In this document: piece by piece, positions 1 through 64,000 of the stretch
Layout of the letters: each line of letters opens with the position of its first letter
Numbering within the stretch: the first letter of the stretch is position 1
Origin: Anaerotruncus massiliensis (ex Togo et al. 2026)
GTDB taxonomy: Bacteria; Bacillota; Clostridia; Oscillospirales; Ruminococcaceae
NCBI RefSeq assembly: GCF_900199635.1
Contig: NZ_LT962687.1
Span: 2,666,541 to 2,730,540, forward strand
Length of the DNA: 64,000 nucleotides
Reading direction: 5' to 3'
The notes under the pieces: model-generated
Database searches by the model: none
What the model was told of the DNA's origin: nothing
What the model saw: the letters and a program-made list of their open reading frames with translations, nothing else
Made by a program: the position numbers and the translations under genes

Positions 1-113
1 AAGACCGAGACGCCGCGCGCCTGCCGGTAAAGGGTCGCGATCGGGCCATAGAATACCATGCCCTGTAAAAACGCCGTCGCGCAGAACAGGGGAATCCCGA
101 TTTTTCGATTCAA
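1..113 (-). CDS. MFS transporter, N-terminal fragment running off the left edge
   Basis: This is the beginning of a protein whose remainder lies outside the window. Reading from a TTG codon at 113, the translation starts MNRKIGIPLFCATAF and continues LQGMVFYGPIATLYRQARG, a first membrane helix followed by the short basic loop typical of major facilitator superfamily transporters. The start is decided by a good ribosome-binding site, GGAGGG, lying about 7 bases upstream (near 121-126). Only about 37 residues are visible, so the substrate cannot be guessed. The family assignment rests on the YGPI/TLYRQARG pattern and hydrophobicity, both directly seen; the transport role is inferred. Confidence 0.6.
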   Translation of the reverse strand, partial: MNRKIGIPLFCATAFLQGMVFYGPIATLYRQARGVSV

Positions 114-240
114 TTGTGTTCCCTCCGAATTTCATTTTGCCGGTGAAATTCCGAAGATCAAATCGGACTGCCCATGGCGACGCCTCGTTCTGTTTCGTTC
201 TTGTTCCAGTATCGCACAGCGTCCCTGGAAATGCAATCAA

Positions 241-271
241 AAAAAGAACCGCGCTAGGCGCGGTTCTTTTT
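241..271 (-). terminator. Rho-independent terminator, probably bidirectional
   Basis: A 9-bp perfect stem (GAACCGCGC with GCGCGGTTC, 3-base loop) is flanked by A5 on the left and T5 on the right, so it can act in both directions. It ends the small membrane-protein gene just to its right. Confidence 0.85.
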
Positions 272-284
272 ATCCGGGATATTC

Positions 285-752
285 TTACAGCTCGGGGCCG
301 TTCCGGTTCGCGTCGTCCGACGGAGCCTGGGGCGCCGCCGGGGCGGCGGCCGACTGCTTGTTCCAGTAGGCGCCCAGCGTGTACAGGACCGGCAGCACGA
401 GGCCGATCAGGCCGGAGAAGACGTTGCCGTCGCTTCCGAAGGAGCTGATCAGGCTGAACGCGGCGAGCACGATCAGGATGATGCCGAGCACGAAGCAGAC
501 CTGCGCCTTCTCGGGCTTCGCGCAGTTTTTGACGCCGATGATGCCGACGATCAGGCTGAAAACGCTGGAAAGGATGACGACCACGCCCATGATCGCCGCG
601 ACCGCGCCGACCCCGGCGCCCATCATGTCGCCGCCGGCCGCGATCATGCCGCCGCCCACCAGCGCGAGCAGCCCGAACAGGATGCTGATGCCGGAAAAGA
701 TGATGTACAGAATGCTGACCACTTTCAACATGGTTTTGCCCTTTGGTGCCAT
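285..752 (-). CDS. Small integral membrane protein of unknown function
   Basis: A 155-aa protein made almost entirely of hydrophobic segments: roughly residues 8-35, 45-75, 85-110 and 118-135 can span the membrane, with glycine-rich turns (GGGMIAAGGDMMGAGVG). The C-terminal 25 residues are a soluble Ala/Pro tail. The start MAPKGK is chosen because GAGGAGG lies 8 bases upstream; a longer upstream reading has no such signal and would overlap the promoter. It resembles the many short four-helix membrane proteins of Clostridia, but I do not recognise a named family. It is monocistronic, with its own promoter and terminator. Confidence 0.8.
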   Translation of the reverse strand: MAPKGKTMLKVVSILYIIFSGISILFGLLALVGGGMIAAGGDMMGAGVGAVAAIMGVVVILSSVFSLIVGIIGVKNCAKPEKAQVCFVLGIILIVLAAFSLISSFGSDGNVFSGLIGLVLPVLYTLGAYWNKQSAAAPAAPQAPSDDANRNGPEL

Positions 753-820
753 AAAATTGTCCTCCTCACGATGTAGCGTACGCTTTTCCCCGCTGACGCG
801 GTGATGCACACTTTATCCTC

Positions 821-849
821 ATTATAAGGGAATTTCCGTTTCCTGTCAA
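821..849 (-). promoter_or_regulatory. Sigma-A promoter, perfect consensus
   Basis: On the minus strand TTGACA (844-849) is followed by exactly 17 bases and then TATAAT (821-826). Both hexamers match the consensus perfectly. It drives the small membrane-protein gene. Confidence 0.9.
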
Positions 850-894
850 TCAAAGCGCCGCCCCCACGGCTGGTATTTCTTTCCGGGGCACGCC

Positions 895-1674
895 TCAGGA
901 AATCTCCGCCAGAAGCGCCGTCAGCGCCTCCTCCACGCACGCGCAGCGGCTGGGGAACCGTTCGAGCAGCGCCGGGTCGGCGGTCTCCATCAGGCAGGGG
1001 CGGCCGACCGCCTCGAGCATCTCCACGTCGTTGAAGTTGTCCCCAAAGGCCATCATCTCGTCCTTCCCGATGCCCAGCCGCCGGGCGACCGCCTCGATCG
1101 CCATCCCCTTGTCGGCGACCGTGAAGTCGATCCACGCCGCGCCCGACACGGCGGCCGTCACGACATTCCCCCACTTTTCGATGAAAGCCGGGGCCACGCG
1201 CGCCGCGCCGTCCCCGTGGACGTAGGCGGAAACCTTCAAAAATTCCTCGTCCACCGAGAAGAGGTCGTCCACGATCGTGACGGTGTTTTTCATCGTGTAG
1301 ACGACAAAGTCGGAGTAGCTCCTCCGGCGCGGGCAGAGGTAGGAGGTCTCCCGCCCCGAGAGCATGACCTCGCAGTCGTCGCGCGCGAGGATGTCCCGCA
1401 TGAGCGCCTCCCCCGTCTCCCGCTCGAGCGGGATGGTGGAGAGCGCCGCGCCGTGGTGCATCGTGAGCGCGCCGTTTTCACAGATAAAGAGCATCTCGTG
1501 CCAGTGGGGCGAAAACATCCGCCGCAGGTTGGGATACTGCCGCCCGCTCGCGGGCGCGAAGAGGATCCCCCGCTCCAGCAGCTTCCCGATCAGCCGCAGG
1601 GCCTCGGGCGTCAGGGCCTGGGCCCCGTTTTGCAGGAGCGTCCCGTCCAGATCGCTCGCAACCAGCTTGATCAC
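895..1674 (-). CDS. HAD superfamily (Cof-type, IIB) phosphatase
   Basis: This 259-aa protein is a HAD-fold hydrolase, likely dephosphorylating a sugar phosphate or small phosphometabolite in the cytoplasm. All four HAD motifs are visible: the nucleophile motif SDLDGTLL at the N-terminus, ASGRQ (motif II), the lysine of ADKGMAIEAV (motif III) and FGDNFNDVEML (motif IV). A cap insertion between motifs II and III fits subclass IIB. I chose the GTG start at 1674, giving MIKLVASDLDGT, because GGGGGAG lies 5 bases upstream; the ATG one codon earlier would sit only 2 bases from it. Substrate is unknown. Confidence 0.88.
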   Translation of the reverse strand: MIKLVASDLDGTLLQNGAQALTPEALRLIGKLLERGILFAPASGRQYPNLRRMFSPHWHEMLFICENGALTMHHGAALSTIPLERETGEALMRDILARDDCEVMLSGRETSYLCPRRRSYSDFVVYTMKNTVTIVDDLFSVDEEFLKVSAYVHGDGAARVAPAFIEKWGNVVTAAVSGAAWIDFTVADKGMAIEAVARRLGIGKDEMMAFGDNFNDVEMLEAVGRPCLMETADPALLERFPSRCACVEEALTALLAEIS

Positions 1675-1726
1675 CATAACTCCCCCGTTTCCGGCCGCCG
1701 TGCGGCCGGGTCCAGTGTAACACGGC

Positions 1727-1752
1727 GGAAGCCCCTTTGCCAAGGGGCTTCC
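1727..1752. other. Inverted repeat between divergent genes
   Basis: An 11-bp perfect stem (GGAAGCCCCTT / AAGGGGCTTCC) with a TGCC loop lies between the divergent HAD and 335-aa genes. There is no T-tract on either side, so it is not a normal terminator. It may fold in the 5' leader of the HAD mRNA or serve as a binding site; no function can be claimed. Confidence 0.5.
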
Positions 1753-1814
1753 GTCATTTCCCCGCGCCCGCCGCCGCTTTCTCCGTCCCAGACGGTTTTT
1801 TTGGACCGCCCCGG

Positions 1815-1843
1815 TTGTATTTTGTTGAAAATAGCCCTATAAT
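1815..1843 (+). promoter_or_regulatory. Sigma-A promoter of the 335-aa gene
   Basis: TTGTAT (1815-1820), a 17-base spacer and a perfect TATAAT (1838-1843). The transcript would begin near 1850, which rules out the ATG at 1842 and supports the start at 1875. Confidence 0.75.
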
Positions 1844-1874
1844 GAATGGAAGAAACCGGAAGGGAGCGGGCAGG

Positions 1875-2882
1875 ATGATCGAACAGGCTGCGGGCGTGAT
1901 CGCCTCATTCGTGCAGAGCGCCGTGCAGGAAGCATTCAAGGGGTTTGCGCAGGACAGGCTCGACGAGCGGGCGCTGGAGCGGCTGTACGGCGAGCTGGAC
2001 GCGGCCATCGAGCGCCAGTGCTCCGGCGGGGCGGAGGCGGAGGCCGTGCGGGACGCTGCGGACAAGCTGACCTACGCGTACACCGATCCCCAGGTCCTCA
2101 CCGACGACTGGCGCGCCGAACTGACCGAGCGGTTCTACCGGGAGCACCCCGACATCCGACGCAGCGAACGGCTTGACCACCTCTTTACCGACTGCTACGC
2201 GCGGCTGGACAGGTACCTTTCCGCCCAGCTGGGGCAGAAGGGGCGCCTTTCGCTGCTGGCGAACCGGCAGGACGGGAAGGAAAACGCCCGCCTGGTGATC
2301 GACCGGATCGACCGGACGGAAAACAACCTCAAGCAGCTGCTGCAAAGCGGAAGGAGGTTCCCCATGCTCTGTGTCTGCAAGGACCGGCCCGTGCTCTGCG
2401 AGGTGTGGGACAGCGCGTTCGACGGCATCGACCTTTTCAGCGGGGACACCCTCTTTTTCACCGAGTCGGTGGGGGAGGACACCCGCAAGCTCACCCTGAG
2501 CCTCGTCAACCCCGGACAGGTCCCGATCACCGAACTGACCCTCTCCGATTTTATGGTGGGCGTCGTGACCGACGTGCAGTATGAGAACGGCTATTACGAG
2601 TCCACGCAGATTTTTCAAAACGTGGACGGGCAGAGCGTCCGCAACATTATCTTCCCCGGCCAGCGCTTCGATCTGAGCATGGTCTTTGACGACGAGCTCG
2701 GGGAGGACCGGGAGAAGCCGGGCTACCTCTACGTCTCCTTCGCGGCCAGCGCCCTCTGCGTGGAGGGGGAAGAGCCCGCCCGCTACCGCTACGACCTCTT
2801 CTGCGACCGGCAGGAGGCGCGCGGAGAGTCCGCGCCCTTTTACACCGGGAGCTACCGGATCTGCGTGCTCCGCCAGAGCTGA
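1875..2882 (+). CDS. Solitary 335-aa protein of unknown function
   Basis: I do not recognise this protein. The N-terminal half (about residues 1-160) is charged and predicted helical, including VQEAFKGFAQDRLDE, FYREHPDIRRSERLDHLF and a basic/acidic segment near 130-155 suggestive of a short coiled coil. The C-terminal half is richer in beta-type sequence (LTLSLVNPGQVPITELTLSDF, LYVSFAASALCV). There is no signal peptide or membrane segment, so it is probably cytoplasmic. The start is supported by AGGGAG 8 bases upstream. It stands alone between its own promoter and a strong terminator. The helical N-terminus is reminiscent of adaptor domains in prokaryotic NLR/TIR-type proteins, but this is only an impression. 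Confidence 0.75.
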   Translation: MIEQAAGVIASFVQSAVQEAFKGFAQDRLDERALERLYGELDAAIERQCSGGAEAEAVRDAADKLTYAYTDPQVLTDDWRAELTERFYREHPDIRRSERLDHLFTDCYARLDRYLSAQLGQKGRLSLLANRQDGKENARLVIDRIDRTENNLKQLLQSGRRFPMLCVCKDRPVLCEVWDSAFDGIDLFSGDTLFFTESVGEDTRKLTLSLVNPGQVPITELTLSDFMVGVVTDVQYENGYYESTQIFQNVDGQSVRNIIFPGQRFDLSMVFDDELGEDREKPGYLYVSFAASALCVEGEEPARYRYDLFCDRQEARGESAPFYTGSYRICVLRQS

Positions 2883-2895
2883 AAAAACCCGGAAA

Positions 2896-2928
2896 GGGCC
2901 GGCGGCCAAACGGCCGCCGGTCCTTTTT
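2896..2928 (+). terminator. Rho-independent terminator
   Basis: A 12-bp GC-rich stem with one G-T pair, AAAC loop and a T5 tract, just after the stop of the 335-aa gene. An A6 run on the left may let it also serve the converging operon. Confidence 0.88.
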
Positions 2929-2934
2929 CGCGCC

Positions 2935-4791
2935 TCAGTATTTGCGCCCGCGCAGCTCCTCTCTGGGGGTCTGCGCGGTAAAGACCCGTTCGTCTGTGAT
3001 GATCCGCAGCGGCAGCTCCTTCCCGCTCATCAGGTCGGTCACCGCCTTCATGAGCTGCGGCCCGAGCAGCGGGCTGCACTCGACCACGCAGTTGAGCCTG
3101 CCCTCCTCGAGCGCCTTGACCGCCTCCTCTGTACCGTCCACCGAGATGATCTTCACGTCCCGGCCCGGCTGGATGCCCGCCGCCTCGAGCGCGTCGACCG
3201 CGCCGAGCGCCATGTCGTCGTTGTGGGAATAGATCACGTCGATGTCCCACGCGTGCTCCCGCAGATACCGCTCGACGACGAGACGTCCCCCCTCCCGGGT
3301 GAAGTCGCCGCCCGCGGAATAGACGATCGAATAGTCGGGATGCTCGGCCAACAGCATCTCAAAGCCCCGCTTGCGCTCGATGGTCGGGGTGGCCCCGACC
3401 GTTCCCTGGATTTCAAGGATGCGCACCGGGTGCTTATCCGCGGGCACGTTTGCCGCCGTCCAGCGCATGGCGCGGCGGCCCTCCTCGATGAAGTCCGCGC
3501 CGATGAAGGTCATGAAGAGGTCGTCCTCCGCCACGGAGATCTTCCGGTCGGAAAGCAGCACGGGGATGCCCGCGTCGCGCGCCTCCATGAGCACCTCGTC
3601 CCAGCCGCTGTCGACGATGGGGGAGATGACGATCACGTCCATCCTCTGCCGGATAAACTCCCGCACCGCCTCGAGCTGGGCCTGCTGGTCGTTGTCCGCG
3701 TCAATGGCGGTCAGATCGACGCCGAACTCCCGCGCCGCGTCCCGGATCGACTGGTTGTTCGCCAGCCGCCAGCCGCTCTCGGTGCCCACCTGTGCGTAGC
3801 CCACGCGGATCGTCCGGTCGACCGGACGGGTCGCGCGGTCGAGCTGGCGCTCGTAGCTGTCCACATTTTCCCGCGTGATCGCGTGGCTGCGCAGGATGAC
3901 CTGCTTGGGCACGCCGCTCACCTTCCCGAGGATGTCGAGCGAAAACTGGATCGCCTCCCTGCCGCCGGTCGGGCAGGTGATCGTCTCGTCGATTTTCCCG
4001 CCGCGGATGAGCTCCAGCCCGCCGTCCTGCCCGGTGAAGCCGTCGATGCCGACGATTTTCACGTCGTCGCAGCCGAGCCGGTGGGCGGCCTTATAGGCGC
4101 CGAGCGCCATATAGTCGTTGTGCGCGAAGATCACGTCGAACTCCCGGAGCCGCTCGCCGTAGGCGCTCACCAGGTCCTCCGCCGCGTCGCGCGACTCGTT
4201 TTCCACCGTGACCGACTCGATCTCGATGAGCGGGAAAAGGGAGGTGACCGAGCGAAAGCCGCCGCTGCGCTCGGCGCTCGCCTGCGAATGGGGCCCGCCC
4301 TTGAGCTCGAGCACCTTCGCCGCCGAGCCCCGCACGAGCCGGACGGCGGCCTCCCCCGCCTGCTTGCCGATCAGGTCGTTGTCCGGCCCGATGAAGAGGG
4401 AGTAGTCGTAGCCCTCCACCACCCGGTCGAGCACGATGACGGGGATCTTCTGGTAGACCTCGCTGACCACCGGCGTGATCCGCTCGACGTCGTGGGGCGA
4501 GACGATCAGCAGATCGATGCCGTAGCCGAGCAGGCGCTGGATGTCCTCGACCTGCTTTTCGCCGTCGGAGGTCGCGTCGGTTATGACCAGCCGGATCTCC
4601 GGATGCCTGGCCGCCTCCTCCTGCAGTTCGCGGATCAGCACCAGCCGCCACGGCTCGCGCATGTTGGCCTGCGAGACGCCGATGACATACCGGATCTTCC
4701 CCTCCTCCGGCCCGGACCGGCAGCCCGCGGGCAGCAGGAGCAGGGCGGCGCAGAGCAGCGCCGCCGTCAGCCGCCGGAATCCCCTTCTCAT
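2935..4791 (-). CDS. Two-headed sugar-binding lipoprotein (tandem PBP type 1 domains)
   Basis: This 618-aa lipoprotein begins with a signal peptide ending in LLPAGC (lipobox) and carries two complete periplasmic-binding domains of the ribose/galactofuranose class. Domain 1 (about residues 30-315) runs from VIGVSQANMREPWR to a region with AHNDYMALGA. Domain 2 (about 320-618) starts VGYAQVGTESGWR and contains FIGADFIEEG, IQGTVGA, GDFTREGG, SHNDDMALGA and ECSPLLGPQ, all shared with the YtfQ-like protein encoded at 11584-12624. Ordinary members are single-domain (about 300-350 aa), so this is a fusion. It follows the kinase and regulator genes in one operon, 22 bases after the regulator. I infer an extracytoplasmic sugar co-receptor for the kinase rather than a transport protein. 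Confidence 0.88.
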   Translation of the reverse strand: MRRGFRRLTAALLCAALLLLPAGCRSGPEEGKIRYVIGVSQANMREPWRLVLIRELQEEAARHPEIRLVITDATSDGEKQVEDIQRLLGYGIDLLIVSPHDVERITPVVSEVYQKIPVIVLDRVVEGYDYSLFIGPDNDLIGKQAGEAAVRLVRGSAAKVLELKGGPHSQASAERSGGFRSVTSLFPLIEIESVTVENESRDAAEDLVSAYGERLREFDVIFAHNDYMALGAYKAAHRLGCDDVKIVGIDGFTGQDGGLELIRGGKIDETITCPTGGREAIQFSLDILGKVSGVPKQVILRSHAITRENVDSYERQLDRATRPVDRTIRVGYAQVGTESGWRLANNQSIRDAAREFGVDLTAIDADNDQQAQLEAVREFIRQRMDVIVISPIVDSGWDEVLMEARDAGIPVLLSDRKISVAEDDLFMTFIGADFIEEGRRAMRWTAANVPADKHPVRILEIQGTVGATPTIERKRGFEMLLAEHPDYSIVYSAGGDFTREGGRLVVERYLREHAWDIDVIYSHNDDMALGAVDALEAAGIQPGRDVKIISVDGTEEAVKALEEGRLNCVVECSPLLGPQLMKAVTDLMSGKELPLRIITDERVFTAQTPREELRGRKY

Positions 4792-4813
4792 ATGGCCGTC
4801 CCCTCCTTTTCCG

Positions 4814-6019
4814 TCACCGCGCGGCGCCGCCCCTCCGATACTCCATCGGGGAGACGCCGAGCACCTTTTTGAAGGCGCTGCTGAAATAGTGCTGGCTTGA
4901 ATAACCCACCCGCTCCGCGATCTCGTACATCTTGAGCTCCCCGTCGGCGAGCAGCTCGACCGCCCGCCGGATGCGCACCCGCGAGAGGTAGTCGACAAAG
5001 GTGACCCCCGTCTCGTGGCGGAAGAGGCGGCTCAGGTGCTGGGGGGAGAGGTGCAGGCGGTCCGCCGCCCCCTGGAGCGAGAGGCAGGGGTCGGCGTAGC
5101 GCTCCTCGATGTAACGCCGCGCCTCCAGCACCGACTGCGGGCATTTTTCCCGCTGCTCGAGCAGCTCCATCGCGTCGTCGTACGCCTCGGGCAGACCGGC
5201 CAGACGGTCGCCCGGGACCTGCGACAGCACCGCCTGCGCGGGCAGGTGCTCCTCCAGCAGCTCCCGCAGCTCCCGCGCGGTGGCGCTCCAGCGCGCGGCG
5301 GGCAGGCAGGAGGAGAGGACCACGAGATCGCCGCTCGCGTTCTTGCAGGAGGTCACCGGGCCGAGCGGCTCGAAGAGCTCCCGCGCGATGTTCTCCGCCG
5401 CGTAATAGAGCAGGTTCTCGTCCCACTCCTGCCCCACCATCGTCTTCCCCTCGTTCACCGAGAGGTGCGCGACCGTGACGCCGTAGGGCTCGGGGATGGA
5501 GATGCCGAGGTAGCCGAGCTGCTCGGCCACCTCCGGCTCGCTGTACCGCCCCTCAAGCCAGCCGTCGAGGAAGGCGGCGACGAGCGACGAGCGGTTCTTT
5601 TCGAGCTGCATGCGCGCCCAGTCGAGGTATTTGACCTGCCTGCGGTTGGTCTGGAGCTGCTGCTTGGCGCGCCCGACCGCGTCGTAGAACGCGTCCTCCA
5701 TCACCGGCTTGAGCAGGTAGTCGAACACCCCCAGCCGCAGCGCCTGCTGCGCGTAGGAAAAATCGTCGTAGCCGGTGATGACGATGATGACCGCGCCCCG
5801 CAGCACCCCCTCGAGCCGCTCGATGAATTCCAGCCCGTTCAAAAAGGGCATGTTGATGTCGACGAGCAGCAGGTCGGGCAGGCGCTCGGCGGCCAGCTCG
5901 AGCGCCTGCTCCCCGTCCTCCGCCAGCGCGGCGACTTCAAAGTCCGGGTCCCTTGCGAGCAGCCGAGAAAGGCCGCTCCGGATGATCTCCTCGTCATCCG
6001 CGATCAATGCCTTATACAT
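4814..6019 (-). CDS. YesN-like response regulator, AraC-type output
   Basis: A 401-aa cytoplasmic transcription regulator. Residues 1-120 form a receiver domain with acidic pocket DD (8-9), phospho-acceptor Asp54 in VDINMP, and the conserved TGYDD and KPV segments. A helical linker follows, and the last 100 residues are a double helix-turn-helix of AraC type (LSLQGAADRLHLSPQHLSRLF and MYEIAERVGYSSQHYFSSAFKK). The start ATG overlaps the end of the kinase gene by 8 bases and has GGGAGG 6 bases upstream, so the two are translationally coupled. It probably activates the sugar ABC operon just upstream (inference from proximity). Confidence 0.93.
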   Translation of the reverse strand: MYKALIADDEEIIRSGLSRLLARDPDFEVAALAEDGEQALELAAERLPDLLLVDINMPFLNGLEFIERLEGVLRGAVIIVITGYDDFSYAQQALRLGVFDYLLKPVMEDAFYDAVGRAKQQLQTNRRQVKYLDWARMQLEKNRSSLVAAFLDGWLEGRYSEPEVAEQLGYLGISIPEPYGVTVAHLSVNEGKTMVGQEWDENLLYYAAENIARELFEPLGPVTSCKNASGDLVVLSSCLPAARWSATARELRELLEEHLPAQAVLSQVPGDRLAGLPEAYDDAMELLEQREKCPQSVLEARRYIEERYADPCLSLQGAADRLHLSPQHLSRLFRHETGVTFVDYLSRVRIRRAVELLADGELKMYEIAERVGYSSQHYFSSAFKKVLGVSPMEYRRGGAAR

Positions 6020-7802
6020 GGAAAACCTCCCGGTTGATCAATTCCGCCCGGGCGGGCAGCGAGACCGTCACCGTCGTGCCCTCCCCCGGCGTGCTGTCAA
6101 GCGATATCCCGTAGCGGTCCCCGTAGCACAGCCGGATGCGCTCCGCGATGTAGAAGAGCCCGAAGCTCGTCTTCTCCATCTCGTCGAGCGGCTTTTTGAG
6201 CTGTTCCCGCAGCGCGGCGAGGCGTTCGGGCGGCATGCCCGCGCCGTCGTCCCGCACGGTGATGCGAAGCCCCTCCTCCGACATCCGCCCCGTGACGGCG
6301 ATCGTGCCGCCGCCCCGCTTCTGCTTGATGCCGTGGTAGATGGCGTTTTCGACGAGCGGCTGCAAAATCAGCTTGGGCACGAGGCAGCCCGAAAGCTCGG
6401 CCGGGACGTCGACCGCGTAATTGAGCTTGTCCTTGTAGCGGATCTTCTGGATATAGAGGTAGTTGGAGACGTGGGTGATCTCCTCCTGCACGCTGATGAA
6501 GTCCTTGCCGTGGGAGAGGCCGATGCGGAACATGCTGGTGAGCGCGTCGACCAGCCTCACGATGTCGTCGGCGCCGTAGTCGCGCGCCATCCAGCTGATC
6601 GTGTCGAGGGTGTTGTAGAGGAAGTGGGGCTTGATCTGCTCCTGCAGGCTCTTGAGCTCGGCGTCCCGCTTGCTCTGCTGCTCCTCGTACACCCGGTGGA
6701 TCAGGTGGTCGATGCGGTGGATCATATGGTTGAAGCTGTGGCCGAGGTCGCCGATCTCGTCGCTGTAGAGGCTGTTGAACCGCACGGACAGGTCGCCCGA
6801 CTCCGCCTGCTTCATGAGCTTCTGGAGCTTGGAGATCGGCTTGGTGACCGAGTTGGCGAGCTGGAGCGATACGAAGAGCACCAGCGCGCCCGTCCCGACG
6901 ATGCAGAGGATGAGCACATAGACGATCGTGTTGATGCCGCCCATGACCTCGTCGAGGGAAAAGACGCCCACCGTCTTCCAGCCGGTAAAGCCGCTCTGCT
7001 CGTAGCGGATCTGGTAGCGCCCGCCCGCGATCTGCGCGGTCACCGGGACGCCCGCGTCCCCGTCGAGCCAGGCGGGGTCGACGCGGTAGACGATCTCGTT
7101 GACGGGGGTGAAGACCATGTTGTCGTCGGAGTCGACGACAAAGACGAACCCCTTCTCCCCGATTGTCACGTTCTTGATCGAGTCGGTGATGATCTCGTGG
7201 CTCACGTCGAAGAGGATGACCCCGCGCACCTCGCCCGTCCGGCGGTCCTTGACCGCCTTGGCCAGCGAAAAGACGTTGTCCGCGCTGTAGTCCTGCTTGG
7301 TGACGATGTTCCGCCCCGTCGTGCTGCCCACCAGCACCACCCGGTCGGGCTCGGTCGACGCCAGCCGGTACCAGTTCTCGCTCGTGAAGGGGTCGCGGGA
7401 GATGCGGCTCATCCCCGTGCTTACGCTGTCGTCCTGCTCGGTGGCGATCAGGATGCCCGCGATCTCGGGGTGGGAGCGCGCGATGTCGCTGAGGGTGCTC
7501 GAGACGGGCGTCTGCATCCGTTCCCACGCCGCCGCGTCCTCGAGCATCCCGCTGCGCTGGAGCATGCAGGTCAGGTAGTCGGCCATCTTGTCGATCGTGC
7601 TGATGTACATGTCGATCGAGTTGCTCACCTGCCCGGTGATCTGCGCGGTGTGGGCCATCGTCGTCTGCCGCGCCTGCGACAGGAAGACCCCCGCGCTCAC
7701 CGCGGCGAAGATGACCAGGGGGATGAGCGCCATAAAGACGTAGGTGATCGCCATCTTGTTGCGGAACCGGTTGTTCTGGAAGAGCTCCCAAAGCCGCCTC
7801 AT
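6012..7802 (-). CDS. YesM/LytS-type sensor histidine kinase
   Basis: A 596-aa membrane sensor kinase. It has a transmembrane helix near 20-42, a large extracytoplasmic Cache-like region (about 45-290), a second helix (near 295-320), a HAMP linker (SVTKPISKLQKLM), then the His_kinase domain with phospho-acceptor His393 in QIKPHFLYNT and an ATPase domain (LVENAIYHGI, DDGAGM, GLFYIAERI). The start is MRRLWELFQ, preceded by AAGGGGG; the longer reading has no ribosome-binding site. A TATAAT lies at 7839-7844 with a poor -35, as expected for a weak or activated promoter. It pairs with the following response regulator and probably receives its ligand signal through the tandem-domain lipoprotein. Confidence 0.93.
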   Translation of the reverse strand: MRRLWELFQNNRFRNKMAITYVFMALIPLVIFAAVSAGVFLSQARQTTMAHTAQITGQVSNSIDMYISTIDKMADYLTCMLQRSGMLEDAAAWERMQTPVSSTLSDIARSHPEIAGILIATEQDDSVSTGMSRISRDPFTSENWYRLASTEPDRVVLVGSTTGRNIVTKQDYSADNVFSLAKAVKDRRTGEVRGVILFDVSHEIITDSIKNVTIGEKGFVFVVDSDDNMVFTPVNEIVYRVDPAWLDGDAGVPVTAQIAGGRYQIRYEQSGFTGWKTVGVFSLDEVMGGINTIVYVLILCIVGTGALVLFVSLQLANSVTKPISKLQKLMKQAESGDLSVRFNSLYSDEIGDLGHSFNHMIHRIDHLIHRVYEEQQSKRDAELKSLQEQIKPHFLYNTLDTISWMARDYGADDIVRLVDALTSMFRIGLSHGKDFISVQEEITHVSNYLYIQKIRYKDKLNYAVDVPAELSGCLVPKLILQPLVENAIYHGIKQKRGGGTIAVTGRMSEEGLRITVRDDGAGMPPERLAALREQLKKPLDEMEKTSFGLFYIAERIRLCYGDRYGISLDSTPGEGTTVTVSLPARAELINREVFHV

Positions 7803-7887
7803 CGCGCGTCCCCCTTTCCCATTTTTCCGGACTTTTCCATTATAGCGGAAAAACCGCTTTCGCGGCAGGTTCAATATAACCAAGATT

Positions 7888-7917
7888 GTCCGGCCGCTTT
7901 TGTCAAAGCGGCCGGAC
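7888..7917 (-). terminator. Terminator-like hairpin after the sugar ABC operon
   Basis: A perfect 13-bp stem (GTCCGGCCGCTTT / AAAGCGGCCGGAC) with a 4-base loop lies right after the last permease gene and before the sensor kinase. The following T-tract is weak, so some read-through into the kinase genes is possible. Confidence 0.75.
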
Positions 7918-7939
7918 CGGCAGTCACGCGAAGCCCGCG

Positions 7940-8929
7940 TTAACCCTTGTTTTTAAGCTTTTCCGCGCGGATGGCGATGATCCGCTGGATGACGATGAAG
8001 ACGCAGAGCAGCGCCGCGATCGTGACCTTGGTCCACCAGGTGTTGAGGTTCTGGTAGGTGACGATCGTCTGGATGACGCCCTGGATGAGCACGCCGAACA
8101 TCGTGCCGATCACGGTGCCGACGCCGCCGGTGAGCAGCGTGCCGCCGATGACCGCCGAGGAGATCGCGTCGAGCTCGAGGCCCATGTTCTGGAGCGAATA
8201 GCCCGCCAGCGTGTAGAAGCTGAACACCACGCCGGCCAGCGCCGCGCAGAAGCCGCTGATCGCGTAGACGGAGATCTTGGTGCGCGCCACCGGAAGCCCC
8301 ATGAGCACCGCCGACTGCTCGCCGCCGCCCACCGCGTAGACCCCGCGGCCGAACTTGGTGTATTTGAGCACGTAGTAGGCGAGCGCCACGACCGCCAGCG
8401 CGATGAACACGTAGTAATAGAGCTTCGCCTTGCCGAAGGCGACCTTGCCCAGCGCCATGCTCTTGTAGAAGCCGTCGGAGATGGGGATCGACTCGGTGCT
8501 GATCACCGCGCACAGCCCGCGCATGAAGAACTGCCCCGCGAGGGTGACGATGAAGGGCTGGAGATCGTAGCTGTGGATGAGGAAGCCCATCAGCGCGCCG
8601 ACGCCCAGCCCGATGAGCAGCACCAGCGGGATGACCACGAAGGCGGGCACTCCCAGCCGCAGCAGGAAGGCGGAGAAGACGCAGGTAAACGCCAACGTCG
8701 AAGCGACCGAGATGTCGATGCCTCCGGTCAGCAGCACGAAGGTGATGCCGACCGAGACGATGATGAGGTAGGCGTTGTCGTTGAAGAGGTTCAAGAAGGT
8801 GGAGAGGGAGAGGAAGCGGTCGTATCTGACCGACCCCGCCGCGAACAGCCCCACGAAGAGGATGACGGTGATGAAGAGGGAGACGTTTTTGATCCCGCCC
8901 CTGCGCCTTGTTTTTTCCAGTGTGCTCAC
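7940..8929 (-). CDS. yjfF: Sugar ABC transporter permease, YjfF-like
   Basis: A 329-aa inner-membrane permease with about eight to nine hydrophobic segments and the hallmark TGGIDISVASTLAFTC near the middle of the first half, plus GGTLLTGGVGTVIGTMFG near the end, typical of the ribose/galactofuranose permease family. It is the second of two adjacent permease genes, as in E. coli ytfQRT-yjfF. A GTG start is chosen because it overlaps the stop of the preceding gene (GTGA), a coupling arrangement; no ATG is available before the first helix. It partners with YtfT-, YtfR- and YtfQ-like proteins. The imported sugar is likely a furanose or pentose (family knowledge), not proven. Confidence 0.9.
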   Translation of the reverse strand: MSTLEKTRRRGGIKNVSLFITVILFVGLFAAGSVRYDRFLSLSTFLNLFNDNAYLIIVSVGITFVLLTGGIDISVASTLAFTCVFSAFLLRLGVPAFVVIPLVLLIGLGVGALMGFLIHSYDLQPFIVTLAGQFFMRGLCAVISTESIPISDGFYKSMALGKVAFGKAKLYYYVFIALAVVALAYYVLKYTKFGRGVYAVGGGEQSAVLMGLPVARTKISVYAISGFCAALAGVVFSFYTLAGYSLQNMGLELDAISSAVIGGTLLTGGVGTVIGTMFGVLIQGVIQTIVTYQNLNTWWTKVTIAALLCVFIVIQRIIAIRAEKLKNKG

Positions 8930-9960
8930 GCCGCGCTCACCGCCTTCCGGGAGGTCAGCCTGGCCGCGACGGCGGCCTTGAACTTCTTCGACTGCGCCAG
9001 GCAGATCGCGACGACGATGAGGGCCTTGACCACCTGCGTGACCTCGGGGGCGACGCCCATCGCGTAGACCGAGGTGGTGATCGACTGGATGATCAGCGCG
9101 CCGACGATCGAGGCGGGGATCGAGAACCGCCCGCCCGCGAGGGAGGTGCCGCCGATCGCGACCGCGAGGATCGCGTCCATCTCGATCATCAGGCCGGCGT
9201 TGTTGCAGTCGGCGCCCTTGATGCCCGCCGACTCGATGAGTCCCGCGATGGCCGCCATCGCGCCGCAGAAGGTGTAGATGACCAGCTTCACCCGGTCGAC
9301 GTTGATGCCCGCGAACCGGCTCGACACCGGGTTGCAGCCGGTCGACTCGACGAAGAGCCCGAACGCGGTCTTCTTGGTGAAGAGCATGATGAGCAGCACG
9401 AAGAACCCGACGATGAAGAGGGGAAAGGGCAGTCCGAGGATGTAGCCGCCGTTGATGAAGTAGTAGGCGTCCGAATTGACGGTGACGATCTTGCCGTCGG
9501 TGATGAGCTGCGCGATGCCGCGCCCCGCCACCATGAGGATCATCGTGGCGACGATCGGCTGGATCTTGATCTTGGAGACGAGCAGCCCGTTCCACGCGCC
9601 GCAGAGGACGCCCGCGAGCACCGCGATGAGCACCGCGGCCGTGACGCTGCCGCCGAGCGACGACAGGATGCGCCCGTCGACGACCGAGCAGGCGATCGCG
9701 CCCGAAATCGCCATGACCGACCCGACCGAGATGTCGGTGCCGCCGGTGGCGAGCACCATCGTCATGCCGGTCGCGAGCAGCATGAGCTTGGAGCCGTTGC
9801 GCAGGATGTCGATGAGCCTGCCGTAGAGGTGGCCGTCGACGATCCTCATCTGGAAGAAGGCGCCGCCCGACACGACGCCGTTAACGAGCAGGATGGCGAG
9901 CAGCACCATCAGCGGCCAGAAGGACTGGCACTTCGTGAGCTTTTTAAGCCGGCTGTTCAT
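8926..9960 (-). CDS. ytfT: Sugar ABC transporter permease, YtfT-like
   Basis: A 344-aa permease with multiple membrane helices and the conserved ATGGTDISVGSVMAISG and VAIGGTSLAGGRFS segments of the RbsC/YtfT family. The ATG at 9960 has GGGAGG 8 bases upstream; a GTG three codons earlier falls inside that site. It overlaps the ATPase gene by about 17 bases at its start and the second permease gene by 4 bases at its end, so the three are one translational unit. It forms the membrane channel together with the YjfF-like subunit. Confidence 0.9.
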   Translation of the reverse strand: MNSRLKKLTKCQSFWPLMVLLAILLVNGVVSGGAFFQMRIVDGHLYGRLIDILRNGSKLMLLATGMTMVLATGGTDISVGSVMAISGAIACSVVDGRILSSLGGSVTAAVLIAVLAGVLCGAWNGLLVSKIKIQPIVATMILMVAGRGIAQLITDGKIVTVNSDAYYFINGGYILGLPFPLFIVGFFVLLIMLFTKKTAFGLFVESTGCNPVSSRFAGINVDRVKLVIYTFCGAMAAIAGLIESAGIKGADCNNAGLMIEMDAILAVAIGGTSLAGGRFSIPASIVGALIIQSITTSVYAMGVAPEVTQVVKALIVVAICLAQSKKFKAAVAARLTSRKAVSAA

Positions 9961-11467
9961 TCTGCGCACCTCCCGCGATCAGATTCATGATGGCCGCCTC
10001 GGAGATCTCCTCACCGGAGAGCTCGGCGACCTTCACCTTGTCCCGCAGCACCGCCATGCGGTTGCAGCAGCGCAGCATCTCGTCGATTTCGGACGAGATG
10101 AAGATGAGCGCCATGCCCTCCTCGGCCAGCTGGATGACGATCTTCTGGATCTCCGCCTTGGTGCCGATGTCGATGCCGCGCGTCGGCTCGTCGAGCATCA
10201 GCAGGTCGGGGTTGGTGGCAAGCCAGCGGGCGAGGATGACCTTCTGCTGGTTGCCGCCCGACAGGTTGCGGATGAGCTGGTCCTGCGAGGGGGTTTTGAT
10301 CGCGAGCTTTTCGATGTACTCGTCCGCGATCTTCTCCGCCTCCGCGCGGGAGATCGCCCGCAGCATCCCCCGCTTGGTCTGGAGGGCGAGGACGATGTTT
10401 TCGCGGATGGTCAAATCCCCCACAATGCCCTCCGTCTTGCGGTTCTCGGGGCAGAAGGCGAACCCGCTGCGGATCGCCGCGAGGGTGCCGCGCACCTCCG
10501 TCTTCCTGCCCCGCACGTCGACCTCCCCCCGCTCCATCCGGTCGACGCCGAAGATGAGCCGGGCGGTCTCGCTGCGCCCCGAGCCGAGCAGCCCGGAGAG
10601 GCCGAGCACCTCGCCCCGGCGGATCTCGAGGTTCACGTCCGGGATCGAGGCGGAGCCCGCCCCGCGCAGCTCCACGAGCACCTCGCCCATCCGCTCCTCG
10701 CCGCCCTTCGCGGCGGCGCTGCCCTCGAGCTCGGCGTACTCCTTGCCGATCATCTTGCCGACCAGCTGGACCCGCGGCAGCTCGGCGGTCGCGTAGGTGC
10801 CGACATATTCGCCGTTGCGCAGCACGGTGATCGTGTCGGTGACCTCGTAGACCTGGTCGAGGAAGTGGGTGACGAAGATGATGCCCATGCCCTGGCTTTT
10901 GAGCATCCGCATGATCTCGAAGAGCTTTTGCACCTCGACCGCCGTGAGGCTCGAGGTCGGCTCGTCGAGGATGAGCACCCGGGCCGAAATGTCGACGGCG
11001 CGCGCGATGGCGACCATCTGCTGCACCGCGACCGAATAGGCGTCGAGGTTCTGGGTGACGTCGATATTCAGATTAAACCGGCCGAGCAGCTCCGCCGCCT
11101 TCCGGTTGATGGTTTTCCAGTCGATGCGCCCCGCCCTGCGGGGCTCGCGGCCGATATAGATGTTCTCCGCCACCGACAGGTTGGGGCAGAGATTGACCTC
11201 CTGATACACCGTGCTGATGCCGGTCTCCTGCGCCTCCTGCGGGGTCCGGGGGAAGATCTCCTTCCCCTCCAGCCAGACGGTCCCGCTGTCGCGCTGTTCC
11301 ACGCCGGTCAGCACCTTGATCAGCGTGGATTTGCCCGCGCCGTTTTCGCCGAGCAGCGCGTGAATCTCCCCCGCGCGCAGGGAAAACTCCACGTCGTCCA
11401 GCGCCACGACCGCCGGGAACCGCTTGGAGATGTGCTCCATGCGCAGAAGCAGCTTTTCCGCATCCAT
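9944..11467 (-). CDS. ytfR: Sugar ABC transporter ATPase, YtfR-like (two ABC domains)
   Basis: A 507-aa cytoplasmic ATPase with two nucleotide-binding domains. The N-terminal one has Walker A GENGAGKST, the Q-loop (TVYQEV) and Walker B LILDEPTSSL. Its signature region reads YSVAVQQMVAIARA, the degenerate form normal for this family. The C-terminal domain has a degenerate Walker A (GLLGSGRSE) but an intact LSGGNQQKVILARWL signature and LLMLDEPTRGID. This architecture matches RbsA/YtfR/MglA proteins. It powers uptake through the two permeases downstream. Confidence 0.95.
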   Translation of the reverse strand: MDAEKLLLRMEHISKRFPAVVALDDVEFSLRAGEIHALLGENGAGKSTLIKVLTGVEQRDSGTVWLEGKEIFPRTPQEAQETGISTVYQEVNLCPNLSVAENIYIGREPRRAGRIDWKTINRKAAELLGRFNLNIDVTQNLDAYSVAVQQMVAIARAVDISARVLILDEPTSSLTAVEVQKLFEIMRMLKSQGMGIIFVTHFLDQVYEVTDTITVLRNGEYVGTYATAELPRVQLVGKMIGKEYAELEGSAAAKGGEERMGEVLVELRGAGSASIPDVNLEIRRGEVLGLSGLLGSGRSETARLIFGVDRMERGEVDVRGRKTEVRGTLAAIRSGFAFCPENRKTEGIVGDLTIRENIVLALQTKRGMLRAISRAEAEKIADEYIEKLAIKTPSQDQLIRNLSGGNQQKVILARWLATNPDLLMLDEPTRGIDIGTKAEIQKIVIQLAEEGMALIFISSEIDEMLRCCNRMAVLRDKVKVAELSGEEISEAAIMNLIAGGAQNEQPA

Positions 11468-11504
11468 CGCCGTATCCTCCTCTCGCTATTCCTGCATGAC
11501 TGTC

Positions 11505-11539
11505 GAAATCCGCTCCGACCCAGCGCCGGAGCGGATTTC
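11505..11539 (-). other. Intercistronic hairpin between binding protein and ATPase genes
   Basis: A perfect 13-bp stem (GAAATCCGCTCCG / CGGAGCGGATTTC) with a 9-base loop and no T-tract. Such stem-loops after binding-protein genes commonly protect that mRNA segment from 3' decay, giving excess binding protein over membrane components (known for other ABC operons; inferred here). Confidence 0.7.
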
Positions 11540-11583
11540 AACGTTTCTATTCGTGTTGGGAAGAAAGAATGAAAAGACTTGGA

Positions 11584-12624
11584 TCAGTAGACGCGGTTCG
11601 GCAGGTCCTCGGCCGCGGTTTCGGCGCGGTAGACGCCCTCTTCGGATTTGATCCACTTCTCAACCGTCTCGCCGGCCTTGAGCTTGGCGCAGGTCTCGAA
11701 GAACTGGGGTCCGAGCAGCGGGTTGCACTCGACGGTGACGTTCGCCTCGCCGGCGGCCATCGCCTCAAAGATGCCCTTGACGCCGTCGCAGGAGACGGTC
11801 TTGATGTCGACGCCCGGCTTGAGTCCGGCTTCCTTGATCGCTTCGATCGCGCCGAGCATCATGTCGTCGTTGTGGGCGAAAACGCCCTGGATCTCGCTGC
11901 CGTAGGTCTTCAGGAAGGACTCCATGACCTCTTTGCCCTTCGCACGGGTGAAGTCGCCGGTCTGGGAGGCGAGGATCTCGATGTCGGGATATTTGGCCGC
12001 GATCTGGTCGTCGAAGCCCTTCTTGCGGTCATTGGCCGCGGAGGCGCCCACGGTGCCCTCAAGCTCGACGATCTTGCCCTTGTTGTCGAGCAGGCGCGCC
12101 ATCTCGTCGGCGCCGTCGTTGCCCTCCTTGATGAAGTCGGAGCCGATGAAGGTCGCGTAGAGGTCCTCGGGAACGTCAGCCTTGCGGTCGACGAGCACGA
12201 TCGGGATGCCGGCCTCCTTGGCCTCGGTGAAGACCGCGTCCCAGCCGGTTTCCACGACGGGGGCGAGCCCGATGACATCGACGCCCATGTCGATGAACGA
12301 TTTGATCGCCTTGATCTGGTTTTCCTGTTTCTGCTGCGCGTCCGCGAACTTGAGGTCGATCGTGTCGATGTTCTGGCCCGCGTAGAACTGGATGGACTGG
12401 GTCTCGGCGTCACGCCAGCCGGACTCCTGTCCGATCTGCGCGAACCCGACGACGAGCTTGTCGTTGGCGGGCTTGGCGGCGGGCTCGGCGGGAGCCGGGG
12501 CCGCGTCGGCGGAGGCGGGCGTATCGGCCGGGGCCGGAGCCGCCGCGGGCTCGCTGCCGCACCCCGCGAACACCATGGACGCCATGCACACTGCCAGGAC
12601 GATTGCCAGGATTCTCTTTTTCAT
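11584..12624 (-). CDS. ytfQ: Sugar-binding lipoprotein, YtfQ-like
   Basis: A 346-aa extracytoplasmic solute-binding protein. The signal peptide ends at a lipobox (VFAGC) and is followed by an Ala/Pro-rich linker. The mature domain contains VGFAQIGQESGWR, FIGSDFIKEG, LEGTVGA, GDFTRAKG, AHNDDMMLGA and ECNPLLGPQ, which match the galactofuranose-type binding protein family and also domain 2 of the tandem lipoprotein at 2935-4791. AAGGAG precedes the ATG. It is the first gene of the ABC operon and captures the sugar for YtfR/YtfT/YjfF-like partners. Confidence 0.93.
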   Translation of the reverse strand: MKKRILAIVLAVCMASMVFAGCGSEPAAAPAPADTPASADAAPAPAEPAAKPANDKLVVGFAQIGQESGWRDAETQSIQFYAGQNIDTIDLKFADAQQKQENQIKAIKSFIDMGVDVIGLAPVVETGWDAVFTEAKEAGIPIVLVDRKADVPEDLYATFIGSDFIKEGNDGADEMARLLDNKGKIVELEGTVGASAANDRKKGFDDQIAAKYPDIEILASQTGDFTRAKGKEVMESFLKTYGSEIQGVFAHNDDMMLGAIEAIKEAGLKPGVDIKTVSCDGVKGIFEAMAAGEANVTVECNPLLGPQFFETCAKLKAGETVEKWIKSEEGVYRAETAAEDLPNRVY

Positions 12625-12676
12625 TTTTCTTTTCTCCTTCTCGCAGATTCGGGTGTTTTTCCCTTTCGGTGTTTTT

Positions 12677-12719
12677 ATCCTACCACCCGCCCGCTGGAAA
12701 GTCTTTACAATGAAAAGAC
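12677..12719 (-). promoter_or_regulatory. Candidate regulated promoter of the ytfQ-like operon
   Basis: On the minus strand a weak AAGACT (12700-12705) is 17 bases from TAGGAT (12677-12682). The -35 is overlapped by a perfect inverted repeat, GTCTTT-N7-AAAGAC (12701-12719). A poor -35 with an overlapping palindrome is what one expects of an activator-dependent promoter; the YesN-like regulator encoded in the same cluster is the obvious candidate (inference). Confidence 0.4.
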
Positions 12720-12776
12720 CAAAATATGCGATTTTTTAGCAGGCGCCGGTTTCCCCTCAGCCCGTCCGGGCGCGTC

Positions 12777-12817
12777 AAAAAAGCCTCCCGGCCCCCGCTG
12801 TGCGGGGGCCGGGAGGC
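12777..12817 (-). terminator. Strong rho-independent terminator of nadE
   Basis: A perfect 16-bp GC stem with a 3-base loop, followed on the minus strand by T6, directly after the nadE stop. Confidence 0.93.
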
Positions 12818-12829
12818 TGTGTCGCGGGA

Positions 12830-14746
12830 TCAGGAGAGCGCGTCGAGCTCCGCGAGCCAGAGGGCGGCGGCCGCGTCGCTCGGCATCCGCCAGTCGCCGC
12901 GCGGCGAGAGGGAGACCGAACCGATCTTCGGCCCGTCGGGCAGGCAGGAGCGTTTGAACTGCTGCGCGAAAAACCTGCGGCAGAAGGTCCGCAGCCAGTG
13001 GAGGATCGTTTCGCGCCCGTATTGGCCGTCGAAGGCGCGCAGGGCGAGGCGCAGGATCTTGCGGGGGGAAAATCCCCAGCGCACGAGGTAGTAGAGGAAA
13101 AAGTCGTGCAGCTCGTAGGGCCCCACGAGATCCTCCGTCTTCTGCCCGATCTCCCCCTCGGCGGGCGGGAGCAACTCGGGGCTCACCGGGGTGTCGAGGA
13201 TGTCGCGCAGCACTTTTGCGAGGACCGGGTCGCCGGCGCGGTCCGCCTCGTATGCCACGAGCTCCCGCGCCAGCGTCTTGGGCACCGACGCGTTGACTCC
13301 GTACATCGACATGTGGTCGCCGTTGTAGGTGGCCCAGCCGAGCGCCAGCTCGGAGAGGTCCCCCGTGCCGACCACCAGCCCGCCCGTGCGGTTGGCGATG
13401 TCCATCAGCACCTGGGTGCGCTCGCGCGCCTGCGCGTTTTCATAGGTCACGTCGCGCAGGCCGGGGTCCTGCCCGATGTCGCGGAAGTGCACGCCGACCG
13501 CGTCCGCAATATCCACGCAAGAGAAGCTCACGCCGAGCCGTTCGCAGAGGAGTTCCGCGTTGCCCTTCGTGCGCGCGGTCGTGCCGAAGCCGGGCATTGT
13601 CACCGCCTGCACGCTGGCGCGCGGACGGCCGAGCAGGTCGGCCGCACGCACCGCCGCGAGCAGGGCGAGCGCCGAATCGAGCCCGCCCGAGATGCCCACG
13701 ACGGCGGTCTTCGCGCCTGAGTGGGCGAGCCGCCGGGCAAGCCCGCGCGACTGGATCTGCAGGACCTGCTCGCAGCAGCCGTCCCGTTCCCCCAGCGAAG
13801 GCAGGAAGGGGTGCCGCGGCACCGTCCGGGTGAGCGGCGTCTCGCGTGGGGAGAGGGAGAAGGTGCTGCTCAGGTAGCCCTCGCGGGCGGCGGCCGGAAA
13901 GGTGGTCAGCCGCCTGCGCTCGGCGGTGATCCGGCCGATGTCCAGGTCGGTGACGGCGAACCCGCCGGTAAAGGGCGGCTTCTCCGCGAGCAGCGCGCCG
14001 TCCTCCGCAATGAGCCCGTGCCCCGAAAAGACCATGTCGGTGGTCGACTCCCCCTCGCCCGCGTTGGCATAGAGGTAGCCGCAGACGAGCCTCGCCGACT
14101 GGTTCTTCACCAGCTCCCGGCGGTAGGCGGCCTTGCCGACCGTCTCGTCCCCTGCCGAAAGGTTCACGAGCACCGTCGCGCCCGCCTGCGCGAGCGTGAT
14201 CGACGGCGGGCAGGGCGCCCACAGGTCCTCGCACACCTCGACGCCGAGCACCAGCCCGGGCAGCTCCTCGCAGTGGAAGAGCTGCTTTGCGCCGAAGGGG
14301 ATCACATCCTCCCCAAAGACGCCCGTCAGATAGCCGTTCTCCTCCGGCGCGGGGGCGAACCACCGTTTTTCATAATATTCGCCGTAGTTGGGCAGATGGG
14401 TCTTGGGCACCAGCCCGAGCACCTCCCCGCGGCAGAGGACCGCCGCGCAGTTGTAGAGCTTTCCGTGCCACATGACCGGCAGCCCCACCGCCAGGAGCAT
14501 GTCGAGGTCCTCCGTCTCCCGGCGCACCGTCTCGAGGGCGGCGTACGCCCCCTCGATCAGCGTGTCCTGCAGGAAGAGGTCGCCGCAGGTGTACCCCGTC
14601 AGGCAGAGCTCGGGCAGCGCCAAAATCCGCACGCCCTCCATCGCGGCACGCCTGGCCGCCGCAGCGGCCGACGCCGCGTTGTAGGCGCAGTCCGCCACCC
14701 GGATTTCCGGCGTGCCCACCGCCGCCTTGATCAGTCCATCCTTCAT
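12830..14746 (-). CDS. nadE: Glutamine-dependent NAD+ synthetase
   Basis: A 638-aa cytoplasmic enzyme making NAD+ from deamido-NAD+, ATP and glutamine-derived ammonia. The N-terminal nitrilase-type glutaminase domain shows the Glu-Lys-Cys triad as E46 (LPELCLTGY), K115 (PKTHLPNYGEYYE) and C172 (EVCEDLW). The C-terminal synthetase domain carries the pyrophosphate loop SGGLDSAL and the GTGDLSELALGW and YGVNASVPK segments. The length fits the two-domain bacterial form. It is transcribed alone, from a promoter at 14871-14899 to a strong terminator. Confidence 0.96.
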   Translation of the reverse strand: MKDGLIKAAVGTPEIRVADCAYNAASAAAAARRAAMEGVRILALPELCLTGYTCGDLFLQDTLIEGAYAALETVRRETEDLDMLLAVGLPVMWHGKLYNCAAVLCRGEVLGLVPKTHLPNYGEYYEKRWFAPAPEENGYLTGVFGEDVIPFGAKQLFHCEELPGLVLGVEVCEDLWAPCPPSITLAQAGATVLVNLSAGDETVGKAAYRRELVKNQSARLVCGYLYANAGEGESTTDMVFSGHGLIAEDGALLAEKPPFTGGFAVTDLDIGRITAERRRLTTFPAAAREGYLSSTFSLSPRETPLTRTVPRHPFLPSLGERDGCCEQVLQIQSRGLARRLAHSGAKTAVVGISGGLDSALALLAAVRAADLLGRPRASVQAVTMPGFGTTARTKGNAELLCERLGVSFSCVDIADAVGVHFRDIGQDPGLRDVTYENAQARERTQVLMDIANRTGGLVVGTGDLSELALGWATYNGDHMSMYGVNASVPKTLARELVAYEADRAGDPVLAKVLRDILDTPVSPELLPPAEGEIGQKTEDLVGPYELHDFFLYYLVRWGFSPRKILRLALRAFDGQYGRETILHWLRTFCRRFFAQQFKRSCLPDGPKIGSVSLSPRGDWRMPSDAAAALWLAELDALS

Positions 14747-14870
14747 TGGAGGTCATCCCTTCCCGCTTTCTTTCCGGCTTCCCCAACCGGGCAAGCCCCG
14801 GCGAAATTGACGCCGCCGGTCCGGCCGTTCCTCCGGTGCCCGGGCACCGGCCGCGGTCCGTCTGACTACA

Positions 14871-14899
14871 ATTATACCCGTCCAAATTGGGCTTGTCTA
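14871..14899 (-). promoter_or_regulatory. Sigma-A promoter of nadE
   Basis: Minus-strand TAGACA (14894-14899), a 17-base spacer and TATAAT (14871-14876). It leaves a 5' leader of about 115 bases that contains GC-rich repeats (CCGGTGCCCGGGCACCGG near 14833-14850) but no recognised riboswitch. Confidence 0.75.
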
Positions 14900-14919
14900 C
14901 CAAAGAAATCCGTAAAACG

Positions 14920-14949
14920 TTGCACCTTGCGGCGGAATGATGGTATACT
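14920..14949 (+). promoter_or_regulatory. Sigma-A promoter of the flavin reductase gene
   Basis: TTGCAC (14920-14925), an 18-base spacer and TATACT (14944-14949), ending 35 bases before the start codon. Confidence 0.65.
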
Positions 14950-14984
14950 AAGGATAAATTGACCGGAAAGGGCGGAACCTATAC

Positions 14985-15614
14985 ATGCCGAAGCTGCTTT
15001 GGAAGCCGGGGACGCTGCTCGCGCCCGTGCCGCCCGCGCTCGTCTCCTGCGGAACGCTCGAAAAGCCGAACCTTTTGACCGTCGCGTGGACGGGCATCGT
15101 AAATACGAATCCCGCCATGACCTATGTCTCGGTGCGCCCCGAACGGTATTCCCACGGGCTGATCTCCGAGACGGGGGAGTTCGTCGTCAACCTCACGACC
15201 GCCGCGCTCGTGCGCGCCGCCGATTTCTGCGGCGTGCGTTCCGGCCGCGGCCTTGACAAGTTCTCCGCCTGCGGCCTCACCCCCGAGGCCTCCGGCAAGG
15301 TGTCGGCCCCCTCGGTCGCCGAGTGTCCCCTCTCGCTCGAATGTGTCGTGCGGCAGGTGCTGCCGCTCGGCTCCCACGACATGTTTCTAGCCGAGATCGT
15401 CGCCGTCGGCGTCGACCCCTCCCTCGTCGACCGCGCCGGCAAGCTGCACCTGGGCTCCGTGGGGCTTGCCGCCTACGCCCACGGGGAATACTTCGCGCTG
15501 GGGAAAAGCCTCGGCACCTTCGGCTTCTCGGTGCGCAAAAAGCCCGCCGCCAAGCGCCGCGCCCCGGGCAAAAAATCCGCCCCCCGCCGCGCTCCGCGCG
15601 GGGAAACCACTTGA
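14985..15614 (+). CDS. Flavin reductase-like protein (FMN-binding)
   Basis: A 209-aa soluble protein of the flavin reductase-like (split-barrel) family. Features seen are the N-terminal barrel start PGTLLAPVPPALVSCG, the core VAWTGIVNTNPAMTYVSVRPERYSHGLI and the EFVVNLTT strand followed by GRGLDKFSACGLTP, the usual flavin-binding order. The last 25 residues form a Lys/Arg/Pro-rich tail beyond the normal domain. It probably reduces or merely binds FMN, perhaps as partner of an oxidoreductase; no partner is encoded beside it. The -35 of the tRNA promoter overlaps its stop codon. Confidence 0.85.
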   Translation: MPKLLWKPGTLLAPVPPALVSCGTLEKPNLLTVAWTGIVNTNPAMTYVSVRPERYSHGLISETGEFVVNLTTAALVRAADFCGVRSGRGLDKFSACGLTPEASGKVSAPSVAECPLSLECVVRQVLPLGSHDMFLAEIVAVGVDPSLVDRAGKLHLGSVGLAAYAHGEYFALGKSLGTFGFSVRKKPAAKRRAPGKKSAPRRAPRGETT

Positions 15615-15639
15615 CTTGTCTCCATAAATATGGTATTAT
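15611..15639 (+). promoter_or_regulatory. Promoter of the tRNA-Ser pair
   Basis: TTGACT (15611-15616), a 17-base spacer and TATTAT (15634-15639). The -35 hexamer overlaps the stop codon of the flavin reductase gene. Confidence 0.8.
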
Positions 15640-15655
15640 GATTGGCGTTACGTAC

Positions 15656-15742
15656 GGAGAGATGTCCGAGCGGTTTAAGGAGCCGGTCTTGAAAACCGGT
15701 GACTCGAAAGAGCCGTGGGTTCGAATCCCACTCTCTCCGCCA
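15656..15742 (+). tRNA. tRNA-Ser (anticodon TGA)
   Basis: An 87-base class II tRNA. The acceptor stem pairs GGAGAGA with TCTCTCC, the anticodon stem-loop is CCGGT-CTTGAAA-ACCGG with anticodon TGA, a long variable arm follows, the T-loop reads GGTTCGAATCC, and CCA is encoded. Confidence 0.96.
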
Positions 15743-15785
15743 ACATCCCCTCCACAACTAAATATCCTGAACGCACCACCCATTT

Positions 15786-15876
15786 GGAGATGTACCCAAG
15801 TCGGTGAAGGGGCTCCCCTGCTAAGGGAGTAGGTCTGGAAACGGGCGCGAGAGTTCGAATCTCTCCATCTCCGCCA
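15786..15876 (+). tRNA. tRNA-Ser (anticodon GCT)
   Basis: A 91-base class II tRNA. Acceptor GGAGATG pairs with CATCTCC, the anticodon loop CTGCTAA gives GCT, there is a long variable arm, the T-loop region is AGTTCGAATCT, and CCA is encoded. It shares a transcript with the upstream tRNA-Ser. Confidence 0.96.
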
Positions 15877-15922
15877 AAACCCGCATGATAAGCCAGTTTG
15901 ATGGCTGTCATGCGGGTTTTTT
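15877..15922 (+). terminator. Terminator of the tRNA operon
   Basis: A 12-bp stem (AAACCCGCATGA / TCATGCGGGTTT) with an inner AGCCA/TGGCT stem, ending in T6, starts immediately after the CCA of the second tRNA. Confidence 0.88.
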
Positions 15923-16002
15923 GTTTCCATATATTCTTTCTGAGTCCGAGTATTTACGGCGTACGGTTCATTGATCTGACCGCAGGCTCCGCCATTCGGC
16001 CT

Positions 16003-16596
16003 TCACCGGTCCCGTTTCCGGACGGTGGGGTACCGCTCCGCGATCTCCTGGCGGCGGGCGCAGCTCTCCAGATGGTCGTTGATCACGCCGCACGCCTGCA
16101 GGTGCGAATAGACTGTGACCGGTCCGAGATAACGGAAGCCGCGCCCCTTGAGCTCCCTGCTGATCCGGTCGGACAGCTCGTTTTTCGCGGGGATCCTGCC
16201 CTTCTGATGGCCGGCGTAGAGGATGCTCTTCCCGTCTGTGAAGTCCCAGAGGAACCGGCTGAACGATCCGAATTCCGCGCGGATCTCCTGAAAGTGCCCG
16301 GCGTTTTGGATGACCGCCTCCACCTTGCGGCGGGAACGGATCATCCCGTCGCACGCCAGAATCCGTTCGACGTCCGCCTCCCCGTAGGCCGCAATTTTGT
16401 CATAGTCGAACCCGTCGAAGCACGCCCGGAAAATCTCCCGCTTTTGGAGCATCATGTTCCAGTTGAGCCCGCACTGCATCACCTCCATCATGAGGAATTC
16501 AAACTGTCCCCGGTCGTCGTGCAGCGGGACGCCCCATTCCTCGTCGTGATACCGGGTCATCTTTTCGTTGCAAAGGCACCATTCACAGCGTTCCAT
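16003..16596 (-). CDS. tag: DNA-3-methyladenine glycosylase I
   Basis: A 197-aa base-excision repair enzyme removing 3-methyladenine from DNA. It matches the Tag family residue by residue: zinc ligands C4 (ERCEW) and H17 (RYHDEEWGVPL), catalytic E38, and the C-terminal HLESC motif supplying the remaining His and Cys ligands (NDHLESC). The helix-hairpin region YGEADVERILACDGMIRSRRKVEAVIQNA is also typical. The length fits the family (about 185-200 aa). It is convergent with the tRNA operon and has no obvious regulatory partner. Confidence 0.95.
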   Translation of the reverse strand: MERCEWCLCNEKMTRYHDEEWGVPLHDDRGQFEFLMMEVMQCGLNWNMMLQKREIFRACFDGFDYDKIAAYGEADVERILACDGMIRSRRKVEAVIQNAGHFQEIRAEFGSFSRFLWDFTDGKSILYAGHQKGRIPAKNELSDRISRELKGRGFRYLGPVTVYSHLQACGVINDHLESCARRQEIAERYPTVRKRDR

Positions 16597-16644
16597 CCCA
16601 TTTCCCCGTTTCCATCTGATTTTTTCGCGGCGCGCCGGCCGCCG

Positions 16645-17088
16645 TCATCCCTTCCCGGGGCGTCTCCCGCGCCCCAGCGTGACCGGAAGCGCCTCCAGCG
16701 CCGCAAGCACCCGCCGCGCCTCCGTATCGGCTTCCTCGGCGGGGATCCCGTTTTGTTCCATCGCCTCCCACGCGGCCGCGGCATAATCCCGCTTATGGCG
16801 CGCGTTCAGCTCATGCCAGCGGATCCCGGCGAACCGCCCGGCAAGCGTCCGGTCCAGGGGCAGGCGCCCCTGAAGCAGCAGCACCGCAAGCACCGGATAG
16901 CCCGCGTACCCCTGCCAGTAGGTGGCGTTGTCCGTGGAGGCGTAGGCGTCCTCCGTCCAAGTCACACGGTACTCCCCGCCTCCGTCCGACGAGCGCACCG
17001 CGGCCTCGTGTTCCCCCATCAATACGCGGCCGTCGGCGATGGCGCTGTATGCCTCGTAAATCTTCTCCAGCGGGGGCCGCTTTTTCAT
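16645..17088 (-). CDS. Conserved-looking 147-aa protein of unknown function
   Basis: I do not recognise this protein. It is soluble, with a helical N-terminus (LEKIYEAYSAIADGRV), a strand-rich middle (EYRVTWTEDAYASTDNATYW) and a hydrophobic stretch GYAGYPVLAVLLLQGRLPLD followed by GIRWHELNARHKRDYAAA. Codon use is like its neighbours and GGAGGAGG precedes the start, so it is a real gene. It lies 48 bases upstream of tag in the same direction and may be cotranscribed with it. Confidence 0.75.
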   Translation of the reverse strand: MKKRPPLEKIYEAYSAIADGRVLMGEHEAAVRSSDGGGEYRVTWTEDAYASTDNATYWQGYAGYPVLAVLLLQGRLPLDRTLAGRFAGIRWHELNARHKRDYAAAAWEAMEQNGIPAEEADTEARRVLAALEALPVTLGRGRRPGKG

Positions 17089-17197
17089 AGAAATCCCTCC
17101 TCCGGTGCTTCCGGTTTCCTGCCGGATCGCGTGCGTTTCCGTTTCATAGGCTCATTTTACCCCAGAAGCGGGGGAAACTCAACCGCGTCAATCAGGA

Positions 17198-17232
17198 AAA
17201 GAGGGCCCATTCGGTAGGAATGGGCCCTCTTT
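17198..17232 (-). terminator. Terminator of the polyol-catabolism operon
   Basis: A perfect 15-bp stem (AAAGAGGGCCCATTC / GAATGGGCCCTCTTT) with a 5-base loop follows the last gene of the minus-strand operon, ending in TTTT on that strand. Confidence 0.88.
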
Positions 17233-17248
17233 CCAATATCGATATCGT

Positions 17249-18316
17249 TTAAGGGACGATCAGCACTTTCATGGCCGTCTTGTCTTTCCCGGGCAGCTCA
17301 TAGGCCTCCTTCCAGTCTTTCAGGCGGAAGGTATGCGAAATCAGGCCGTCGGTACGGAGAAGGCCGCTTTCAATGCCGCGGATCACGGGGGGATAGCAGT
17401 TTGCGGAGAGGTGGGATCCGATCACGGTCAGTTCCTTGCCGTCCCCGATGATGTTCCAGTTCGCCGTCACCTCGCGGGGGAACTGGCCGAACTGGACATA
17501 ACGCCCATGGTTTTTCAGCGATGCCAGGCCTTGGGGAACGCTGTCCGGGAAACCGGACGCGTCAATATAAACGTCGCATCCCGCACCGCCGGTCAGGCGG
17601 TGGATCTCCGCGGGCACATCCTGTTCAAGCGGGTTCAGCACGGCGTCCGCGCCGAACTCCTTCGCCAGACGAAGCCGCTCGCCGTTCGTATCGATGGCGA
17701 GAATTCTCTGCGGCAGCGAAAGCCGCACAATGTTCGTGATCGCCAGTCCGATCGCGCCCATGCCGGCGATCGCCACCACGTCGGTATGCCGCACCCCCGC
17801 CTGCTCGGCCGCGTGCATCCCGCAGGCGTAGGGCTCGATGAGCGCGGCCTGTTCGACTGAAAAACGTTCCGGGACCTTATAGGTTATCGCTTTGCTCGGA
17901 ATCCGCACATATTCCGCAAAACCGCCGTGTGCGACCTGTTTAAAGCCGAACAACTGCATTTTGCTGCACATCCATCGCGTCCCGGCCAGGCAGTCCGGAC
18001 ACTCCCCGCAGGGGACGATCTGCTCCGCGACGACCATATCACCGCATTCGTAATCCTTGACGCCTTCCCCGATCGCGACGACCTCACCGCAGAATTCGTG
18101 CCCGGGGATGATGGGCGGCTCGATTTCCATGTCGTCGTTGCCCGTTCCCCAGGCGTCGGGCAGGCCGTTATATTCCTTGATGTCCCCCGCGCAGACGCCG
18201 CAGCCTCTGACCTTCAGAATCAGCTCCCCGGCGCGCGGTTGCACCGGGCGGGGAAAATCCTCGTACCGGTAGTCGTGCGGTGCGTACGCCACCAGCGCCT
18301 TCATCATCTCTGTCAT
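17249..18316 (-). CDS. Zinc-dependent polyol dehydrogenase, EltD-like
   Basis: A 355-aa medium-chain dehydrogenase. It shows the catalytic zinc site (GCGVCAGDIKEYNG and GHEFCGEV), the four-cysteine structural zinc site (CGECPDCLAGTRWMC), and a Rossmann fold (AIAGMGAIGLAI). The phrases CAGDIK, IPGHEFCGEVVAIGEG, VAEQIVPCGECP and LFGFKQVAHGGFAEY recall erythritol/L-threitol dehydrogenases (EltD) more than sorbitol or alcohol dehydrogenases (my recollection of the family). It would oxidise a C4 polyol to a ketotetrose with NAD+. It is the last gene of the kinase/ABC/YjbQ operon. Confidence 0.85.
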   Translation of the reverse strand: MTEMMKALVAYAPHDYRYEDFPRPVQPRAGELILKVRGCGVCAGDIKEYNGLPDAWGTGNDDMEIEPPIIPGHEFCGEVVAIGEGVKDYECGDMVVAEQIVPCGECPDCLAGTRWMCSKMQLFGFKQVAHGGFAEYVRIPSKAITYKVPERFSVEQAALIEPYACGMHAAEQAGVRHTDVVAIAGMGAIGLAITNIVRLSLPQRILAIDTNGERLRLAKEFGADAVLNPLEQDVPAEIHRLTGGAGCDVYIDASGFPDSVPQGLASLKNHGRYVQFGQFPREVTANWNIIGDGKELTVIGSHLSANCYPPVIRGIESGLLRTDGLISHTFRLKDWKEAYELPGKDKTAMKVLIVP

Positions 18317-18340
18317 GTCATTCTCCTCGCTTCCTTTTGG

Positions 18341-18841
18341 TTATTCGCCGAGAATCTGCACCTGCACCTGCCGGTCGCGCGGCCGGGTCTGGTCAAAATC
18401 GACGAAATAAATATGCCCGAACTCTCCCAGGTCGAGCCTGCCTCCCGCGACGACGATCGTCTCGCTGCGCCCGATGATGGAGGAACGAAGATGTCCGTCC
18501 GTGTTGAGGGTCTCCGGCTTGCCCTCCCCGTGCCGCGCGGAAAACTCGGTCAGCTTGGGGCCGGGATGCAGGTACTGCCCCTCCCTGCGGCAGGTGGGGA
18601 TGATCGCCTCAAGGACGTCCACAAGGTCCTGCTGCAGATATTCCAAGCCGTTGTAGGCCAGATCAAAGGAGCACTCCTGTGTCAGCACCGAGCAGGTGGT
18701 GTGATGGGAATAGACCACGCAGATGCCGTTTTGCACGCCCGACCGCTCAAGCGCCGCCCTGACCCCGTCAGTGACCGTGTGGAAGGCGGGCCTGTGCCCG
18801 GGGGAATGGACCGTAAGGGTTTCCCTGTAAACTTTCATCAT
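18341..18841 (-). CDS. yjbQ: YjbQ/UPF0047 family protein, copy 2
   Basis: A 166-aa protein of the YjbQ (UPF0047) family. Family hallmarks are visible: VYSHHTTCSVLTQE, a histidine-rich putative metal site, QYLHPGP, NTDGHLRSSIIGRSE and FGHIYFVDFD. Some members have weak thiamine-phosphate synthase activity, but the true role is unsettled. Its ATG overlaps the stop of the TIM-like gene (ATGA). A paralogue lies on the other side of that gene. The placement inside a sugar operon argues for a role in that pathway rather than in thiamine synthesis (inference). Confidence 0.9.
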   Translation of the reverse strand: MMKVYRETLTVHSPGHRPAFHTVTDGVRAALERSGVQNGICVVYSHHTTCSVLTQECSFDLAYNGLEYLQQDLVDVLEAIIPTCRREGQYLHPGPKLTEFSARHGEGKPETLNTDGHLRSSIIGRSETIVVAGGRLDLGEFGHIYFVDFDQTRPRDRQVQVQILGE

Positions 18842-19557
18842 GACGCCCCCTGTTTTTTCATGGCCTGAGCGCGGTCGTCGCGTGCCATACGCACAGACCG
18901 GATCATTTCCTCAACCATCCGCCGCGGGTCATCGGACAGGAAAATGCCCGAGCTCGCGCCGCATCCCTCCGCCCCGGCGAGGATAAGGTCATACACCTGC
19001 TTTCCCGATGAGATGCCCGCGGCCTGCTCCACAAGGATCGTATCATCGATGTGCTTGACGGCCGCGGTCACCTCGCGTACAAAAGCGGGGCCGCTGGGCG
19101 TGCCGGAACCGATCAGTTCGCTGGGTTCGGGATTGATGATGTCGGGCCCGAGCTGTGCAAGGGCGCGGGCCTCGGCGATGCTGTCGGAACAGGCGAAGGA
19201 GAGCATCCCCAGCTCCCTTGCCCGATCGATCGTCCGTTTGACCGCGGAGAGGGTCATCGGGCGTTCACAGTGGTTGACGACCGCCCCGCGCGCGCCCGCC
19301 GCCTTGAGCGCCTCGGGCAGTACGTCCGCCATACCGCGTCCGGGGGAGAGCAGGTCCATATAGGGCGCGAGGATAACCAGGCGAGCGGTGTTCTCCGCAA
19401 CCCGGCGGATTTCGGTATAGGGCACGATCATCAGCACGTCGATATCGTACCGGGCGGCGGCGATGTCCGCCGCTTCGGCAATCCGCAGGACGTCGTCGCC
19501 GTAAATATAGTTTTTGACTCCGAACTCAAAGAACGGCGTCCTCAATATGGGTTTCAC
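18838..19557 (-). CDS. Triosephosphate-isomerase-like sugar phosphate isomerase
   Basis: A 239-aa TIM-barrel protein. The three catalytic TIM residues can be placed: K15 (FGVKNYIYG), H96 (VVNHCERP) and E144 (INPEPSELIGSGT), with the phosphate-binding GAEGCGASSGIF loop near the C-terminus. It is divergent from housekeeping TpiA and shorter, resembling archaeal-type TIM and the EryH-type L-erythrulose-1-phosphate isomerases. I infer interconversion of tetrulose phosphates. The start is GTG with GGAGGGGG upstream. It lies between two yjbQ paralogues, overlapping one of them by 4 bases. Confidence 0.82.
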   Translation of the reverse strand: MKPILRTPFFEFGVKNYIYGDDVLRIAEAADIAAARYDIDVLMIVPYTEIRRVAENTARLVILAPYMDLLSPGRGMADVLPEALKAAGARGAVVNHCERPMTLSAVKRTIDRARELGMLSFACSDSIAEARALAQLGPDIINPEPSELIGSGTPSGPAFVREVTAAVKHIDDTILVEQAAGISSGKQVYDLILAGAEGCGASSGIFLSDDPRRMVEEMIRSVRMARDDRAQAMKKQGAS

Positions 19558-19593
19558 AAAACCCCCTCCTTTTTGTGGATGCGGGCGGTGAGG

Positions 19594-20091
19594 TCAGTCG
19601 CCCCAAACGGTGAGCCGCACGGTGCGCTGCCGCGCACGGACCTGGTCGAAATCGGCGAAATAGATGCGCCCGAATTCTCCCAGCACCGGCTCCCCGTCGA
19701 TTACGGGGGCCAGGACGGACCGTCCGAGCAGCACCGAACGCAGATGCGCATCCGTGTTCAGGCTCCATCTGGCCAGCTCGCCGCGTTCCCGTCCGGCGAT
19801 CTCCACATGCAGCGGCCCGGGGTGCAGGTACTGCCCCTCCGTTTCACAGGTGGGGATGATCTTCGAAAGGACATTCACCAGGTCCTGCAGAATCAACTGC
19901 TCCCCATAGTAGTTGACGTCGTCCGACTGCTCCTGGATGAGGACGCTGCAGGTCGTGTGCTGGGAATAGACCATGGCCACACCGGTTATGACGCCCTGCT
20001 TTTTGATGGCGGCGGCGACCCTGTCGGTCACGTCGTGGAAGGTGGGCCGGGCTTCGGACTGGATCGTAAAAGAGTCGTTAAAAATTCTCAT
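19594..20091 (-). CDS. yjbQ: YjbQ/UPF0047 family protein, copy 1
   Basis: A 165-aa member of the same family as the gene at 18341-18841. It has VYSQHTTCSVLIQE, QYLHPGP, NTDAHLRSVLLGRS and FGRIYFADFD. The two copies are clearly paralogous but diverged, so they may have different partners or form a heteromer. CAGGAGG precedes the ATG. It follows the ABC permease gene by about 34 bases and precedes the TIM-like gene. Confidence 0.9.
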   Translation of the reverse strand: MRIFNDSFTIQSEARPTFHDVTDRVAAAIKKQGVITGVAMVYSQHTTCSVLIQEQSDDVNYYGEQLILQDLVNVLSKIIPTCETEGQYLHPGPLHVEIAGRERGELARWSLNTDAHLRSVLLGRSVLAPVIDGEPVLGEFGRIYFADFDQVRARQRTVRLTVWGD

Positions 20092-20125
20092 GGTGCCTCC
20101 TGCCGTTCATTTTTGTGCCGCGCCG

Positions 20126-21094
20126 CTATGCGGCGGCCGTCTTTTTCACGCGCTGGTAGGAATCGAATCCGACGGCGAACATCATCAGCAGCCCCTTGCA
20201 GGCCAGCTGCCAGTAGGAATTGAGCCCGACGGCAACCATGCCGTTGGAGAGCGCCGCCATGATAATGATACCGACAATGATCCCGGGCACGCGCCCCTCG
20301 CCGCCCGACATGCTGATGCCGCCGACGACGCATGCGGTGAGCGCGTCGATATAAAGGGTGCCGCCGGCGTTGGTCTGTCCCGAATTGAGGCGGCCGGTCA
20401 TCACGATTCCGGCAATCCCGGCGTAGGCGCCGCACAGCCCGTAGGCGGCCGCACGCACCCGGTAGGTGTTGATGCCTGAGAGGCGGGCGGCCTCCTCATT
20501 GCTGCCGACGGCGAAGATCCGCCTCCCGAGCTTCGTCTTCATGAGCGTGAACCATCCGATCAGGAGCACGATCGCCCAGACGATGACCGGGTTGGGGATG
20601 CCGAAAAGCGACTCCTGCCCCACGCGGCGCAGCGACTCGGGAATGTTGTAGATCGGCATGCCGTTGTTGGCGAGATAAGCCAGGCCCTGCACAATATTCA
20701 TCACGCCCAGCGTGGCGATGAGCGGCGGCATAAAGGTCAGGTGAATGGCGGTGCCGCTGATAAGCCCGAGCAGGCAGGTCAGCAGGATGCACAGCACGGA
20801 CGAGAGCCAGACCGGCCACCCGTGGTTGACCATAAAGACTCCGGCGATCACACTGGTGAGGGAGACCATGGCGCCGATCGACAGATCGATGCCGCCGATG
20901 ATCAGGACATGAGCCAGCCCCACCGCGAGAATCCCGGTGCACGCGCCCTGCCGGATGATCGTCATGATATTGTCGGGTGCGATAAACGCCGGGCGCCGGA
21001 TGCTGAAATATACGATCAGCAGGGCGAGGCACAGCAGCACCGCATTGTGCCGCAGGAACCGTTTGAACGTCGTGGATATCGTCTTTTTTTCCAT
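20126..21094 (-). CDS. Ribose-type ABC transporter permease
   Basis: A 322-aa permease of the RbsC family with about eight or more membrane helices. It has IIGGIDLSIGAMVSLTSV and the loop CVVGGISMSGGEGRVPGIIVG, both characteristic. The ATG at 21094 has AGAAGG 8 bases upstream; a GTG six codons earlier lacks one. It is the sole permease of the cluster, so it probably dimerises. It works with the ATPase at 21096 and the binding protein at 22687. Confidence 0.92.
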   Translation of the reverse strand: MEKKTISTTFKRFLRHNAVLLCLALLIVYFSIRRPAFIAPDNIMTIIRQGACTGILAVGLAHVLIIGGIDLSIGAMVSLTSVIAGVFMVNHGWPVWLSSVLCILLTCLLGLISGTAIHLTFMPPLIATLGVMNIVQGLAYLANNGMPIYNIPESLRRVGQESLFGIPNPVIVWAIVLLIGWFTLMKTKLGRRIFAVGSNEEAARLSGINTYRVRAAAYGLCGAYAGIAGIVMTGRLNSGQTNAGGTLYIDALTACVVGGISMSGGEGRVPGIIVGIIIMAALSNGMVAVGLNSYWQLACKGLLMMFAVGFDSYQRVKKTAAA

Positions 21095-21095
21095 A

Positions 21096-22583
21096 TTAAG
21101 CACCTTCTTCACTTCCCTGATAGCCGGAGGCCAGCGTCAGGACCGCCTCCTGGGAAAACGCCCCCCGCTCAAGGATCCCCATCTGCTTTCCCTCGTAGAG
21201 CACCAGGATCCGGTCGGACATGCCGAGGATCTCCTCCATGTCGGAAGAAATCATGATGATCGAGATGCCCCGCCCGGTCAGCTGCCCCATCAGATTGTAT
21301 ATTTCCTGTTTCGCTCCGACATCCACGCCGCGCGTGGGTTCGTCGAAGATCATAACTTTCGCGTTGGTGATGAGCCACTTGGCGAGCACAACCTTCTGTT
21401 GGTTGCCGCCGCTGAGGTTTTTGACAAGCTGGACCGGGGAAGGCGTGGCGATCCGGAGCACCTTGATCTGCTCAAGCACCTTCCGGCGCTGTCTGTGCCG
21501 GAGCATCACGCCAAAGCGGGAAAACTGTTCGAGGCTGGCGATGGAGATGTTCTGGTCGATGGGCAGTCCCAGAAAGAGCCCCTGGCGCTTCCGGTCCTCG
21601 GGCAGCAGTGTGATCCCCTGCTCCAGCGCGTCCTTTGGGTTCCGGATATGCAGTTTTTTGCCCTCGAGCGTTACCTCCCCGCTCTCCATCGGATCGGCGC
21701 CCGACAGCATGCGGGCCATCTCTGTACGCCCCGCTCCCACGAGCCCGGACACGCCGAGGATCTCCCCGCGGCGCAGGTCGAAATGGATATCCCTGTCCCC
21801 GCTCCCGCACAGGCTGCGCACCTCCAGGACGGTTTCCCCGGAAACAGGGGAGCGGACGGGGAAAAGCTCGGAAATCTGCCGCCCGATCATCCCGCGGATG
21901 AGGTCCTCCTTCGTGGTGTCCGCCGTCTGCCGCAGTTCGACGACCCGTCCGTCGCGCATGATCGTGACGCGGTCGGACAGCTCAAAGATTTCCTCCAGCC
22001 GGTGGGAGATGTAGATAACGGTGATGCCTTCCGCCCTGAGCTTGCGGATGAGGCCGAAGAGGATATCCACCTCGTGCAGGGTGAGCGGGGCCGTGGGCTC
22101 GTCCATAATCAGCACCCTGGCTCCGCGCCGCAGCGACTTGGCGATCTCGACGAGCTGCATGCTCGCGACCGACAGCTCCCGGACGCGCGCCCGCGGATCG
22201 ATCTTGACCCCCATCGTCTCAAACAGCCTTCCGGCTTCCTCCTCCATGCCCCTGCGGTCGATCCAGAGGGCGTGCCCCTTGAGTTCGCCGACGAAGAGGT
22301 TTTCCGCGACCGTGAGGGAGGGGAGAAGATTAAACTCCTGGTAGACGATCTCGATTCCAAGCCGGTGGGCAAGCTGGGGAGACATATGCTCGTAGCGGGT
22401 CCCCTCGAACCACAGTTCCCCGGCGTCAGGCCGGATTGCGCCGGCCATTACCTTCATCAGGGTCGATTTGCCCGCGCCGTTTTCCCCCACCACCGCGTGG
22501 ACTTCGCCGGCTTCAAAGCCGATGGAGACGCCGTCGAGCGCGAGCACGCCGGGATATCGCTTTGTGATCTCCCGCAGCTCCAT
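21096..22583 (-). CDS. Ribose-type ABC transporter ATPase (two ABC domains)
   Basis: A roughly 495-aa RbsA-type ATPase. The first domain has Walker A GENGAGKST and Walker B VLIMDEPTAPLT. The second has a degenerate Walker A (GLVGAGRTE) with LSGGNQQKVVLAKWL and MIFDEPTRGVD. The start is uncertain: the excellent AAAGGAG lies 24 bases from the ATG used here but only 9 bases from an in-frame CTG at 22598, so a CTG start five codons longer is possible. It energises uptake of the cluster's substrate. Confidence 0.92.
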   Translation of the reverse strand: MELREITKRYPGVLALDGVSIGFEAGEVHAVVGENGAGKSTLMKVMAGAIRPDAGELWFEGTRYEHMSPQLAHRLGIEIVYQEFNLLPSLTVAENLFVGELKGHALWIDRRGMEEEAGRLFETMGVKIDPRARVRELSVASMQLVEIAKSLRRGARVLIMDEPTAPLTLHEVDILFGLIRKLRAEGITVIYISHRLEEIFELSDRVTIMRDGRVVELRQTADTTKEDLIRGMIGRQISELFPVRSPVSGETVLEVRSLCGSGDRDIHFDLRRGEILGVSGLVGAGRTEMARMLSGADPMESGEVTLEGKKLHIRNPKDALEQGITLLPEDRKRQGLFLGLPIDQNISIASLEQFSRFGVMLRHRQRRKVLEQIKVLRIATPSPVQLVKNLSGGNQQKVVLAKWLITNAKVMIFDEPTRGVDVGAKQEIYNLMGQLTGRGISIIMISSDMEEILGMSDRILVLYEGKQMGILERGAFSQEAVLTLASGYQGSEEGA

Positions 22584-22648
22584 AATCTGATTCGCCAGGA
22601 TGCATCGCTCCTTTCTGGGAGTTCGCGGCGGGCAAACTCCGGGGTAGT

Positions 22649-22676
22649 CCCGCGGCCGCCGCAGAGCGGCCGCGGG
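22649..22676 (-). other. Intercistronic hairpin after the binding-protein gene
   Basis: A perfect 11-bp GC stem (CCCGCGGCCGC / GCGGCCGCGGG) with a 6-base loop and no T-tract sits between the binding-protein and ATPase genes, the same position as the hairpin in the ytfQ-like operon. Confidence 0.65.
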
Positions 22677-22686
22677 CTGCTTTCCG

Positions 22687-23745
22687 TTATTTAAGGACGC
22701 GCTCGCCTTTCTCAACGTCGTAGTAGTCCGCGAGATTTTCCAGCGTCACGATGTCGCTGTTGAAATAGACGAGTTTTTCCGCTTCCACGATCTCGCCGGT
22801 GCGGATGTAGTTGATCCCGCGTTCGAAGAGGTCTGTCATCAGCGTCACGAGACCCAGGTCCACGGTGGCGTAGAAGGTGCCGCCCTCGGCGATCGCGCGC
22901 AGCTCCTCGAGCGAGCCGTCGTTGGTGATGACGCCCACGCCGTCGGTGATGCCCGCGGCCTTGTACGCCTCATAGACGCCCAGCGCCGTGTTGGCGCTGT
23001 CGGTGGCGAGGACGGCGCGCACGTCGTCGTACCCGCTGATGAGCGCCTCGCCGATCGCCACGCCCGCGGTGTTGCCGCTGCCGCCGTAGGAGACGACGTC
23101 AAAGACCACGACGTTGGCCTCCGGGAGTTTTTCTTTGATCCGCTCGATCGCAAGATTGGTTCGGGTCACGCTGTACTCGGTGCCGGTCGCGCAGATGACG
23201 ACGATGGTGTCGGTGGGGGCGCTGTCGAGTTTTTCAAAGCATTGCACCGCGGCGTCGCCCAGCGTGTATCCGATCCCTTCCATGTCGGCCATCAGCGTGT
23301 AGACGCTGCCGTCCACGAAGTTGTCGTAGGCGACGATCGTGATACCTTTTTCCAACGCTTTGTTGCAGACGTCACGGATCGTATCATAGCCGGTCCAGTT
23401 CTGTACATAGATCATATCCACATCGGCGGCGATGAAATTCTCTATTCCCTGCACGCACGCCTCGGCGGAGAGATTGCAGTCCCAGGTGATAAGCTCGACA
23501 TCCATCTCCGCGGCCGCCTGTTGAATGTTGTTGATGGCTTCGACAAACGCGGAGGCGCCCATCCAGTCAAGGACGATGCCGCATTTGAGATGTCCCTCCT
23601 TCGGGATTCCGTTCTCCGCCGGAACGCTCTCCGGCGCCTTCGGGCCCGAGGACGCGGCGGGAGCCGGGGCGGCGGCGCTCTGGCCGCAAGCCGCTAAGGC
23701 GGCGATCATGCAGACGCTCAGGAACATTGCTAACAACTTTTTCAT
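22687..23745 (-). CDS. Ribose-type sugar-binding lipoprotein
   Basis: A 352-aa extracytoplasmic binding protein. The signal peptide ends in AALAAC (lipobox), followed by an Ala/Pro linker. The mature part has the periplasmic-binding type 1 order: CGIVLDWMGASAFVEAI, DMIYVQNWTGYDTIRD, VAYDNFVDG, AVLATDSANTALGVYEA and GVGVITNDGSLEELRAI. The start at MKKLLAMF has GGAGGAG 7 bases upstream. It is more distant from the YtfQ-like protein than that one is from the tandem lipoprotein, so its ligand differs. It is the second gene of the operon, after the kinase. Confidence 0.92.
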   Translation of the reverse strand: MKKLLAMFLSVCMIAALAACGQSAAAPAPAASSGPKAPESVPAENGIPKEGHLKCGIVLDWMGASAFVEAINNIQQAAAEMDVELITWDCNLSAEACVQGIENFIAADVDMIYVQNWTGYDTIRDVCNKALEKGITIVAYDNFVDGSVYTLMADMEGIGYTLGDAAVQCFEKLDSAPTDTIVVICATGTEYSVTRTNLAIERIKEKLPEANVVVFDVVSYGGSGNTAGVAIGEALISGYDDVRAVLATDSANTALGVYEAYKAAGITDGVGVITNDGSLEELRAIAEGGTFYATVDLGLVTLMTDLFERGINYIRTGEIVEAEKLVYFNSDIVTLENLADYYDVEKGERVLK

Positions 23746-23846
23746 TTCATCTCTCCTCCATGGATTTTCGTGTCCGTATTCGAATGGTAAAGGTCGCTCA
23801 ACCACCTCCCGGGCGCAGCGGGCCGCGCCGTTGTTTTGAGGCTCCG

Positions 23847-25358
23847 TCAGAATAAGCCCTTGAGAGACTGGTACAAATCCAGATAACGCACATAGCCGGA
23901 CCGGTATGCCTCGCCGGTTTCCGGGTCAGGCAGGTACTCCCGCCGGATCGGGTTTGCCTGCTCAAGCAGGGAGACGACGCCGGCCTCTCCGTATTTGGGC
24001 AGGAGACTGAGGGCGGCGGCCCCGATGGAAGTCGTCTCGGAGCAGGTGAGCTCATAGGCGTTCAGCCCCAGCACATCGGCCTTAATCTGGTTCCAGACGC
24101 CGCTGCGGCTTCCGCCCCCGCAGCAGTGGAGCCGGGAGGGCGCGCCTCCTCCGAGGGCAGCGATCATCTCGATGTTTTCCCGGAGCATGTAGGCGACCGA
24201 TTCAAGGATGCTTCTGACGAAGTCGGCCCGTGTATTTTCGAGCCCGACGCCAAAAAAAACGCCCCGTGCAGCCGGGTTAAACTGCGGTTGTAAAGTTCCG
24301 TTGAAATAGGGCAGCGTCAAAACGCCGTTCGAGAGGGGCGGGCTCTGCTCCGCCAGCTCGTCGAGCAGGCGGTAGACCGGCAGGCCGCGCTCCTTCGCCA
24401 AAGACTGCTCAGCCGCGCAGAATTGATCCTTAAACCACTTGAGCGCCATACCGCCCGTCATGCAGATGGGCAGGTAGAGGTACTTGCCGGGCAGCGCGTG
24501 TTTATAGACGGTGACATGCTTGTCGGCGCACAGGCTCTCCTTCCCGCAGGTGGCTGCGATCGCCAGGACGGTGCCCGTCGTCTCCGTGATGATGCCGTCC
24601 GCCACGTTGCCCGCGCCGAGCGTGGAGGCAATCTGGTCCATTGCCGCGGTCACAACGAGCGCGCGGGGCGAAAGACCCAGCTCGGCGGCCACCGAGGGCA
24701 GGACCGTACCCGCTTCCTCCCCACAGTCGAGCGTTTCGGGGAGTTTGCCGGGGTCGAGGCCGAGCGCCTCGAGCAGTTCGGTCCACAGCGCGTCGTGGTA
24801 GATATCGTAGTAGCCGGTCGTCGACATGACGCTTTTTTCACTGACAAACCGGCCGGTCAGCCGCAGGATCAGGTAATCTTCCACGAGCAGGAAGCGGCTT
24901 GCCGCCGTGTAAAGATTGGGGGCATGCTTCTTGATCCACAGGAGCTTGCTGATGGGACAGGTCGCATTGCAGTCCGCAATCCCGGTGCGCCGGTACAGCT
25001 CGTCAGCGCCGGCTTCACGAGAGACGATTCCGGCCTCCGCCTCCGCCCGCGTGTCCAGCCACACGATCGCGTTTCCAAGGGCGCGGCCCCCGGCGTCCAC
25101 CGGGATCAGCGTCTCGCCCTGCGTGGTGAAGGTCAGCCGCTCGATCTCCCCCGCGTGGATTCCCGCCTGTTCGCAGACGGCTGCCAGACCGCGGCGGAAA
25201 TAGGTCCAATAGGTCTCCGGATCCAGTTCGACGCGGCCGTCCGGATAGGACCGGATGCTGTATTCTCCGGTGGCCGAGGCCAGAGGGCGCAGCTGCAGAT
25301 CAAACAGCGTGGATTTGATGGACGTCGTGCCGACGTCCGTCACAAGCAGACAGCTCAT
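23847..25358 (-). CDS. FGGY-family sugar or polyol kinase
   Basis: A 503-aa cytoplasmic kinase. The N-terminal phosphate loop VTDVGTTSIKSTLFD and the C-terminal ATP-binding segment LHCCGGGSRSGVWNQIKADVLG with ETTSIGAAALS are standard FGGY features; the middle holds WLDTRAEAE and AAMDQIASTLGAGN. Among FGGY enzymes it is closest in feel to xylulokinase/erythritol-kinase types, but the substrate cannot be read directly. GGGAGG precedes the MSCLLV start; the longer reading begins in the promoter. As first gene of the operon it probably phosphorylates the imported or dehydrogenated C4-C5 sugar. Confidence 0.9.
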   Translation of the reverse strand: MSCLLVTDVGTTSIKSTLFDLQLRPLASATGEYSIRSYPDGRVELDPETYWTYFRRGLAAVCEQAGIHAGEIERLTFTTQGETLIPVDAGGRALGNAIVWLDTRAEAEAGIVSREAGADELYRRTGIADCNATCPISKLLWIKKHAPNLYTAASRFLLVEDYLILRLTGRFVSEKSVMSTTGYYDIYHDALWTELLEALGLDPGKLPETLDCGEEAGTVLPSVAAELGLSPRALVVTAAMDQIASTLGAGNVADGIITETTGTVLAIAATCGKESLCADKHVTVYKHALPGKYLYLPICMTGGMALKWFKDQFCAAEQSLAKERGLPVYRLLDELAEQSPPLSNGVLTLPYFNGTLQPQFNPAARGVFFGVGLENTRADFVRSILESVAYMLRENIEMIAALGGGAPSRLHCCGGGSRSGVWNQIKADVLGLNAYELTCSETTSIGAAALSLLPKYGEAGVVSLLEQANPIRREYLPDPETGEAYRSGYVRYLDLYQSLKGLF

Positions 25359-25403
25359 GGAAGTCCTCCCGTCGCGGTGTTGAAAAGGGTGAATTCTGTT
25401 TTG

Positions 25404-25432
25404 AATATAACGGGGCAAAAATTGTTTGTCAA
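25404..25432 (-). promoter_or_regulatory. Promoter of the kinase-ABC-YjbQ operon
   Basis: Minus-strand TTGACA (25427-25432), a 17-base spacer and TATATT (25404-25409), about 45 bases before the kinase start. Confidence 0.85.
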
Positions 25433-25450
25433 GGAATAATTGAACGAATT

Positions 25451-25520
25451 TTTCATATTTTGAAATATTTTGTCGAAAATTCCAAGCAATAACTACAATA
25501 TATGTCACTATCTACAATAT
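25451..25520. promoter_or_regulatory. Candidate DeoR operator region between divergent operons
   Basis: An AT-rich spacer holds a 9-bp direct repeat, CTACAATAT, at 25493-25501 and 25512-25520 (19-bp period, nearly two helical turns), plus the palindrome TTTCA-N5-TGAAA at 25451-25465. They lie between the two divergent promoters, where the DeoR-family regulator encoded nearby would be expected to bind. No experimental link. Confidence 0.45.
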
Positions 25521-25533
25521 TTTTTGAAATCTG

Positions 25534-25562
25534 TTGACGGATATTTTCATTTTAGTTATGAT
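25534..25562 (+). promoter_or_regulatory. Promoter of the isomerase-deoR transcript
   Basis: TTGACG (25534-25539), a 17-base spacer and TATGAT (25557-25562), about 40 bases before the isomerase start. Confidence 0.8.
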
Positions 25563-25603
25563 ATCGGTAAAGAAAGGCCGGACGGCCGCAAGGAGGAAAT
25601 CAC

Positions 25604-26404
25604 ATGAAAATTTCCTGTACGAATACGATGGTCCCCGGCGGGACGCTGACGGAGAAAGCGCAGAACCTGCGCCGATGCGGGTTTGACGGCATCTCCGTCT
25701 TTGAGGAGATTACGGACTGGACGCCGAAAAAAGAGGAGGAGCTATTGACGCTGGAGGCGCGCACCGGCGTCCGCGTCTGTGAATTCTGCTTTTCAGGCGC
25801 GGACTACGGCCAGCTCATGAGCCCCGATCCCGCCGTTGCGGCGCGGTCAAAGGCGATCTACCGGCGCGCGATCGAGGTGTGCAACCAGTTGGGCGCGGTG
25901 TCCGAGATGGAATACCAGTACGCGCCGCGTACGCCGGTGCCGCTGCTGGACCCCTATCTCAAAATGGAGCGCGAGGAGCAAAAGCGCTTTCAAGCGATCT
26001 ACGCGGAGCTTGCCGGAGAGCTGGAGGGCAGCGCCCTGCTGCTGCTCGAGCCGATCAACCGGTATGAGTCGCCCTATCTCAACTGCATAGAAGATAACGC
26101 CGAAATCGTCGAGGAGGTGAGGCTTCCGGGTACCGGCCTGCTCTTCGACACCTTCCACATGTCCATCGAGCAGGCGGACCTGTGCGCCGCCTTCGAGAGG
26201 TTTGCGCCCCTCATCCGGCACGTACACCTGGGCGACAACAACCGCCTTTTGCCCGGAAAAGGGTGCCTGCCATGGAAAAAGATGTTTGCAACTATGGGGA
26301 AAGCTGGATATAATGGTTATGTGAATTTGGAATGTGCGATATTGGGGGACCGCGTGCTCGATCAGTTGGAAGAGGAAGCCGCGTTTCTCAAATCGTTCGT
26401 CTGA
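25604..26404 (+). CDS. Sugar phosphate isomerase/epimerase (xylose-isomerase-like TIM barrel)
   Basis: A 266-aa protein of the AP-endonuclease-2/hydroxypyruvate-isomerase-like family. Metal-binding positions typical of the fold can be recognised in LLLEPINRYE, LLFDTFHMSIEQ, HVHLGDNNR and YVNLECAI. These enzymes isomerise or epimerise ketoses or their phosphates. AGGAGG lies 7 bases before the ATG. It is divergent from the kinase operon and shares a transcript with the DeoR regulator. In C4-polyol pathways a member of this family acts on erythrulose phosphate (family knowledge), which fits the local context. Confidence 0.87.
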   Translation: MKISCTNTMVPGGTLTEKAQNLRRCGFDGISVFEEITDWTPKKEEELLTLEARTGVRVCEFCFSGADYGQLMSPDPAVAARSKAIYRRAIEVCNQLGAVSEMEYQYAPRTPVPLLDPYLKMEREEQKRFQAIYAELAGELEGSALLLLEPINRYESPYLNCIEDNAEIVEEVRLPGTGLLFDTFHMSIEQADLCAAFERFAPLIRHVHLGDNNRLLPGKGCLPWKKMFATMGKAGYNGYVNLECAILGDRVLDQLEEEAAFLKSFV

Positions 26405-26447
26405 ATTGCCGCACGGGACAAAAAATTCATCCGAAATATGGTGCGCT

Positions 26448-27272
26448 ATGGGAAAGATCAGTCAAAGGTATATCGAATTCGCCGCGCTGCTTGAAGAAGC
26501 CGGCAAACTGGAGCTTCAGGAAATCCAAGCGCGGTTCGGTGTGTCCGAATCGACCGCCCGCAGGATGTGCATCGAGGCGGAACGGGACGGTTTGGGCATC
26601 CGCGTCCAAGGCGGCGGCCTGCAGTCGCTGCGGCATGTTCCTTCTCACCCGGAGTATTCCTACGAGGTGCAGACGGTGGAGCATGTCCCCGAAAAGGCCG
26701 CGATCGGAAAATACGCCAGCAGCCTGGTGGAATCCAACGAGATTATTTTTGTTTCAGGCGGAACCACGACCCAGCAATTCATGAAGAACCTCGTCCGGCG
26801 GCTTGCGGACGGGGAAATCGAAAATGTCACCATCATGACAAATTCCCTGCTGATCATCGAGATGGCGGAGGATTTTATGCCGGTCATTCTGACAGGCGGT
26901 CAGTTCCGAAAGCGGCGGCGCGACGTGGCGGGGCACATCTCCGAGTCCGCGATCAGGGGCGCGCGTTTCGACAGGAGCTATATTGGCGTCGACGGCGTGG
27001 AACTGACCGACGGGCTGATTGCGTCGGATAACGAAACGGGCAATATGGACCGGCTCGTTACGGCGCGGTCCGATAAGGTGTATATCCTGGCGGACCACAG
27101 TAAGTTTACGTCAAAATCTTACATAAGCTATGAGCATTTTTTCCCCAAGCATGTCATTATCACCGATTCGCTCCTGGACAGCTACTACATCAATCTGGCC
27201 AAAGAGGTCGGCGTCTCTCTGCAGCTGGTCGACGTCGACGAATCCGGCGCAGATCATCTTTCCGTTGGGTGA
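26448..27272 (+). CDS. DeoR-family transcriptional regulator
   Basis: A 274-aa repressor-type regulator. The N-terminal winged helix-turn-helix is visible (LEEAGKLELQEIQARFGVSESTARRMCIEAERDG is the helix region, residues about 11-45). The C-terminal DeoR sensor domain has IIFVSGGTTTQQF, IMTNSLLIIE, ILTGGQFRKRRRDVAG, SYIGVDGVEL and ILADHSKF, the usual sugar-phosphate-binding fold. The start is MGKISQRYIEF; its ribosome-binding site is weak, suggesting coupling to the isomerase 43 bases upstream. It probably represses both divergent operons until a phosphorylated intermediate appears. Confidence 0.92.
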   Translation: MGKISQRYIEFAALLEEAGKLELQEIQARFGVSESTARRMCIEAERDGLGIRVQGGGLQSLRHVPSHPEYSYEVQTVEHVPEKAAIGKYASSLVESNEIIFVSGGTTTQQFMKNLVRRLADGEIENVTIMTNSLLIIEMAEDFMPVILTGGQFRKRRRDVAGHISESAIRGARFDRSYIGVDGVELTDGLIASDNETGNMDRLVTARSDKVYILADHSKFTSKSYISYEHFFPKHVIITDSLLDSYYINLAKEVGVSLQLVDVDESGADHLSVG

Positions 27273-27296
27273 ATGCGGCCGCCGTGTAATCTGCCG

Positions 27297-27335
27297 AACA
27301 AGCCGCCCCGGGCTTTTGCCCGGAGCGGCCTGTTT
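27297..27335 (+). terminator. Terminator after deoR-family gene
   Basis: A 12-bp stem with one mismatch (GCCGCCCCGGGC / GCCCGGAGCGGC), loop TTTT, extended by AACA/TGTT, with a short T-run. Confidence 0.65.
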
Positions 27336-27432
27336 CCCTGCTTCACGGTAAATCGACAGGCGTCCTCCGCCGGCAAAGCGCCCCGAACCAAAAAACGCGC
27401 ACGGAACCAGCTATTTTTGCGCATCTTTCCGC

Positions 27433-27461
27433 TTGACATCGGCGGCGTTTGGCATTACGCT
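27433..27461 (+). promoter_or_regulatory. Probable promoter of the DAHP synthase gene
   Basis: A perfect TTGACA (27433-27438) with a 17-base spacer to TACGCT (27456-27461), a weak -10, about 40 bases before the start codon. Confidence 0.6.
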
Positions 27462-27501
27462 GTTACGGTACGGAACGAACCGGCAAAACGGAGGCAACCA
27501 T

Positions 27502-28533
27502 ATGGCAATGCAACTGAACAAGCAGCTGCCGCTGCCCGCGGATCTCAAGGCGGAATACCCGCTCTCCGGGGAGATCACCGGGGTCAAGGCGCGGCGCGAC
27601 GCGGAAATCCGCGATATCTTCACCGGGCGTTCGGACAAGTTCGTCGTCATCGTCGGGCCCTGCTCGGCCGACAACGAGGACGCGGTCTGCGACTATGTGT
27701 CGCGGCTGGCTTCCCTCAACGACAGGCTTTCCGACCGTCTCATGCTCATCCCCCGCATCTACACGAACAAGCCCCGCACCACCGGCGAGGGCTACAAGGG
27801 CATGCTCCACCAGCCCGAGCCGGACAAGGCGCCCGACCTGCTGGCGGGCATCATCGCCATCCGGCGGATGCACACCCGGGCGATCATGGAAAGCGGACTC
27901 ACCTCCGCCGACGAGATGCTCTACCCGGAAAACCGCAGCTACCTCGACGACCTGCTCTCCTACGAGGCGGTCGGCGCGCGTTCGGTGGAAAACCAGCAGC
28001 ACCGCCTGACCGCGAGCGGGATGGACATCCCCGTGGGGATGAAGAACCCGACGAGCGGCGATTTCGTTGTGACGCTCAATTCAGTTTTCGCCGCGCAGCA
28101 TCCCCACAACTTCATCTACCGCGGCTGCGACGTCACCACCGGCGGCAACGACCTCGCGCATGTCATCCTGCGCGGTGGCGTGGACAAGTACGGCACCACG
28201 ATCCCCAACTACCACTACGAGGACCTTGTGCGCCTCATGGAGATGTACGGCGAGCGCAGCCTCCAAAATCCCGCCGTGATCGTGGATGTCAACCACTCCA
28301 ATTCGAACAAGCAGTATAAGGAGCAGATCCGCATCGTCAGCGAGGTGCTCCACAGCCGCAATTACAATCCCGACCTCAAAAAGCTCGTCAAGGGCGTGAT
28401 GATCGAAAGCTACCTCGAGGAGGGCTGCCAGAAGATCGGCGGGACGCACATCTATGGCAAGTCGATCACCGATCCCTGCCTCGGCTGGGCCGACACTGAA
28501 AAGCTCCTCTATAAAATCGCCGAAAACTGCTGA
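27502..28533 (+). CDS. aroF: 3-deoxy-7-phosphoheptulonate (DAHP) synthase, class I
   Basis: A 343-aa enzyme condensing phosphoenolpyruvate and erythrose 4-phosphate, the first step of aromatic amino acid synthesis. It belongs to the AroF/G/H class: VVIVGPCSADNEDAV, IPRIYTNKPRTTGEGYKGM, VGMKNPTSGDF, DVTTGGNDLAHVILRGG, VIVDVNHSNSNKQY and GVMIESYLEEG are all in place, covering the PEP and metal sites. GGAGG precedes MAMQLNK. No ACT or chorismate mutase domain is fused. It is monocistronic with its own terminator. The symbol is by class only; the feedback amino acid is unknown. Confidence 0.93.
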   Translation: MAMQLNKQLPLPADLKAEYPLSGEITGVKARRDAEIRDIFTGRSDKFVVIVGPCSADNEDAVCDYVSRLASLNDRLSDRLMLIPRIYTNKPRTTGEGYKGMLHQPEPDKAPDLLAGIIAIRRMHTRAIMESGLTSADEMLYPENRSYLDDLLSYEAVGARSVENQQHRLTASGMDIPVGMKNPTSGDFVVTLNSVFAAQHPHNFIYRGCDVTTGGNDLAHVILRGGVDKYGTTIPNYHYEDLVRLMEMYGERSLQNPAVIVDVNHSNSNKQYKEQIRIVSEVLHSRNYNPDLKKLVKGVMIESYLEEGCQKIGGTHIYGKSITDPCLGWADTEKLLYKIAENC

Positions 28534-28537
28534 AACG

Positions 28538-28580
28538 GCGGAAGGCGCCCGGCATTGCCGGGCGCCTTCCGCTTTGTTTT
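28538..28580 (+). terminator. Strong terminator of the DAHP synthase gene
   Basis: A perfect 16-bp stem (GCGGAAGGCGCCCGGC and its complement) with a 3-base loop, then TTTGTTTT. Confidence 0.93.
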
Positions 28581-28587
28581 CATCCGG

Positions 28588-28842
28588 TCAGCCGAGCAGC
28601 TTGAAGATCGAAACGATCTTGTTGAGCGACCCGATGGGATCCTGCATATTCAGCAGGTTCCCCAGGATGCCCTTCGGCCGGTTCCCGTTCCCGTTCTGCG
28701 CCGCGCCTCGGTTCATCTGCTGCGGGCGCCCGGATGGCCGGGACATCTGCCGCGGCCCCATCTGCCGCTGTGCCGTCTGCTGCTGGCGGGGCTGCCGCAT
28801 GGCCTGGCGCTGGGGCGTCTGGCCGGGTTGACGATTCTGCAT
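28588..28842 (-). CDS. Small Gln/Arg/Pro-rich protein with hydrophobic C-terminal helix
   Basis: An 84-aa protein of unknown function. Residues 1-50 are low complexity, dominated by Gln, Arg, Pro and Met (TPQRQAMRQPRQQQTAQRQ). The last 25 residues (GILGNLLNMQDPIGSLNKIVSIFKLLG) look like an amphipathic or membrane-associating helix pair. The start is the second Met, because GGAGG lies 5 bases upstream of it. The basic tract could bind nucleic acid or membrane phospholipid. It is convergent with the DAHP synthase gene and shares that terminator region. Confidence 0.6.
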   Translation of the reverse strand: MQNRQPGQTPQRQAMRQPRQQQTAQRQMGPRQMSRPSGRPQQMNRGAAQNGNGNRPKGILGNLLNMQDPIGSLNKIVSIFKLLG

Positions 28843-29091
28843 AAAAACCTCCATGCGCCCGGCTTTGCCGGATCAGGCCAATCCCCGCCGCGCGGCGGGA
28901 CCGGCCCGCGCTTTTGCCGGGCGGCGAAAGGACCGCGTTTTTTCGCGATTTCCTCTTAATGCCATCCTATGCGAAAAACGGCCGGCCGCCACGCCGTCCG
29001 TTTCTTTTTTCGTTTGGATTTTCCTGCGCGCCCATCGGTTCCCTCTGATCATTTCGCAGAAATTGCAGACAATAATGCCGAGGTGATTAAA

Positions 29092-29265
29092 ATGGAACAG
29101 CCTTTGAACCAGAAGATCCCTCCCGAACCCCGGCGGACAGTCCTGTCGGAACAGGACCTCCGGGCGCTGTCCCAGCGGTTCGGCTCCACGCGCTCCTACC
29201 AGGGCAGCGTCGTCGGCATCACCGACGAACGCATGCGCCAGCTGGCGGAGCACTTTACACCATGA
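29092..29265 (+). CDS. Small 57-aa protein of unknown function (first of three)
   Basis: A soluble 57-residue protein with no recognisable domain: MEQPLNQKIPPEPRR, then a helical SEQDLRALSQRFGS and ITDERMRQLAEHF. AGGTG precedes the ATG. It is followed at once by two more tiny ORFs and a strong terminator, indicating a small operon. About 235 gene-free bases precede it; they hold GC-rich repeats and no convincing promoter hexamers. Confidence 0.5.
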   Translation: MEQPLNQKIPPEPRRTVLSEQDLRALSQRFGSTRSYQGSVVGITDERMRQLAEHFTP

Positions 29266-29279
29266 GCGGAGGCGGCAGC

Positions 29280-29450
29280 ATGCAGACAAGCGATCTTTAC
29301 GACCTGATCGCACAGGACGGCAGGGCGCACCGGTTTTTCGCCGCCCTGCCCGACGGCGTGCGCGACGCGGTGAGCTGGCAGGCCAAAAGCCTTCACAGCT
29401 TCCCCGAGCTGCAGGCCTGTGCGCAGGAGCTGCTCAGCGACTACGACTGA
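29280..29450 (+). CDS. Small 56-aa protein of unknown function (second of three)
   Basis: A soluble, probably helical 56-residue protein beginning MQTSDLYDLIAQDGRAHR and ending ELQACAQELLSDYD, with FFAALPDGVRDAVSWQAK between. The pattern of an LPDxVRDAV turn and a C-terminal SFPELQxxAxELL helix recalls short conserved clostridial proteins of unknown role (impression only). The ATG at 29280 is chosen because GGAGG lies 7 bases upstream; an ATG at 29262 overlapping the previous stop is also possible. Confidence 0.6.
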   Translation: MQTSDLYDLIAQDGRAHRFFAALPDGVRDAVSWQAKSLHSFPELQACAQELLSDYD

Positions 29451-29461
29451 GGGGGAATTCG

Positions 29462-29584
29462 ATGGATCAGCCCCTGGAGTACTATCCCATCCACTATGAT
29501 GAGCTGGAAAGCTACCTCGTCGGCTACCTCAACGGCGAAGAGGCCGGCGGCGGGGAAAACGACATCCGAAGCGTGATCTGCTGA
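29462..29584 (+). CDS. Tiny 40-aa acidic protein (third of three)
   Basis: A 40-residue acidic ORF, MDQPLEYYPIHYDELESYLV followed by a Gly/Glu-rich segment and ending RSVIC. GAGGGGG lies about 5 bases before the ATG. Its stop is directly followed by a terminator, which supports it being the last gene of the mini-operon. The MDQPLE opening echoes the MEQPLN of the first ORF. Function unknown. Confidence 0.5.
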   Translation: MDQPLEYYPIHYDELESYLVGYLNGEEAGGGENDIRSVIC

Positions 29585-29611
29585 ACGGGGCCGCGGCCCC
29601 GTTCTTTTTTT
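29584..29611 (+). terminator. Terminator of the mini-ORF operon
   Basis: A self-complementary 9-bp stem (AACGGGGCC / GGCCCCGTT) with a 2-base loop, then C and T7, starting in the stop codon of the 40-aa ORF. Confidence 0.9.
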
Positions 29612-29614
29612 GTC

Positions 29615-29647
29615 AAAAAGCCGTCCCCGCATGTGGGACGGCTTTTT
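29615..29647 (-). terminator. Bidirectional terminator facing the dehydrogenase gene
   Basis: A 13-bp stem (AAAAAGCCGTCCC / GGGACGGCTTTTT) with a 7-base loop; A5 on the left gives the T-tract for the minus-strand operon, T6 on the right serves the plus strand. Confidence 0.88.
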
Positions 29648-30607
29648 TCATTCTTTGTTCACGACGTTGACCGGGCGGCCCGCCAGAAACGCCCGCAGGT
29701 TCTCCACGGCCACGTCCATCAGCCGCCGGCGGCTCTCCCTGGGCGCCCAGGAGATATGCGGGGTGATCAGGCAGTTCTTCGCGCTGAGGAGCGGATTGTC
29801 CGCGCGGATGGGCTCGTCGGACACCACGTCCAGCCCCGCGGCGTACACCTTCCCACTGTTCAGCGCGGCGGCGAGGTCCTCCTCCACGATGAGCGGGCCG
29901 CGCGAATTGTTCAGAAGGATCACCCCGTCCTTCATCTTCGCGATGCTCTCCCGGTTGATGATCCCGCGCGTCTTCGGAAAGAGCGGGCAGTGCAGAGCGA
30001 TCACGTCCGAATCCGCCAGGAGGACGTCCAGCGGGACGTATTCCCCGAGGGCGCGTCCCTCGTCGCAGGGGAACGCATCGTACGCGAGCACCCGCATCCC
30101 CATCGCCTTAGCGATCTTCCCGGTCGCCCGGCCGATCCGCCCAAAGCCGATGATCCCCATCGTCTTGCCGTCCAGCTCGATCAGCGGATAGTCCCAAAAG
30201 CACCAGTCGGGACCCTGCTGCCAGCGCCCGGCGTGCACCGCCTCGCTGTGATGGGCCACATGGTGGCAGATTTCGAGCAGCATCGCGATCGCATACTGCC
30301 CGACGGCGGCGGTCCCGTAGGTGGGGACGTTGCAGACGGGGATGCCGCGCTCCCGCGCGGCGGCGACGTCCACGACGTTGTAGCCGGTCGCCAGCACGCC
30401 GATAAACCGGAGCGCGGAACAGTCCTCGATGACCTCCCCCGGGAGCGGGACCTTGTTGGTGTAGACCGCCTCGGCGTCCCCGATCCGTTCCCGGACCAGC
30501 TCGGGCGGCGTGCGGTCGTAGACCGTCAGCTCGCCGAGTGCCTCCAGGCCCGACCAGCTCAGGTCGCCGGGGTTTTCGGTATATCCGTCCAGCACCACGA
30601 TTTTCAT
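29648..30607 (-). CDS. D-isomer 2-hydroxyacid dehydrogenase (hydroxypyruvate reductase-like)
   Basis: A 319-aa NAD(P)-dependent dehydrogenase acting on a D-2-hydroxyacid such as glycerate or lactate-type substrates. It shows IGVLATGYNVVDV, the Rossmann motif GFGRIGRATGKIAKAMGMRVLAYD, and the catalytic Arg (NNSRGPL), Glu (VEEDLAAAL) and His (TPHISWAP). AAGGAGG precedes the ATG. It is the last gene of the leuD-chromate transporter run. Sequence pattern suggests a glycerate dehydrogenase/hydroxypyruvate reductase, but substrate is uncertain. Confidence 0.9.
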   Translation of the reverse strand: MKIVVLDGYTENPGDLSWSGLEALGELTVYDRTPPELVRERIGDAEAVYTNKVPLPGEVIEDCSALRFIGVLATGYNVVDVAAARERGIPVCNVPTYGTAAVGQYAIAMLLEICHHVAHHSEAVHAGRWQQGPDWCFWDYPLIELDGKTMGIIGFGRIGRATGKIAKAMGMRVLAYDAFPCDEGRALGEYVPLDVLLADSDVIALHCPLFPKTRGIINRESIAKMKDGVILLNNSRGPLIVEEDLAAALNSGKVYAAGLDVVSDEPIRADNPLLSAKNCLITPHISWAPRESRRRLMDVAVENLRAFLAGRPVNVVNKE

Positions 30608-30624
30608 AACCTGCCTCCTTATCG

Positions 30625-31152
30625 TTATCTGACCAGCACAAGGCCGAGCAGCGCCCCCGCCAGAATGACGGTGGGAATGCTTCTCTTTGCAAGCAGCAGC
30701 GCCCCCGCCGCCGCCCCGATGACGACCGCCGGCCAGAGCGGCGCGCCGTTTAAAAAATAGTTTGCCTGCCCGAGCGGGACGGCGACCGCGAGGATCATGC
30801 CGATGCATATCGGGCGGACGCCGTAGAGCGCGTTCTGCAGGAACCGGTTCTGCCGGAACTTGACCATAAAGTGGCAGGCGAGCATGCAGACGGTGAGGGA
30901 GGGGGTCATCACCCCGAGCGTGGTGGCGATCGCGCCCGGCAGGCCCGCCACCTGGATGCCGACGAAGGTCGCGCAGTTGATGCCGAGGGAACCGGGCGTC
31001 ATCTCCGCAATCGCCACGATGTCCGAGAGCTGCTCCATCGTCATCCAGTGGTGAGCAAGCATCTCCTGGTTGATGAAGGGGATCATCGACAGGCCGCCGA
31101 AGCTGCAAAAGCCGATCTTGAGGTAGCTCCAGTAGAGCTGCAAGCAGATCAT
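30625..31152 (-). CDS. Chromate transporter family protein, C-terminal-type half
   Basis: A 175-aa membrane protein with the CHR-family motif FCSFGGLSMIPFINQEM near the N-terminus and about five to six hydrophobic segments. In many bacteria CHR proteins are single polypeptides with two such halves; here the halves are two genes joined by an ATGA overlap. Despite the name, short-chain CHR pairs often occur without chromate exposure and may move other anions. It is cotranscribed with leuD-like and dehydrogenase genes. Confidence 0.88.
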   Translation of the reverse strand: MICLQLYWSYLKIGFCSFGGLSMIPFINQEMLAHHWMTMEQLSDIVAIAEMTPGSLGINCATFVGIQVAGLPGAIATTLGVMTPSLTVCMLACHFMVKFRQNRFLQNALYGVRPICIGMILAVAVPLGQANYFLNGAPLWPAVVIGAAAGALLLAKRSIPTVILAGALLGLVLVR

Positions 31153-31703
31153 CCCCGCACCCCCCTGAGCATGAGCCCCGCGGCCGCGCCGAGCAGCACC
31201 ACGAGGATGTTGTTGATCGGAAGGAAAAGGCAGATCAGAAAGCCCCCCAGCACGATCCCGTACTGGACCTTCTCCTGGATGGCGATGGAGCGCAGGCCGG
31301 CGGCCGCGGAGAGGATGATCGGCACGACGGCGGCGCGCACGCCGACCATGGCGCGCGCGATATAAATGTTGCGGCGGAACTGCTCGTAGAAGACCGTGAC
31401 CACCGACAGCACGGCGACGGAGGGCGCGGCCACGCCCACGGCGGCGATGACGCCGAGCGGCACCCCGCCCACGTGGTAGCCGAACATTACGGCGATGTTG
31501 ATGACCATGATGCCGGGGAACGACCGTCCCACCGACACGATATCCAGCAGGTCCTCCTTGGAGATCCAGCCGCGCTTGTCGACGAATTCCCTCTGGAGCT
31601 GCGCCACGATGCTCCAGCCGCCCCCAAAGGTGAAGAGCCCGATCTTAAAGAGCAGCAGGAAACAGCAGAGCGGCCTGGGAAGCCCGCGCCTTGCATCCAA
31701 CAC
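31149..31703 (-). CDS. Chromate transporter family protein, N-terminal-type half
   Basis: A 184-aa membrane protein with the CHR motif GLFTFGGGWSIVAQLQREFV and the VSVGRSFPGIMVINIA helix typical of the N-terminal half of ChrA. The GTG start at 31703 is chosen because a G-rich ribosome-binding site precedes it and no ATG lies before the first helix. The stop overlaps the next gene (ATGA), so the two halves are made together and probably form a heterodimer. Confidence 0.85.
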   Translation of the reverse strand: MLDARRGLPRPLCCFLLLFKIGLFTFGGGWSIVAQLQREFVDKRGWISKEDLLDIVSVGRSFPGIMVINIAVMFGYHVGGVPLGVIAAVGVAAPSVAVLSVVTVFYEQFRRNIYIARAMVGVRAAVVPIILSAAAGLRSIAIQEKVQYGIVLGGFLICLFLPINNILVVLLGAAAGLMLRGVRG

Positions 31704-31792
31704 CCCACCCCCGTCCTTTCGACGCGCGCAGGGATTCCCCCGCCCTTTTGAGGCGGGAGAATCCCGTCCGCCCGTTTTTTGCGGCGGCCGGT

Positions 31793-32278
31793 TCAGTCCA
31801 GACCACCATGCGCCTTGTAATAGGGAATCAGCCCTCCCGCGCGCACAAGCCCGGCCAGCTGGACGGGAAAGGCCGGGAAAGGGCAGTCCCCCCTCCCCTC
31901 CACACTTATGATACCCGCCTCGACGTCCACCGTCAAGCGGTCGTACTCCTCGACCCGCGGCGCGCAGACAATCGGGAGGATGTCCAGGTTCACGCCGCCC
32001 CGGTAAAAATTGCGGCTGAAGGAGCGCGCGACCACACAGCGGATGCCCGCCGACTTCATCACCAGCAGAATCTGCTCCCGGGAGGAGCCGCAGCCGAAAT
32101 TTTCCCCCGCCACGAGAATATCCTTCGGCTGCAGGCTCTGCGCCAGGTCGGGCCTGCACGATTCGAAGAGGTTTCCCGCCAACTCCTCCGGCGGCGCGCC
32201 GCCGCCGAGGTACTGCCCGCCGATGATCTGGTCGCCGCTGACGTTGTCCCCGAGCAGCCGCGCTCTTCCTTCGATCAT
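31793..32278 (-). CDS. leuD: 3-isopropylmalate dehydratase small subunit-like
   Basis: A 161-aa aconitase-family small (swivel-domain) subunit. It has [15 protein letters not shown], the signature [37 protein letters not shown] and a C-terminal [10 protein letters not shown] strand. The subunit needs a large [4Fe-4S] partner, LeuC; the only partner here is the broken fragment immediately upstream, so this subunit may be an orphan. Its ATG overlaps the stop of that remnant (4 bases). Substrate could be isopropylmalate or another 2-hydroxyacid dehydratase substrate. Confidence 0.88.
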
Positions 32279-32550
32279 CCCGCGTCACCTCCCGCCGTAA
32301 GATACCCCTCCAGCGCCGAACAGGCCGCCACCAGCGGGGATGCGATGTAGATTTTTCCCCTGCCGCCGCCCATGCGGCCCGCCGCGTTGCGGTTGGTGGT
32401 GGAGACCACCGTCTCCCCATCCGCAATGAGGCCCCCGTGGATGCCGGCGCAGGGCCCGCAGCAGGGGGGCAGGATTTGCGCGCCCGCCTCGAGCAGCACG
32501 CGGTAGACGCCCGAGTGGGTCACGACCTAGACCTGTTTGCCGGGAAGCCC
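32275..32550 (-). pseudogene. leuC: leuC (isopropylmalate dehydratase large subunit) remnant
   Basis: Only the last 80 or so residues of an aconitase-type large subunit remain: [27 protein letters not shown] and [17 protein letters not shown], which are the iron-sulfur ligand and C-terminal motifs. Full-length LeuC is about 420 aa. The open frame begins with GTG at 32523, just after an in-frame TAG at 32527-32529 that interrupts what looks like ...[15 protein letters not shown]. Further upstream the family similarity vanishes. Loss of the first 330 residues removes most of the active site, so I call it a pseudogene. Confidence 0.75.
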
Positions 32551-32630
32551 TCCAGTGCGTCCGGGGCCGCGGGAGCGGCCTTCTGCGAAGGGGCCGCCGG
32601 GGCGGCCGCGGGCGAACCTTTTTTGACAAA

Positions 32631-32658
32631 TTGACTATTTTCGTTTTTACTGTATCCT
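32631..32658 (+). promoter_or_regulatory. Possible promoter of the LysR-dehydrogenase chimera
   Basis: TTGACT (32631-32636), a 16-base spacer and TATCCT (32653-32658) in an AT-rich stretch between divergent genes. The spacer from 32551 to 32620 is GC-rich and shows no gene. Confidence 0.45.
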
Positions 32659-32723
32659 ATAACCACTGATTTGTCTAATATTTAATCCTCATATGAATCA
32701 TAACTTTTTATCATGAAATTTCA

Positions 32724-36190
<3,467 letters not shown>

Positions 36191-36243
36191 AACGCCTCCC
36201 CTCTCCCCCGCGCGGCCGCACGCCCAAATACCCGGCCCGCCGT

Positions 36244-36498
36244 TCAGGGGTCCCCGTGTGCAAGGTAGTGTAAAAGCGCCTCCTTCAGCGTTCTGTTTTC
36301 ATCGCTGAAGCTGATTTTGACCGGGACGCCGTCCACCAGGAAGCAATAGGGATTGCCCGTCCGTTCGATCAGGCGTTCCAGCCTCCCGGCGGGCGGCCGG
36401 GAAGCGTCCGTCCAAACGTCCGCAAGCTCTGCGAGCCCGGAGATCTCCGGGTCCCGAATGTCCGCGCGGCGCATGGCGTCAAGTTCGGCGCGAGTCAA
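36244..36498 (-). CDS. Small mobile-element accessory protein (DUF6870-like)
   Basis: An 84-aa soluble protein: MTRAELDAMRRADIRD at the N-terminus, a middle with PPAGRLERLIERTGNPYCFLV, and VKISFSDENRTLKEALLHYL at the end. The ERTGNPYCF...VKISF...L pattern is one I associate with short proteins (DUF6870) found beside recombinases in clostridial mobile elements. It lies 53 bases upstream of the recombinase and in the same direction, so they are probably cotranscribed. Biochemical role unknown. Confidence 0.7.
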   Translation of the reverse strand: MTRAELDAMRRADIRDPEISGLAELADVWTDASRPPAGRLERLIERTGNPYCFLVDGVPVKISFSDENRTLKEALLHYLAHGDP

Positions 36499-36580
36499 TG
36501 GCCTTCCCCCTCTCGCCTAATTGCTATGCCCGGCACGGCCTTTCCTTGCATGTCCCCGCGTATTTGGCGGCACGCCAGAG

Positions 36581-36618
36581 AAAGGGCCGCTCAACTCTTG
36601 CGAGTTGAGCGGCCCTTT
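36581..36618 (-). terminator. Terminator of the liv-glp operon
   Basis: A perfect 17-bp stem (AAAGGGCCGCTCAACTC and its complement) with a 4-base loop, placed after glpK. The T-tract is short on both strands. The stretch 36499-36580 to its left holds nothing recognisable. Confidence 0.85.
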
Positions 36619-36675
36619 TGGATTTGATCCGCCGCCGTCGGAGCATAGGACGGCGCGGCATTTTCCTTCGCCCGG

Positions 36676-38166
36676 CTACAGGCGGTCGGCCCATCCGCGG
36701 CTTCTGTCCACGGCCTTGCGCCATCCGGCGAGCAGCGCGGCCCTGCGGGGTTCCTCCATGTCCGGTTCGAACGTGACGTCGCACCGCCAGAGGCTCTTCA
36801 GTTCCTCCGTCCCGCTCCACACCCCGACGGCGAGGCCCGCGAGATAGGCCGCGCCGAGCGCGGTGGTCTCCCGGATCATCGGGCGGCGCACCTGCTTATT
36901 CAAGATGTCCGCCTGAAACTGCATCAGGAACCGGTCACGGCTCGCGCCGCCATCCACGCAGAGCTCGGAGATCCGGCGGCCGGTGTCCCGTTCCATCGCC
37001 TCGACCAGCTCCAGGCTCTGGTAGGCGATCGACTCCTGCGCCGCGCGGATCAGATGCTCCCGTTTGGTCCCGCGCGTGATCCCCATGATGCAGCCGCGCG
37101 CGTACATATCCCAATAGGGCGCGCCGAGACCGGTGAAGGCCGGCACGAGGTACACCCCTCCGGTGTCCTTCACCTTTTGGGCGTAGTATTCCGCGTCGCA
37201 GCTCTCGTTGAAGAAGCGCATCTCGTCCCGCAGCCACTGGATGACCGCGCCGCCGACAAACACGCTGCCCTCCAGCGCGTACTGGACCTTTCCGCCCAGC
37301 CCGACCGCAATCGTCGTCAGCAGTCCGTTTTTGCTCTCGCAGGCGGTCTCCCCCGTGTTCATCAGCAGGAAGCAGCCGGTCCCGTAGGTGTTTTTGGCGT
37401 CCCCCGCTTCAAAGCAGCCCTGCCCGAACAGCGCCGCCTGCTGGTCGCCCGCGATGCCGGCGATCGGGATCTTCGTCCCCTGGAGCACGGTATACCCGTA
37501 AACCTCGCTGGAGCCGCAGACCCGCGGCAGCATCGCGCGCGGGATGTCGAGCGCCTCCAGCAGGGCGTCGTCCCAGTCGAGCGTGTGGATGTTATAGAGC
37601 ATCGTGCGGGAGGCGTTGGTATAGTCGGTCACATGGACCGTCTTGTCGGTCAGCCTCCAGATCAGCCAGCTGTCGACCGTCCCGAACAGGATCTCCCCCC
37701 GCTCGGCGCGCTCGCGCGCGCCCGGCACGTGGTCAAGGATCCATTTGATCTTTGTCCCGGAAAAATAGGCGTCGGGAATGAGCCCGGTTTTTTCCCGTAT
37801 GGTCTCCCCGAGGCCCCGGTCCAGCAGCTCCCCGATCATGTCCGCCGTGCGGCGGCACTGCCAGACGATCGCGTTGTAGATCGGCCTGCCGGTGTCCCGC
37901 TCCCACAGGATGGTCGTCTCCCGCTGGTTGGTGACGCCGATCGCCGCGATGTCCCGCACGTCGACGTCGTTTTGGGTGATGACCTCGCTCATCACCGCGT
38001 ACTGCGACGCGTAGATCTCCATCGGGTCATGCTCCACCCAGCCCTGGCGGGGATAATACTGGGTGAACTCCTTCTGGGCGAGCCCGACGATGTTCTGCTC
38101 GGCGTCAAAGAGGATCGCCCGCGAGCTGGTGGTCCCCTGGTCGAGGGACAAAATATAGCGGCTCAT
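36676..38166 (-). CDS. glpK: Glycerol kinase
   Basis: A 496-aa FGGY-family kinase making glycerol 3-phosphate from glycerol and ATP. It carries the N-terminal loop [16 protein letters not shown], the substrate region [43 protein letters not shown], the GlpK signature [22 protein letters not shown] and the ATP site [19 protein letters not shown]. The length is exactly that of GlpK. The ATG overlaps the stop of the DUF1667 gene. It is the last gene of the operon. Confidence 0.97.
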
Positions 38167-38564
38167 GCGATCTCCTCCCTGCCGGCGGCGGACGGCCGCG
38201 CGGATTCCAGCGGGCGGGCGGGCAGGCTGCGCGTCGCCACAATGTTCACGCCCGTCCCGCAGACGTTGCGCACGACCACCTGCCCCAGCGAAACGGGGGC
38301 CTTCAGCCGTATGCCGTCGAGAAGCGCCATCGCTTCAAACAGCTTCCCTTTTGGGAGCGGGCCGTCGGTCTTGACCGGGCAGCGCGGATGCGCGCCGCCC
38401 GAGACGCAGACGGTGGAGGTCAGCACGCGCGTGGGGTTGGTCAGCTCCGCGCGCCCGTATTCCGCGCCGCGCGGGCAGGCGTTTCCGGTCACGGTGAAGC
38501 CGTTTTCCTCATCCACGCGCAGGCGGCAGCCCTTCGGACAGACAATGCAGGTCAGCTCTTTCAT
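38163..38564 (-). CDS. DUF1667 cysteine-rich protein
   Basis: A 133-aa protein of the DUF1667 family, found with glycerol-3-phosphate dehydrogenase genes in Firmicutes. The cysteine motif [12 protein letters not shown] and a second [14 protein letters not shown] suggest a metal or iron-sulfur site; [12 protein letters not shown] lies near the end. It probably passes electrons or serves as a third subunit of the dehydrogenase complex. It overlaps both neighbours by 4 bases (ATGA), which ensures stoichiometric synthesis with the flavoprotein and kinase. Confidence 0.9.
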
Positions 38565-39829
38565 GTTTGCGCCTCCTTGATCGATACCGTCAAATCCTTC
38601 CCGGCCGCCCTTTCCAGCAGCTGTCTGGGAAGCGTGATCCGCTCCATTTCGCCGGGGGCCAGCCGTTCGCGGGGGAACCCGGCGATTCGATTTCCGTCCG
38701 CTTCGACCTCGACCGTGCTGACCCCGCAGACCCGGTTCACCCGGAAAAACAGCTCGGTGCGCTCCCCCGCCGCGTCCATCCGGATGCGCTGCGGCACCGT
38801 ATAGCTCACCCCGCCGCCCGCGCGGACCTCGGTGACGCTCCCCCCGGCGCGCGCGCCCTTCCTGACATACGCGGCGGCCGCCGCGCCCGCGCGCTGCCCC
38901 TCCGCCGTGACAAAGTCGACCAGGTCGTGCACATGCACCACGTTGCCGCAGGCGAACACGCCGGGCATCGAGGTCTCCATGTTCTCATAGACCACCGCCC
39001 CGTTCGTCCTGCGGTCGATTTCGATCCCCGCGCGCCGGGTCAGCTCGTTTTCGGGGATGAGGCCCACCGAAAGCAGGATCGTGTCGCAGTCGAAGGTCAT
39101 TTCCGTCCCCGGGACGGGTCTGCGGTCTTCGTCCACCCGCGCGACCACCGCGCGCTCCACCCGCCTGCCGCCCTGGATGTCGACGATCGTGTGGGAGAGG
39201 TAGAGCGGGATATCGTAATCGTGCAGGCACTGGACGATGTTGCGGGTAAGCCCGCCCGAATAGGGCATCAGCTCGACGCAGGCCAGCACCTTCGCGCCCT
39301 CGAGCGTCATGCGGCGCGCCATGATCAGCCCGATGTCCCCCGAGCCGAGGATCAGCACCCGCCTGCCCACCATATAGCCCTCGATGTTCAAATAGCGCTG
39401 CGCCGTACCCGCCGTGAATATGCCCGCCGGGCGGGTGCCGGGGATCGCCACCGCGCCGCGGGTGCGCTCCCGGCATCCCATCGCCAGGATCACTGCCTTC
39501 GCCTCGAGAACGCGGTAGCCGTCCGCCCTGCTGACGGTGTGCACCCTGCGGTCGGGCGTGATTTCGAGCACCATGGTGTCCGAGCGCACCTCGATCCGCG
39601 TGTCCCGCAGCATCTCGACAAACCGCTGGGCGTATTCCGGCCCGGTCAGCTCCTCCTTGAAGTAATGAAGCCCGAACCCGTTGTGGATGCACTGGTTCAG
39701 AATCCCGCCGAGCTCGCGGTCTCGCTCGAGGATCAGGACCCTTTCGAGTCCCTCCCGGTATGCCTGCACCGCGGCCGCCAGCCCGGCCGGGCCGCCGCCG
39801 ATCACCACCAGATCATACAAGGCCCGCAC
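38561..39829 (-). CDS. FAD/NAD(P)-dependent oxidoreductase of the glycerol-3-phosphate module
   Basis: A 422-aa flavoprotein. The FAD-binding site is at the N-terminus (YDLVVIGGGPAGLAAAVQAYREG), with a second dinucleotide site (VLILGSGDIGLIMARRM) and GVFACGNVVHVHDLVDFV at the end of the FAD domain. A redox pair is suggested by NQCIHNG. Such proteins sit between GlpA-like and DUF1667 proteins and probably move electrons from the dehydrogenase to NAD+ or another carrier. The start is GTG. The gene overlaps the upstream one by about 17 bases. Confidence 0.9.
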   Translation of the reverse strand: MRALYDLVVIGGGPAGLAAAVQAYREGLERVLILERDRELGGILNQCIHNGFGLHYFKEELTGPEYAQRFVEMLRDTRIEVRSDTMVLEITPDRRVHTVSRADGYRVLEAKAVILAMGCRERTRGAVAIPGTRPAGIFTAGTAQRYLNIEGYMVGRRVLILGSGDIGLIMARRMTLEGAKVLACVELMPYSGGLTRNIVQCLHDYDIPLYLSHTIVDIQGGRRVERAVVARVDEDRRPVPGTEMTFDCDTILLSVGLIPENELTRRAGIEIDRRTNGAVVYENMETSMPGVFACGNVVHVHDLVDFVTAEGQRAGAAAAAYVRKGARAGGSVTEVRAGGGVSYTVPQRIRMDAAGERTELFFRVNRVCGVSTVEVEADGNRIAGFPRERLAPGEMERITLPRQLLERAAGKDLTVSIKEAQT

Positions 39830-41264
39830 CCCCCATCTTGGTTTTTCCCGTTATGATATAGGACCCCGCGCGGTCCTGCAGGATCTCCTCCGGAGGGAGC
39901 CCCCGCTCCCTCGCCAGCAGCTCGAAGACCCTCGGCCCGCAGAAGCCGCCCTGGCAGCGGCCCATCCCCGCGTTGCAGCGCCGCTTGACCCCGTCGACCG
40001 AGCAGGGGGGAATCGGGCCGCGCAGCGCGTCGAGAATCTCTCCCTCGGTGATGGTCTCGCAGCGGCAGATCACCCTGCCGTAAGCCGGGTTCTCCTCCGT
40101 CAGCCGCGCCTTCTCCTCGCAGGTCAGCTCCTTGAAGCGCACCCTGCGGCGGGTGTCGATAAAGAAATCCTTTTTGACGAGCCGCAGGCCGCAGCCCTCC
40201 AGCAGCTCCGCCGCCATGCGCGCGATCGCCGGCGCAGCGGAAAGGCCGGGGGATTTGATCCCCGCGATGTCGATCAGGCCGGGGGTGTCCGCCGCCTCCG
40301 CGATGATAAAGTCGTCGGCGCCGTCCGCCGCCGCGCGCACCCCGGCAAAATTGCGGATCGATTCCCGGAAGTTGATGGAGGGCACCGATTTGCGCGCAAG
40401 GCGCATGACCTCTTCCAGCCCCCCGGCGGTCGTCGCGGTATCGTCCCGTTCCCGGGGGGGCTCGTTGTTGGGACCCACGATCAGGTTGCCGTGCACCGTG
40501 GGGGCCACCAGCGTCCCCTTGCCCGCCCTGGTCGGGCATTGGAAGACGACATGGCTGACCCGCTCCCCCTCGCTTTTGTCGAGCAGGTAGTATTCCCCCC
40601 GGTCGGGGTGGATGCGGAAGGCCGGCGCGGCGGCCATGTTGTGCACCTCGTCGCTGTAAAGGCCCGCCGCGTTCAGGACATACCGCGCCCAAAAGCGCCC
40701 GGCCGCCGTGTCCAGTTCAAAGCCGCCCTCGCAGCGCCGGATCGCCGTCACGCCCGCGTTCAGGTGAAGCGAAACGCCGTTGCGCACGGCGGTCTCGGCC
40801 AGCGCGAGGGCGTATTCCCAGGGGTTTACAATCGCCGCGGTCGGCGCGTAGAGCGCGCCCACCACCTCGGGGGACAGGTTCGGTTCGAGGTTCCTTACCT
40901 GTGCGGCGTCGAGCAGCGACAGGCCGGGGACGCCGTTTTCCACGCCGCGCGAATAGAGCGTCCGCAGCAATCCGGCGTCCTCCCCGGAAAAAGCCGCCAC
41001 GAGCGAGCCGCATTGGCGGTAGGGAACGTCCAGCTTCCGGCAGAGCTCCTCCGCGAGACGGACCCCCTCTACGTTGAGCCGCGCCATCAGGGTGCCCGGA
41101 GGCGGGTCGTATCCCGCGTGCAGGATGGCGCTGTTCGCCTTTGTGGTGCCGCAGGCCACGTCGTTTTCCCGCTCGAGAACCGCCACGGAAAGCCGGTACC
41201 GCGACAGCTCATACGCGCACGCGGCGCCCACGATTCCGCCCCCGATGATTGCAACATCTAACAT
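39813..41264 (-). CDS. glpA: Anaerobic-type glycerol-3-phosphate dehydrogenase with BFD-like [2Fe-2S] domain
   Basis: A 483-aa flavoprotein oxidising glycerol 3-phosphate to dihydroxyacetone phosphate. The N-terminal FAD motif is LDVAIIGGGIVGAACAYELSRY; the DAO-type core includes GTTKANSAILHAGYD and GIKSPGLSAAPAIA. The C-terminal 80 residues form a BFD-like domain with cysteines in ICRCETITEGEI and RCNAGMGRCQGGFCGP, which bind [2Fe-2S]. AAAGGAG precedes MLDVAII. It is the first gene after the GlpP-regulated leader terminator, so its expression should depend on GlpP and glycerol 3-phosphate. Confidence 0.93.
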   Translation of the reverse strand: MLDVAIIGGGIVGAACAYELSRYRLSVAVLERENDVACGTTKANSAILHAGYDPPPGTLMARLNVEGVRLAEELCRKLDVPYRQCGSLVAAFSGEDAGLLRTLYSRGVENGVPGLSLLDAAQVRNLEPNLSPEVVGALYAPTAAIVNPWEYALALAETAVRNGVSLHLNAGVTAIRRCEGGFELDTAAGRFWARYVLNAAGLYSDEVHNMAAAPAFRIHPDRGEYYLLDKSEGERVSHVVFQCPTRAGKGTLVAPTVHGNLIVGPNNEPPRERDDTATTAGGLEEVMRLARKSVPSINFRESIRNFAGVRAAADGADDFIIAEAADTPGLIDIAGIKSPGLSAAPAIARMAAELLEGCGLRLVKKDFFIDTRRRVRFKELTCEEKARLTEENPAYGRVICRCETITEGEILDALRGPIPPCSVDGVKRRCNAGMGRCQGGFCGPRVFELLARERGLPPEEILQDRAGSYIITGKTKMGGAGLV

Positions 41265-41330
41265 GGTAAGCTCCTTTCGCCGCTCTACCGGCATAAATTG
41301 GTCCCCGGCGCCCGTCCGCGCCGCGGTGCA

Positions 41331-41384
41331 GAAAAAGAGAGCACGACATCCGGCGCTGTCTCCAGCGCCCTTCTGCCGTACTCT
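41331..41384 (-). promoter_or_regulatory. GlpP-type leader terminator between glpP and glpA
   Basis: In the 160-base gap before glpA the minus strand folds as a 10-bp outer stem (41374-41383 with 41339-41348, two G-U pairs) enclosing a GGCGCTG/CAGCGCC hairpin, then TCTTTTTC. It is a rho-independent terminator placed ahead of glycerol genes, which is where GlpP antiterminates in Bacillus. The upstream part of the gap holds a purine-rich run (GAAAAGAAGAAATGC) that could belong to the antiterminator. GlpP binding is inferred. Confidence 0.72.
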
Positions 41385-41427
41385 AAAACTCTTGCAGCAT
41401 TTCTTCTTTTCAGGCCGGGACGGCCCG

Positions 41428-42000
41428 CTACAGGAACCAGATCGCCCTCTGGGTGGAGGAGACCGAGACCGCCCCGGCGGCCAGCGCGTTGATCACGTCC
41501 TCCTTGTCGCTGATCAGCCCGCCGGCGATGATCGGCTTGTCGGTGCTTCCGGAAATCTTGCGGATCACCTTGGGCATGACGCCCGGGAGGATCTCCACGG
41601 CGTCGGCCTCGGCGGTCGCCAGCTGTCTGCCGATGTTGAAAAGCGCCATGGAATCCAGGACAAAAAACCGCTGCACCGTCAGCAGGCCGCAGCCCTTGGC
41701 GTGCCGCACGAGGGAGTGCTTGGTGGAGATGATGCCGTCGGCGCAGGTGTTCTTCGCGATGAAATCCACCACCACGTCCTGCGAGGTGAGGCCGTCCACC
41801 AGGTCGATGTGGACGAACGCCAGTTTCCCCGCCTCCTTCAGCTGCGCCACGATTCCGGCGATATTCAGCATATCCCCATAGAGTACAAACGCGATCGAGC
41901 AGTCGCTCGTCAGGCAGTTTTGGAGCCCTTCGGGGTTTTTGACCGCGGCGATCACCGGGCTGTCCCGCAGCGCCTCCAAAAATTCCTTCTTTCCAAGCAT
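41428..42000 (-). CDS. glpP: Glycerol uptake operon antiterminator GlpP
   Basis: A 190-aa RNA-binding antiterminator of the GlpP family: DSPVIAAVKNPEGLQNCL, IAFVLYGDMLNIAGIV, AFVHIDLVDGLTSQD, IISTKHSLVRHAKGCGLL, VQRFFVLDSMAL, VEILPGVMPKVI, PIIAGGLIS and VSSTQRAIW are all family features on a TIM-barrel-like scaffold. With glycerol 3-phosphate bound it lets RNA polymerase read through a leader terminator. Such a terminator lies immediately downstream, before glpA. GAAGGAGG precedes the ATG. Confidence 0.96.
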   Translation of the reverse strand: MLGKKEFLEALRDSPVIAAVKNPEGLQNCLTSDCSIAFVLYGDMLNIAGIVAQLKEAGKLAFVHIDLVDGLTSQDVVVDFIAKNTCADGIISTKHSLVRHAKGCGLLTVQRFFVLDSMALFNIGRQLATAEADAVEILPGVMPKVIRKISGSTDKPIIAGGLISDKEDVINALAAGAVSVSSTQRAIWFL

Positions 42001-42037
42001 CTTGGCACCCTCCTTCCATATGGTACCGGCCCGCCGG

Positions 42038-43096
42038 TCACCCGCAGGCCTCCCGTTTCCCGCCGGAGAACGGCCAGTCGTTGACCACCTTTTCCGCGAA
42101 GCCGAAGAGCCGGTCGATCTTCAGCGGCGTGCCGTCGTCCAGCACCGCCGTCCCGGAATAATATCCGAACACCTGGTGCTGCTCCGCCCCGTAGCGGATC
42201 CCCGCGGGCGCGCTGGAATGGCGGTCGAGCACCGGGTCCATGGCCATCTCAAACCGCCCGTCGGAGGAGCGGAAGGTCCACGGCTTGGAGAAGGCGGTCT
42301 CGTCGTCCTGGATGACAAAGTCCACCTCTTCCAGCTTATGCGCCCTGCCGCCGTAAAAGAGAACATTTTCGGTGGCGGCGGAGGTGTCGCCGTACCGGCT
42401 GCCGATGTTGAAGCCGAACAGCCTGCCGCCGACCACCCCGCCCGCGCTCCCCCAGCAGGGGGTGCTGTGCTCCGGCCAGACCCCGCGGCCCCAGTCCTGG
42501 ACGGCAAAGGCGCGCGACGGGTCATAGCGGTAGGAAAGCCCGCCCAGCCGAAACCCGCCGCTCACGCGGATGCAGGGGACCTTGTGGCAGTAGAAGAACA
42601 GCCCCGGCTCCTCCGCGAAGGGGAAGGCGTGCTCGCAGATGTCCCCCTCCGGGAACTCGAGCGCCAGCTCCGCCTCGAGCGGGTCCGCGCCGCTGAAATC
42701 CTCGAAGCGGACGTTCAGCGCCATTTGCCTGCCGGAATAGCGGTACTCGCCCACTGCGCGTTCGTTTTGGAACCGCACGTCCTCCCACGAGGTGCGCGGC
42801 GGGGACAGGACGCTGCTTTCCGCCGGGCAGAAGGCCATCTCGTTGACCTGCCGGTTTTCCCGGTAGTCCATGAAGCTGACCGACAGCCGGTGAAAAGCCC
42901 CCATGTTGGCCATCGAAAATCCGAGCCCGTAGTGATCGTCCCCGGCGAAATAGTAGTGCCATTCCTTGAAGAGCTCCTTCGGAAACCGGATGTTCTCCGG
43001 GTTGTAGCGCAGGCGGGGGGCGCGGGACCAGCCCGCCTCCACCAGCGTCCCGTCGGGCTTTAAGAGATCGTGCCGCGTTAAAATTTCGTGCTGCAT
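42038..43096 (-). CDS. DUF2804 family protein, copy 2
   Basis: A 352-aa protein of unknown function matching the DUF2804 family. Conserved-looking segments are LVEAGWSRAPRLRYNPENI, FKEWHYYFAGDDHYGLGFS, FFYCHKVPCIRVSGGFRLGGLSY, AVQDWGRGVWPEHSTPCWGSA, FGFNIGSRYGDTSAATEN and YGAEQHQVFGYYSGTAVLDDG. It lacks a signal peptide and looks beta-rich with many aromatic residues, suggesting a binding barrel for a lipid or sugar. AGGAGG precedes the ATG. It is 14 bases from its paralogue and 38 bases from glpP. Confidence 0.88.
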   Translation of the reverse strand: MQHEILTRHDLLKPDGTLVEAGWSRAPRLRYNPENIRFPKELFKEWHYYFAGDDHYGLGFSMANMGAFHRLSVSFMDYRENRQVNEMAFCPAESSVLSPPRTSWEDVRFQNERAVGEYRYSGRQMALNVRFEDFSGADPLEAELALEFPEGDICEHAFPFAEEPGLFFYCHKVPCIRVSGGFRLGGLSYRYDPSRAFAVQDWGRGVWPEHSTPCWGSAGGVVGGRLFGFNIGSRYGDTSAATENVLFYGGRAHKLEEVDFVIQDDETAFSKPWTFRSSDGRFEMAMDPVLDRHSSAPAGIRYGAEQHQVFGYYSGTAVLDDGTPLKIDRLFGFAEKVVNDWPFSGGKREACG

Positions 43097-43109
43097 CTGC
43101 TCCTCCTGT

Positions 43110-44135
43110 CTACCAGCGGTTGACCACTTTTTCCGCGAATCCGAACAGCCGTTCCACCGGGAGCGCGGTCCCGTCGTCCAGGACCGCCCGGCCGGTGAAA
43201 TACCCGAACACCTGGTGCTGGTCCGAGCCGTATCGGGCGCCCGGAGGCGGGTTGGAGTGGCGGTCCAGGACCGGCGTGAAATCCATCTCGAACCGGCTGT
43301 CGGAGGAGGTGAACTTCCACGGCTTCATAAAAGAGGCCTCCCCGTCGGGAATCAGGAAGGACACCTCTTCCAGCTTATGCATCACGCCGTCGTAGACGAC
43401 CATGTTCTCGGTGGCGGCGGAGGTGTCCCCGAACCCGTAGCCGATGTTGAACCCGAACGGCCTCCCGCCGATCCGGCCGCTGGCGCTTCCCCAGTACCAC
43501 TGGTTCCGGCGGGGCCAGACCCCGCGTCCCCAGTCCATGACCGAGTAGGCGTCCCGCCCGTCGAAATCGTAGTGCAGCCCGCCGAGGGTAAAGCCGCCCG
43601 AGACGCGGATGCAGTTGACCTTGTGGTTGTAGTAGAACATCCCCGGCGCGTCCCCGAAGGGGATGACGACGACGGTGGTGTCCCCCCCCGGCATCTCGAG
43701 GCGCAGGTCGGCGTCGAGGGTCTCCCCGTCCAGCAGGTTGGGGAAAACGACCTTCAGCCGGGTCTCCCCGCCGTTCCGGAGGTACCGGCTCTCCGCGCCG
43801 TTCCAGGAGAAATGCAGCGGGCCGTCCGAGGTCGGCGGCGAGCGCAGGACGCTCTCCTCCGGCGTGCAGAAGGCGGTGTCGTTCGCCTGGATGTTGTTTT
43901 GGAAATCCATGAAGTTGACCGACAGGCGGTGCAGGCTGCCGACGCTGGCCGTGGAGAAGCCCAGGCCGTAGCGGTCGTTCCCGGCGAAGTAGTAGTCCCA
44001 TTCCCGGATCTCCTCCCGCGGGAACCGGATCGCCTCCCGGTTGTAGGCGAGAATCGGCGCGCGGCACCAGCCCGCTTCGATCAGGTTTCCGTCCCCGTCC
44101 AGGAGGGGATGGGGTTTCGTAATCTCATGCTGCAT
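43110..44135 (-). CDS. DUF2804 family protein, copy 1
   Basis: A 341-aa paralogue of the next gene, sharing LIEAGWCRAPILAYNREAI, IREWDYYFAGNDRYGLGFS, FYYNHKVNCIRVSGGFTLGGLHY, SVMDWGRGVWPRRNQWYWGSASG, FGFNIGYGFGDTSAATEN and YGSDQHQVFGYFTGRAVLDDG. The shared DWGRGVWP and GDTSAATEN patches are the likely functional site. GAAGGAGG precedes the ATG. The gene begins 30 bases after livF, with no terminator between them, so the paralogues are transcribed with the transporter. The tandem arrangement suggests a recent duplication or a heteromer. Confidence 0.88.
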   Translation of the reverse strand: MQHEITKPHPLLDGDGNLIEAGWCRAPILAYNREAIRFPREEIREWDYYFAGNDRYGLGFSTASVGSLHRLSVNFMDFQNNIQANDTAFCTPEESVLRSPPTSDGPLHFSWNGAESRYLRNGGETRLKVVFPNLLDGETLDADLRLEMPGGDTTVVVIPFGDAPGMFYYNHKVNCIRVSGGFTLGGLHYDFDGRDAYSVMDWGRGVWPRRNQWYWGSASGRIGGRPFGFNIGYGFGDTSAATENMVVYDGVMHKLEEVSFLIPDGEASFMKPWKFTSSDSRFEMDFTPVLDRHSNPPPGARYGSDQHQVFGYFTGRAVLDDGTALPVERLFGFAEKVVNRW

Positions 44136-44164
44136 GAAGAACCTCCTTCATTCCGCCGCTTTCC

Positions 44165-44875
44165 CTACATCCCGAGGTAGGCGACCTTGACGTGCTCGTT
44201 TTCGAGCAGCTCCTTCCCGGAGCCCTCCATCACCATCCGGCCGTTTTCCATGACGTAGGCGCGGTCGGCGATCCGCAGGGCCTGGCGGGCGTTCTGCTCG
44301 ACGAGCAGGATGCTGATCCCCTGGGCGTTGAGCCGCTTGATGACCTTGAAGAGGTCGGCGATGATCATCGGCGCGAGCCCGAGGGACATCTCGTCGATCA
44401 TCATGAGCTTCGGTTCGCTCATCAGCCCGCGCGCGATGCTGATCATCTGCTGCTCGCCGCCGGAAAAGGTGTTGGCCATCCGGTCCTCGTATTTCCGGAT
44501 CGCGGGGAACATCTGGTAGGCGAAATCCAGATTCTTCTGCACGCGCGCCTTGTCCTTGCGGTAGGGGTAGGCCCCGATCAGCAGATTGTCCCGCGCGGAG
44601 AGCTCGGGGAAGAGCTGCCGCCCTTCGGGGACCATGCAGAGGCCCTTGCGCGCGATCAGGCTGGAGGGCAGCCCGGTGATTTTTTCGCCGCAGAAAAGGA
44701 TCTCCCCGCCCGCGATCGGGTTCATGCCGGAGATGCTGCGCAGCAGGGTCGATTTGCCGGTCCCGTTCGCCCCCACGACGACGACCAGCTCGCCCTCGTC
44801 GACATGCAGGCTGACGTCCTGCAAGATTTGCAGGCCGCCCAACGTTACGTCCAGGTTATTGATCGTCAGCAACAT
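44165..44875 (-). CDS. livF: Branched-chain-type ABC transporter ATPase LivF
   Basis: A 236-aa ATPase: Walker A VVGANGTGKSTLL, signature NTFSGGEQQMISIARGLM, Walker B LMMIDEMSLGLAP and the LivF-type ending (RMVMEGSGKELLENEHVKVAYLGM). It starts 20 bases inside the end of livG, so the two are translationally coupled. The transporter class (HAAT) imports amino acids, amides, urea and other small molecules, so the name does not fix the substrate. Confidence 0.94.
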   Translation of the reverse strand: MLLTINNLDVTLGGLQILQDVSLHVDEGELVVVVGANGTGKSTLLRSISGMNPIAGGEILFCGEKITGLPSSLIARKGLCMVPEGRQLFPELSARDNLLIGAYPYRKDKARVQKNLDFAYQMFPAIRKYEDRMANTFSGGEQQMISIARGLMSEPKLMMIDEMSLGLAPMIIADLFKVIKRLNAQGISILLVEQNARQALRIADRAYVMENGRMVMEGSGKELLENEHVKVAYLGM

Positions 44876-45590
44876 CGTAATCCTCTCCCAAATAAGCTTT
44901 TATGACGCGTTCGTCCGAGGAAATCACCTGCGGGGAGCCGGAGGCGATGATCTCGCCGTATTCCAGCACATACACCTTTTCGCACAGGCTCATGATGACC
45001 CGCAGCACATGCTCCACGATGAACAGCGCGATGCCGAGCTCCCCGTTGACCTTTTTCACCAGCTCGAGCATCATCTCGACCTCGGTGGGGACCAGCCCCG
45101 CGAACAGCTCGTCGAGCAGCAGCATCTCGGGCTCGGTGGCCAGCGCCGCCGCGAGCTCCGCCTTTTTGCGCTCGAACATGTTGAGCCGGGGGATCTTGAC
45201 CTGCTCCTTGCCCTCGAGCCCGACGAAGCGGATCATCTCATGGGCAAACGGCAGCGCGTCCTTCTTGCGCTTGCGGCGCAGGTAGGCGCCCACCAGCACC
45301 GACTCCTCCAGCGTCATCCCGGCAAACGACTGCGCCTTCTGGAAGGTGCAGGCGATCCCCGCGCGGCAGACCTCGACCGGCCCGAGTTTGGTGATGTCCC
45401 GGTCCTTGAAGCGGATCGTTCCGCTGTCGATCTTGTTGAAGCCGGAAATCGACTTGAACATGGTGGATTTGCCCGCGCCGTTCGGGCCGATCAGCCCGAC
45501 GATCTGGCCCTTTTCCACCTCGGCGGTGACATTTTTGTTCGCGACCAGCCCGCCGAAAGCGATCGTCGAATTTTCGAGTTTGAAAAACAT
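44856..45590 (-). CDS. livG: Branched-chain-type ABC transporter ATPase LivG
   Basis: A 244-aa ATPase with Walker A GPNGAGKSTMF, the LivG-specific CTFQKAQSFAGMTLEESVLVGAYLR region, and a Walker B LLLDELFAGLVPTEV. The signature is unusual: PRLNMFERKKAELAAALA instead of LSxGQQ, a degenerate form. If LivF supplies an intact signature, one ATP site may be non-canonical. AAAGGAG precedes the ATG. Confidence 0.93.
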   Translation of the reverse strand: MFFKLENSTIAFGGLVANKNVTAEVEKGQIVGLIGPNGAGKSTMFKSISGFNKIDSGTIRFKDRDITKLGPVEVCRAGIACTFQKAQSFAGMTLEESVLVGAYLRRKRKKDALPFAHEMIRFVGLEGKEQVKIPRLNMFERKKAELAAALATEPEMLLLDELFAGLVPTEVEMMLELVKKVNGELGIALFIVEHVLRVIMSLCEKVYVLEYGEIIASGSPQVISSDERVIKAYLGEDYDVADDQ

Positions 45591-45611
45591 TTGCAGCAGC
45601 TCCTTTCCGGC

Positions 45612-46580
45612 TCAGGTCGTCGCGCGCTCTTTTTTGGCCGGCGTTTTCTTTTCATCTCTCTGGAAGAAGCTGATGATGCCCGCCGGCTTGAGGAGCGCCA
45701 TGATAATCAGGACGCCGGCGTAGATCACCACCGAGAAAGGCGCGAACCTGCTCGGCATCATTCCGCGGACCAGTTCGTCGAGCACGATCATCGACGAGCC
45801 CAAAACCGGGCCCCACACATATCCCATGCCGCCGACGATGACCACCATGATGATCTTGAGCGAGATCGACGCGTTGAAGACCTCGGTGTTGTTGGACATC
45901 AGGTAGAGCGCGTAGAAGGAGCCGGCGAGCGATGCCATCAGGGCGCTGAACACGGTCGCCAGGATCCGCCAGTTCCCGATGTTGGAACCGAGCGCGCGCG
46001 CCAGGTCGGGGTTTTCCTTGAGCGCCACGAAGTTGGTGCCGATGCGGCTTCTCCGGATAAACACATAGAAGAGCATCGAGGCGACCGCGAGGGTGAGGAC
46101 CATGTAGTACTGCTGGGTCTTGCTGAAGAGGTATTCCCGGGGCATCGAGATGCCCATGCTGCCGCCCGTGAGGTCGATGAGCTGGATCGAGAGGGAATAG
46201 ACCGTCTGGTGCAGCCCGATGAGGGCCATGGTGAAGTAGAGCCCGGACAGCTTGGAGGCGATCACGCCCACCAGCAGGGCCATCAGGGTGTTGACGACCA
46301 GCCCCATGACGACCCCCGCGAACAGGCCCATCCCCAGGCGGTTGGTGGTGATCGTCATGCCGTAGACGCCGAGCCCGAAAAAGAGCGCGTGCGCGATCGA
46401 GAAGAGGCCGGACATGCCGGAGAGCAGGTTCCAGGACTCCCCGAGGGTGACGTACATCAGCGTGATGATAGCGATGTTGAGCACCCGCCGGTTGGCCGCC
46501 ATCGGGAACAGGAGCGCCGCGGCCAAAAGGAGGAGGTACAGGATGACTCTTTTGTCGATTTTATATTTGGACTGTCTCAT
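45612..46580 (-). CDS. livM: Branched-chain-type ABC transporter permease LivM
   Basis: A 322-aa permease with about nine to ten membrane helices. Family features are LGESWNLLSGMSGLFSIAHALFFGLGVYG, SRIGTNFVALKENPDLARALGSN and VGGMGYVWGPVLGSSMIVLDE. A short charged C-terminal tail (QRDEKKTPAKKERATT) faces the cytoplasm. AAGGAGG precedes the ATG. It pairs with LivH to form the channel. Confidence 0.94.
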   Translation of the reverse strand: MRQSKYKIDKRVILYLLLLAAALLFPMAANRRVLNIAIITLMYVTLGESWNLLSGMSGLFSIAHALFFGLGVYGMTITTNRLGMGLFAGVVMGLVVNTLMALLVGVIASKLSGLYFTMALIGLHQTVYSLSIQLIDLTGGSMGISMPREYLFSKTQQYYMVLTLAVASMLFYVFIRRSRIGTNFVALKENPDLARALGSNIGNWRILATVFSALMASLAGSFYALYLMSNNTEVFNASISLKIIMVVIVGGMGYVWGPVLGSSMIVLDELVRGMMPSRFAPFSVVIYAGVLIIMALLKPAGIISFFQRDEKKTPAKKERATT

Positions 46581-46595
46581 TGTGACTCCTCCTTT

Positions 46596-47471
46596 CTAAA
46601 TGTTGCGCACGGCGTTTTTACGTTTGTTGAAAAGCCCGTAGGGCCGCACGAGCAGCACGACCACAAAGAGGCCGAAGAGCATCGGATCGTGGTAGGCAGT
46701 GCCGAGCACGCCGGAGATGAGCGCCGAGAGGACGCCGACCAGCACGCCGGTGATGAAGGCGCCGGTCAGGTTGTTCAGCCCGGCGGTGATGCAGATGACG
46801 AAGCCGATCAGCGTGATGTAGTCGCCGAAGTTCGGCTCGACGGTGAACATGGTCATCAGCATCATACCCGCGACACCGATCAGGATGAAGCTCAGCGAGA
46901 AGGCCAGGTCGAGGGTGCGCTCGCTGTTGATTCCCATCAGCCCGGCGACGTCCCGGTTCTGGACGACGGCGCGGATCGCCCGCCCGGTCCAGGTCTTGTT
47001 GAGGAAGAGCTGGAAGCTCACGAGAATCACCCCGGCCATGACGAAGCAGGCGAGCTGGATGATGCCCACGCTGATTTTCGGGGTGAAGTAGATGCGCTTT
47101 TCAAAGACGGCCAGGTCCCTCGGATAGGAGGTGAAGAAAAAGAGCACGAGATTCATGATGACGAGCTGAAGGCCCATCGTCGTCAGGATGTTCATGCCCT
47201 CGTCGATTCGTTTTAAAAGGGTCTTCCGCATCAGCCAGCCGATCGCAAAGTTGATGACGATGACCCCGAGGGCCGCCAGGATGACCGGCGCGTTGACCAT
47301 CCGGATGAAGAAGAAGGTCAGGTACATCGAAAGCATGATACATGCGCCGTAGGTAAAGTTGACCATGCGCAGGGAGCCAACCTGGAATGTGAAGGCGCTG
47401 GACATCAGCCCGTACATGCCGCCGACGCAGATTCCATTGAGAATGATATTGATATAAGCCGATACGCCCAT
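46596..47471 (-). CDS. livH: Branched-chain-type ABC transporter permease LivH
   Basis: A 291-aa permease starting MGVSAYINIILNGICVGGMYGLMSSAFT and containing IRAVVQNRDVAGLMGINSERTLDLAF and GLNNLTGAFITGVLVGVLSALISG, all characteristic of LivH. The ATG at 47471 has GGAG 6 bases upstream; an ATG four codons earlier lacks a good site. It precedes livM by 15 bases. Confidence 0.93.
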   Translation of the reverse strand: MGVSAYINIILNGICVGGMYGLMSSAFTFQVGSLRMVNFTYGACIMLSMYLTFFFIRMVNAPVILAALGVIVINFAIGWLMRKTLLKRIDEGMNILTTMGLQLVIMNLVLFFFTSYPRDLAVFEKRIYFTPKISVGIIQLACFVMAGVILVSFQLFLNKTWTGRAIRAVVQNRDVAGLMGINSERTLDLAFSLSFILIGVAGMMLMTMFTVEPNFGDYITLIGFVICITAGLNNLTGAFITGVLVGVLSALISGVLGTAYHDPMLFGLFVVVLLVRPYGLFNKRKNAVRNI

Positions 47472-47519
47472 GTGGTACTCCATTCCGCCGCGCGCGCCGG
47501 CTGATGTTCGGGATTTGGG

Positions 47520-47612
47520 CCGGCCCCCGTCCGCGCGAAGGAATGACAGGGGCCGGTTATGAAGGGCCAAAGGGAAAGCCCCTGCCGCACGAAGGTATGG
47601 ACAAGGGCTTTC
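47520..47612 (-). other. Pair of intercistronic stem-loops between livK and livH
   Basis: Two GC-rich inverted repeats without T-tracts: CCGGCCCC (47520-47527) with GGGGCCGG (47549-47556), and GGAAAGCCC with GGGCTTTCC (about 47573 and 47612). They probably stabilise the livK message, as in the other two binding-protein operons of this window. The rest of this 157-base gap holds no gene. Confidence 0.55.
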
Positions 47613-47628
47613 CGGAGGGTTCCCGGGA

Positions 47629-48906
47629 TTACTGCTCCCAGGGGATCACAGGGTCTTTCGTCCGCAGGAAATCGGGATACACCGCATACATGTCCCCGTC
47701 CATCCATTCGCTGATGACCATCTGTCCGGCACGGGTGTTGCTGTTGAACTCATCCCATTTGATGCCCCAGTACCAGGGGAGCTTGCCCTCCTCGAAGTCC
47801 AGGCTCTTCATCGCCGCGGCGAGCTTGGCGGTGTCGTCCCAGTCCTTTGGATCGACCTTCTTGAGGCACTCGAAATAGACGTTCATGCCGCCGTAGGCCT
47901 GCAGGGCGTGCGCGAGGGGCTTGTGCCCGTACTCCGCCTCAAAGTCCTCCTTGAACTTGGTGATGCCGGGGGCCGCGTCCTCGGAGATCGACGGGTTGGT
48001 GTACGACTGGGTCAGGATGCCGTTGGTGATCTCGTTGCCGAGGTCGGAGAAGTTGGGGGTGTCGTAGAAGATGCCGCCGGCGAGGATGACCTTCGGCCGG
48101 TAGTTGAGCTCGTGGATCTTCTTGAGGAAGAGCGTCCCGTCCGGGGTCCCCTGGATCGGGATCAGGATGTCGTAATCGGTGTTCTGCAGCTTGGTGATGA
48201 TCGGCATGAAGTCCTTGTTGGTGTCCGGATAGCCCTCGTTGATGACCACCTGGACGCCGTTGGCCTCCGCCGTCTCAAGCATCGGGTTCGCGACGTGCTG
48301 AAGCCTCGTGGTGTAGAGCAGCGCGACCTTCAGGTCCTTAGCGTCCTTCCCGAGGAAGGTCTTGCCGATGTCGATGGCCTGCATCATCGCGCCCCTGGAG
48401 AAATCGTCGACGTTCGCGCCGCCGCGGAAGAAATAGGTGCTGGGGCCCTGGAGCAGGTCGGCGTCCCACGCAAGCGACAGGTAGAGCGCCTGCATGTCGT
48501 CCGCCATCGTGGCGAAGGTGCGGTCCGCGATGCAGCCGTAGCCGCTGATGAAGACGCGCACGCCGTCGTTGTAAAGGCGTTCAAATTCGGAGAGGGTGGC
48601 GTCCTGGGTGGGGCCGTCGGCAAAGACCATTTCGATTTTGCGGCCGTTGATCTCGCCCCCGACGTGCTCAAGCGCCATCTCCGCGCCGTACTGGTACTCG
48701 TGCCCTCCGAACGCGTTCGGTCCGGTCAGCTGGGTGACCATGCCGATTTTGAGCGGCGGGAGCTCCCCGTCCTCCGCGGAGCCGCCCGCGGCCGGGGGAT
48801 TCGCAGCGTCGGGCTGCGTCGCTCCCTCGTCGCCGCACCCATAGAACAGCCCTGTCGCCAAGCAGGCGCTCAGCAGTACGGCCAGGATTCTTTTCGCCTT
48901 TGACAT
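47629..48906 (-). CDS. livK: Branched-chain-type substrate-binding lipoprotein LivK
   Basis: A 425-aa extracytoplasmic binding protein. The signal peptide ends with LFYGC (lipobox), followed by an acidic/Ala linker and a PBP type 1 domain: LKIGMVTQLTGPNAFGGHEYQYGAEMALEHVGG, VFISGYGCIADRTFATM, VALLYTTRLQHVANP and LIPIQGTPDGTLFLKKI. AAAGGAGG precedes the ATG. As the first gene of the operon it is preceded by an attenuator-like leader. The ligand is unknown; association with DUF2804 and glycerol genes suggests something other than leucine. Confidence 0.93.
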   Translation of the reverse strand: MSKAKRILAVLLSACLATGLFYGCGDEGATQPDAANPPAAGGSAEDGELPPLKIGMVTQLTGPNAFGGHEYQYGAEMALEHVGGEINGRKIEMVFADGPTQDATLSEFERLYNDGVRVFISGYGCIADRTFATMADDMQALYLSLAWDADLLQGPSTYFFRGGANVDDFSRGAMMQAIDIGKTFLGKDAKDLKVALLYTTRLQHVANPMLETAEANGVQVVINEGYPDTNKDFMPIITKLQNTDYDILIPIQGTPDGTLFLKKIHELNYRPKVILAGGIFYDTPNFSDLGNEITNGILTQSYTNPSISEDAAPGITKFKEDFEAEYGHKPLAHALQAYGGMNVYFECLKKVDPKDWDDTAKLAAAMKSLDFEEGKLPWYWGIKWDEFNSNTRAGQMVISEWMDGDMYAVYPDFLRTKDPVIPWEQ

Positions 48907-48913
48907 TTCTTTT

Positions 48914-48992
48914 CCTCCTTTGTATTGCAGCATTTTCAGCAATAAAAAAAACGAAAAATTTGCAATACCAAAGGTAAGGCAAATTTCTCGTT
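48914..48992 (-). promoter_or_regulatory. Leader terminator with alternative RBS-sequestering helix upstream of livK
   Basis: In the livK leader a 14-bp stem (48979-48992 with 48950-48963, one G-U pair) is followed on the minus strand by T7, a terminator ahead of the first gene. The loop and the inner part of its 3' arm (48961-48974) can instead pair with 48917-48929 (13 of 14 positions), which overlaps the AAAGGAGG ribosome-binding site. The two folds exclude each other. This has the logic of a cis-acting attenuator, ligand or protein unknown. Confidence 0.65.
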
Positions 48993-49039
48993 CTCTTAAC
49001 TCTCTACGTGAAATTTACTAGTATTCTCTTGTCTTTATC

Positions 49040-49068
49040 ATACTATCCGGTTTTTCCGCCTGCGTCAA
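49040..49068 (-). promoter_or_regulatory. Promoter of the liv-DUF2804-glp operon
   Basis: Minus-strand TTGACG (49063-49068), a 17-base spacer and TAGTAT (49040-49045). It gives a leader of about 130 bases before livK, long enough to hold the attenuator described. Confidence 0.75.
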
Positions 49069-49081
49069 TCATATTTTGTGA

Positions 49082-50134
<1,053 letters not shown>

Positions 50135-50184
50135 CCGGCCCTCTCTCCCGCTTTCCGTCTCCGCCCCCGCAGGGCGCAGACGCG

Positions 50185-50219
50185 GCCCGCGCCGCCCTTT
50201 GGGGCGGCGCGGGCTTTTT
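50185..50219 (+). terminator. Terminator of the collagen-like gene
   Basis: A perfect 13-bp GC stem (GCCCGCGCCGCCC / GGGCGGCGCGGGC), TTTG loop and T5. Confidence 0.93.
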
Positions 50220-50240
50220 GGTCTTTTCCGGACATACAGA

Positions 50241-50272
50241 GGCGCGCCGCCCGTGGCTGCGGGCGGCGCGCC
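50241..50272 (-). terminator. Terminator-like hairpin after codA
   Basis: A perfect 13-bp stem (GGCGCGCCGCCCG / CGGGCGGCGCGCC) with a 6-base loop and a poor T-tract, positioned for the converging codBA operon. Confidence 0.6.
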
Positions 50273-50302
50273 GGATCCGGTCTCCCGGACGAAGGGCGGC
50301 TG

Positions 50303-51538
50303 TCAGAAGAGGACCTCTTTGCGCGCGGGGGTCGCCTTGGCGATCAGCTTGCCGCGGTTGTAGGAGTAGAGGACCTCGCTCTTCTTGTTGAGGGCGTTGT
50401 AGAAGTTGTCGTTGTTGAGCACGATGAAGCTCGCGGGGTTGCCCTCCCGGATGCCGTAGCTGTCCCCGAGGTGCAGCGCCCGGGCGGCGTTGTAGGTGCA
50501 GAACCTGTAGGAGTCCATGATCTGCTGGTAGCCCATCAGCTGGCAGACGTGCAGGCCCATGTGGATGACGTCCCGCATGTTGCCGTCGCCGAGCGGATAC
50601 CACGGGTCGAAGATGTCGTCGTGGCCGAAGGCGACGTTGTTGCCGTTCTCCAGCAGCTCCTTGACGCGGGTGACGCCCCGGCGCTTAGGGTAGGTGTCGA
50701 AGCGGCCCTGCAAATGGGTGTTGACCAGCGGGTTGCAGATGAAGTTGATGTCGCTCATCCGCAGCAGGCGGAAGAGCTTGCCGCAGTAGGCGTTGTTGTA
50801 GCTGTGCATCGCGGTGGTATGGCTGGCGGTGACCATGTCCTTCATGCCGCTTTCGAGCGCGCGGCAGGCGAGCACCTCGAGGCCCTTGGACTGCTCGTCG
50901 TCGATCTCGTCGCAGTGGACGTCGACCAGCTTGCCGTACTTTTCCGCGAGCTTGACGCAGAAGTTGACCGAATCGACCGCGTATTCACGGGTGAATTCAA
51001 AGTGCGGGATCGCGCCGACGCAGTCCGCGCCCATCCTGACGGCGTTCTCCATGAGCTGCTCGCCGTTCGGATAGCTCATGATGCCCTCCTGCGGGAAGGC
51101 GACGATCTGGATGTCGACGATCCCCTTGAGCTCCTCCTTGAGCTCGAGCATCCCCTCCATCGCGATCAGCGTCGGGTCGGTCACGTCGACGTGGGTGCGC
51201 ACGAACTGGACGCCGTTGGACGCCTGCATCTGCACCGCGCGGCGGGCGCGGTCCTTGACGTCCTGCTTGGAGAGCTTCTCCTTGCGCTTGGCCCAGCACT
51301 CGATCCCCTCGAAGAGGGTGCCCGACATGTTCCACACCGGGTCGCCCGCCGTCAGGCAGGTGTCGAGGTGGACGTGTGGCTCGATAAAGGGCGGGATCGC
51401 CAGGCATCCGGTGCAGTCGACGACCTCTTCGCCCGGGTTGGGGGCGAGGTTCGCGGCGATCTTTTCAAACTTCCCGTCGGCGACGCGGATGTCGACCGCC
51501 TCGGTCCCGTTTTCCACAAAGATATTTTTGATCAGCAT
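50303..51538 (-). CDS. codA: Cytosine deaminase
   Basis: A 411-aa amidohydrolase converting cytosine to uracil and ammonia. Metal and catalytic motifs match Cod[14 protein letters not shown] (two metal His), [17 protein letters not shown] (His and catalytic Glu), [11 protein letters not shown] (His) and [21 protein letters not shown] (metal Asp). AAAGGAG lies 8 bases before MLIKNIF. It follows the cytosine permease gene in one operon. The close match to the CodA [14 protein letters not shown] pattern makes cytosine or a close analogue the likely substrate. Confidence 0.95.
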
Positions 51539-51580
51539 GCGATGATCTCCTTTCGTCACGTGTGTTCTCTTCCAACAGGC

Positions 51581-52837
51581 CTATGCCTTCTGCTTCGGAC
51601 GGACGGCCATCTCCCAGATGAGGAAGATCACGGCCGCGACAACGAGCGAGTTGACCGGCTTGATGCCCCAGCTCACAAAGATGCCGATGAGCGCGCCGCC
51701 GATGACCGCGAGGATCGCGCCGGGGTTGACCACCGGGTTCTTGACGTCCTCCCTGGAATAGTCGCCGCGGTGCAGGATGTAGTGCAGGATGATGACCGCG
51801 CCGACCGGCGGGATCATGCCGGAGAGCAGGTTCAGGTAGCTGACGAAGTTGTTGTTGAGCCACACCGAGAAGACGGTGCCCACCAGTCCGCCGAGCAGGA
51901 CCATCGGCTTCATCGGGATCTTGGTGATGTTCGAGACGCCGAGGCCCGCGGTATAGAGGGCGTTGTTGTTGGTCGTCCAGATGTTGAGCCCGAGGGTGAT
52001 GACCGCCGGGATCGCGAGGCCCTGGAGGATGAGGATGTTGAAGATGTCCGCCACGCCGGTGACCGCGCCGCCGACCGCGCCGAAGATCATCATGACCGAG
52101 TTGCCCACGAAGAAGGCGACGACCGTCGCGGTGACGGCTACCTTCGGGGTCTTGGAGAAGCGGGTGAAGTTTGGCGTCGCGGTGCCGCCCGAAATGAACG
52201 AGCCGACGACGATCGCGATGCCCGCGGCGAGCGTCATCTTGTTCTCCACGCCGAAGACGTTCATGATGCCGCCCGCCTTCTGGATGCCCCAGGTCACCGA
52301 ATAGACGCCGAGGATGGCGATGAGGGGCACGGCGATCGAGCCGAGGACCGCCAGCGCCTTGATGCCGAGGTAGGCGGTAATCGTCATGACCGCGCCGGTG
52401 ACGATGACGAGCGCCCACACGGGCAGCTTGCCCTTGGTCAGCTCGGTGACGGGGAGCGCGAACATCGCGACGCCCACGCCGAACCAGCCGATCTGGGTGA
52501 TGCTGATGATGGCGGAGGGCAAAAACGAGCCCTTTTCACCGAACGAGCGGTGCGCCAGCAGGTCGAGCGAAAGACCGGTCTTCTGGCCGATGTAGCCGAG
52601 GGTGCCGCAATAGATGCCCAAAAACGCGTTGCCGACGATCATGGAGATGAGAAAGCCGCTCAGCGTCAGCCCGATGCCCAGGTTGCCGCCCGCGGTCATG
52701 CTCGGGGTAAAGAAGGTGAAGCCCACCAGCACCACCATCGCCGCCCACATGCCCTGTACCTTTTTGTCCTTCGGTACCGCGCTGAGGGAATACTCGGAAT
52801 CCTCCGCCTGGACTTTTTTCTCTTTCAGTTCGCTCAT
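51581..52837 (-). CDS. codB: Cytosine permease (NCS1 family)
   Basis: A 418-aa inner-membrane transporter with about twelve helices. The N-terminal region (YSLSAVPKDKKVQGMWAAMVVLVGFTF), TQIGWFGVGVAMFA, GGTATPNFTRFSKTPK, LNIWTTNNNALYTAGLG and a final GDYSRED segment match CodB-type NCS1 permeases. GGGAGG precedes MSELKEKK. It supplies substrate for CodA encoded 42 bases downstream. A weak promoter (TATAGT at 52912-52917) and a TTTGTACAAA palindrome (52948-52957) lie upstream. Confidence 0.94.
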   Translation of the reverse strand: MSELKEKKVQAEDSEYSLSAVPKDKKVQGMWAAMVVLVGFTFFTPSMTAGGNLGIGLTLSGFLISMIVGNAFLGIYCGTLGYIGQKTGLSLDLLAHRSFGEKGSFLPSAIISITQIGWFGVGVAMFALPVTELTKGKLPVWALVIVTGAVMTITAYLGIKALAVLGSIAVPLIAILGVYSVTWGIQKAGGIMNVFGVENKMTLAAGIAIVVGSFISGGTATPNFTRFSKTPKVAVTATVVAFFVGNSVMMIFGAVGGAVTGVADIFNILILQGLAIPAVITLGLNIWTTNNNALYTAGLGVSNITKIPMKPMVLLGGLVGTVFSVWLNNNFVSYLNLLSGMIPPVGAVIILHYILHRGDYSREDVKNPVVNPGAILAVIGGALIGIFVSWGIKPVNSLVVAAVIFLIWEMAVRPKQKA

Positions 52838-53024
52838 CGTTACCTCCCTTTCTGTCTGTGACACGCGCTGGGCGCGCATTGATGTAAGTAGTTTCATTAG
52901 CCGCTATCCACACTATATCATATGAATCCGCATTTTGCCACCTGATTTTTGTACAAATTATTGTCTTTTTCTTTGGCAAGTTGTTGACAAGCCATGTGAA
53001 AACTGTCCAAATGCAAGCAAATCA

Positions 53025-53038
53025 TGAAACCGATTACA
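53025..53038. promoter_or_regulatory. cre/LacI-type operator between codB and the LacI gene
   Basis: TGAAACCGATTACA matches the catabolite-responsive element consensus TGWNANCGNTNWCA at every position. It could bind CcpA or the divergently encoded LacI-family regulator. It lies about 40 bases upstream of that regulator's promoter and about 110 bases upstream of the likely codB promoter. Confidence 0.55.
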
Positions 53039-53075
53039 AAGCGCGTCTTTTTTTGCCGGAGGCCTTCCCGGGGCC

Positions 53076-53104
53076 TTGCATTTTCCCGGACGGGTTGGTA
53101 AGCT
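53076..53104 (+). promoter_or_regulatory. Promoter of the lacI-preA transcript
   Basis: TTGCAT (53076-53081), a 17-base spacer and TAAGCT (53099-53104), about 30 bases before the TTG start codon. Confidence 0.55.
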
Positions 53105-53135
53105 ATAGGTAGACGAGTGGACAGGGGGCGGGGGC

Positions 53136-54158
53136 TTGAATATCAAGGAGATTGCGCGACAGGCGCAGGTGTCGGTCGCGACCGTCTCGCGGGTGCTCAA
53201 CCACCCCGAACAGGTCCAGCCGGAGACCCGCGAGCATGTGCTCGCGGTCATGGAGCAGTTCCACTACACCCCCAACTGGTTCGCGCGCGGGCTCAACCTC
53301 GGCCGCACCAACACGGTCGCCCTGCTCGTCCCCACCTTTGAGCACGGCATCTACCACCGGGTCATCACCGGCGTCGAGACGGTCGCCGCCAAAAAGGGCG
53401 CGGGCGTCCTGCTCTGCAACACCCACGGCACCGCCGAGGGGGAGGTCGACTCGCTGCGCATGGTGCTCGACCGCAAGGTGGACGGCGTCATCCTCGGGGC
53501 CGCCCGCCTGAGCGCCGCTCAGCTCGACGCCACCGGCCTGCGGGAGCGTCCCTTCGTGATCATCGGGCGCGGGGACGGATTGGGCGACGTGACCGCCTGC
53601 TACATCAACTTCGAGGGCAGCGCCGCCCGGATGACCCAGCACCTCTTTGAGCTGGGCCGCCGCCGGGTCGACCTGCTGCTCGACGAGGATTCCCACTCGA
53701 AGAGCGGCGCGATCCTCCAGGGCTACCGCGCGGCGTGCGCCCAGGCGGGGCTTCCCGCCGGGCAGGTCCACACCGCCGAGGACAGCCTGCGGGGCGGTTA
53801 TCTGGCGGCGCGGCGGCTCTTTGCGACGGGCAGCCTGCCCGACGCGATCTTCGCCTCGAGCGACGAGCTCGCCTTCGGCGTTATGAAGGCGGCGCGCGCC
53901 GAGGGGGTCGATATCCCCGGGCGGCTCGCGGTGGCGGGGTTCAGCGATTCCCCCATGTGCGAGCTGGTCACTCCCGAGCTCACGAGCGTCGAGCAGCCCG
54001 CCCACCGGCTGGGTATGGTCGCCGCGCGCCTGCTTTTCGACCTGATCGAGGACGAGCAGCTTGCCGACCGCGTGCCGCAGCAGGTCGTGCTCCAGCCCAA
54101 GCTGAAAATCCGCCGCTCCTGCGGCAACGAGAAATATATCTATGAGCTGTTTGAATGA
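53136..54158 (+). CDS. LacI-family transcriptional regulator
   Basis: A 340-aa regulator. The N-terminal LacI helix-turn-helix (IKEIARQAQVSVATVSRVLNHPEQV) and hinge (HYTPNWFARGLNLGRT) are canonical. The effector domain shows VALLVPTFEHGIYHRVI, VDGVILGAARL, RRVDLLLDEDSHS and IFASSDELAFGVMKA, GFSDSPMCELVTPELTSVEQ. The start is TTG, with a G-rich ribosome-binding site. It is divergent from codBA and 15 bases upstream of the PreA-like gene; it probably controls pyrimidine-base uptake and breakdown (inference). Confidence 0.93.
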   Translation: MNIKEIARQAQVSVATVSRVLNHPEQVQPETREHVLAVMEQFHYTPNWFARGLNLGRTNTVALLVPTFEHGIYHRVITGVETVAAKKGAGVLLCNTHGTAEGEVDSLRMVLDRKVDGVILGAARLSAAQLDATGLRERPFVIIGRGDGLGDVTACYINFEGSAARMTQHLFELGRRRVDLLLDEDSHSKSGAILQGYRAACAQAGLPAGQVHTAEDSLRGGYLAARRLFATGSLPDAIFASSDELAFGVMKAARAEGVDIPGRLAVAGFSDSPMCELVTPELTSVEQPAHRLGMVAARLLFDLIEDEQLADRVPQQVVLQPKLKIRRSCGNEKYIYELFE

Positions 54159-54173
54159 GAGGGGTTGGGTTCC

Positions 54174-55286
54174 ATGTCGTTAGCAGTGCCTTTTCTGGGC
54201 AGGCAGCTGAAAAACCCGGTCATCGTGGCCGCCGGTCCCTGGTCGCGCAGCGCGGCCGCCATTCAGCGGTCGATCGACGCGGGCGCCGCCGCGGTCGTCA
54301 CCGAAACGATCACCCTGGAGGCGGGCACGGTCATCCGGCCCCGGCTCTACCTCGACGACGGGCGGCTTTTCAACACGATGCTCTATTCCACCCTCGACCT
54401 CGAGCAGTGGGAGCAGGAGATGGACCGGATCGACAAGCGGGACTGTATGCTGATCTGTTCGATCTGGGGGGCGACCCCCTCGGAGGCCGCCTACATCGCC
54501 TCCAAGGTGGAGCGGATGGGCGCCGATGCGGTGGAGCTGAGCATCAGCGCCCCCATCGGCACCAAAAACGAGCGGCTTTCGAGCCATCCGGAACACATCG
54601 GCGAGTTTGTCCGCACGATTGTGGCGGCGGTGGAGATCCCGGTGATGGTCAAGCTCTCCTACGACGCGAGCATCAACACGGGCTTTGTCCGCGCGATCGA
54701 GGAGGCGGGCGCCTCCGCCGTCAGCGCGATCGACAGCCTCAAGGGGCTGTCGGGCGTCGACATTGAACGCCAGCAGGCCGTCATGCCCACCTACGGCGGC
54801 TATACCGGCCCCAACATCCGGCCCGTGTCGCTGGCGGTCACCGCCACCCTCTCCCAGCTCACCCGCTGCCAGATCTGCGGCATCGGCGGGATCGAGAGCT
54901 TTGAAAACGTGCTGGAATTCATCATGCTCGGTGCCAACACCGTCCAGCTCGCCTCCGCGGTCATGCTGCACGGCTACGGCCGCATCGCCGAAATCGTCCA
55001 GGGGCTCGCGGCGTGGGCCGACGGGCACGGCGGGAGCATCGAACGTCTGCGGGGCGCCGCGCTCGGCTCCCTCATCCCCTTCGAGGAGATTCCCGAGCAG
55101 CCGCTTGTGAGCGAGCTGCTCTCCCCCTGCGCGCGGGAGGACTGCTCTCTCTGCGCCGGCGGCTGCCTCTACGGGGGCGTGCGCCGCGAGGCGGACGGCA
55201 TCGTTACCGACCCCGCCCGCTGCACCGGCTGCGGGCTGTGCGTCGCGCGCTGCCCCGATAAAAAGCTCCGCCTTGTCTGGAAGTAG
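54174..55286 (+). CDS. PreA/dihydroorotate-dehydrogenase-like flavoprotein with ferredoxin tail
   Basis: A 370-aa TIM-barrel flavoprotein. FLGRQLKNPVIVAAGPWSRS, MVKLSYDASINTGF and GIGGIESFENVLEFIMLGANTVQLASA match dihydroorotate/dihydropyrimidine dehydrogenases. The tail binds two iron-sulfur clusters: CxxxxCxxCxxxC (CAREDCSLCAGGC) and CTGCGLCVARC. PreA reduces uracil or thymine and usually has a PreT partner, absent here. The position of the catalytic Cys (LSCPHG in the family) reads ISAPIG, so the Cys is Ala. It may act on a different substrate. It follows the LacI gene by 15 bases. Confidence 0.82.
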   Translation: MSLAVPFLGRQLKNPVIVAAGPWSRSAAAIQRSIDAGAAAVVTETITLEAGTVIRPRLYLDDGRLFNTMLYSTLDLEQWEQEMDRIDKRDCMLICSIWGATPSEAAYIASKVERMGADAVELSISAPIGTKNERLSSHPEHIGEFVRTIVAAVEIPVMVKLSYDASINTGFVRAIEEAGASAVSAIDSLKGLSGVDIERQQAVMPTYGGYTGPNIRPVSLAVTATLSQLTRCQICGIGGIESFENVLEFIMLGANTVQLASAVMLHGYGRIAEIVQGLAAWADGHGGSIERLRGAALGSLIPFEEIPEQPLVSELLSPCAREDCSLCAGGCLYGGVRREADGIVTDPARCTGCGLCVARCPDKKLRLVWK

Positions 55287-55292
55287 CATTAC

Positions 55293-55330
55293 AAAAGGAA
55301 AGGCCGCCCGCGAGGGCGGCCTTTCCTTTT
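55293..55330 (+). terminator. Terminator after the PreA-like gene
   Basis: A perfect 17-bp stem (AAAAGGAAAGGCCGCCC and its complement) with a GCGA loop, symmetric A and T tails, so it may work in both directions. Confidence 0.88.
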
Positions 55331-56327
55331 GGCGAGGACTTGCCGCTCATCGAGCGGTATCGTTTGCCGGTGGTCGACCGGCGGCGGTTTTCGATTTGCC
55401 GCTCGGGGAACGGCGGAGTTGCCGGGTCCCGCCCCGGCAGGCGGCCCCATTTCTTGTACGGACAAGAAATGGGGGAAAGAAGCCGCAGGGGGCTTGGGCG
55501 GCCTGCCCGGGCTGCGCCCGGAGCGCGCTACGCGCGACGGCCGCTCGCGGGCGCTCCGCCCCGCGTCCCCGGCTTGAGTCCGCTTCGCGGACCCGGCCCT
55601 GTGGGCCGGATTCTCTATAAGGATGGCCTGCGGCCAAATCCCCTTGACCCCCACGCCGCCTCCGGTTGGCCTGCGGCCAAAGTCGGCGGCGCCCCGTCCA
55701 CGGATCAGCGGACAAGCCGACAGCATCCCGCCCGCCGCCGCGCCGCGGGCGCAATGCCTCTGCCGGAGAGTCTCCGGAACCGTACCGGGAGCGCGTTTGG
55801 GGGGGCACGTCCGCCTTTGCGTGGCGCGCAGCGCCCACAAGGAAGCGGAAAACTGCGCGGCTTCGCCGCGCACGCGCGCAGGGCGCGCGAACGCCCGGAA
55901 CGGACGTTGTTTTCCGCCGGGTGTCCCCGGCGAGCCATCCGGTGTGCGTTGTTGGGAGCGCCCGCAACCTGAATTGTGCCCACAGCTGGTGTACCCGTGG
56001 GGAGCAGCGGTAGTTCGCGGGTTCTGGCAAGGTACTCCCGGAGATCCCTAAGAACCCGGCGGAGGGTTCTTAGGCGGACTTTTGGTTCCTTTTCGTCCGT
56101 CCGAAAAGGAACCCGTGGTGCGCGGCGGAACGCGCTCGTATTTCTTGCCGCTTTTTAAGCGGCAATTCCCGTCTAAGTCCCGCCGGGCGCAGCGCGGTAC
56201 ATCCAAAACCGCCGCCAGGGCGGGACCCGGAAATCCCCGCCGCCGAAGGCGGCTCCCCTAAAGCGCCCCGAAGGGGCGCGAAAAAAGCCCCGCCGGGCGC
56301 AGCGCGGCAAACCCAAATTCACAGCTT
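55331..56327. repeat. Palindrome-rich non-coding region of about 1 kb
   Basis: No credible gene lies here; open frames on both strands are low-complexity Arg/Ala/Pro translations without start signals. Instead there are many perfect inverted repeats: 55445-55457/55462-55474 (13 bp), 56047-56057/56064-56074 (CCTAAGAACCC), 56084-56095/56102-56113 (GGTTCCTTTTCG) and 56145-56153/56157-56165. Direct repeats include TGGCCTGCGGCCAAA at 55624-55638 and 55667-55681, and CCCGCCGGGCGCAGCGCGG at 56179-56197 and 56289-56307. It resembles a mosaic of REP-like elements. Confidence 0.7.
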
Positions 56328-56335
56328 CTTTACAA

Positions 56336-56381
56336 AATTATCTATGATTCTACATAACTACAATTTATATTATAGATAATT
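56336..56381 (+). promoter_or_regulatory. Candidate MarR operator and promoter region
   Basis: An AT-rich block holds the perfect inverted repeat AATTATCTAT (56336-56345) and ATAGATAATT (56372-56381), with an extra CTATGA/TCATAG match at its edges. TTTACA at 56329-56334 could be a -35. Autoregulation by the MarR protein encoded 36 bases downstream is likely. Confidence 0.5.
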
Positions 56382-56416
56382 CATAGCTAAATAAGAGACG
56401 GGAGGCGAACGGCGCA

Positions 56417-56860
56417 ATGGAACCTGCGGAGTTTAAAAACCAGGTCTGGGCGCTCATGCGGGACATCACCGACCGGATGAACGGCGTGTTCCATCCGATC
56501 ATCGACCGCTACGGGCTGACGATCATGCAGATGCGGGTCCTTTTTGAAATCCGCCGGGAGGACGGATGCACGGTCAGCGGGCTGAGCCGGAGGGTGTGCG
56601 CGGCGGGGACCAACGTCTCCGCGCTCTGCAAGCGGCTCGAACGCGAGGGCCTGCTTGAACGCTCCCGCGACCCGCGGGACGAGCGGGTGGTGCACATCAC
56701 GCTGACCGGGGAGGGCCGCCGGACGGTCGACGAGGTCGACGCGCTTGTCACCCGCGCCTTCCCGCTGCTGAACGAGGAGGACGCCGAGGTGATCCTCGAC
56801 GGCATGCAGAGGCTCAGCCTCCTGCTCCAGAAGCGCGATTCCATTCAAGAGAACCCCTGA
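56417..56860 (+). CDS. MarR-family transcriptional regulator
   Basis: A 147-aa winged-helix regulator. The DNA-binding region reads LTIMQMRVLFEIRREDGCTVSGLSRRVCAAGTNVSALCKRLEREGLLERSRDPRDERVVHITLTGEGR (residues about 35-102), with the conserved DPRDERVVHITLT wing. Helices at both ends form the dimer interface. GGGAGG lies 11 bases before the ATG. It is 18 bases upstream of ftsH, so the protease is probably expressed under its control. Confidence 0.92.
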   Translation: MEPAEFKNQVWALMRDITDRMNGVFHPIIDRYGLTIMQMRVLFEIRREDGCTVSGLSRRVCAAGTNVSALCKRLEREGLLERSRDPRDERVVHITLTGEGRRTVDEVDALVTRAFPLLNEEDAEVILDGMQRLSLLLQKRDSIQENP

Positions 56861-56878
56861 CCGGAAAGGATGATTCAT

Positions 56879-58711
56879 ATGCAGGAACAACCGAAAATCC
56901 CGAAAAAACCGCTGTTATATTATGTCGTCATGGTCATGCTGGTCATGATGTTGCTCAACATCTTCGTCTTCCCGTTGCTGCTGCAGCCGCGGGTCACCGA
57001 GGTTGATTACGGCACCTTCATGAGCGACGTGGAGGCGGGTAAGGTCACCGAGGCAAATCTCGATGACGGGTACGTCTACTATGCGATCCCCAATGAGAAA
57101 AATCCCAAGCAGGCGGATCTCTACATGACCGGGCAGATGCCGAACGACACCGGGCTGGTTGACCGCCTCTATGAGAAGGGGGTCAAATTCTCCAACATCG
57201 TGCCGGAAAAGGCCTCTCCCCTGATGAGCTTTCTGCTTACCTGGATCCTGCCGCTGGCCATTTTCGCGCTGATCGGGCAGTTCTTCATGCGCTCGATGCA
57301 GAAGCGGATGGGCGGCGGAGGCAACGCGATGACCTTCGGCAAGTCCAACGCCAAAATCTATGTGCAGGCCCAGACGGGCAAGACCTTTAAGGACGTGGCG
57401 GGCGAGGACGAGGCCAAGGAGGCCCTCACCGAGATCGTCGACTTCCTCCACAACCCCCGCAAATACGCGGAGATCGGCGCAAACCTGCCCAAGGGCGCGC
57501 TGCTTGTAGGCCCTCCCGGAACGGGCAAGACGCTGCTCGCCAAGGCGGTCGCCGGCGAGGCGGACGTCCCCTTCTTCTCGATCTCGGGTTCCGAGTTCGT
57601 CGAGATGTTCGTGGGCATGGGCGCGGCCAAGGTCCGCGACCTCTTTAAGCAGGCCAATGAAAAAGCCCCCTGCATCGTCTTCATCGACGAGATCGACACG
57701 ATCGGCAAAAAGCGCGAAAGCGGTGTGATGGGCGGCAACGACGAGCGGGAGCAGACCCTCAACCAGCTGCTCACCGAGATGGACGGCTTCGACGGGCGCA
57801 AGGGTGTCGTCATCCTCGCCGCCACCAACCGCCCCGAATCGCTCGACCCGGCGCTGCTGCGCCCCGGCCGCTTCGACCGGCGCATCCCCGTCGAGCTGCC
57901 CGACCTCGCGGGCCGCGAGGCGATCCTGCGGGTCCACGCACAGGACGTGCGGACCGAGTCGGACATCGACTGGGGCGTGATCGCCCGCGCGACCGCGGGC
58001 GCCTCGGGCGCGGAGCTTGCCAACATCGTCAACGAAGCCGCGCTGCGCGCCGTCAAATATGGCCGCACCCTCGTGAACCAGAGCGACCTTGAGGAATCGG
58101 TCGAAGTGGTCATCGCGGGCTACCAGCGCAAAAACGCGGTCATCTCCCCGCGCGAGCGGGAGATCGTCGCCTACCATGAGATCGGGCACGCGCTCGTCGC
58201 CGCCAGGCAGACCGACTCCGCGCCGGTCCACAAGATCACCATCGTGCCGCGCACCTCGGGCGCGCTCGGCTACACGATGCAGGTGGACGAGAGCGAACGG
58301 GTGCTCATGTCCCGGGAGGAGGCCTTAAACAAGATCGCCACCCTCACGGGCGGGCGCGTGGCGGAGGAGGTCGTCTTCCAGTCGGTCACGAGCGGCGCCT
58401 CCAACGACATCGAGCAGGCCACCAGGCTCGCCCGCTCAATGGTCACCCGCTACGGCATGAGCGACGCCTTCGGCATGGTCGCGCTCGAGACGGTCCAGAA
58501 CCCCTATCTCGGCGGCGACGCGTCGCTCGAGTGTTCCGCCGAGACGGCCGCCCGCGTCGACCAGGAGGTCATGGGCATCATCCGGGAGGCGCACGACAAG
58601 GCCGTCAAAATTCTCCGCGACAACGAGCCCAAGCTCCACGAGCTGGCAAAATACCTGCTCGAAAAGGAGACGATTACCGGCGAGGAATTCATGCGGATTC
58701 TAAACGCGTGA
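56879..58711 (+). CDS. ftsH: ATP-dependent zinc metalloprotease FtsH
   Basis: A 610-aa membrane protease degrading misfolded membrane and short-lived cytoplasmic proteins. TM helices lie near residues 14-36 and 112-132 around an extracytoplasmic domain. The AAA domain has Walker A GPPGTGKT (211-218), Walker [10 protein letters not shown] and the second region of homology [20 protein letters not shown]. The zinc site is H433-E-I-G-H437, where most FtsH have HEAGH. The start is the second ATG, because GGAAAGG touches the first. The divergent zinc motif and MarR control suggest an accessory FtsH rather than the housekeeping one. Confidence 0.95.
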
Positions 58712-58740
58712 CCCCCGCCCGACTGTGAGGAACCAGACCG

Positions 58741-59391
58741 ATGCGATGGATTTCCAACCTGATCCCGACCCTCGTCTACACAGTGCCCGCCGTGCTCATC
58801 GCGATCTCGCTGCACGAGTTCGCGCACGGCTGGGCGTCGTGGAAGCTGGGCGACCCCACCCCCCGGGCGACCGGGAGGCTCTCCCTCAACCCGCTACGCC
58901 ACCTCGACCCGATCGGCACCCTCTGCCTGCTGGTCTTCCACTTCGGCTGGGCAAAGCCGGTGATGGTCGACCCGCGCTACTATAAAAACCGCAAAAGGGG
59001 CATGGTGCTCACCGCGCTGGCCGGTCCGGGCATGAATTTTTTGATCTCTCTCGTCTGCACGCTGGGCATGGGGCTCATCCTCAGGCTCACGGGCGGCTAT
59101 GTGGGAGCGGTCGTGCGCTACATCTACTACCTGCTCTTCTACACCTCCGCGATCAGCACCGGCCTGGGGCTCTTCAACCTCATCCCGGTGCCGCCGCTCG
59201 ACGGCTCCAAGGTGCTCGGCGCAGTGCTGCCCGAGGACAAATACTTCGGCTACATGCGCTACGAGCGGTACGGCGCGCTCATCATGATGGTGCTGCTCTT
59301 CACCGGCGTCCTCGACCGGCCGCTCGCCTTTTTGAGCGACGGCCTGAGCGATTTCTTCTGGCTGATCACGGAGGCGGTCTTCCGCCTCTGA
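58741..59391 (+). CDS. Site-2-protease-like M50 membrane metalloprotease
   Basis: A 216-aa protein with about five to six membrane helices. The zinc motif HEFAH is at residues 25-29 (LHEFAHGWASWKLGDPTPR), and the third ligand region NLIPVPPLDGSKVLG lies near 143-157, as in the short FpvI/SpoIVFB-related M50B group. Intramembrane proteolysis of an unknown membrane substrate is expected. It lies 29 bases after ftsH and is probably cotranscribed. Confidence 0.92.
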   Translation: MRWISNLIPTLVYTVPAVLIAISLHEFAHGWASWKLGDPTPRATGRLSLNPLRHLDPIGTLCLLVFHFGWAKPVMVDPRYYKNRKRGMVLTALAGPGMNFLISLVCTLGMGLILRLTGGYVGAVVRYIYYLLFYTSAISTGLGLFNLIPVPPLDGSKVLGAVLPEDKYFGYMRYERYGALIMMVLLFTGVLDRPLAFLSDGLSDFFWLITEAVFRL

Positions 59392-59692
59392 AAAGCTTCG
59401 CCGGCCTTCTCGCACCGAGCCGCAGCGAGGCGTGTCGGAGGCCAACCGCCCAAAGGGCGGCTCTTAGGCCGTAGATAAGGCCGCGGGTGAGAAAATGCCC
59501 GGCGTTCCGAATGGAACGCCGGGCATTTTCGAGGGCGGAGCCCTTCGCGTCTTTTCCCGGGAAGCGCGGCGCGGGGCGCTGCCCCGCGGCCCCGCCGCCT
59601 TTTAAAAAAGGTGTCGCGAAGCGACAGCCCGAATGGGGTCACCATTTGCCCGCAGGGCAAGTGGCGGCGAAAATTTCAAATCCCGAAGCCCT
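59392..59692. other. Gene-free convergent region with a large hairpin
   Basis: About 300 bases between converging genes with no gene. The main structure is an 18-bp perfect stem (59491-59508 with 59513-59530, GAAT loop) without a following T-tract, which may terminate both transcripts. Smaller palindromes (GTCGCGAAGCGAC near 59612-59624, TTGCCCGCAGGGCAA near 59647-59661) resemble those of the repeat region at 55331-56327. Confidence 0.6.
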
Positions 59693-60874
59693 TCAGTGGT
59701 TGGCGCGGCGGTAGATCTCGTAGGCGTCGGGCGCGTCAAGTACCCGGAAGGTGCCCACCTTGCGGGTCCCGCCGTACATGCAGTTGACCGCGAGCCGGTG
59801 CAGCACTTCGTCCGGCTGCGTCCCGATGCCGAGCTCGCCAAAGCAGGTCGGCATCCCGAGCGAGCGGAAATAGTCCACCGTCGCGTCGATGCCCGCGCGC
59901 GCCGCCGTCCGCTCGTCGGCGTTTTCAATGCCCCAGACGTTTTTCGCGTAGCGCGCGAACCGCGCCGGGTTCGTCTCCCAGCAGTAGTCCGCCCACGAGC
60001 CCCACACCGTTGAAAGGCTCGCGCCGTGCGCCACATCGAACATCGCGGACAGCTCGTGCCCGAGCTGGTGGGGCGCGAAATCCTTGACGCCGCCCAGCCC
60101 CGTCAGGTCGTTGTGGGAGAGGCTCCCCGCCCACATGAGCTCGCTCATCGCGTCGTAGTCGTGCGGGTCCCGGACCGCCGCGCGGCCCTTTTCGATCGCC
60201 ACCCGCAGCACCGATTCGGCGATCTGGTCGGTCAGCTCGTTGCCCAGGATCGGGCAGAAATACCGGTCGAGGGTGTGCATCATGATATCCACCACGCCGC
60301 ACGCCACCTGGTAGACGGGCAGCGTGAAGGTGATCTCCGGATTCATCACCGCAAAGCGGGGCCGCACCAGATCGCTGCCGAGCCCGCGCTTCTCCCCCGT
60401 CTCCTCGTCGGTCAGCACCGACGAGCTGCTCGTTTCGCTGCCCGCCGCGGAAATCGTCAGCACGACCCCCACCGGCGCGCAGCCCACGGGGACCGCCTCC
60501 CGCGTCCAGAACTTCCAGATGTCCACGCCGGGATTGCCCAGCCCCAGCGCGACCGCCTTGGCCGTGTCGATGACGCTTCCGCCGCCCGCAGCGAGCACGA
60601 AATCCGCCCCGAACGCCCGCGCCCGTTCCAGCGCCTCGCGCGCAAAGGCGAGCCGCGGATTGGGCTTGACCCCGCCGAGCGCCTCATGGGCGAGCCCCGC
60701 CGCCGCGAGGCTGCCGGTCACCCGGCCGATCAGCCCGCTTTTGACCGCGCTGCCGCCCCCGTAGAGCACCAGCACCCGGCTGCCGCCCAGCTCCTTTACA
60801 AGGGAGCCCACCTGCGTCTCCGTCTCTTTCCCGAACACCACGCGCGTCGGGGAGTAGTAGGAAAAGCTCTGCAT
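59693..60874 (-). CDS. Iron-dependent alcohol dehydrogenase (butanol-dehydrogenase-like)
   Basis: A 393-aa group III (iron-type) alcohol dehydrogenase. NAD(P) binding is shown by VLVLYGGGSAVKSGL and VLAAGGGSVIDTAKAVALG, and metal ligands lie in VDIMMHTLDRYF, DFAPHQLGHELS and DVAHGASLSTVWGSWADY. It resembles YqhD/BdhA, which reduce aldehydes with NADPH. AGGAGG lies 8 bases before MQSFSYYS. It has its own strong promoter and so is likely a stand-alone fermentation or aldehyde-detoxification enzyme. Confidence 0.94.
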   Translation of the reverse strand: MQSFSYYSPTRVVFGKETETQVGSLVKELGGSRVLVLYGGGSAVKSGLIGRVTGSLAAAGLAHEALGGVKPNPRLAFAREALERARAFGADFVLAAGGGSVIDTAKAVALGLGNPGVDIWKFWTREAVPVGCAPVGVVLTISAAGSETSSSSVLTDEETGEKRGLGSDLVRPRFAVMNPEITFTLPVYQVACGVVDIMMHTLDRYFCPILGNELTDQIAESVLRVAIEKGRAAVRDPHDYDAMSELMWAGSLSHNDLTGLGGVKDFAPHQLGHELSAMFDVAHGASLSTVWGSWADYCWETNPARFARYAKNVWGIENADERTAARAGIDATVDYFRSLGMPTCFGELGIGTQPDEVLHRLAVNCMYGGTRKVGTFRVLDAPDAYEIYRRANH

Positions 60875-60910
60875 TGCCAAACCTCCTCAATCAGATATGC
60901 CGTCCCTGTC

Positions 60911-60939
60911 ATTGTAGCCGCGTGAAAACGGGATGTCAA
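60911..60939 (-). promoter_or_regulatory. Sigma-A promoter of the iron alcohol dehydrogenase
   Basis: Minus-strand perfect TTGACA (60934-60939), a 17-base spacer and TACAAT (60911-60916). Between here and trkH (60940-61076) I see only GC-rich sequence with no gene. Confidence 0.88.
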
Positions 60940-61076
60940 GCGGGCCGCGGGGGCGCCAAAGGCGCCGGAAGCGGCCCGGGCGGCGGCGGGGCCGCGCGGC
61001 GCGCCCCGTTCGCGGCCGGTTTCCCGAAAGCAAAAAGGCGGGCGCGCGGCACGCAGGCGCCGCCGCCCACCCCGGA

Positions 61077-62525
<1,449 letters not shown>

Positions 62526-62551
62526 TCCGCCATTTCCTCCCGCGCCGCCGT

Positions 62552-63937
62552 TTACTGCACCGCCGCCAGCCGCTCGGGCGCGTCGGCGAAGATGTCGTTG
62601 AGGTCGACGATCATCCGGTCGGCGGTCGTCACGACGATCAGCGTATCCCCCGGCTCGATCGTATCGTCGCCCTTGGGGATGATGATGCGGCCTTTCCGGT
62701 TGATGCAGGCGATGAGGATGTCCGGCTTGAGGGTGATCTGCTGGAGGGTCTCCCCGAGGTGCCGGGTCGAGGGGCTTGCGAGGAATTCCAGCGCCTCCAC
62801 CCGCTCGTCCACGATGCGGTGGAGCGCCAGCACCGAGCCGGTGGTGTTCTGCATCGCGCGCACATAGCGCACGATGTCGTTGGCGCAGAGCAGCTTCGGG
62901 CTGATGACGCTGTCGATCCCCTTGTCGCGGATGACCTCGGTATATTCGGTGCGGTTGATCTTGGTGACCACCTTGGGGACGTGCAGGTAGTTGGCGAACA
63001 TCGAGATGAGCAGGTTCTCCTCGTCGATGTTGGTGAGCGTCACGACCGCGTCGGTCTGCTCAATCCCCTCGGCGCGCAGCACCGCCTGGCTCGAGCCGTC
63101 CGCGTGGACGATCTGGGCGCGGGGCAGCAGCTCGGCGAGCTGGTTGCAGCGGTCCTCCGACGTCTCGATGATCTTGACGCCGATGCCCGCCTCCTCCAGT
63201 TCCCGCGCGAGGTAGTAGGCGATCCGGCTGCCCCCCACGAGGATGGCGTTGCGCACCTTGATCTTCTCCAGTCCAAGGTGCTTGATGAGCGCCGTCAAAT
63301 CCTGGGTGGGCGCCGTGACATAGAGCTTGTCCCCCCGCTGGAGCCGGAAGGAGCCGTCGGGGATATAGACGCGGTCCTCCCGCTCCACGGCGCAGACGAG
63401 CACCTTGACCTTCGCGATCTTATACAGCTCGTTCAGCCGCTTGCCGCTGAGGATGCTCCCCTCCCGCAGCACGATCTCGACGATCTCCGCGCGCCCCTTC
63501 GCGAAGGAATCGCGCTTCAAAAAGGTCGGGAACTGCAGCAGGCGGAAGATCTCCTTTGCGGAGGCGCGCTCGGGGTTGATCATCATGCTCAGCCCCAGCT
63601 CCTCCCGCAGGAAAAAGAGCTGCTCAACATATTCCGGGTTGCGCATCCGCGCGATCGTGTGCTTGCAGCCGAGCTTGCGCGCGATGATGCAGCAGAGCAG
63701 GTTCAGCTCGTCCCCCGACGCCGCCGCGATCAGCAGGTCGCTGTTCTGCACGTCCGCCGCCTTCTGCACCCGCAGGCTCGCGCCGTTGCCGTGCACCGCC
63801 ATGACGTCGAAGATCTCCGCCGACTCGCGCAGCACCTGGCGGTTGTTGTCGATCACCACGATGTCATGCCCTTCCTTGGACAGGCGTTCCGTCAGCGTGC
63901 ATCCGACTTTTCCGTCGCCTACTATGACAATCTTCAT
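62552..63937 (-). CDS. trkA: Potassium uptake regulatory subunit TrkA
   Basis: A 461-aa cytoplasmic regulatory subunit with two RCK modules. Each has a Rossmann nucleotide-binding domain (MKIVIVGDGKVGCTLTERL with VVIDNN; and AILVGGSRIAYYLARELEE with VKIIET) and a TrkA-C domain (SGKRLNELYKIAKVKVLVCAVERED; LGETLQQITLKPDILIACINRKGR). NAD(H) or adenine nucleotides gate the TrkH channel through it. The two-module length is that of E. coli-type TrkA. It is the first gene of the trkAH operon as far as seen. Confidence 0.96.
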   Translation of the reverse strand: MKIVIVGDGKVGCTLTERLSKEGHDIVVIDNNRQVLRESAEIFDVMAVHGNGASLRVQKAADVQNSDLLIAAASGDELNLLCCIIARKLGCKHTIARMRNPEYVEQLFFLREELGLSMMINPERASAKEIFRLLQFPTFLKRDSFAKGRAEIVEIVLREGSILSGKRLNELYKIAKVKVLVCAVEREDRVYIPDGSFRLQRGDKLYVTAPTQDLTALIKHLGLEKIKVRNAILVGGSRIAYYLARELEEAGIGVKIIETSEDRCNQLAELLPRAQIVHADGSSQAVLRAEGIEQTDAVVTLTNIDEENLLISMFANYLHVPKVVTKINRTEYTEVIRDKGIDSVISPKLLCANDIVRYVRAMQNTTGSVLALHRIVDERVEALEFLASPSTRHLGETLQQITLKPDILIACINRKGRIIIPKGDDTIEPGDTLIVVTTADRMIVDLNDIFADAPERLAAVQ

Positions 63938-63965
63938 CTTTCCGTTTCGCCCCTACGCAGAGATT

Positions 63966-63988
63966 CCCGCGGCCGTCACGGCCGCGGG
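63966..63988 (-). other. GC hairpin upstream of trkA
   Basis: A perfect 10-bp stem (CCCGCGGCCG / CGGCCGCGGG) with a TCA loop near the right edge. It may be the terminator of a gene beyond the window or part of the trkA leader; no T-tract is visible. Confidence 0.45.
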
Positions 63989-64000
63989 CACCCCATCTTT

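Follow-up and report, generated by a model that had tools for sequence, protein, structure and literature searches.

What purpose does a second, two-headed sugar-binding lipoprotein serve in an operon that already encodes a sugar importer with a binding protein of its own? The operon lies on the minus strand of the window, by which we mean the whole 64,000-nucleotide stretch of Anaerotruncus massiliensis DNA analysed here, and runs from 12624 down to 2935 in the order ytfQ-ytfR-ytfT-yjfF, followed by the genes of the YesM-type kinase and the YesN-type regulator and, as the last gene, that of the double lipoprotein (Table 1). The genes of kinase and regulator share 8 bases, and 22 bases separate the end of the regulator gene from the start of the double gene. 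The hairpin ahead of the kinase gene is a possible attenuator, which would lower the expression of the sensor set; as the consensus scan found 4 terminator-like sites versus 5.8 expected in shuffles, this hairpin is without statistical support.

Table 1. Features of the operon and of the region upstream of ytfQ, in window coordinates
Feature	Coordinates	Strand	Basis
618-aa tandem sugar-binding lipoprotein (P0001)	2935..4791	-	Pfam, fold, alignment
YesN-type response regulator (P0002), 401 aa: receiver, GGDEF-like middle part, AraC HTH	4814..6019	-	
YesM-type histidine kinase (P0003): extracellular dCache, HAMP, His_kinase, HATPase_c	6012..7802	-	
13-bp hairpin between yjfF and the kinase gene	7888..7917	-	consensus scan
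YjfF-type permease, GTG start at 8929 (by eye; scanned stretch 7940-8926)	7940..8929	-	
YtfT-type permease	8926..9969	-	family scan
YtfR-type ATPase	9944..11467	-	family scan
YtfQ/GafA-like transporter binding lipoprotein (P0004), 346 aa	11584..12624	-	family scan
Conserved promoter element, two direct half-sites AATCGCATA / CATTGTAAAG, 21 bp apart	12700..12740	-	

The double protein begins with a signal peptide (residues 1-23) whose end, ..LLPAGC, reads as a lipobox, and continues with domain 1 (about 35-315) and domain 2 (about 325-618). Pfam finds two separate Peripla_BP_4 stretches within it, and among the 36 Peripla_BP_4 matches in the host genome this is the only frame with two. An AlphaFold2 model based on a 31-sequence alignment (mean pLDDT 90.5, pTM 0.87) suggests that the heads are set in a defined position relative to each other. 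The original prediction of a 618-residue lipoprotein with two full binding domains is thus upheld, and 30 further intact double frames exclude chance as the origin of the frame. A cysteine directly after a hydrophobic stretch is seen by eye at the N-termini of the window protein and 22 of the 30 relatives, 15 of the 30 being accepted by a stricter lipobox pattern; the other eight (L041, L052-L056, L059, L062) have a hydrophobic N-terminal stretch in which a lipobox is not clear, and may therefore be anchored by a transmembrane helix.

These relatives come from a contig scan that gave 56 loci, 30 with an intact double frame and 2 with one broken by nature or by sequencing (L050, L057, both left out of the alignment of doubles). 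As the scan relies on exact peptide words and may miss near kin of the window, the number of double loci is a lower bound. They are spread over Oscillospiraceae, Lachnospiraceae, Acutalibacteraceae, Clostridium and related groups, one Eubacterium and one record labelled Sphaerochaeta. In even draws of genomes the double protein occurs in 1 of 197 (family), 3 of 391 (class) and 2 of 398 (phylum), the host being among each count and G360 in both the class and the phylum count. The tandem variant is rare but conserved.

The two heads are not alike. Domain 2 is 41% identical to the transporter protein P0004, and all six motifs that had been reported as shared by the two (ESGWR, FIG(S/A)DFI, (E/Q)GTVGA, GDFTR, HNDDM, EC(N/S)PLLGPQ) do occur in both. 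Its nearest structures are galactofuranose- and arabinofuranose-binding proteins, namely MSMEG_1712 (6hbd, 6hbm), YtfQ (2vk2) and 5ocp, which differ from it in being single transporter proteins, and the furanose pocket residues of GafA/YtfQ are retained in it (E338, W341, R342, D415, R416). Against the GafA/YtfQ equivalog NF041827 the double protein scores 339.4 bits and P0004 349.8, both below the curated cut-off of 510. Domain 1 had been described as a diverged version of the same domain; it does differ from YtfQ, but this wording understates the matter, since its closest solved relative by both sequence and fold is the sensor domain of BT1754 (2x7x) rather than YtfQ, and from this comparison it is not a decayed copy of domain 2. 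Remote sequence matches of domain 1 include the chains 5xsj and 5xss, which we take to be XylFII of the XylFII-LytS complex. BT1754 from Bacteroides thetaiotaomicron binds fructose, according to the accessible text of PMC3404733, and differs from the window protein in that its single domain is part of a hybrid two-component protein. Sensors resembling domain 1 also sit in longer frames in Bacteroidales and kin (L069-L082), where, by eye, the sensor seems to be joined to a PP2C-type phosphatase in L069 and to an AraC HTH in L077.

We tracked nine pocket residues per head over the 31 intact double proteins, that is the window and the 30 loci. Each of E46, W48, R49, D122, R123, R175, N225, D226 and D250 in domain 1, and each of E338, W341, R342, D415, R416, R473, N524, D525 and D552 in domain 2, is present in 29-31 of the 31 sequences. 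E338 and D415 align, as counted on the alignment, with Glu28 and Asp105 of MSMEG_1712, which the accessible part of PMC10191376 names as ligand-facing; the other tracked residues are presumed sugar contacts from the layout of the fold family. Both pockets look intact, with no sign of a dead adaptor in either domain.

The original prediction had coupled the tandem architecture to a YesM-type kinase, and this coupling holds: in 29 of the 30 intact loci the double gene lies directly behind the regulator or the kinase gene, at most 300 nt behind the regulator gene in 24 and directly behind the kinase gene in 5 (L038, L041, L047, L049, L062). The remaining one, L043, is excluded from this verdict because its contig starts 45 nt before the frame. 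A kinase was detected in 25 of the 30; those in which it went undetected are L030, L031 and L043 on contigs of 5.7-7.2 kb, L056, on a contig that stops 3 kb past the gene, and L045, where permease and regulator are joined in one odd frame. The kinase of L062 is split over two overlapping frames. The regulator was detected in 28, and was not found in L043 nor in the 21.8 kb of L049. Three layouts recur: that of the window (transporter-kinase-regulator-double), regulator-transporter-kinase-double (L038, L041, L047, L062) and regulator-double-transporter-kinase (L052-L054, L059). A GH43 gene stands between the double gene and ytfQ in L055, and two genes stand between yjfF and the kinase gene in L046. 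Other arrangements of binding proteins and kinases occur as well. L021 and L022 have a YtfQ-type single protein beside another YesM/YesN-like pair, besides a second YtfQ-type protein with the transporter, and in the host itself a regulator and kinase set at about 6800-8873 of L026 is followed by two separate binding proteins, one with an N-terminus like a membrane anchor and one a lipoprotein. The host has other close pairs of binding proteins, for example C7:456893 and C7:458116.

Two domains, conserved pockets, gene linkage, a dCache kinase and a conserved promoter element can all be read from the sequences. We consider it probable that the double protein acts as receptor in a three-component system of the CuaDSR or XylFII-LytS kind, in tandem form, which induces a furanose importer; the binding to the kinase, the ligand, the sign of the regulation and the head that signals are the parts of this reading that we infer. 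The double lipoprotein, tethered outside the membrane, would be the ligand-receiving third component of the YesM/YesN system, and each head could accept a monosaccharide, the likeliest being galactose, arabinose or a related sugar in furanose form. Loaded with sugar, the double protein would touch the dCache domain of the kinase, which would lead to phosphorylation of the AraC-type regulator. The regulator would bind the direct repeats, which extend to within the -35 region of the promoter of ytfQ, and raise expression of the importer, and read-through from that promoter would raise kinase, regulator and sensor as well.

The CuaD-CuaS-CuaR system of Ruminiclostridium cellulolyticum, as described in the accessible parts of PMC10384115 and PMC5663094, likewise has a dedicated sensing lipoprotein apart from the transporter's own, a HAMP kinase with an extracellular part (267 residues were used there), a YesN/AraC regulator and a neighbouring ABC importer. 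In a two-hybrid test CuaD, unlike the transporter protein CuaA, binds the sensor part of the kinase, CuaS-EC, with or without cellobiose; even when CuaD is missing, kinase and regulator can sense cellobiose, with lower efficiency (PMC10384115, accessible part). CuaD differs in being a single family-1 binding protein for cellobiose of 410 residues in its mature form, whereas the window protein carries two monosaccharide-type domains on one chain. In XylFII-LytS of Clostridium beijerinckii a binding protein is again the sugar receptor of the kinase, but it has a single domain, binds xylose, and forms a complex of two binding proteins on two sensor parts (PMC10384115, same part). With two domains per chain against one in CuaD and XylFII, the window system would be a variant of three-component sensing.

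The kinase fits this reading. Its sensor region matches dCache_1 with 67.1 bits (cut-off 45), and Foldseek places an AlphaFold2 model of it (pLDDT 85.2, pTM 0.65) next to chemoreceptor models and the dCache domains of chemoreceptors and kinases, with query TM-scores of about 0.4-0.7. We also compared distance matrices, with the YtfR distances taken out, over the 19 loci that had all parts; as these loci are related to each other, the covariation is weak evidence. The sensor part of the kinase covaries with domain 1 at 0.71 and with domain 2 at 0.57, and its cytoplasmic part at 0.39 and 0.35. For the sensor part the values are 0.73 and 0.62 in 16 related loci, and 0.74 and 0.80 in the 12 loci without Clostridium. 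This flip in order means that covariation does not tell which head faces the kinase. YtfQ, in turn, covaries more with domain 2 (0.58) than with domain 1 (0.20) in 16 loci, and with both at 0.59 in the 12 without Clostridium.

At the output end, the pair of half-sites upstream of ytfQ is common to the window and many relatives; the second half-site adjoins the -35 region, which is followed by a -10-like box. Direct repeats of such spacing suit an AraC-type activator, and the element is a candidate operator of the response regulator. Run against the window and 27 double or single-domain loci, an nhmmer profile, built from 19 of the regions that it later re-found, locates the element upstream of ytfQ in the window and in 21 of these loci when E values up to 5 are allowed. 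The inclusion threshold is passed by the window and 9 of the loci; among the 27 the element was not found in L023, L045, L053, L054, L059 and L067. Beyond the training set the profile matches L034, L065 and L066, all near-duplicates of rows used in training, a site ahead of the YtfQ-type gene of L057 (E 0.013) and, weakly, one ahead of the GH2 gene of L049 (E 0.96). A pattern derived from the site has one zero-mismatch place in the host genome, by construction the one upstream of ytfQ; with three mismatches it has two places against one for a reversed control pattern. The consensus scan of 2700-13000 gave no strict sigma-70 promoter.

How much does domain 2 contribute? In five loci, L023 from G443 and L064-L067 from four Clostridium species, the operon slot of the double gene is taken by a protein with domain 1 and no domain 2; they keep regulator, transporter and kinase, which implies that domain 1 alone can fill the slot. 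They lend some weight to the idea, which we regard as possible but somewhat unlikely, that signalling needs domain 1 only, with domain 2 serving as a ligand buffer or an affinity-sharpening spacer. The five proteins are nested in the double clade of a tree built from 52 domain-1 rows. A topology that unites the domain-1 rows of all doubles in one clade is mildly rejected (p-AU 0.031, with two long rows omitted), as expected if some doubles lost domain 2, and one clade of the five is not rejected (p-AU 0.281); the long branches L077 and L083 were left out of the second domain-1 tree. The five loci have probably lost domain 2, loss being the simplest reading; the search for domain-2 remnants between domain 1 and ytfQ in these loci gave chance-level matches alone (best E 1.2). 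It speaks against a mere buffer or spacer that the pockets of domains 1 and 2 are equally conserved, and the single-domain proteins may serve another sugar.

A role for both heads raises the matter of which sugar, or sugars, they bind. We scanned 30 flanking proteins of 14 loci, hand-picked by size and place and hence an uneven sample, from a pool of 109 unlabelled frames of 13 loci and the frames of four more. Sugar-related neighbours are GH43 (L048, L049, L055) and GH2 (L049), an alpha-galactosidase and an aldose 1-epimerase in L046, and an FGGY kinase and a ROK regulator in L054. The remaining scanned flanks (chemoreceptors, transport, peptidase, amino-acid and SRP proteins) gave no clear sugar clue, nor did a transketolase, a triosephosphate isomerase, other flanks and two proteins without a family. 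The neighbours in some relatives thus point to galactose and arabinose. Among the frames read next to the window operon no catabolic gene was seen. No match to AraA, GH43 or the GH51 C-terminal domain turned up in the host genome, which does encode a galactokinase; this makes arabinose less likely in the host, and our guess for the ligand of domain 2 there is galactose in its furanose form. A more elaborate version, in which the two heads report two different furanose sugars to the single kinase and the operon answers their combination or ratio, is tentative and in our estimation unlikely. That the heads would compare bound with unbound states, as the original prediction also offered, is likewise tentative. 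Two relatives have chemoreceptor (MCP) genes in or beside the operon (L048:3542-5164 and L049:282-2159), so that sugar taxis may share binding proteins with it.

The double protein might instead be a second, two-headed loading protein that delivers sugar to YtfT/YjfF, much as tandem domains deliver substrate in GlnPQ-type importers. Domain 2 resembles GafA and its pocket is conserved, and at least one transporter gene is present in the available DNA of 26 of the 30 intact loci, so linkage alone is compatible with a role in transport. We nevertheless find this improbable. A separate YtfQ-type gene accompanies the double gene in 22 of the 30 loci as in the window, most of the others ending before that place, and the double gene adjoins the regulator or kinase gene, not those of the permeases. 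The permease gene of L046 is 5.9 kb from the kinase gene, the double gene of L055 is 6.7 kb from ytfQ, and L057, whose double gene is broken, has the sensor set without a YtfR match in 21.8 kb. Domain 2 also diverges faster than YtfQ (mean distances over 19 loci 0.75 versus 0.44) and groups apart from it. A quick tree of 75 rows gathers the 41 single proteins of YtfQ type in one starred group (97), which includes the kinase-side single proteins of L021 and L022, and domain 2 of all 31 doubles falls outside it; the domain-2 piece of the broken double L057 was counted as 'single' in this tree. A duplication of the local ytfQ as the source of domain 2 is accordingly not borne out: this placement implies that domain 2 has not been copied from it recently. 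A single origin of domain 2 in the doubles is possible, but the tree does not show the domain-2 rows as one clade: their labels need 3 changes, their base is unresolved, and L048 adjoins the YtfQ group (support 89).

That the double protein arose by an assembly or annotation fusion of two genes has practically no chance, for although broken-frame copies exist (L050, L057), it is ruled out by 31 double frames that are intact in separate assemblies, with 43-71% identity between the window protein and the 30 relatives, and the separate genes that the original prediction named as its refutation are absent in all 32 double loci (30 with one frame, 2 broken).

The receptor reading that we prefer retains much of the interpretation first given to the locus, in which one polypeptide relays sugar binding to the kinase: the two-domain architecture is conserved, linkage to kinase or regulator holds in 29 of 30 loci, and among the literature matches listed, a scope that leaves aside most subscription papers, none reports a tandem soluble binding-protein sensor of this kind. 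BvgS, the nearest tandem, and a tandem protein in G465 speak against calling the arrangement unprecedented. The flytraps of BvgS belong to another binding-protein family. BvgS, as the accessible part of PMC4352136 describes it, also has two flytrap domains in tandem feeding a kinase, but there the domains are fused to the kinase, whereas the window has a separate lipoprotein. The G465 tandem is among the matches listed from a search for tandem proteins in nine genomes outside the host; it is an unrelated tandem Peripla_BP_4 lipoprotein (L098:3565-5376, minus strand) in an ABC-transporter operon with kinase-like and regulator genes of its own, and its two near-identical domains look like a recent internal duplication.

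Pairs of a binding protein and a kinase pose the question of how a soluble flytrap signals its loading to a dimeric kinase. A covalent pair with two pockets that differ and are each conserved, together with natural one-head relatives that keep the rest of the operon, is a ready test of the contribution of each head, and the system would offer a furanose-sugar sensor with a candidate operator.
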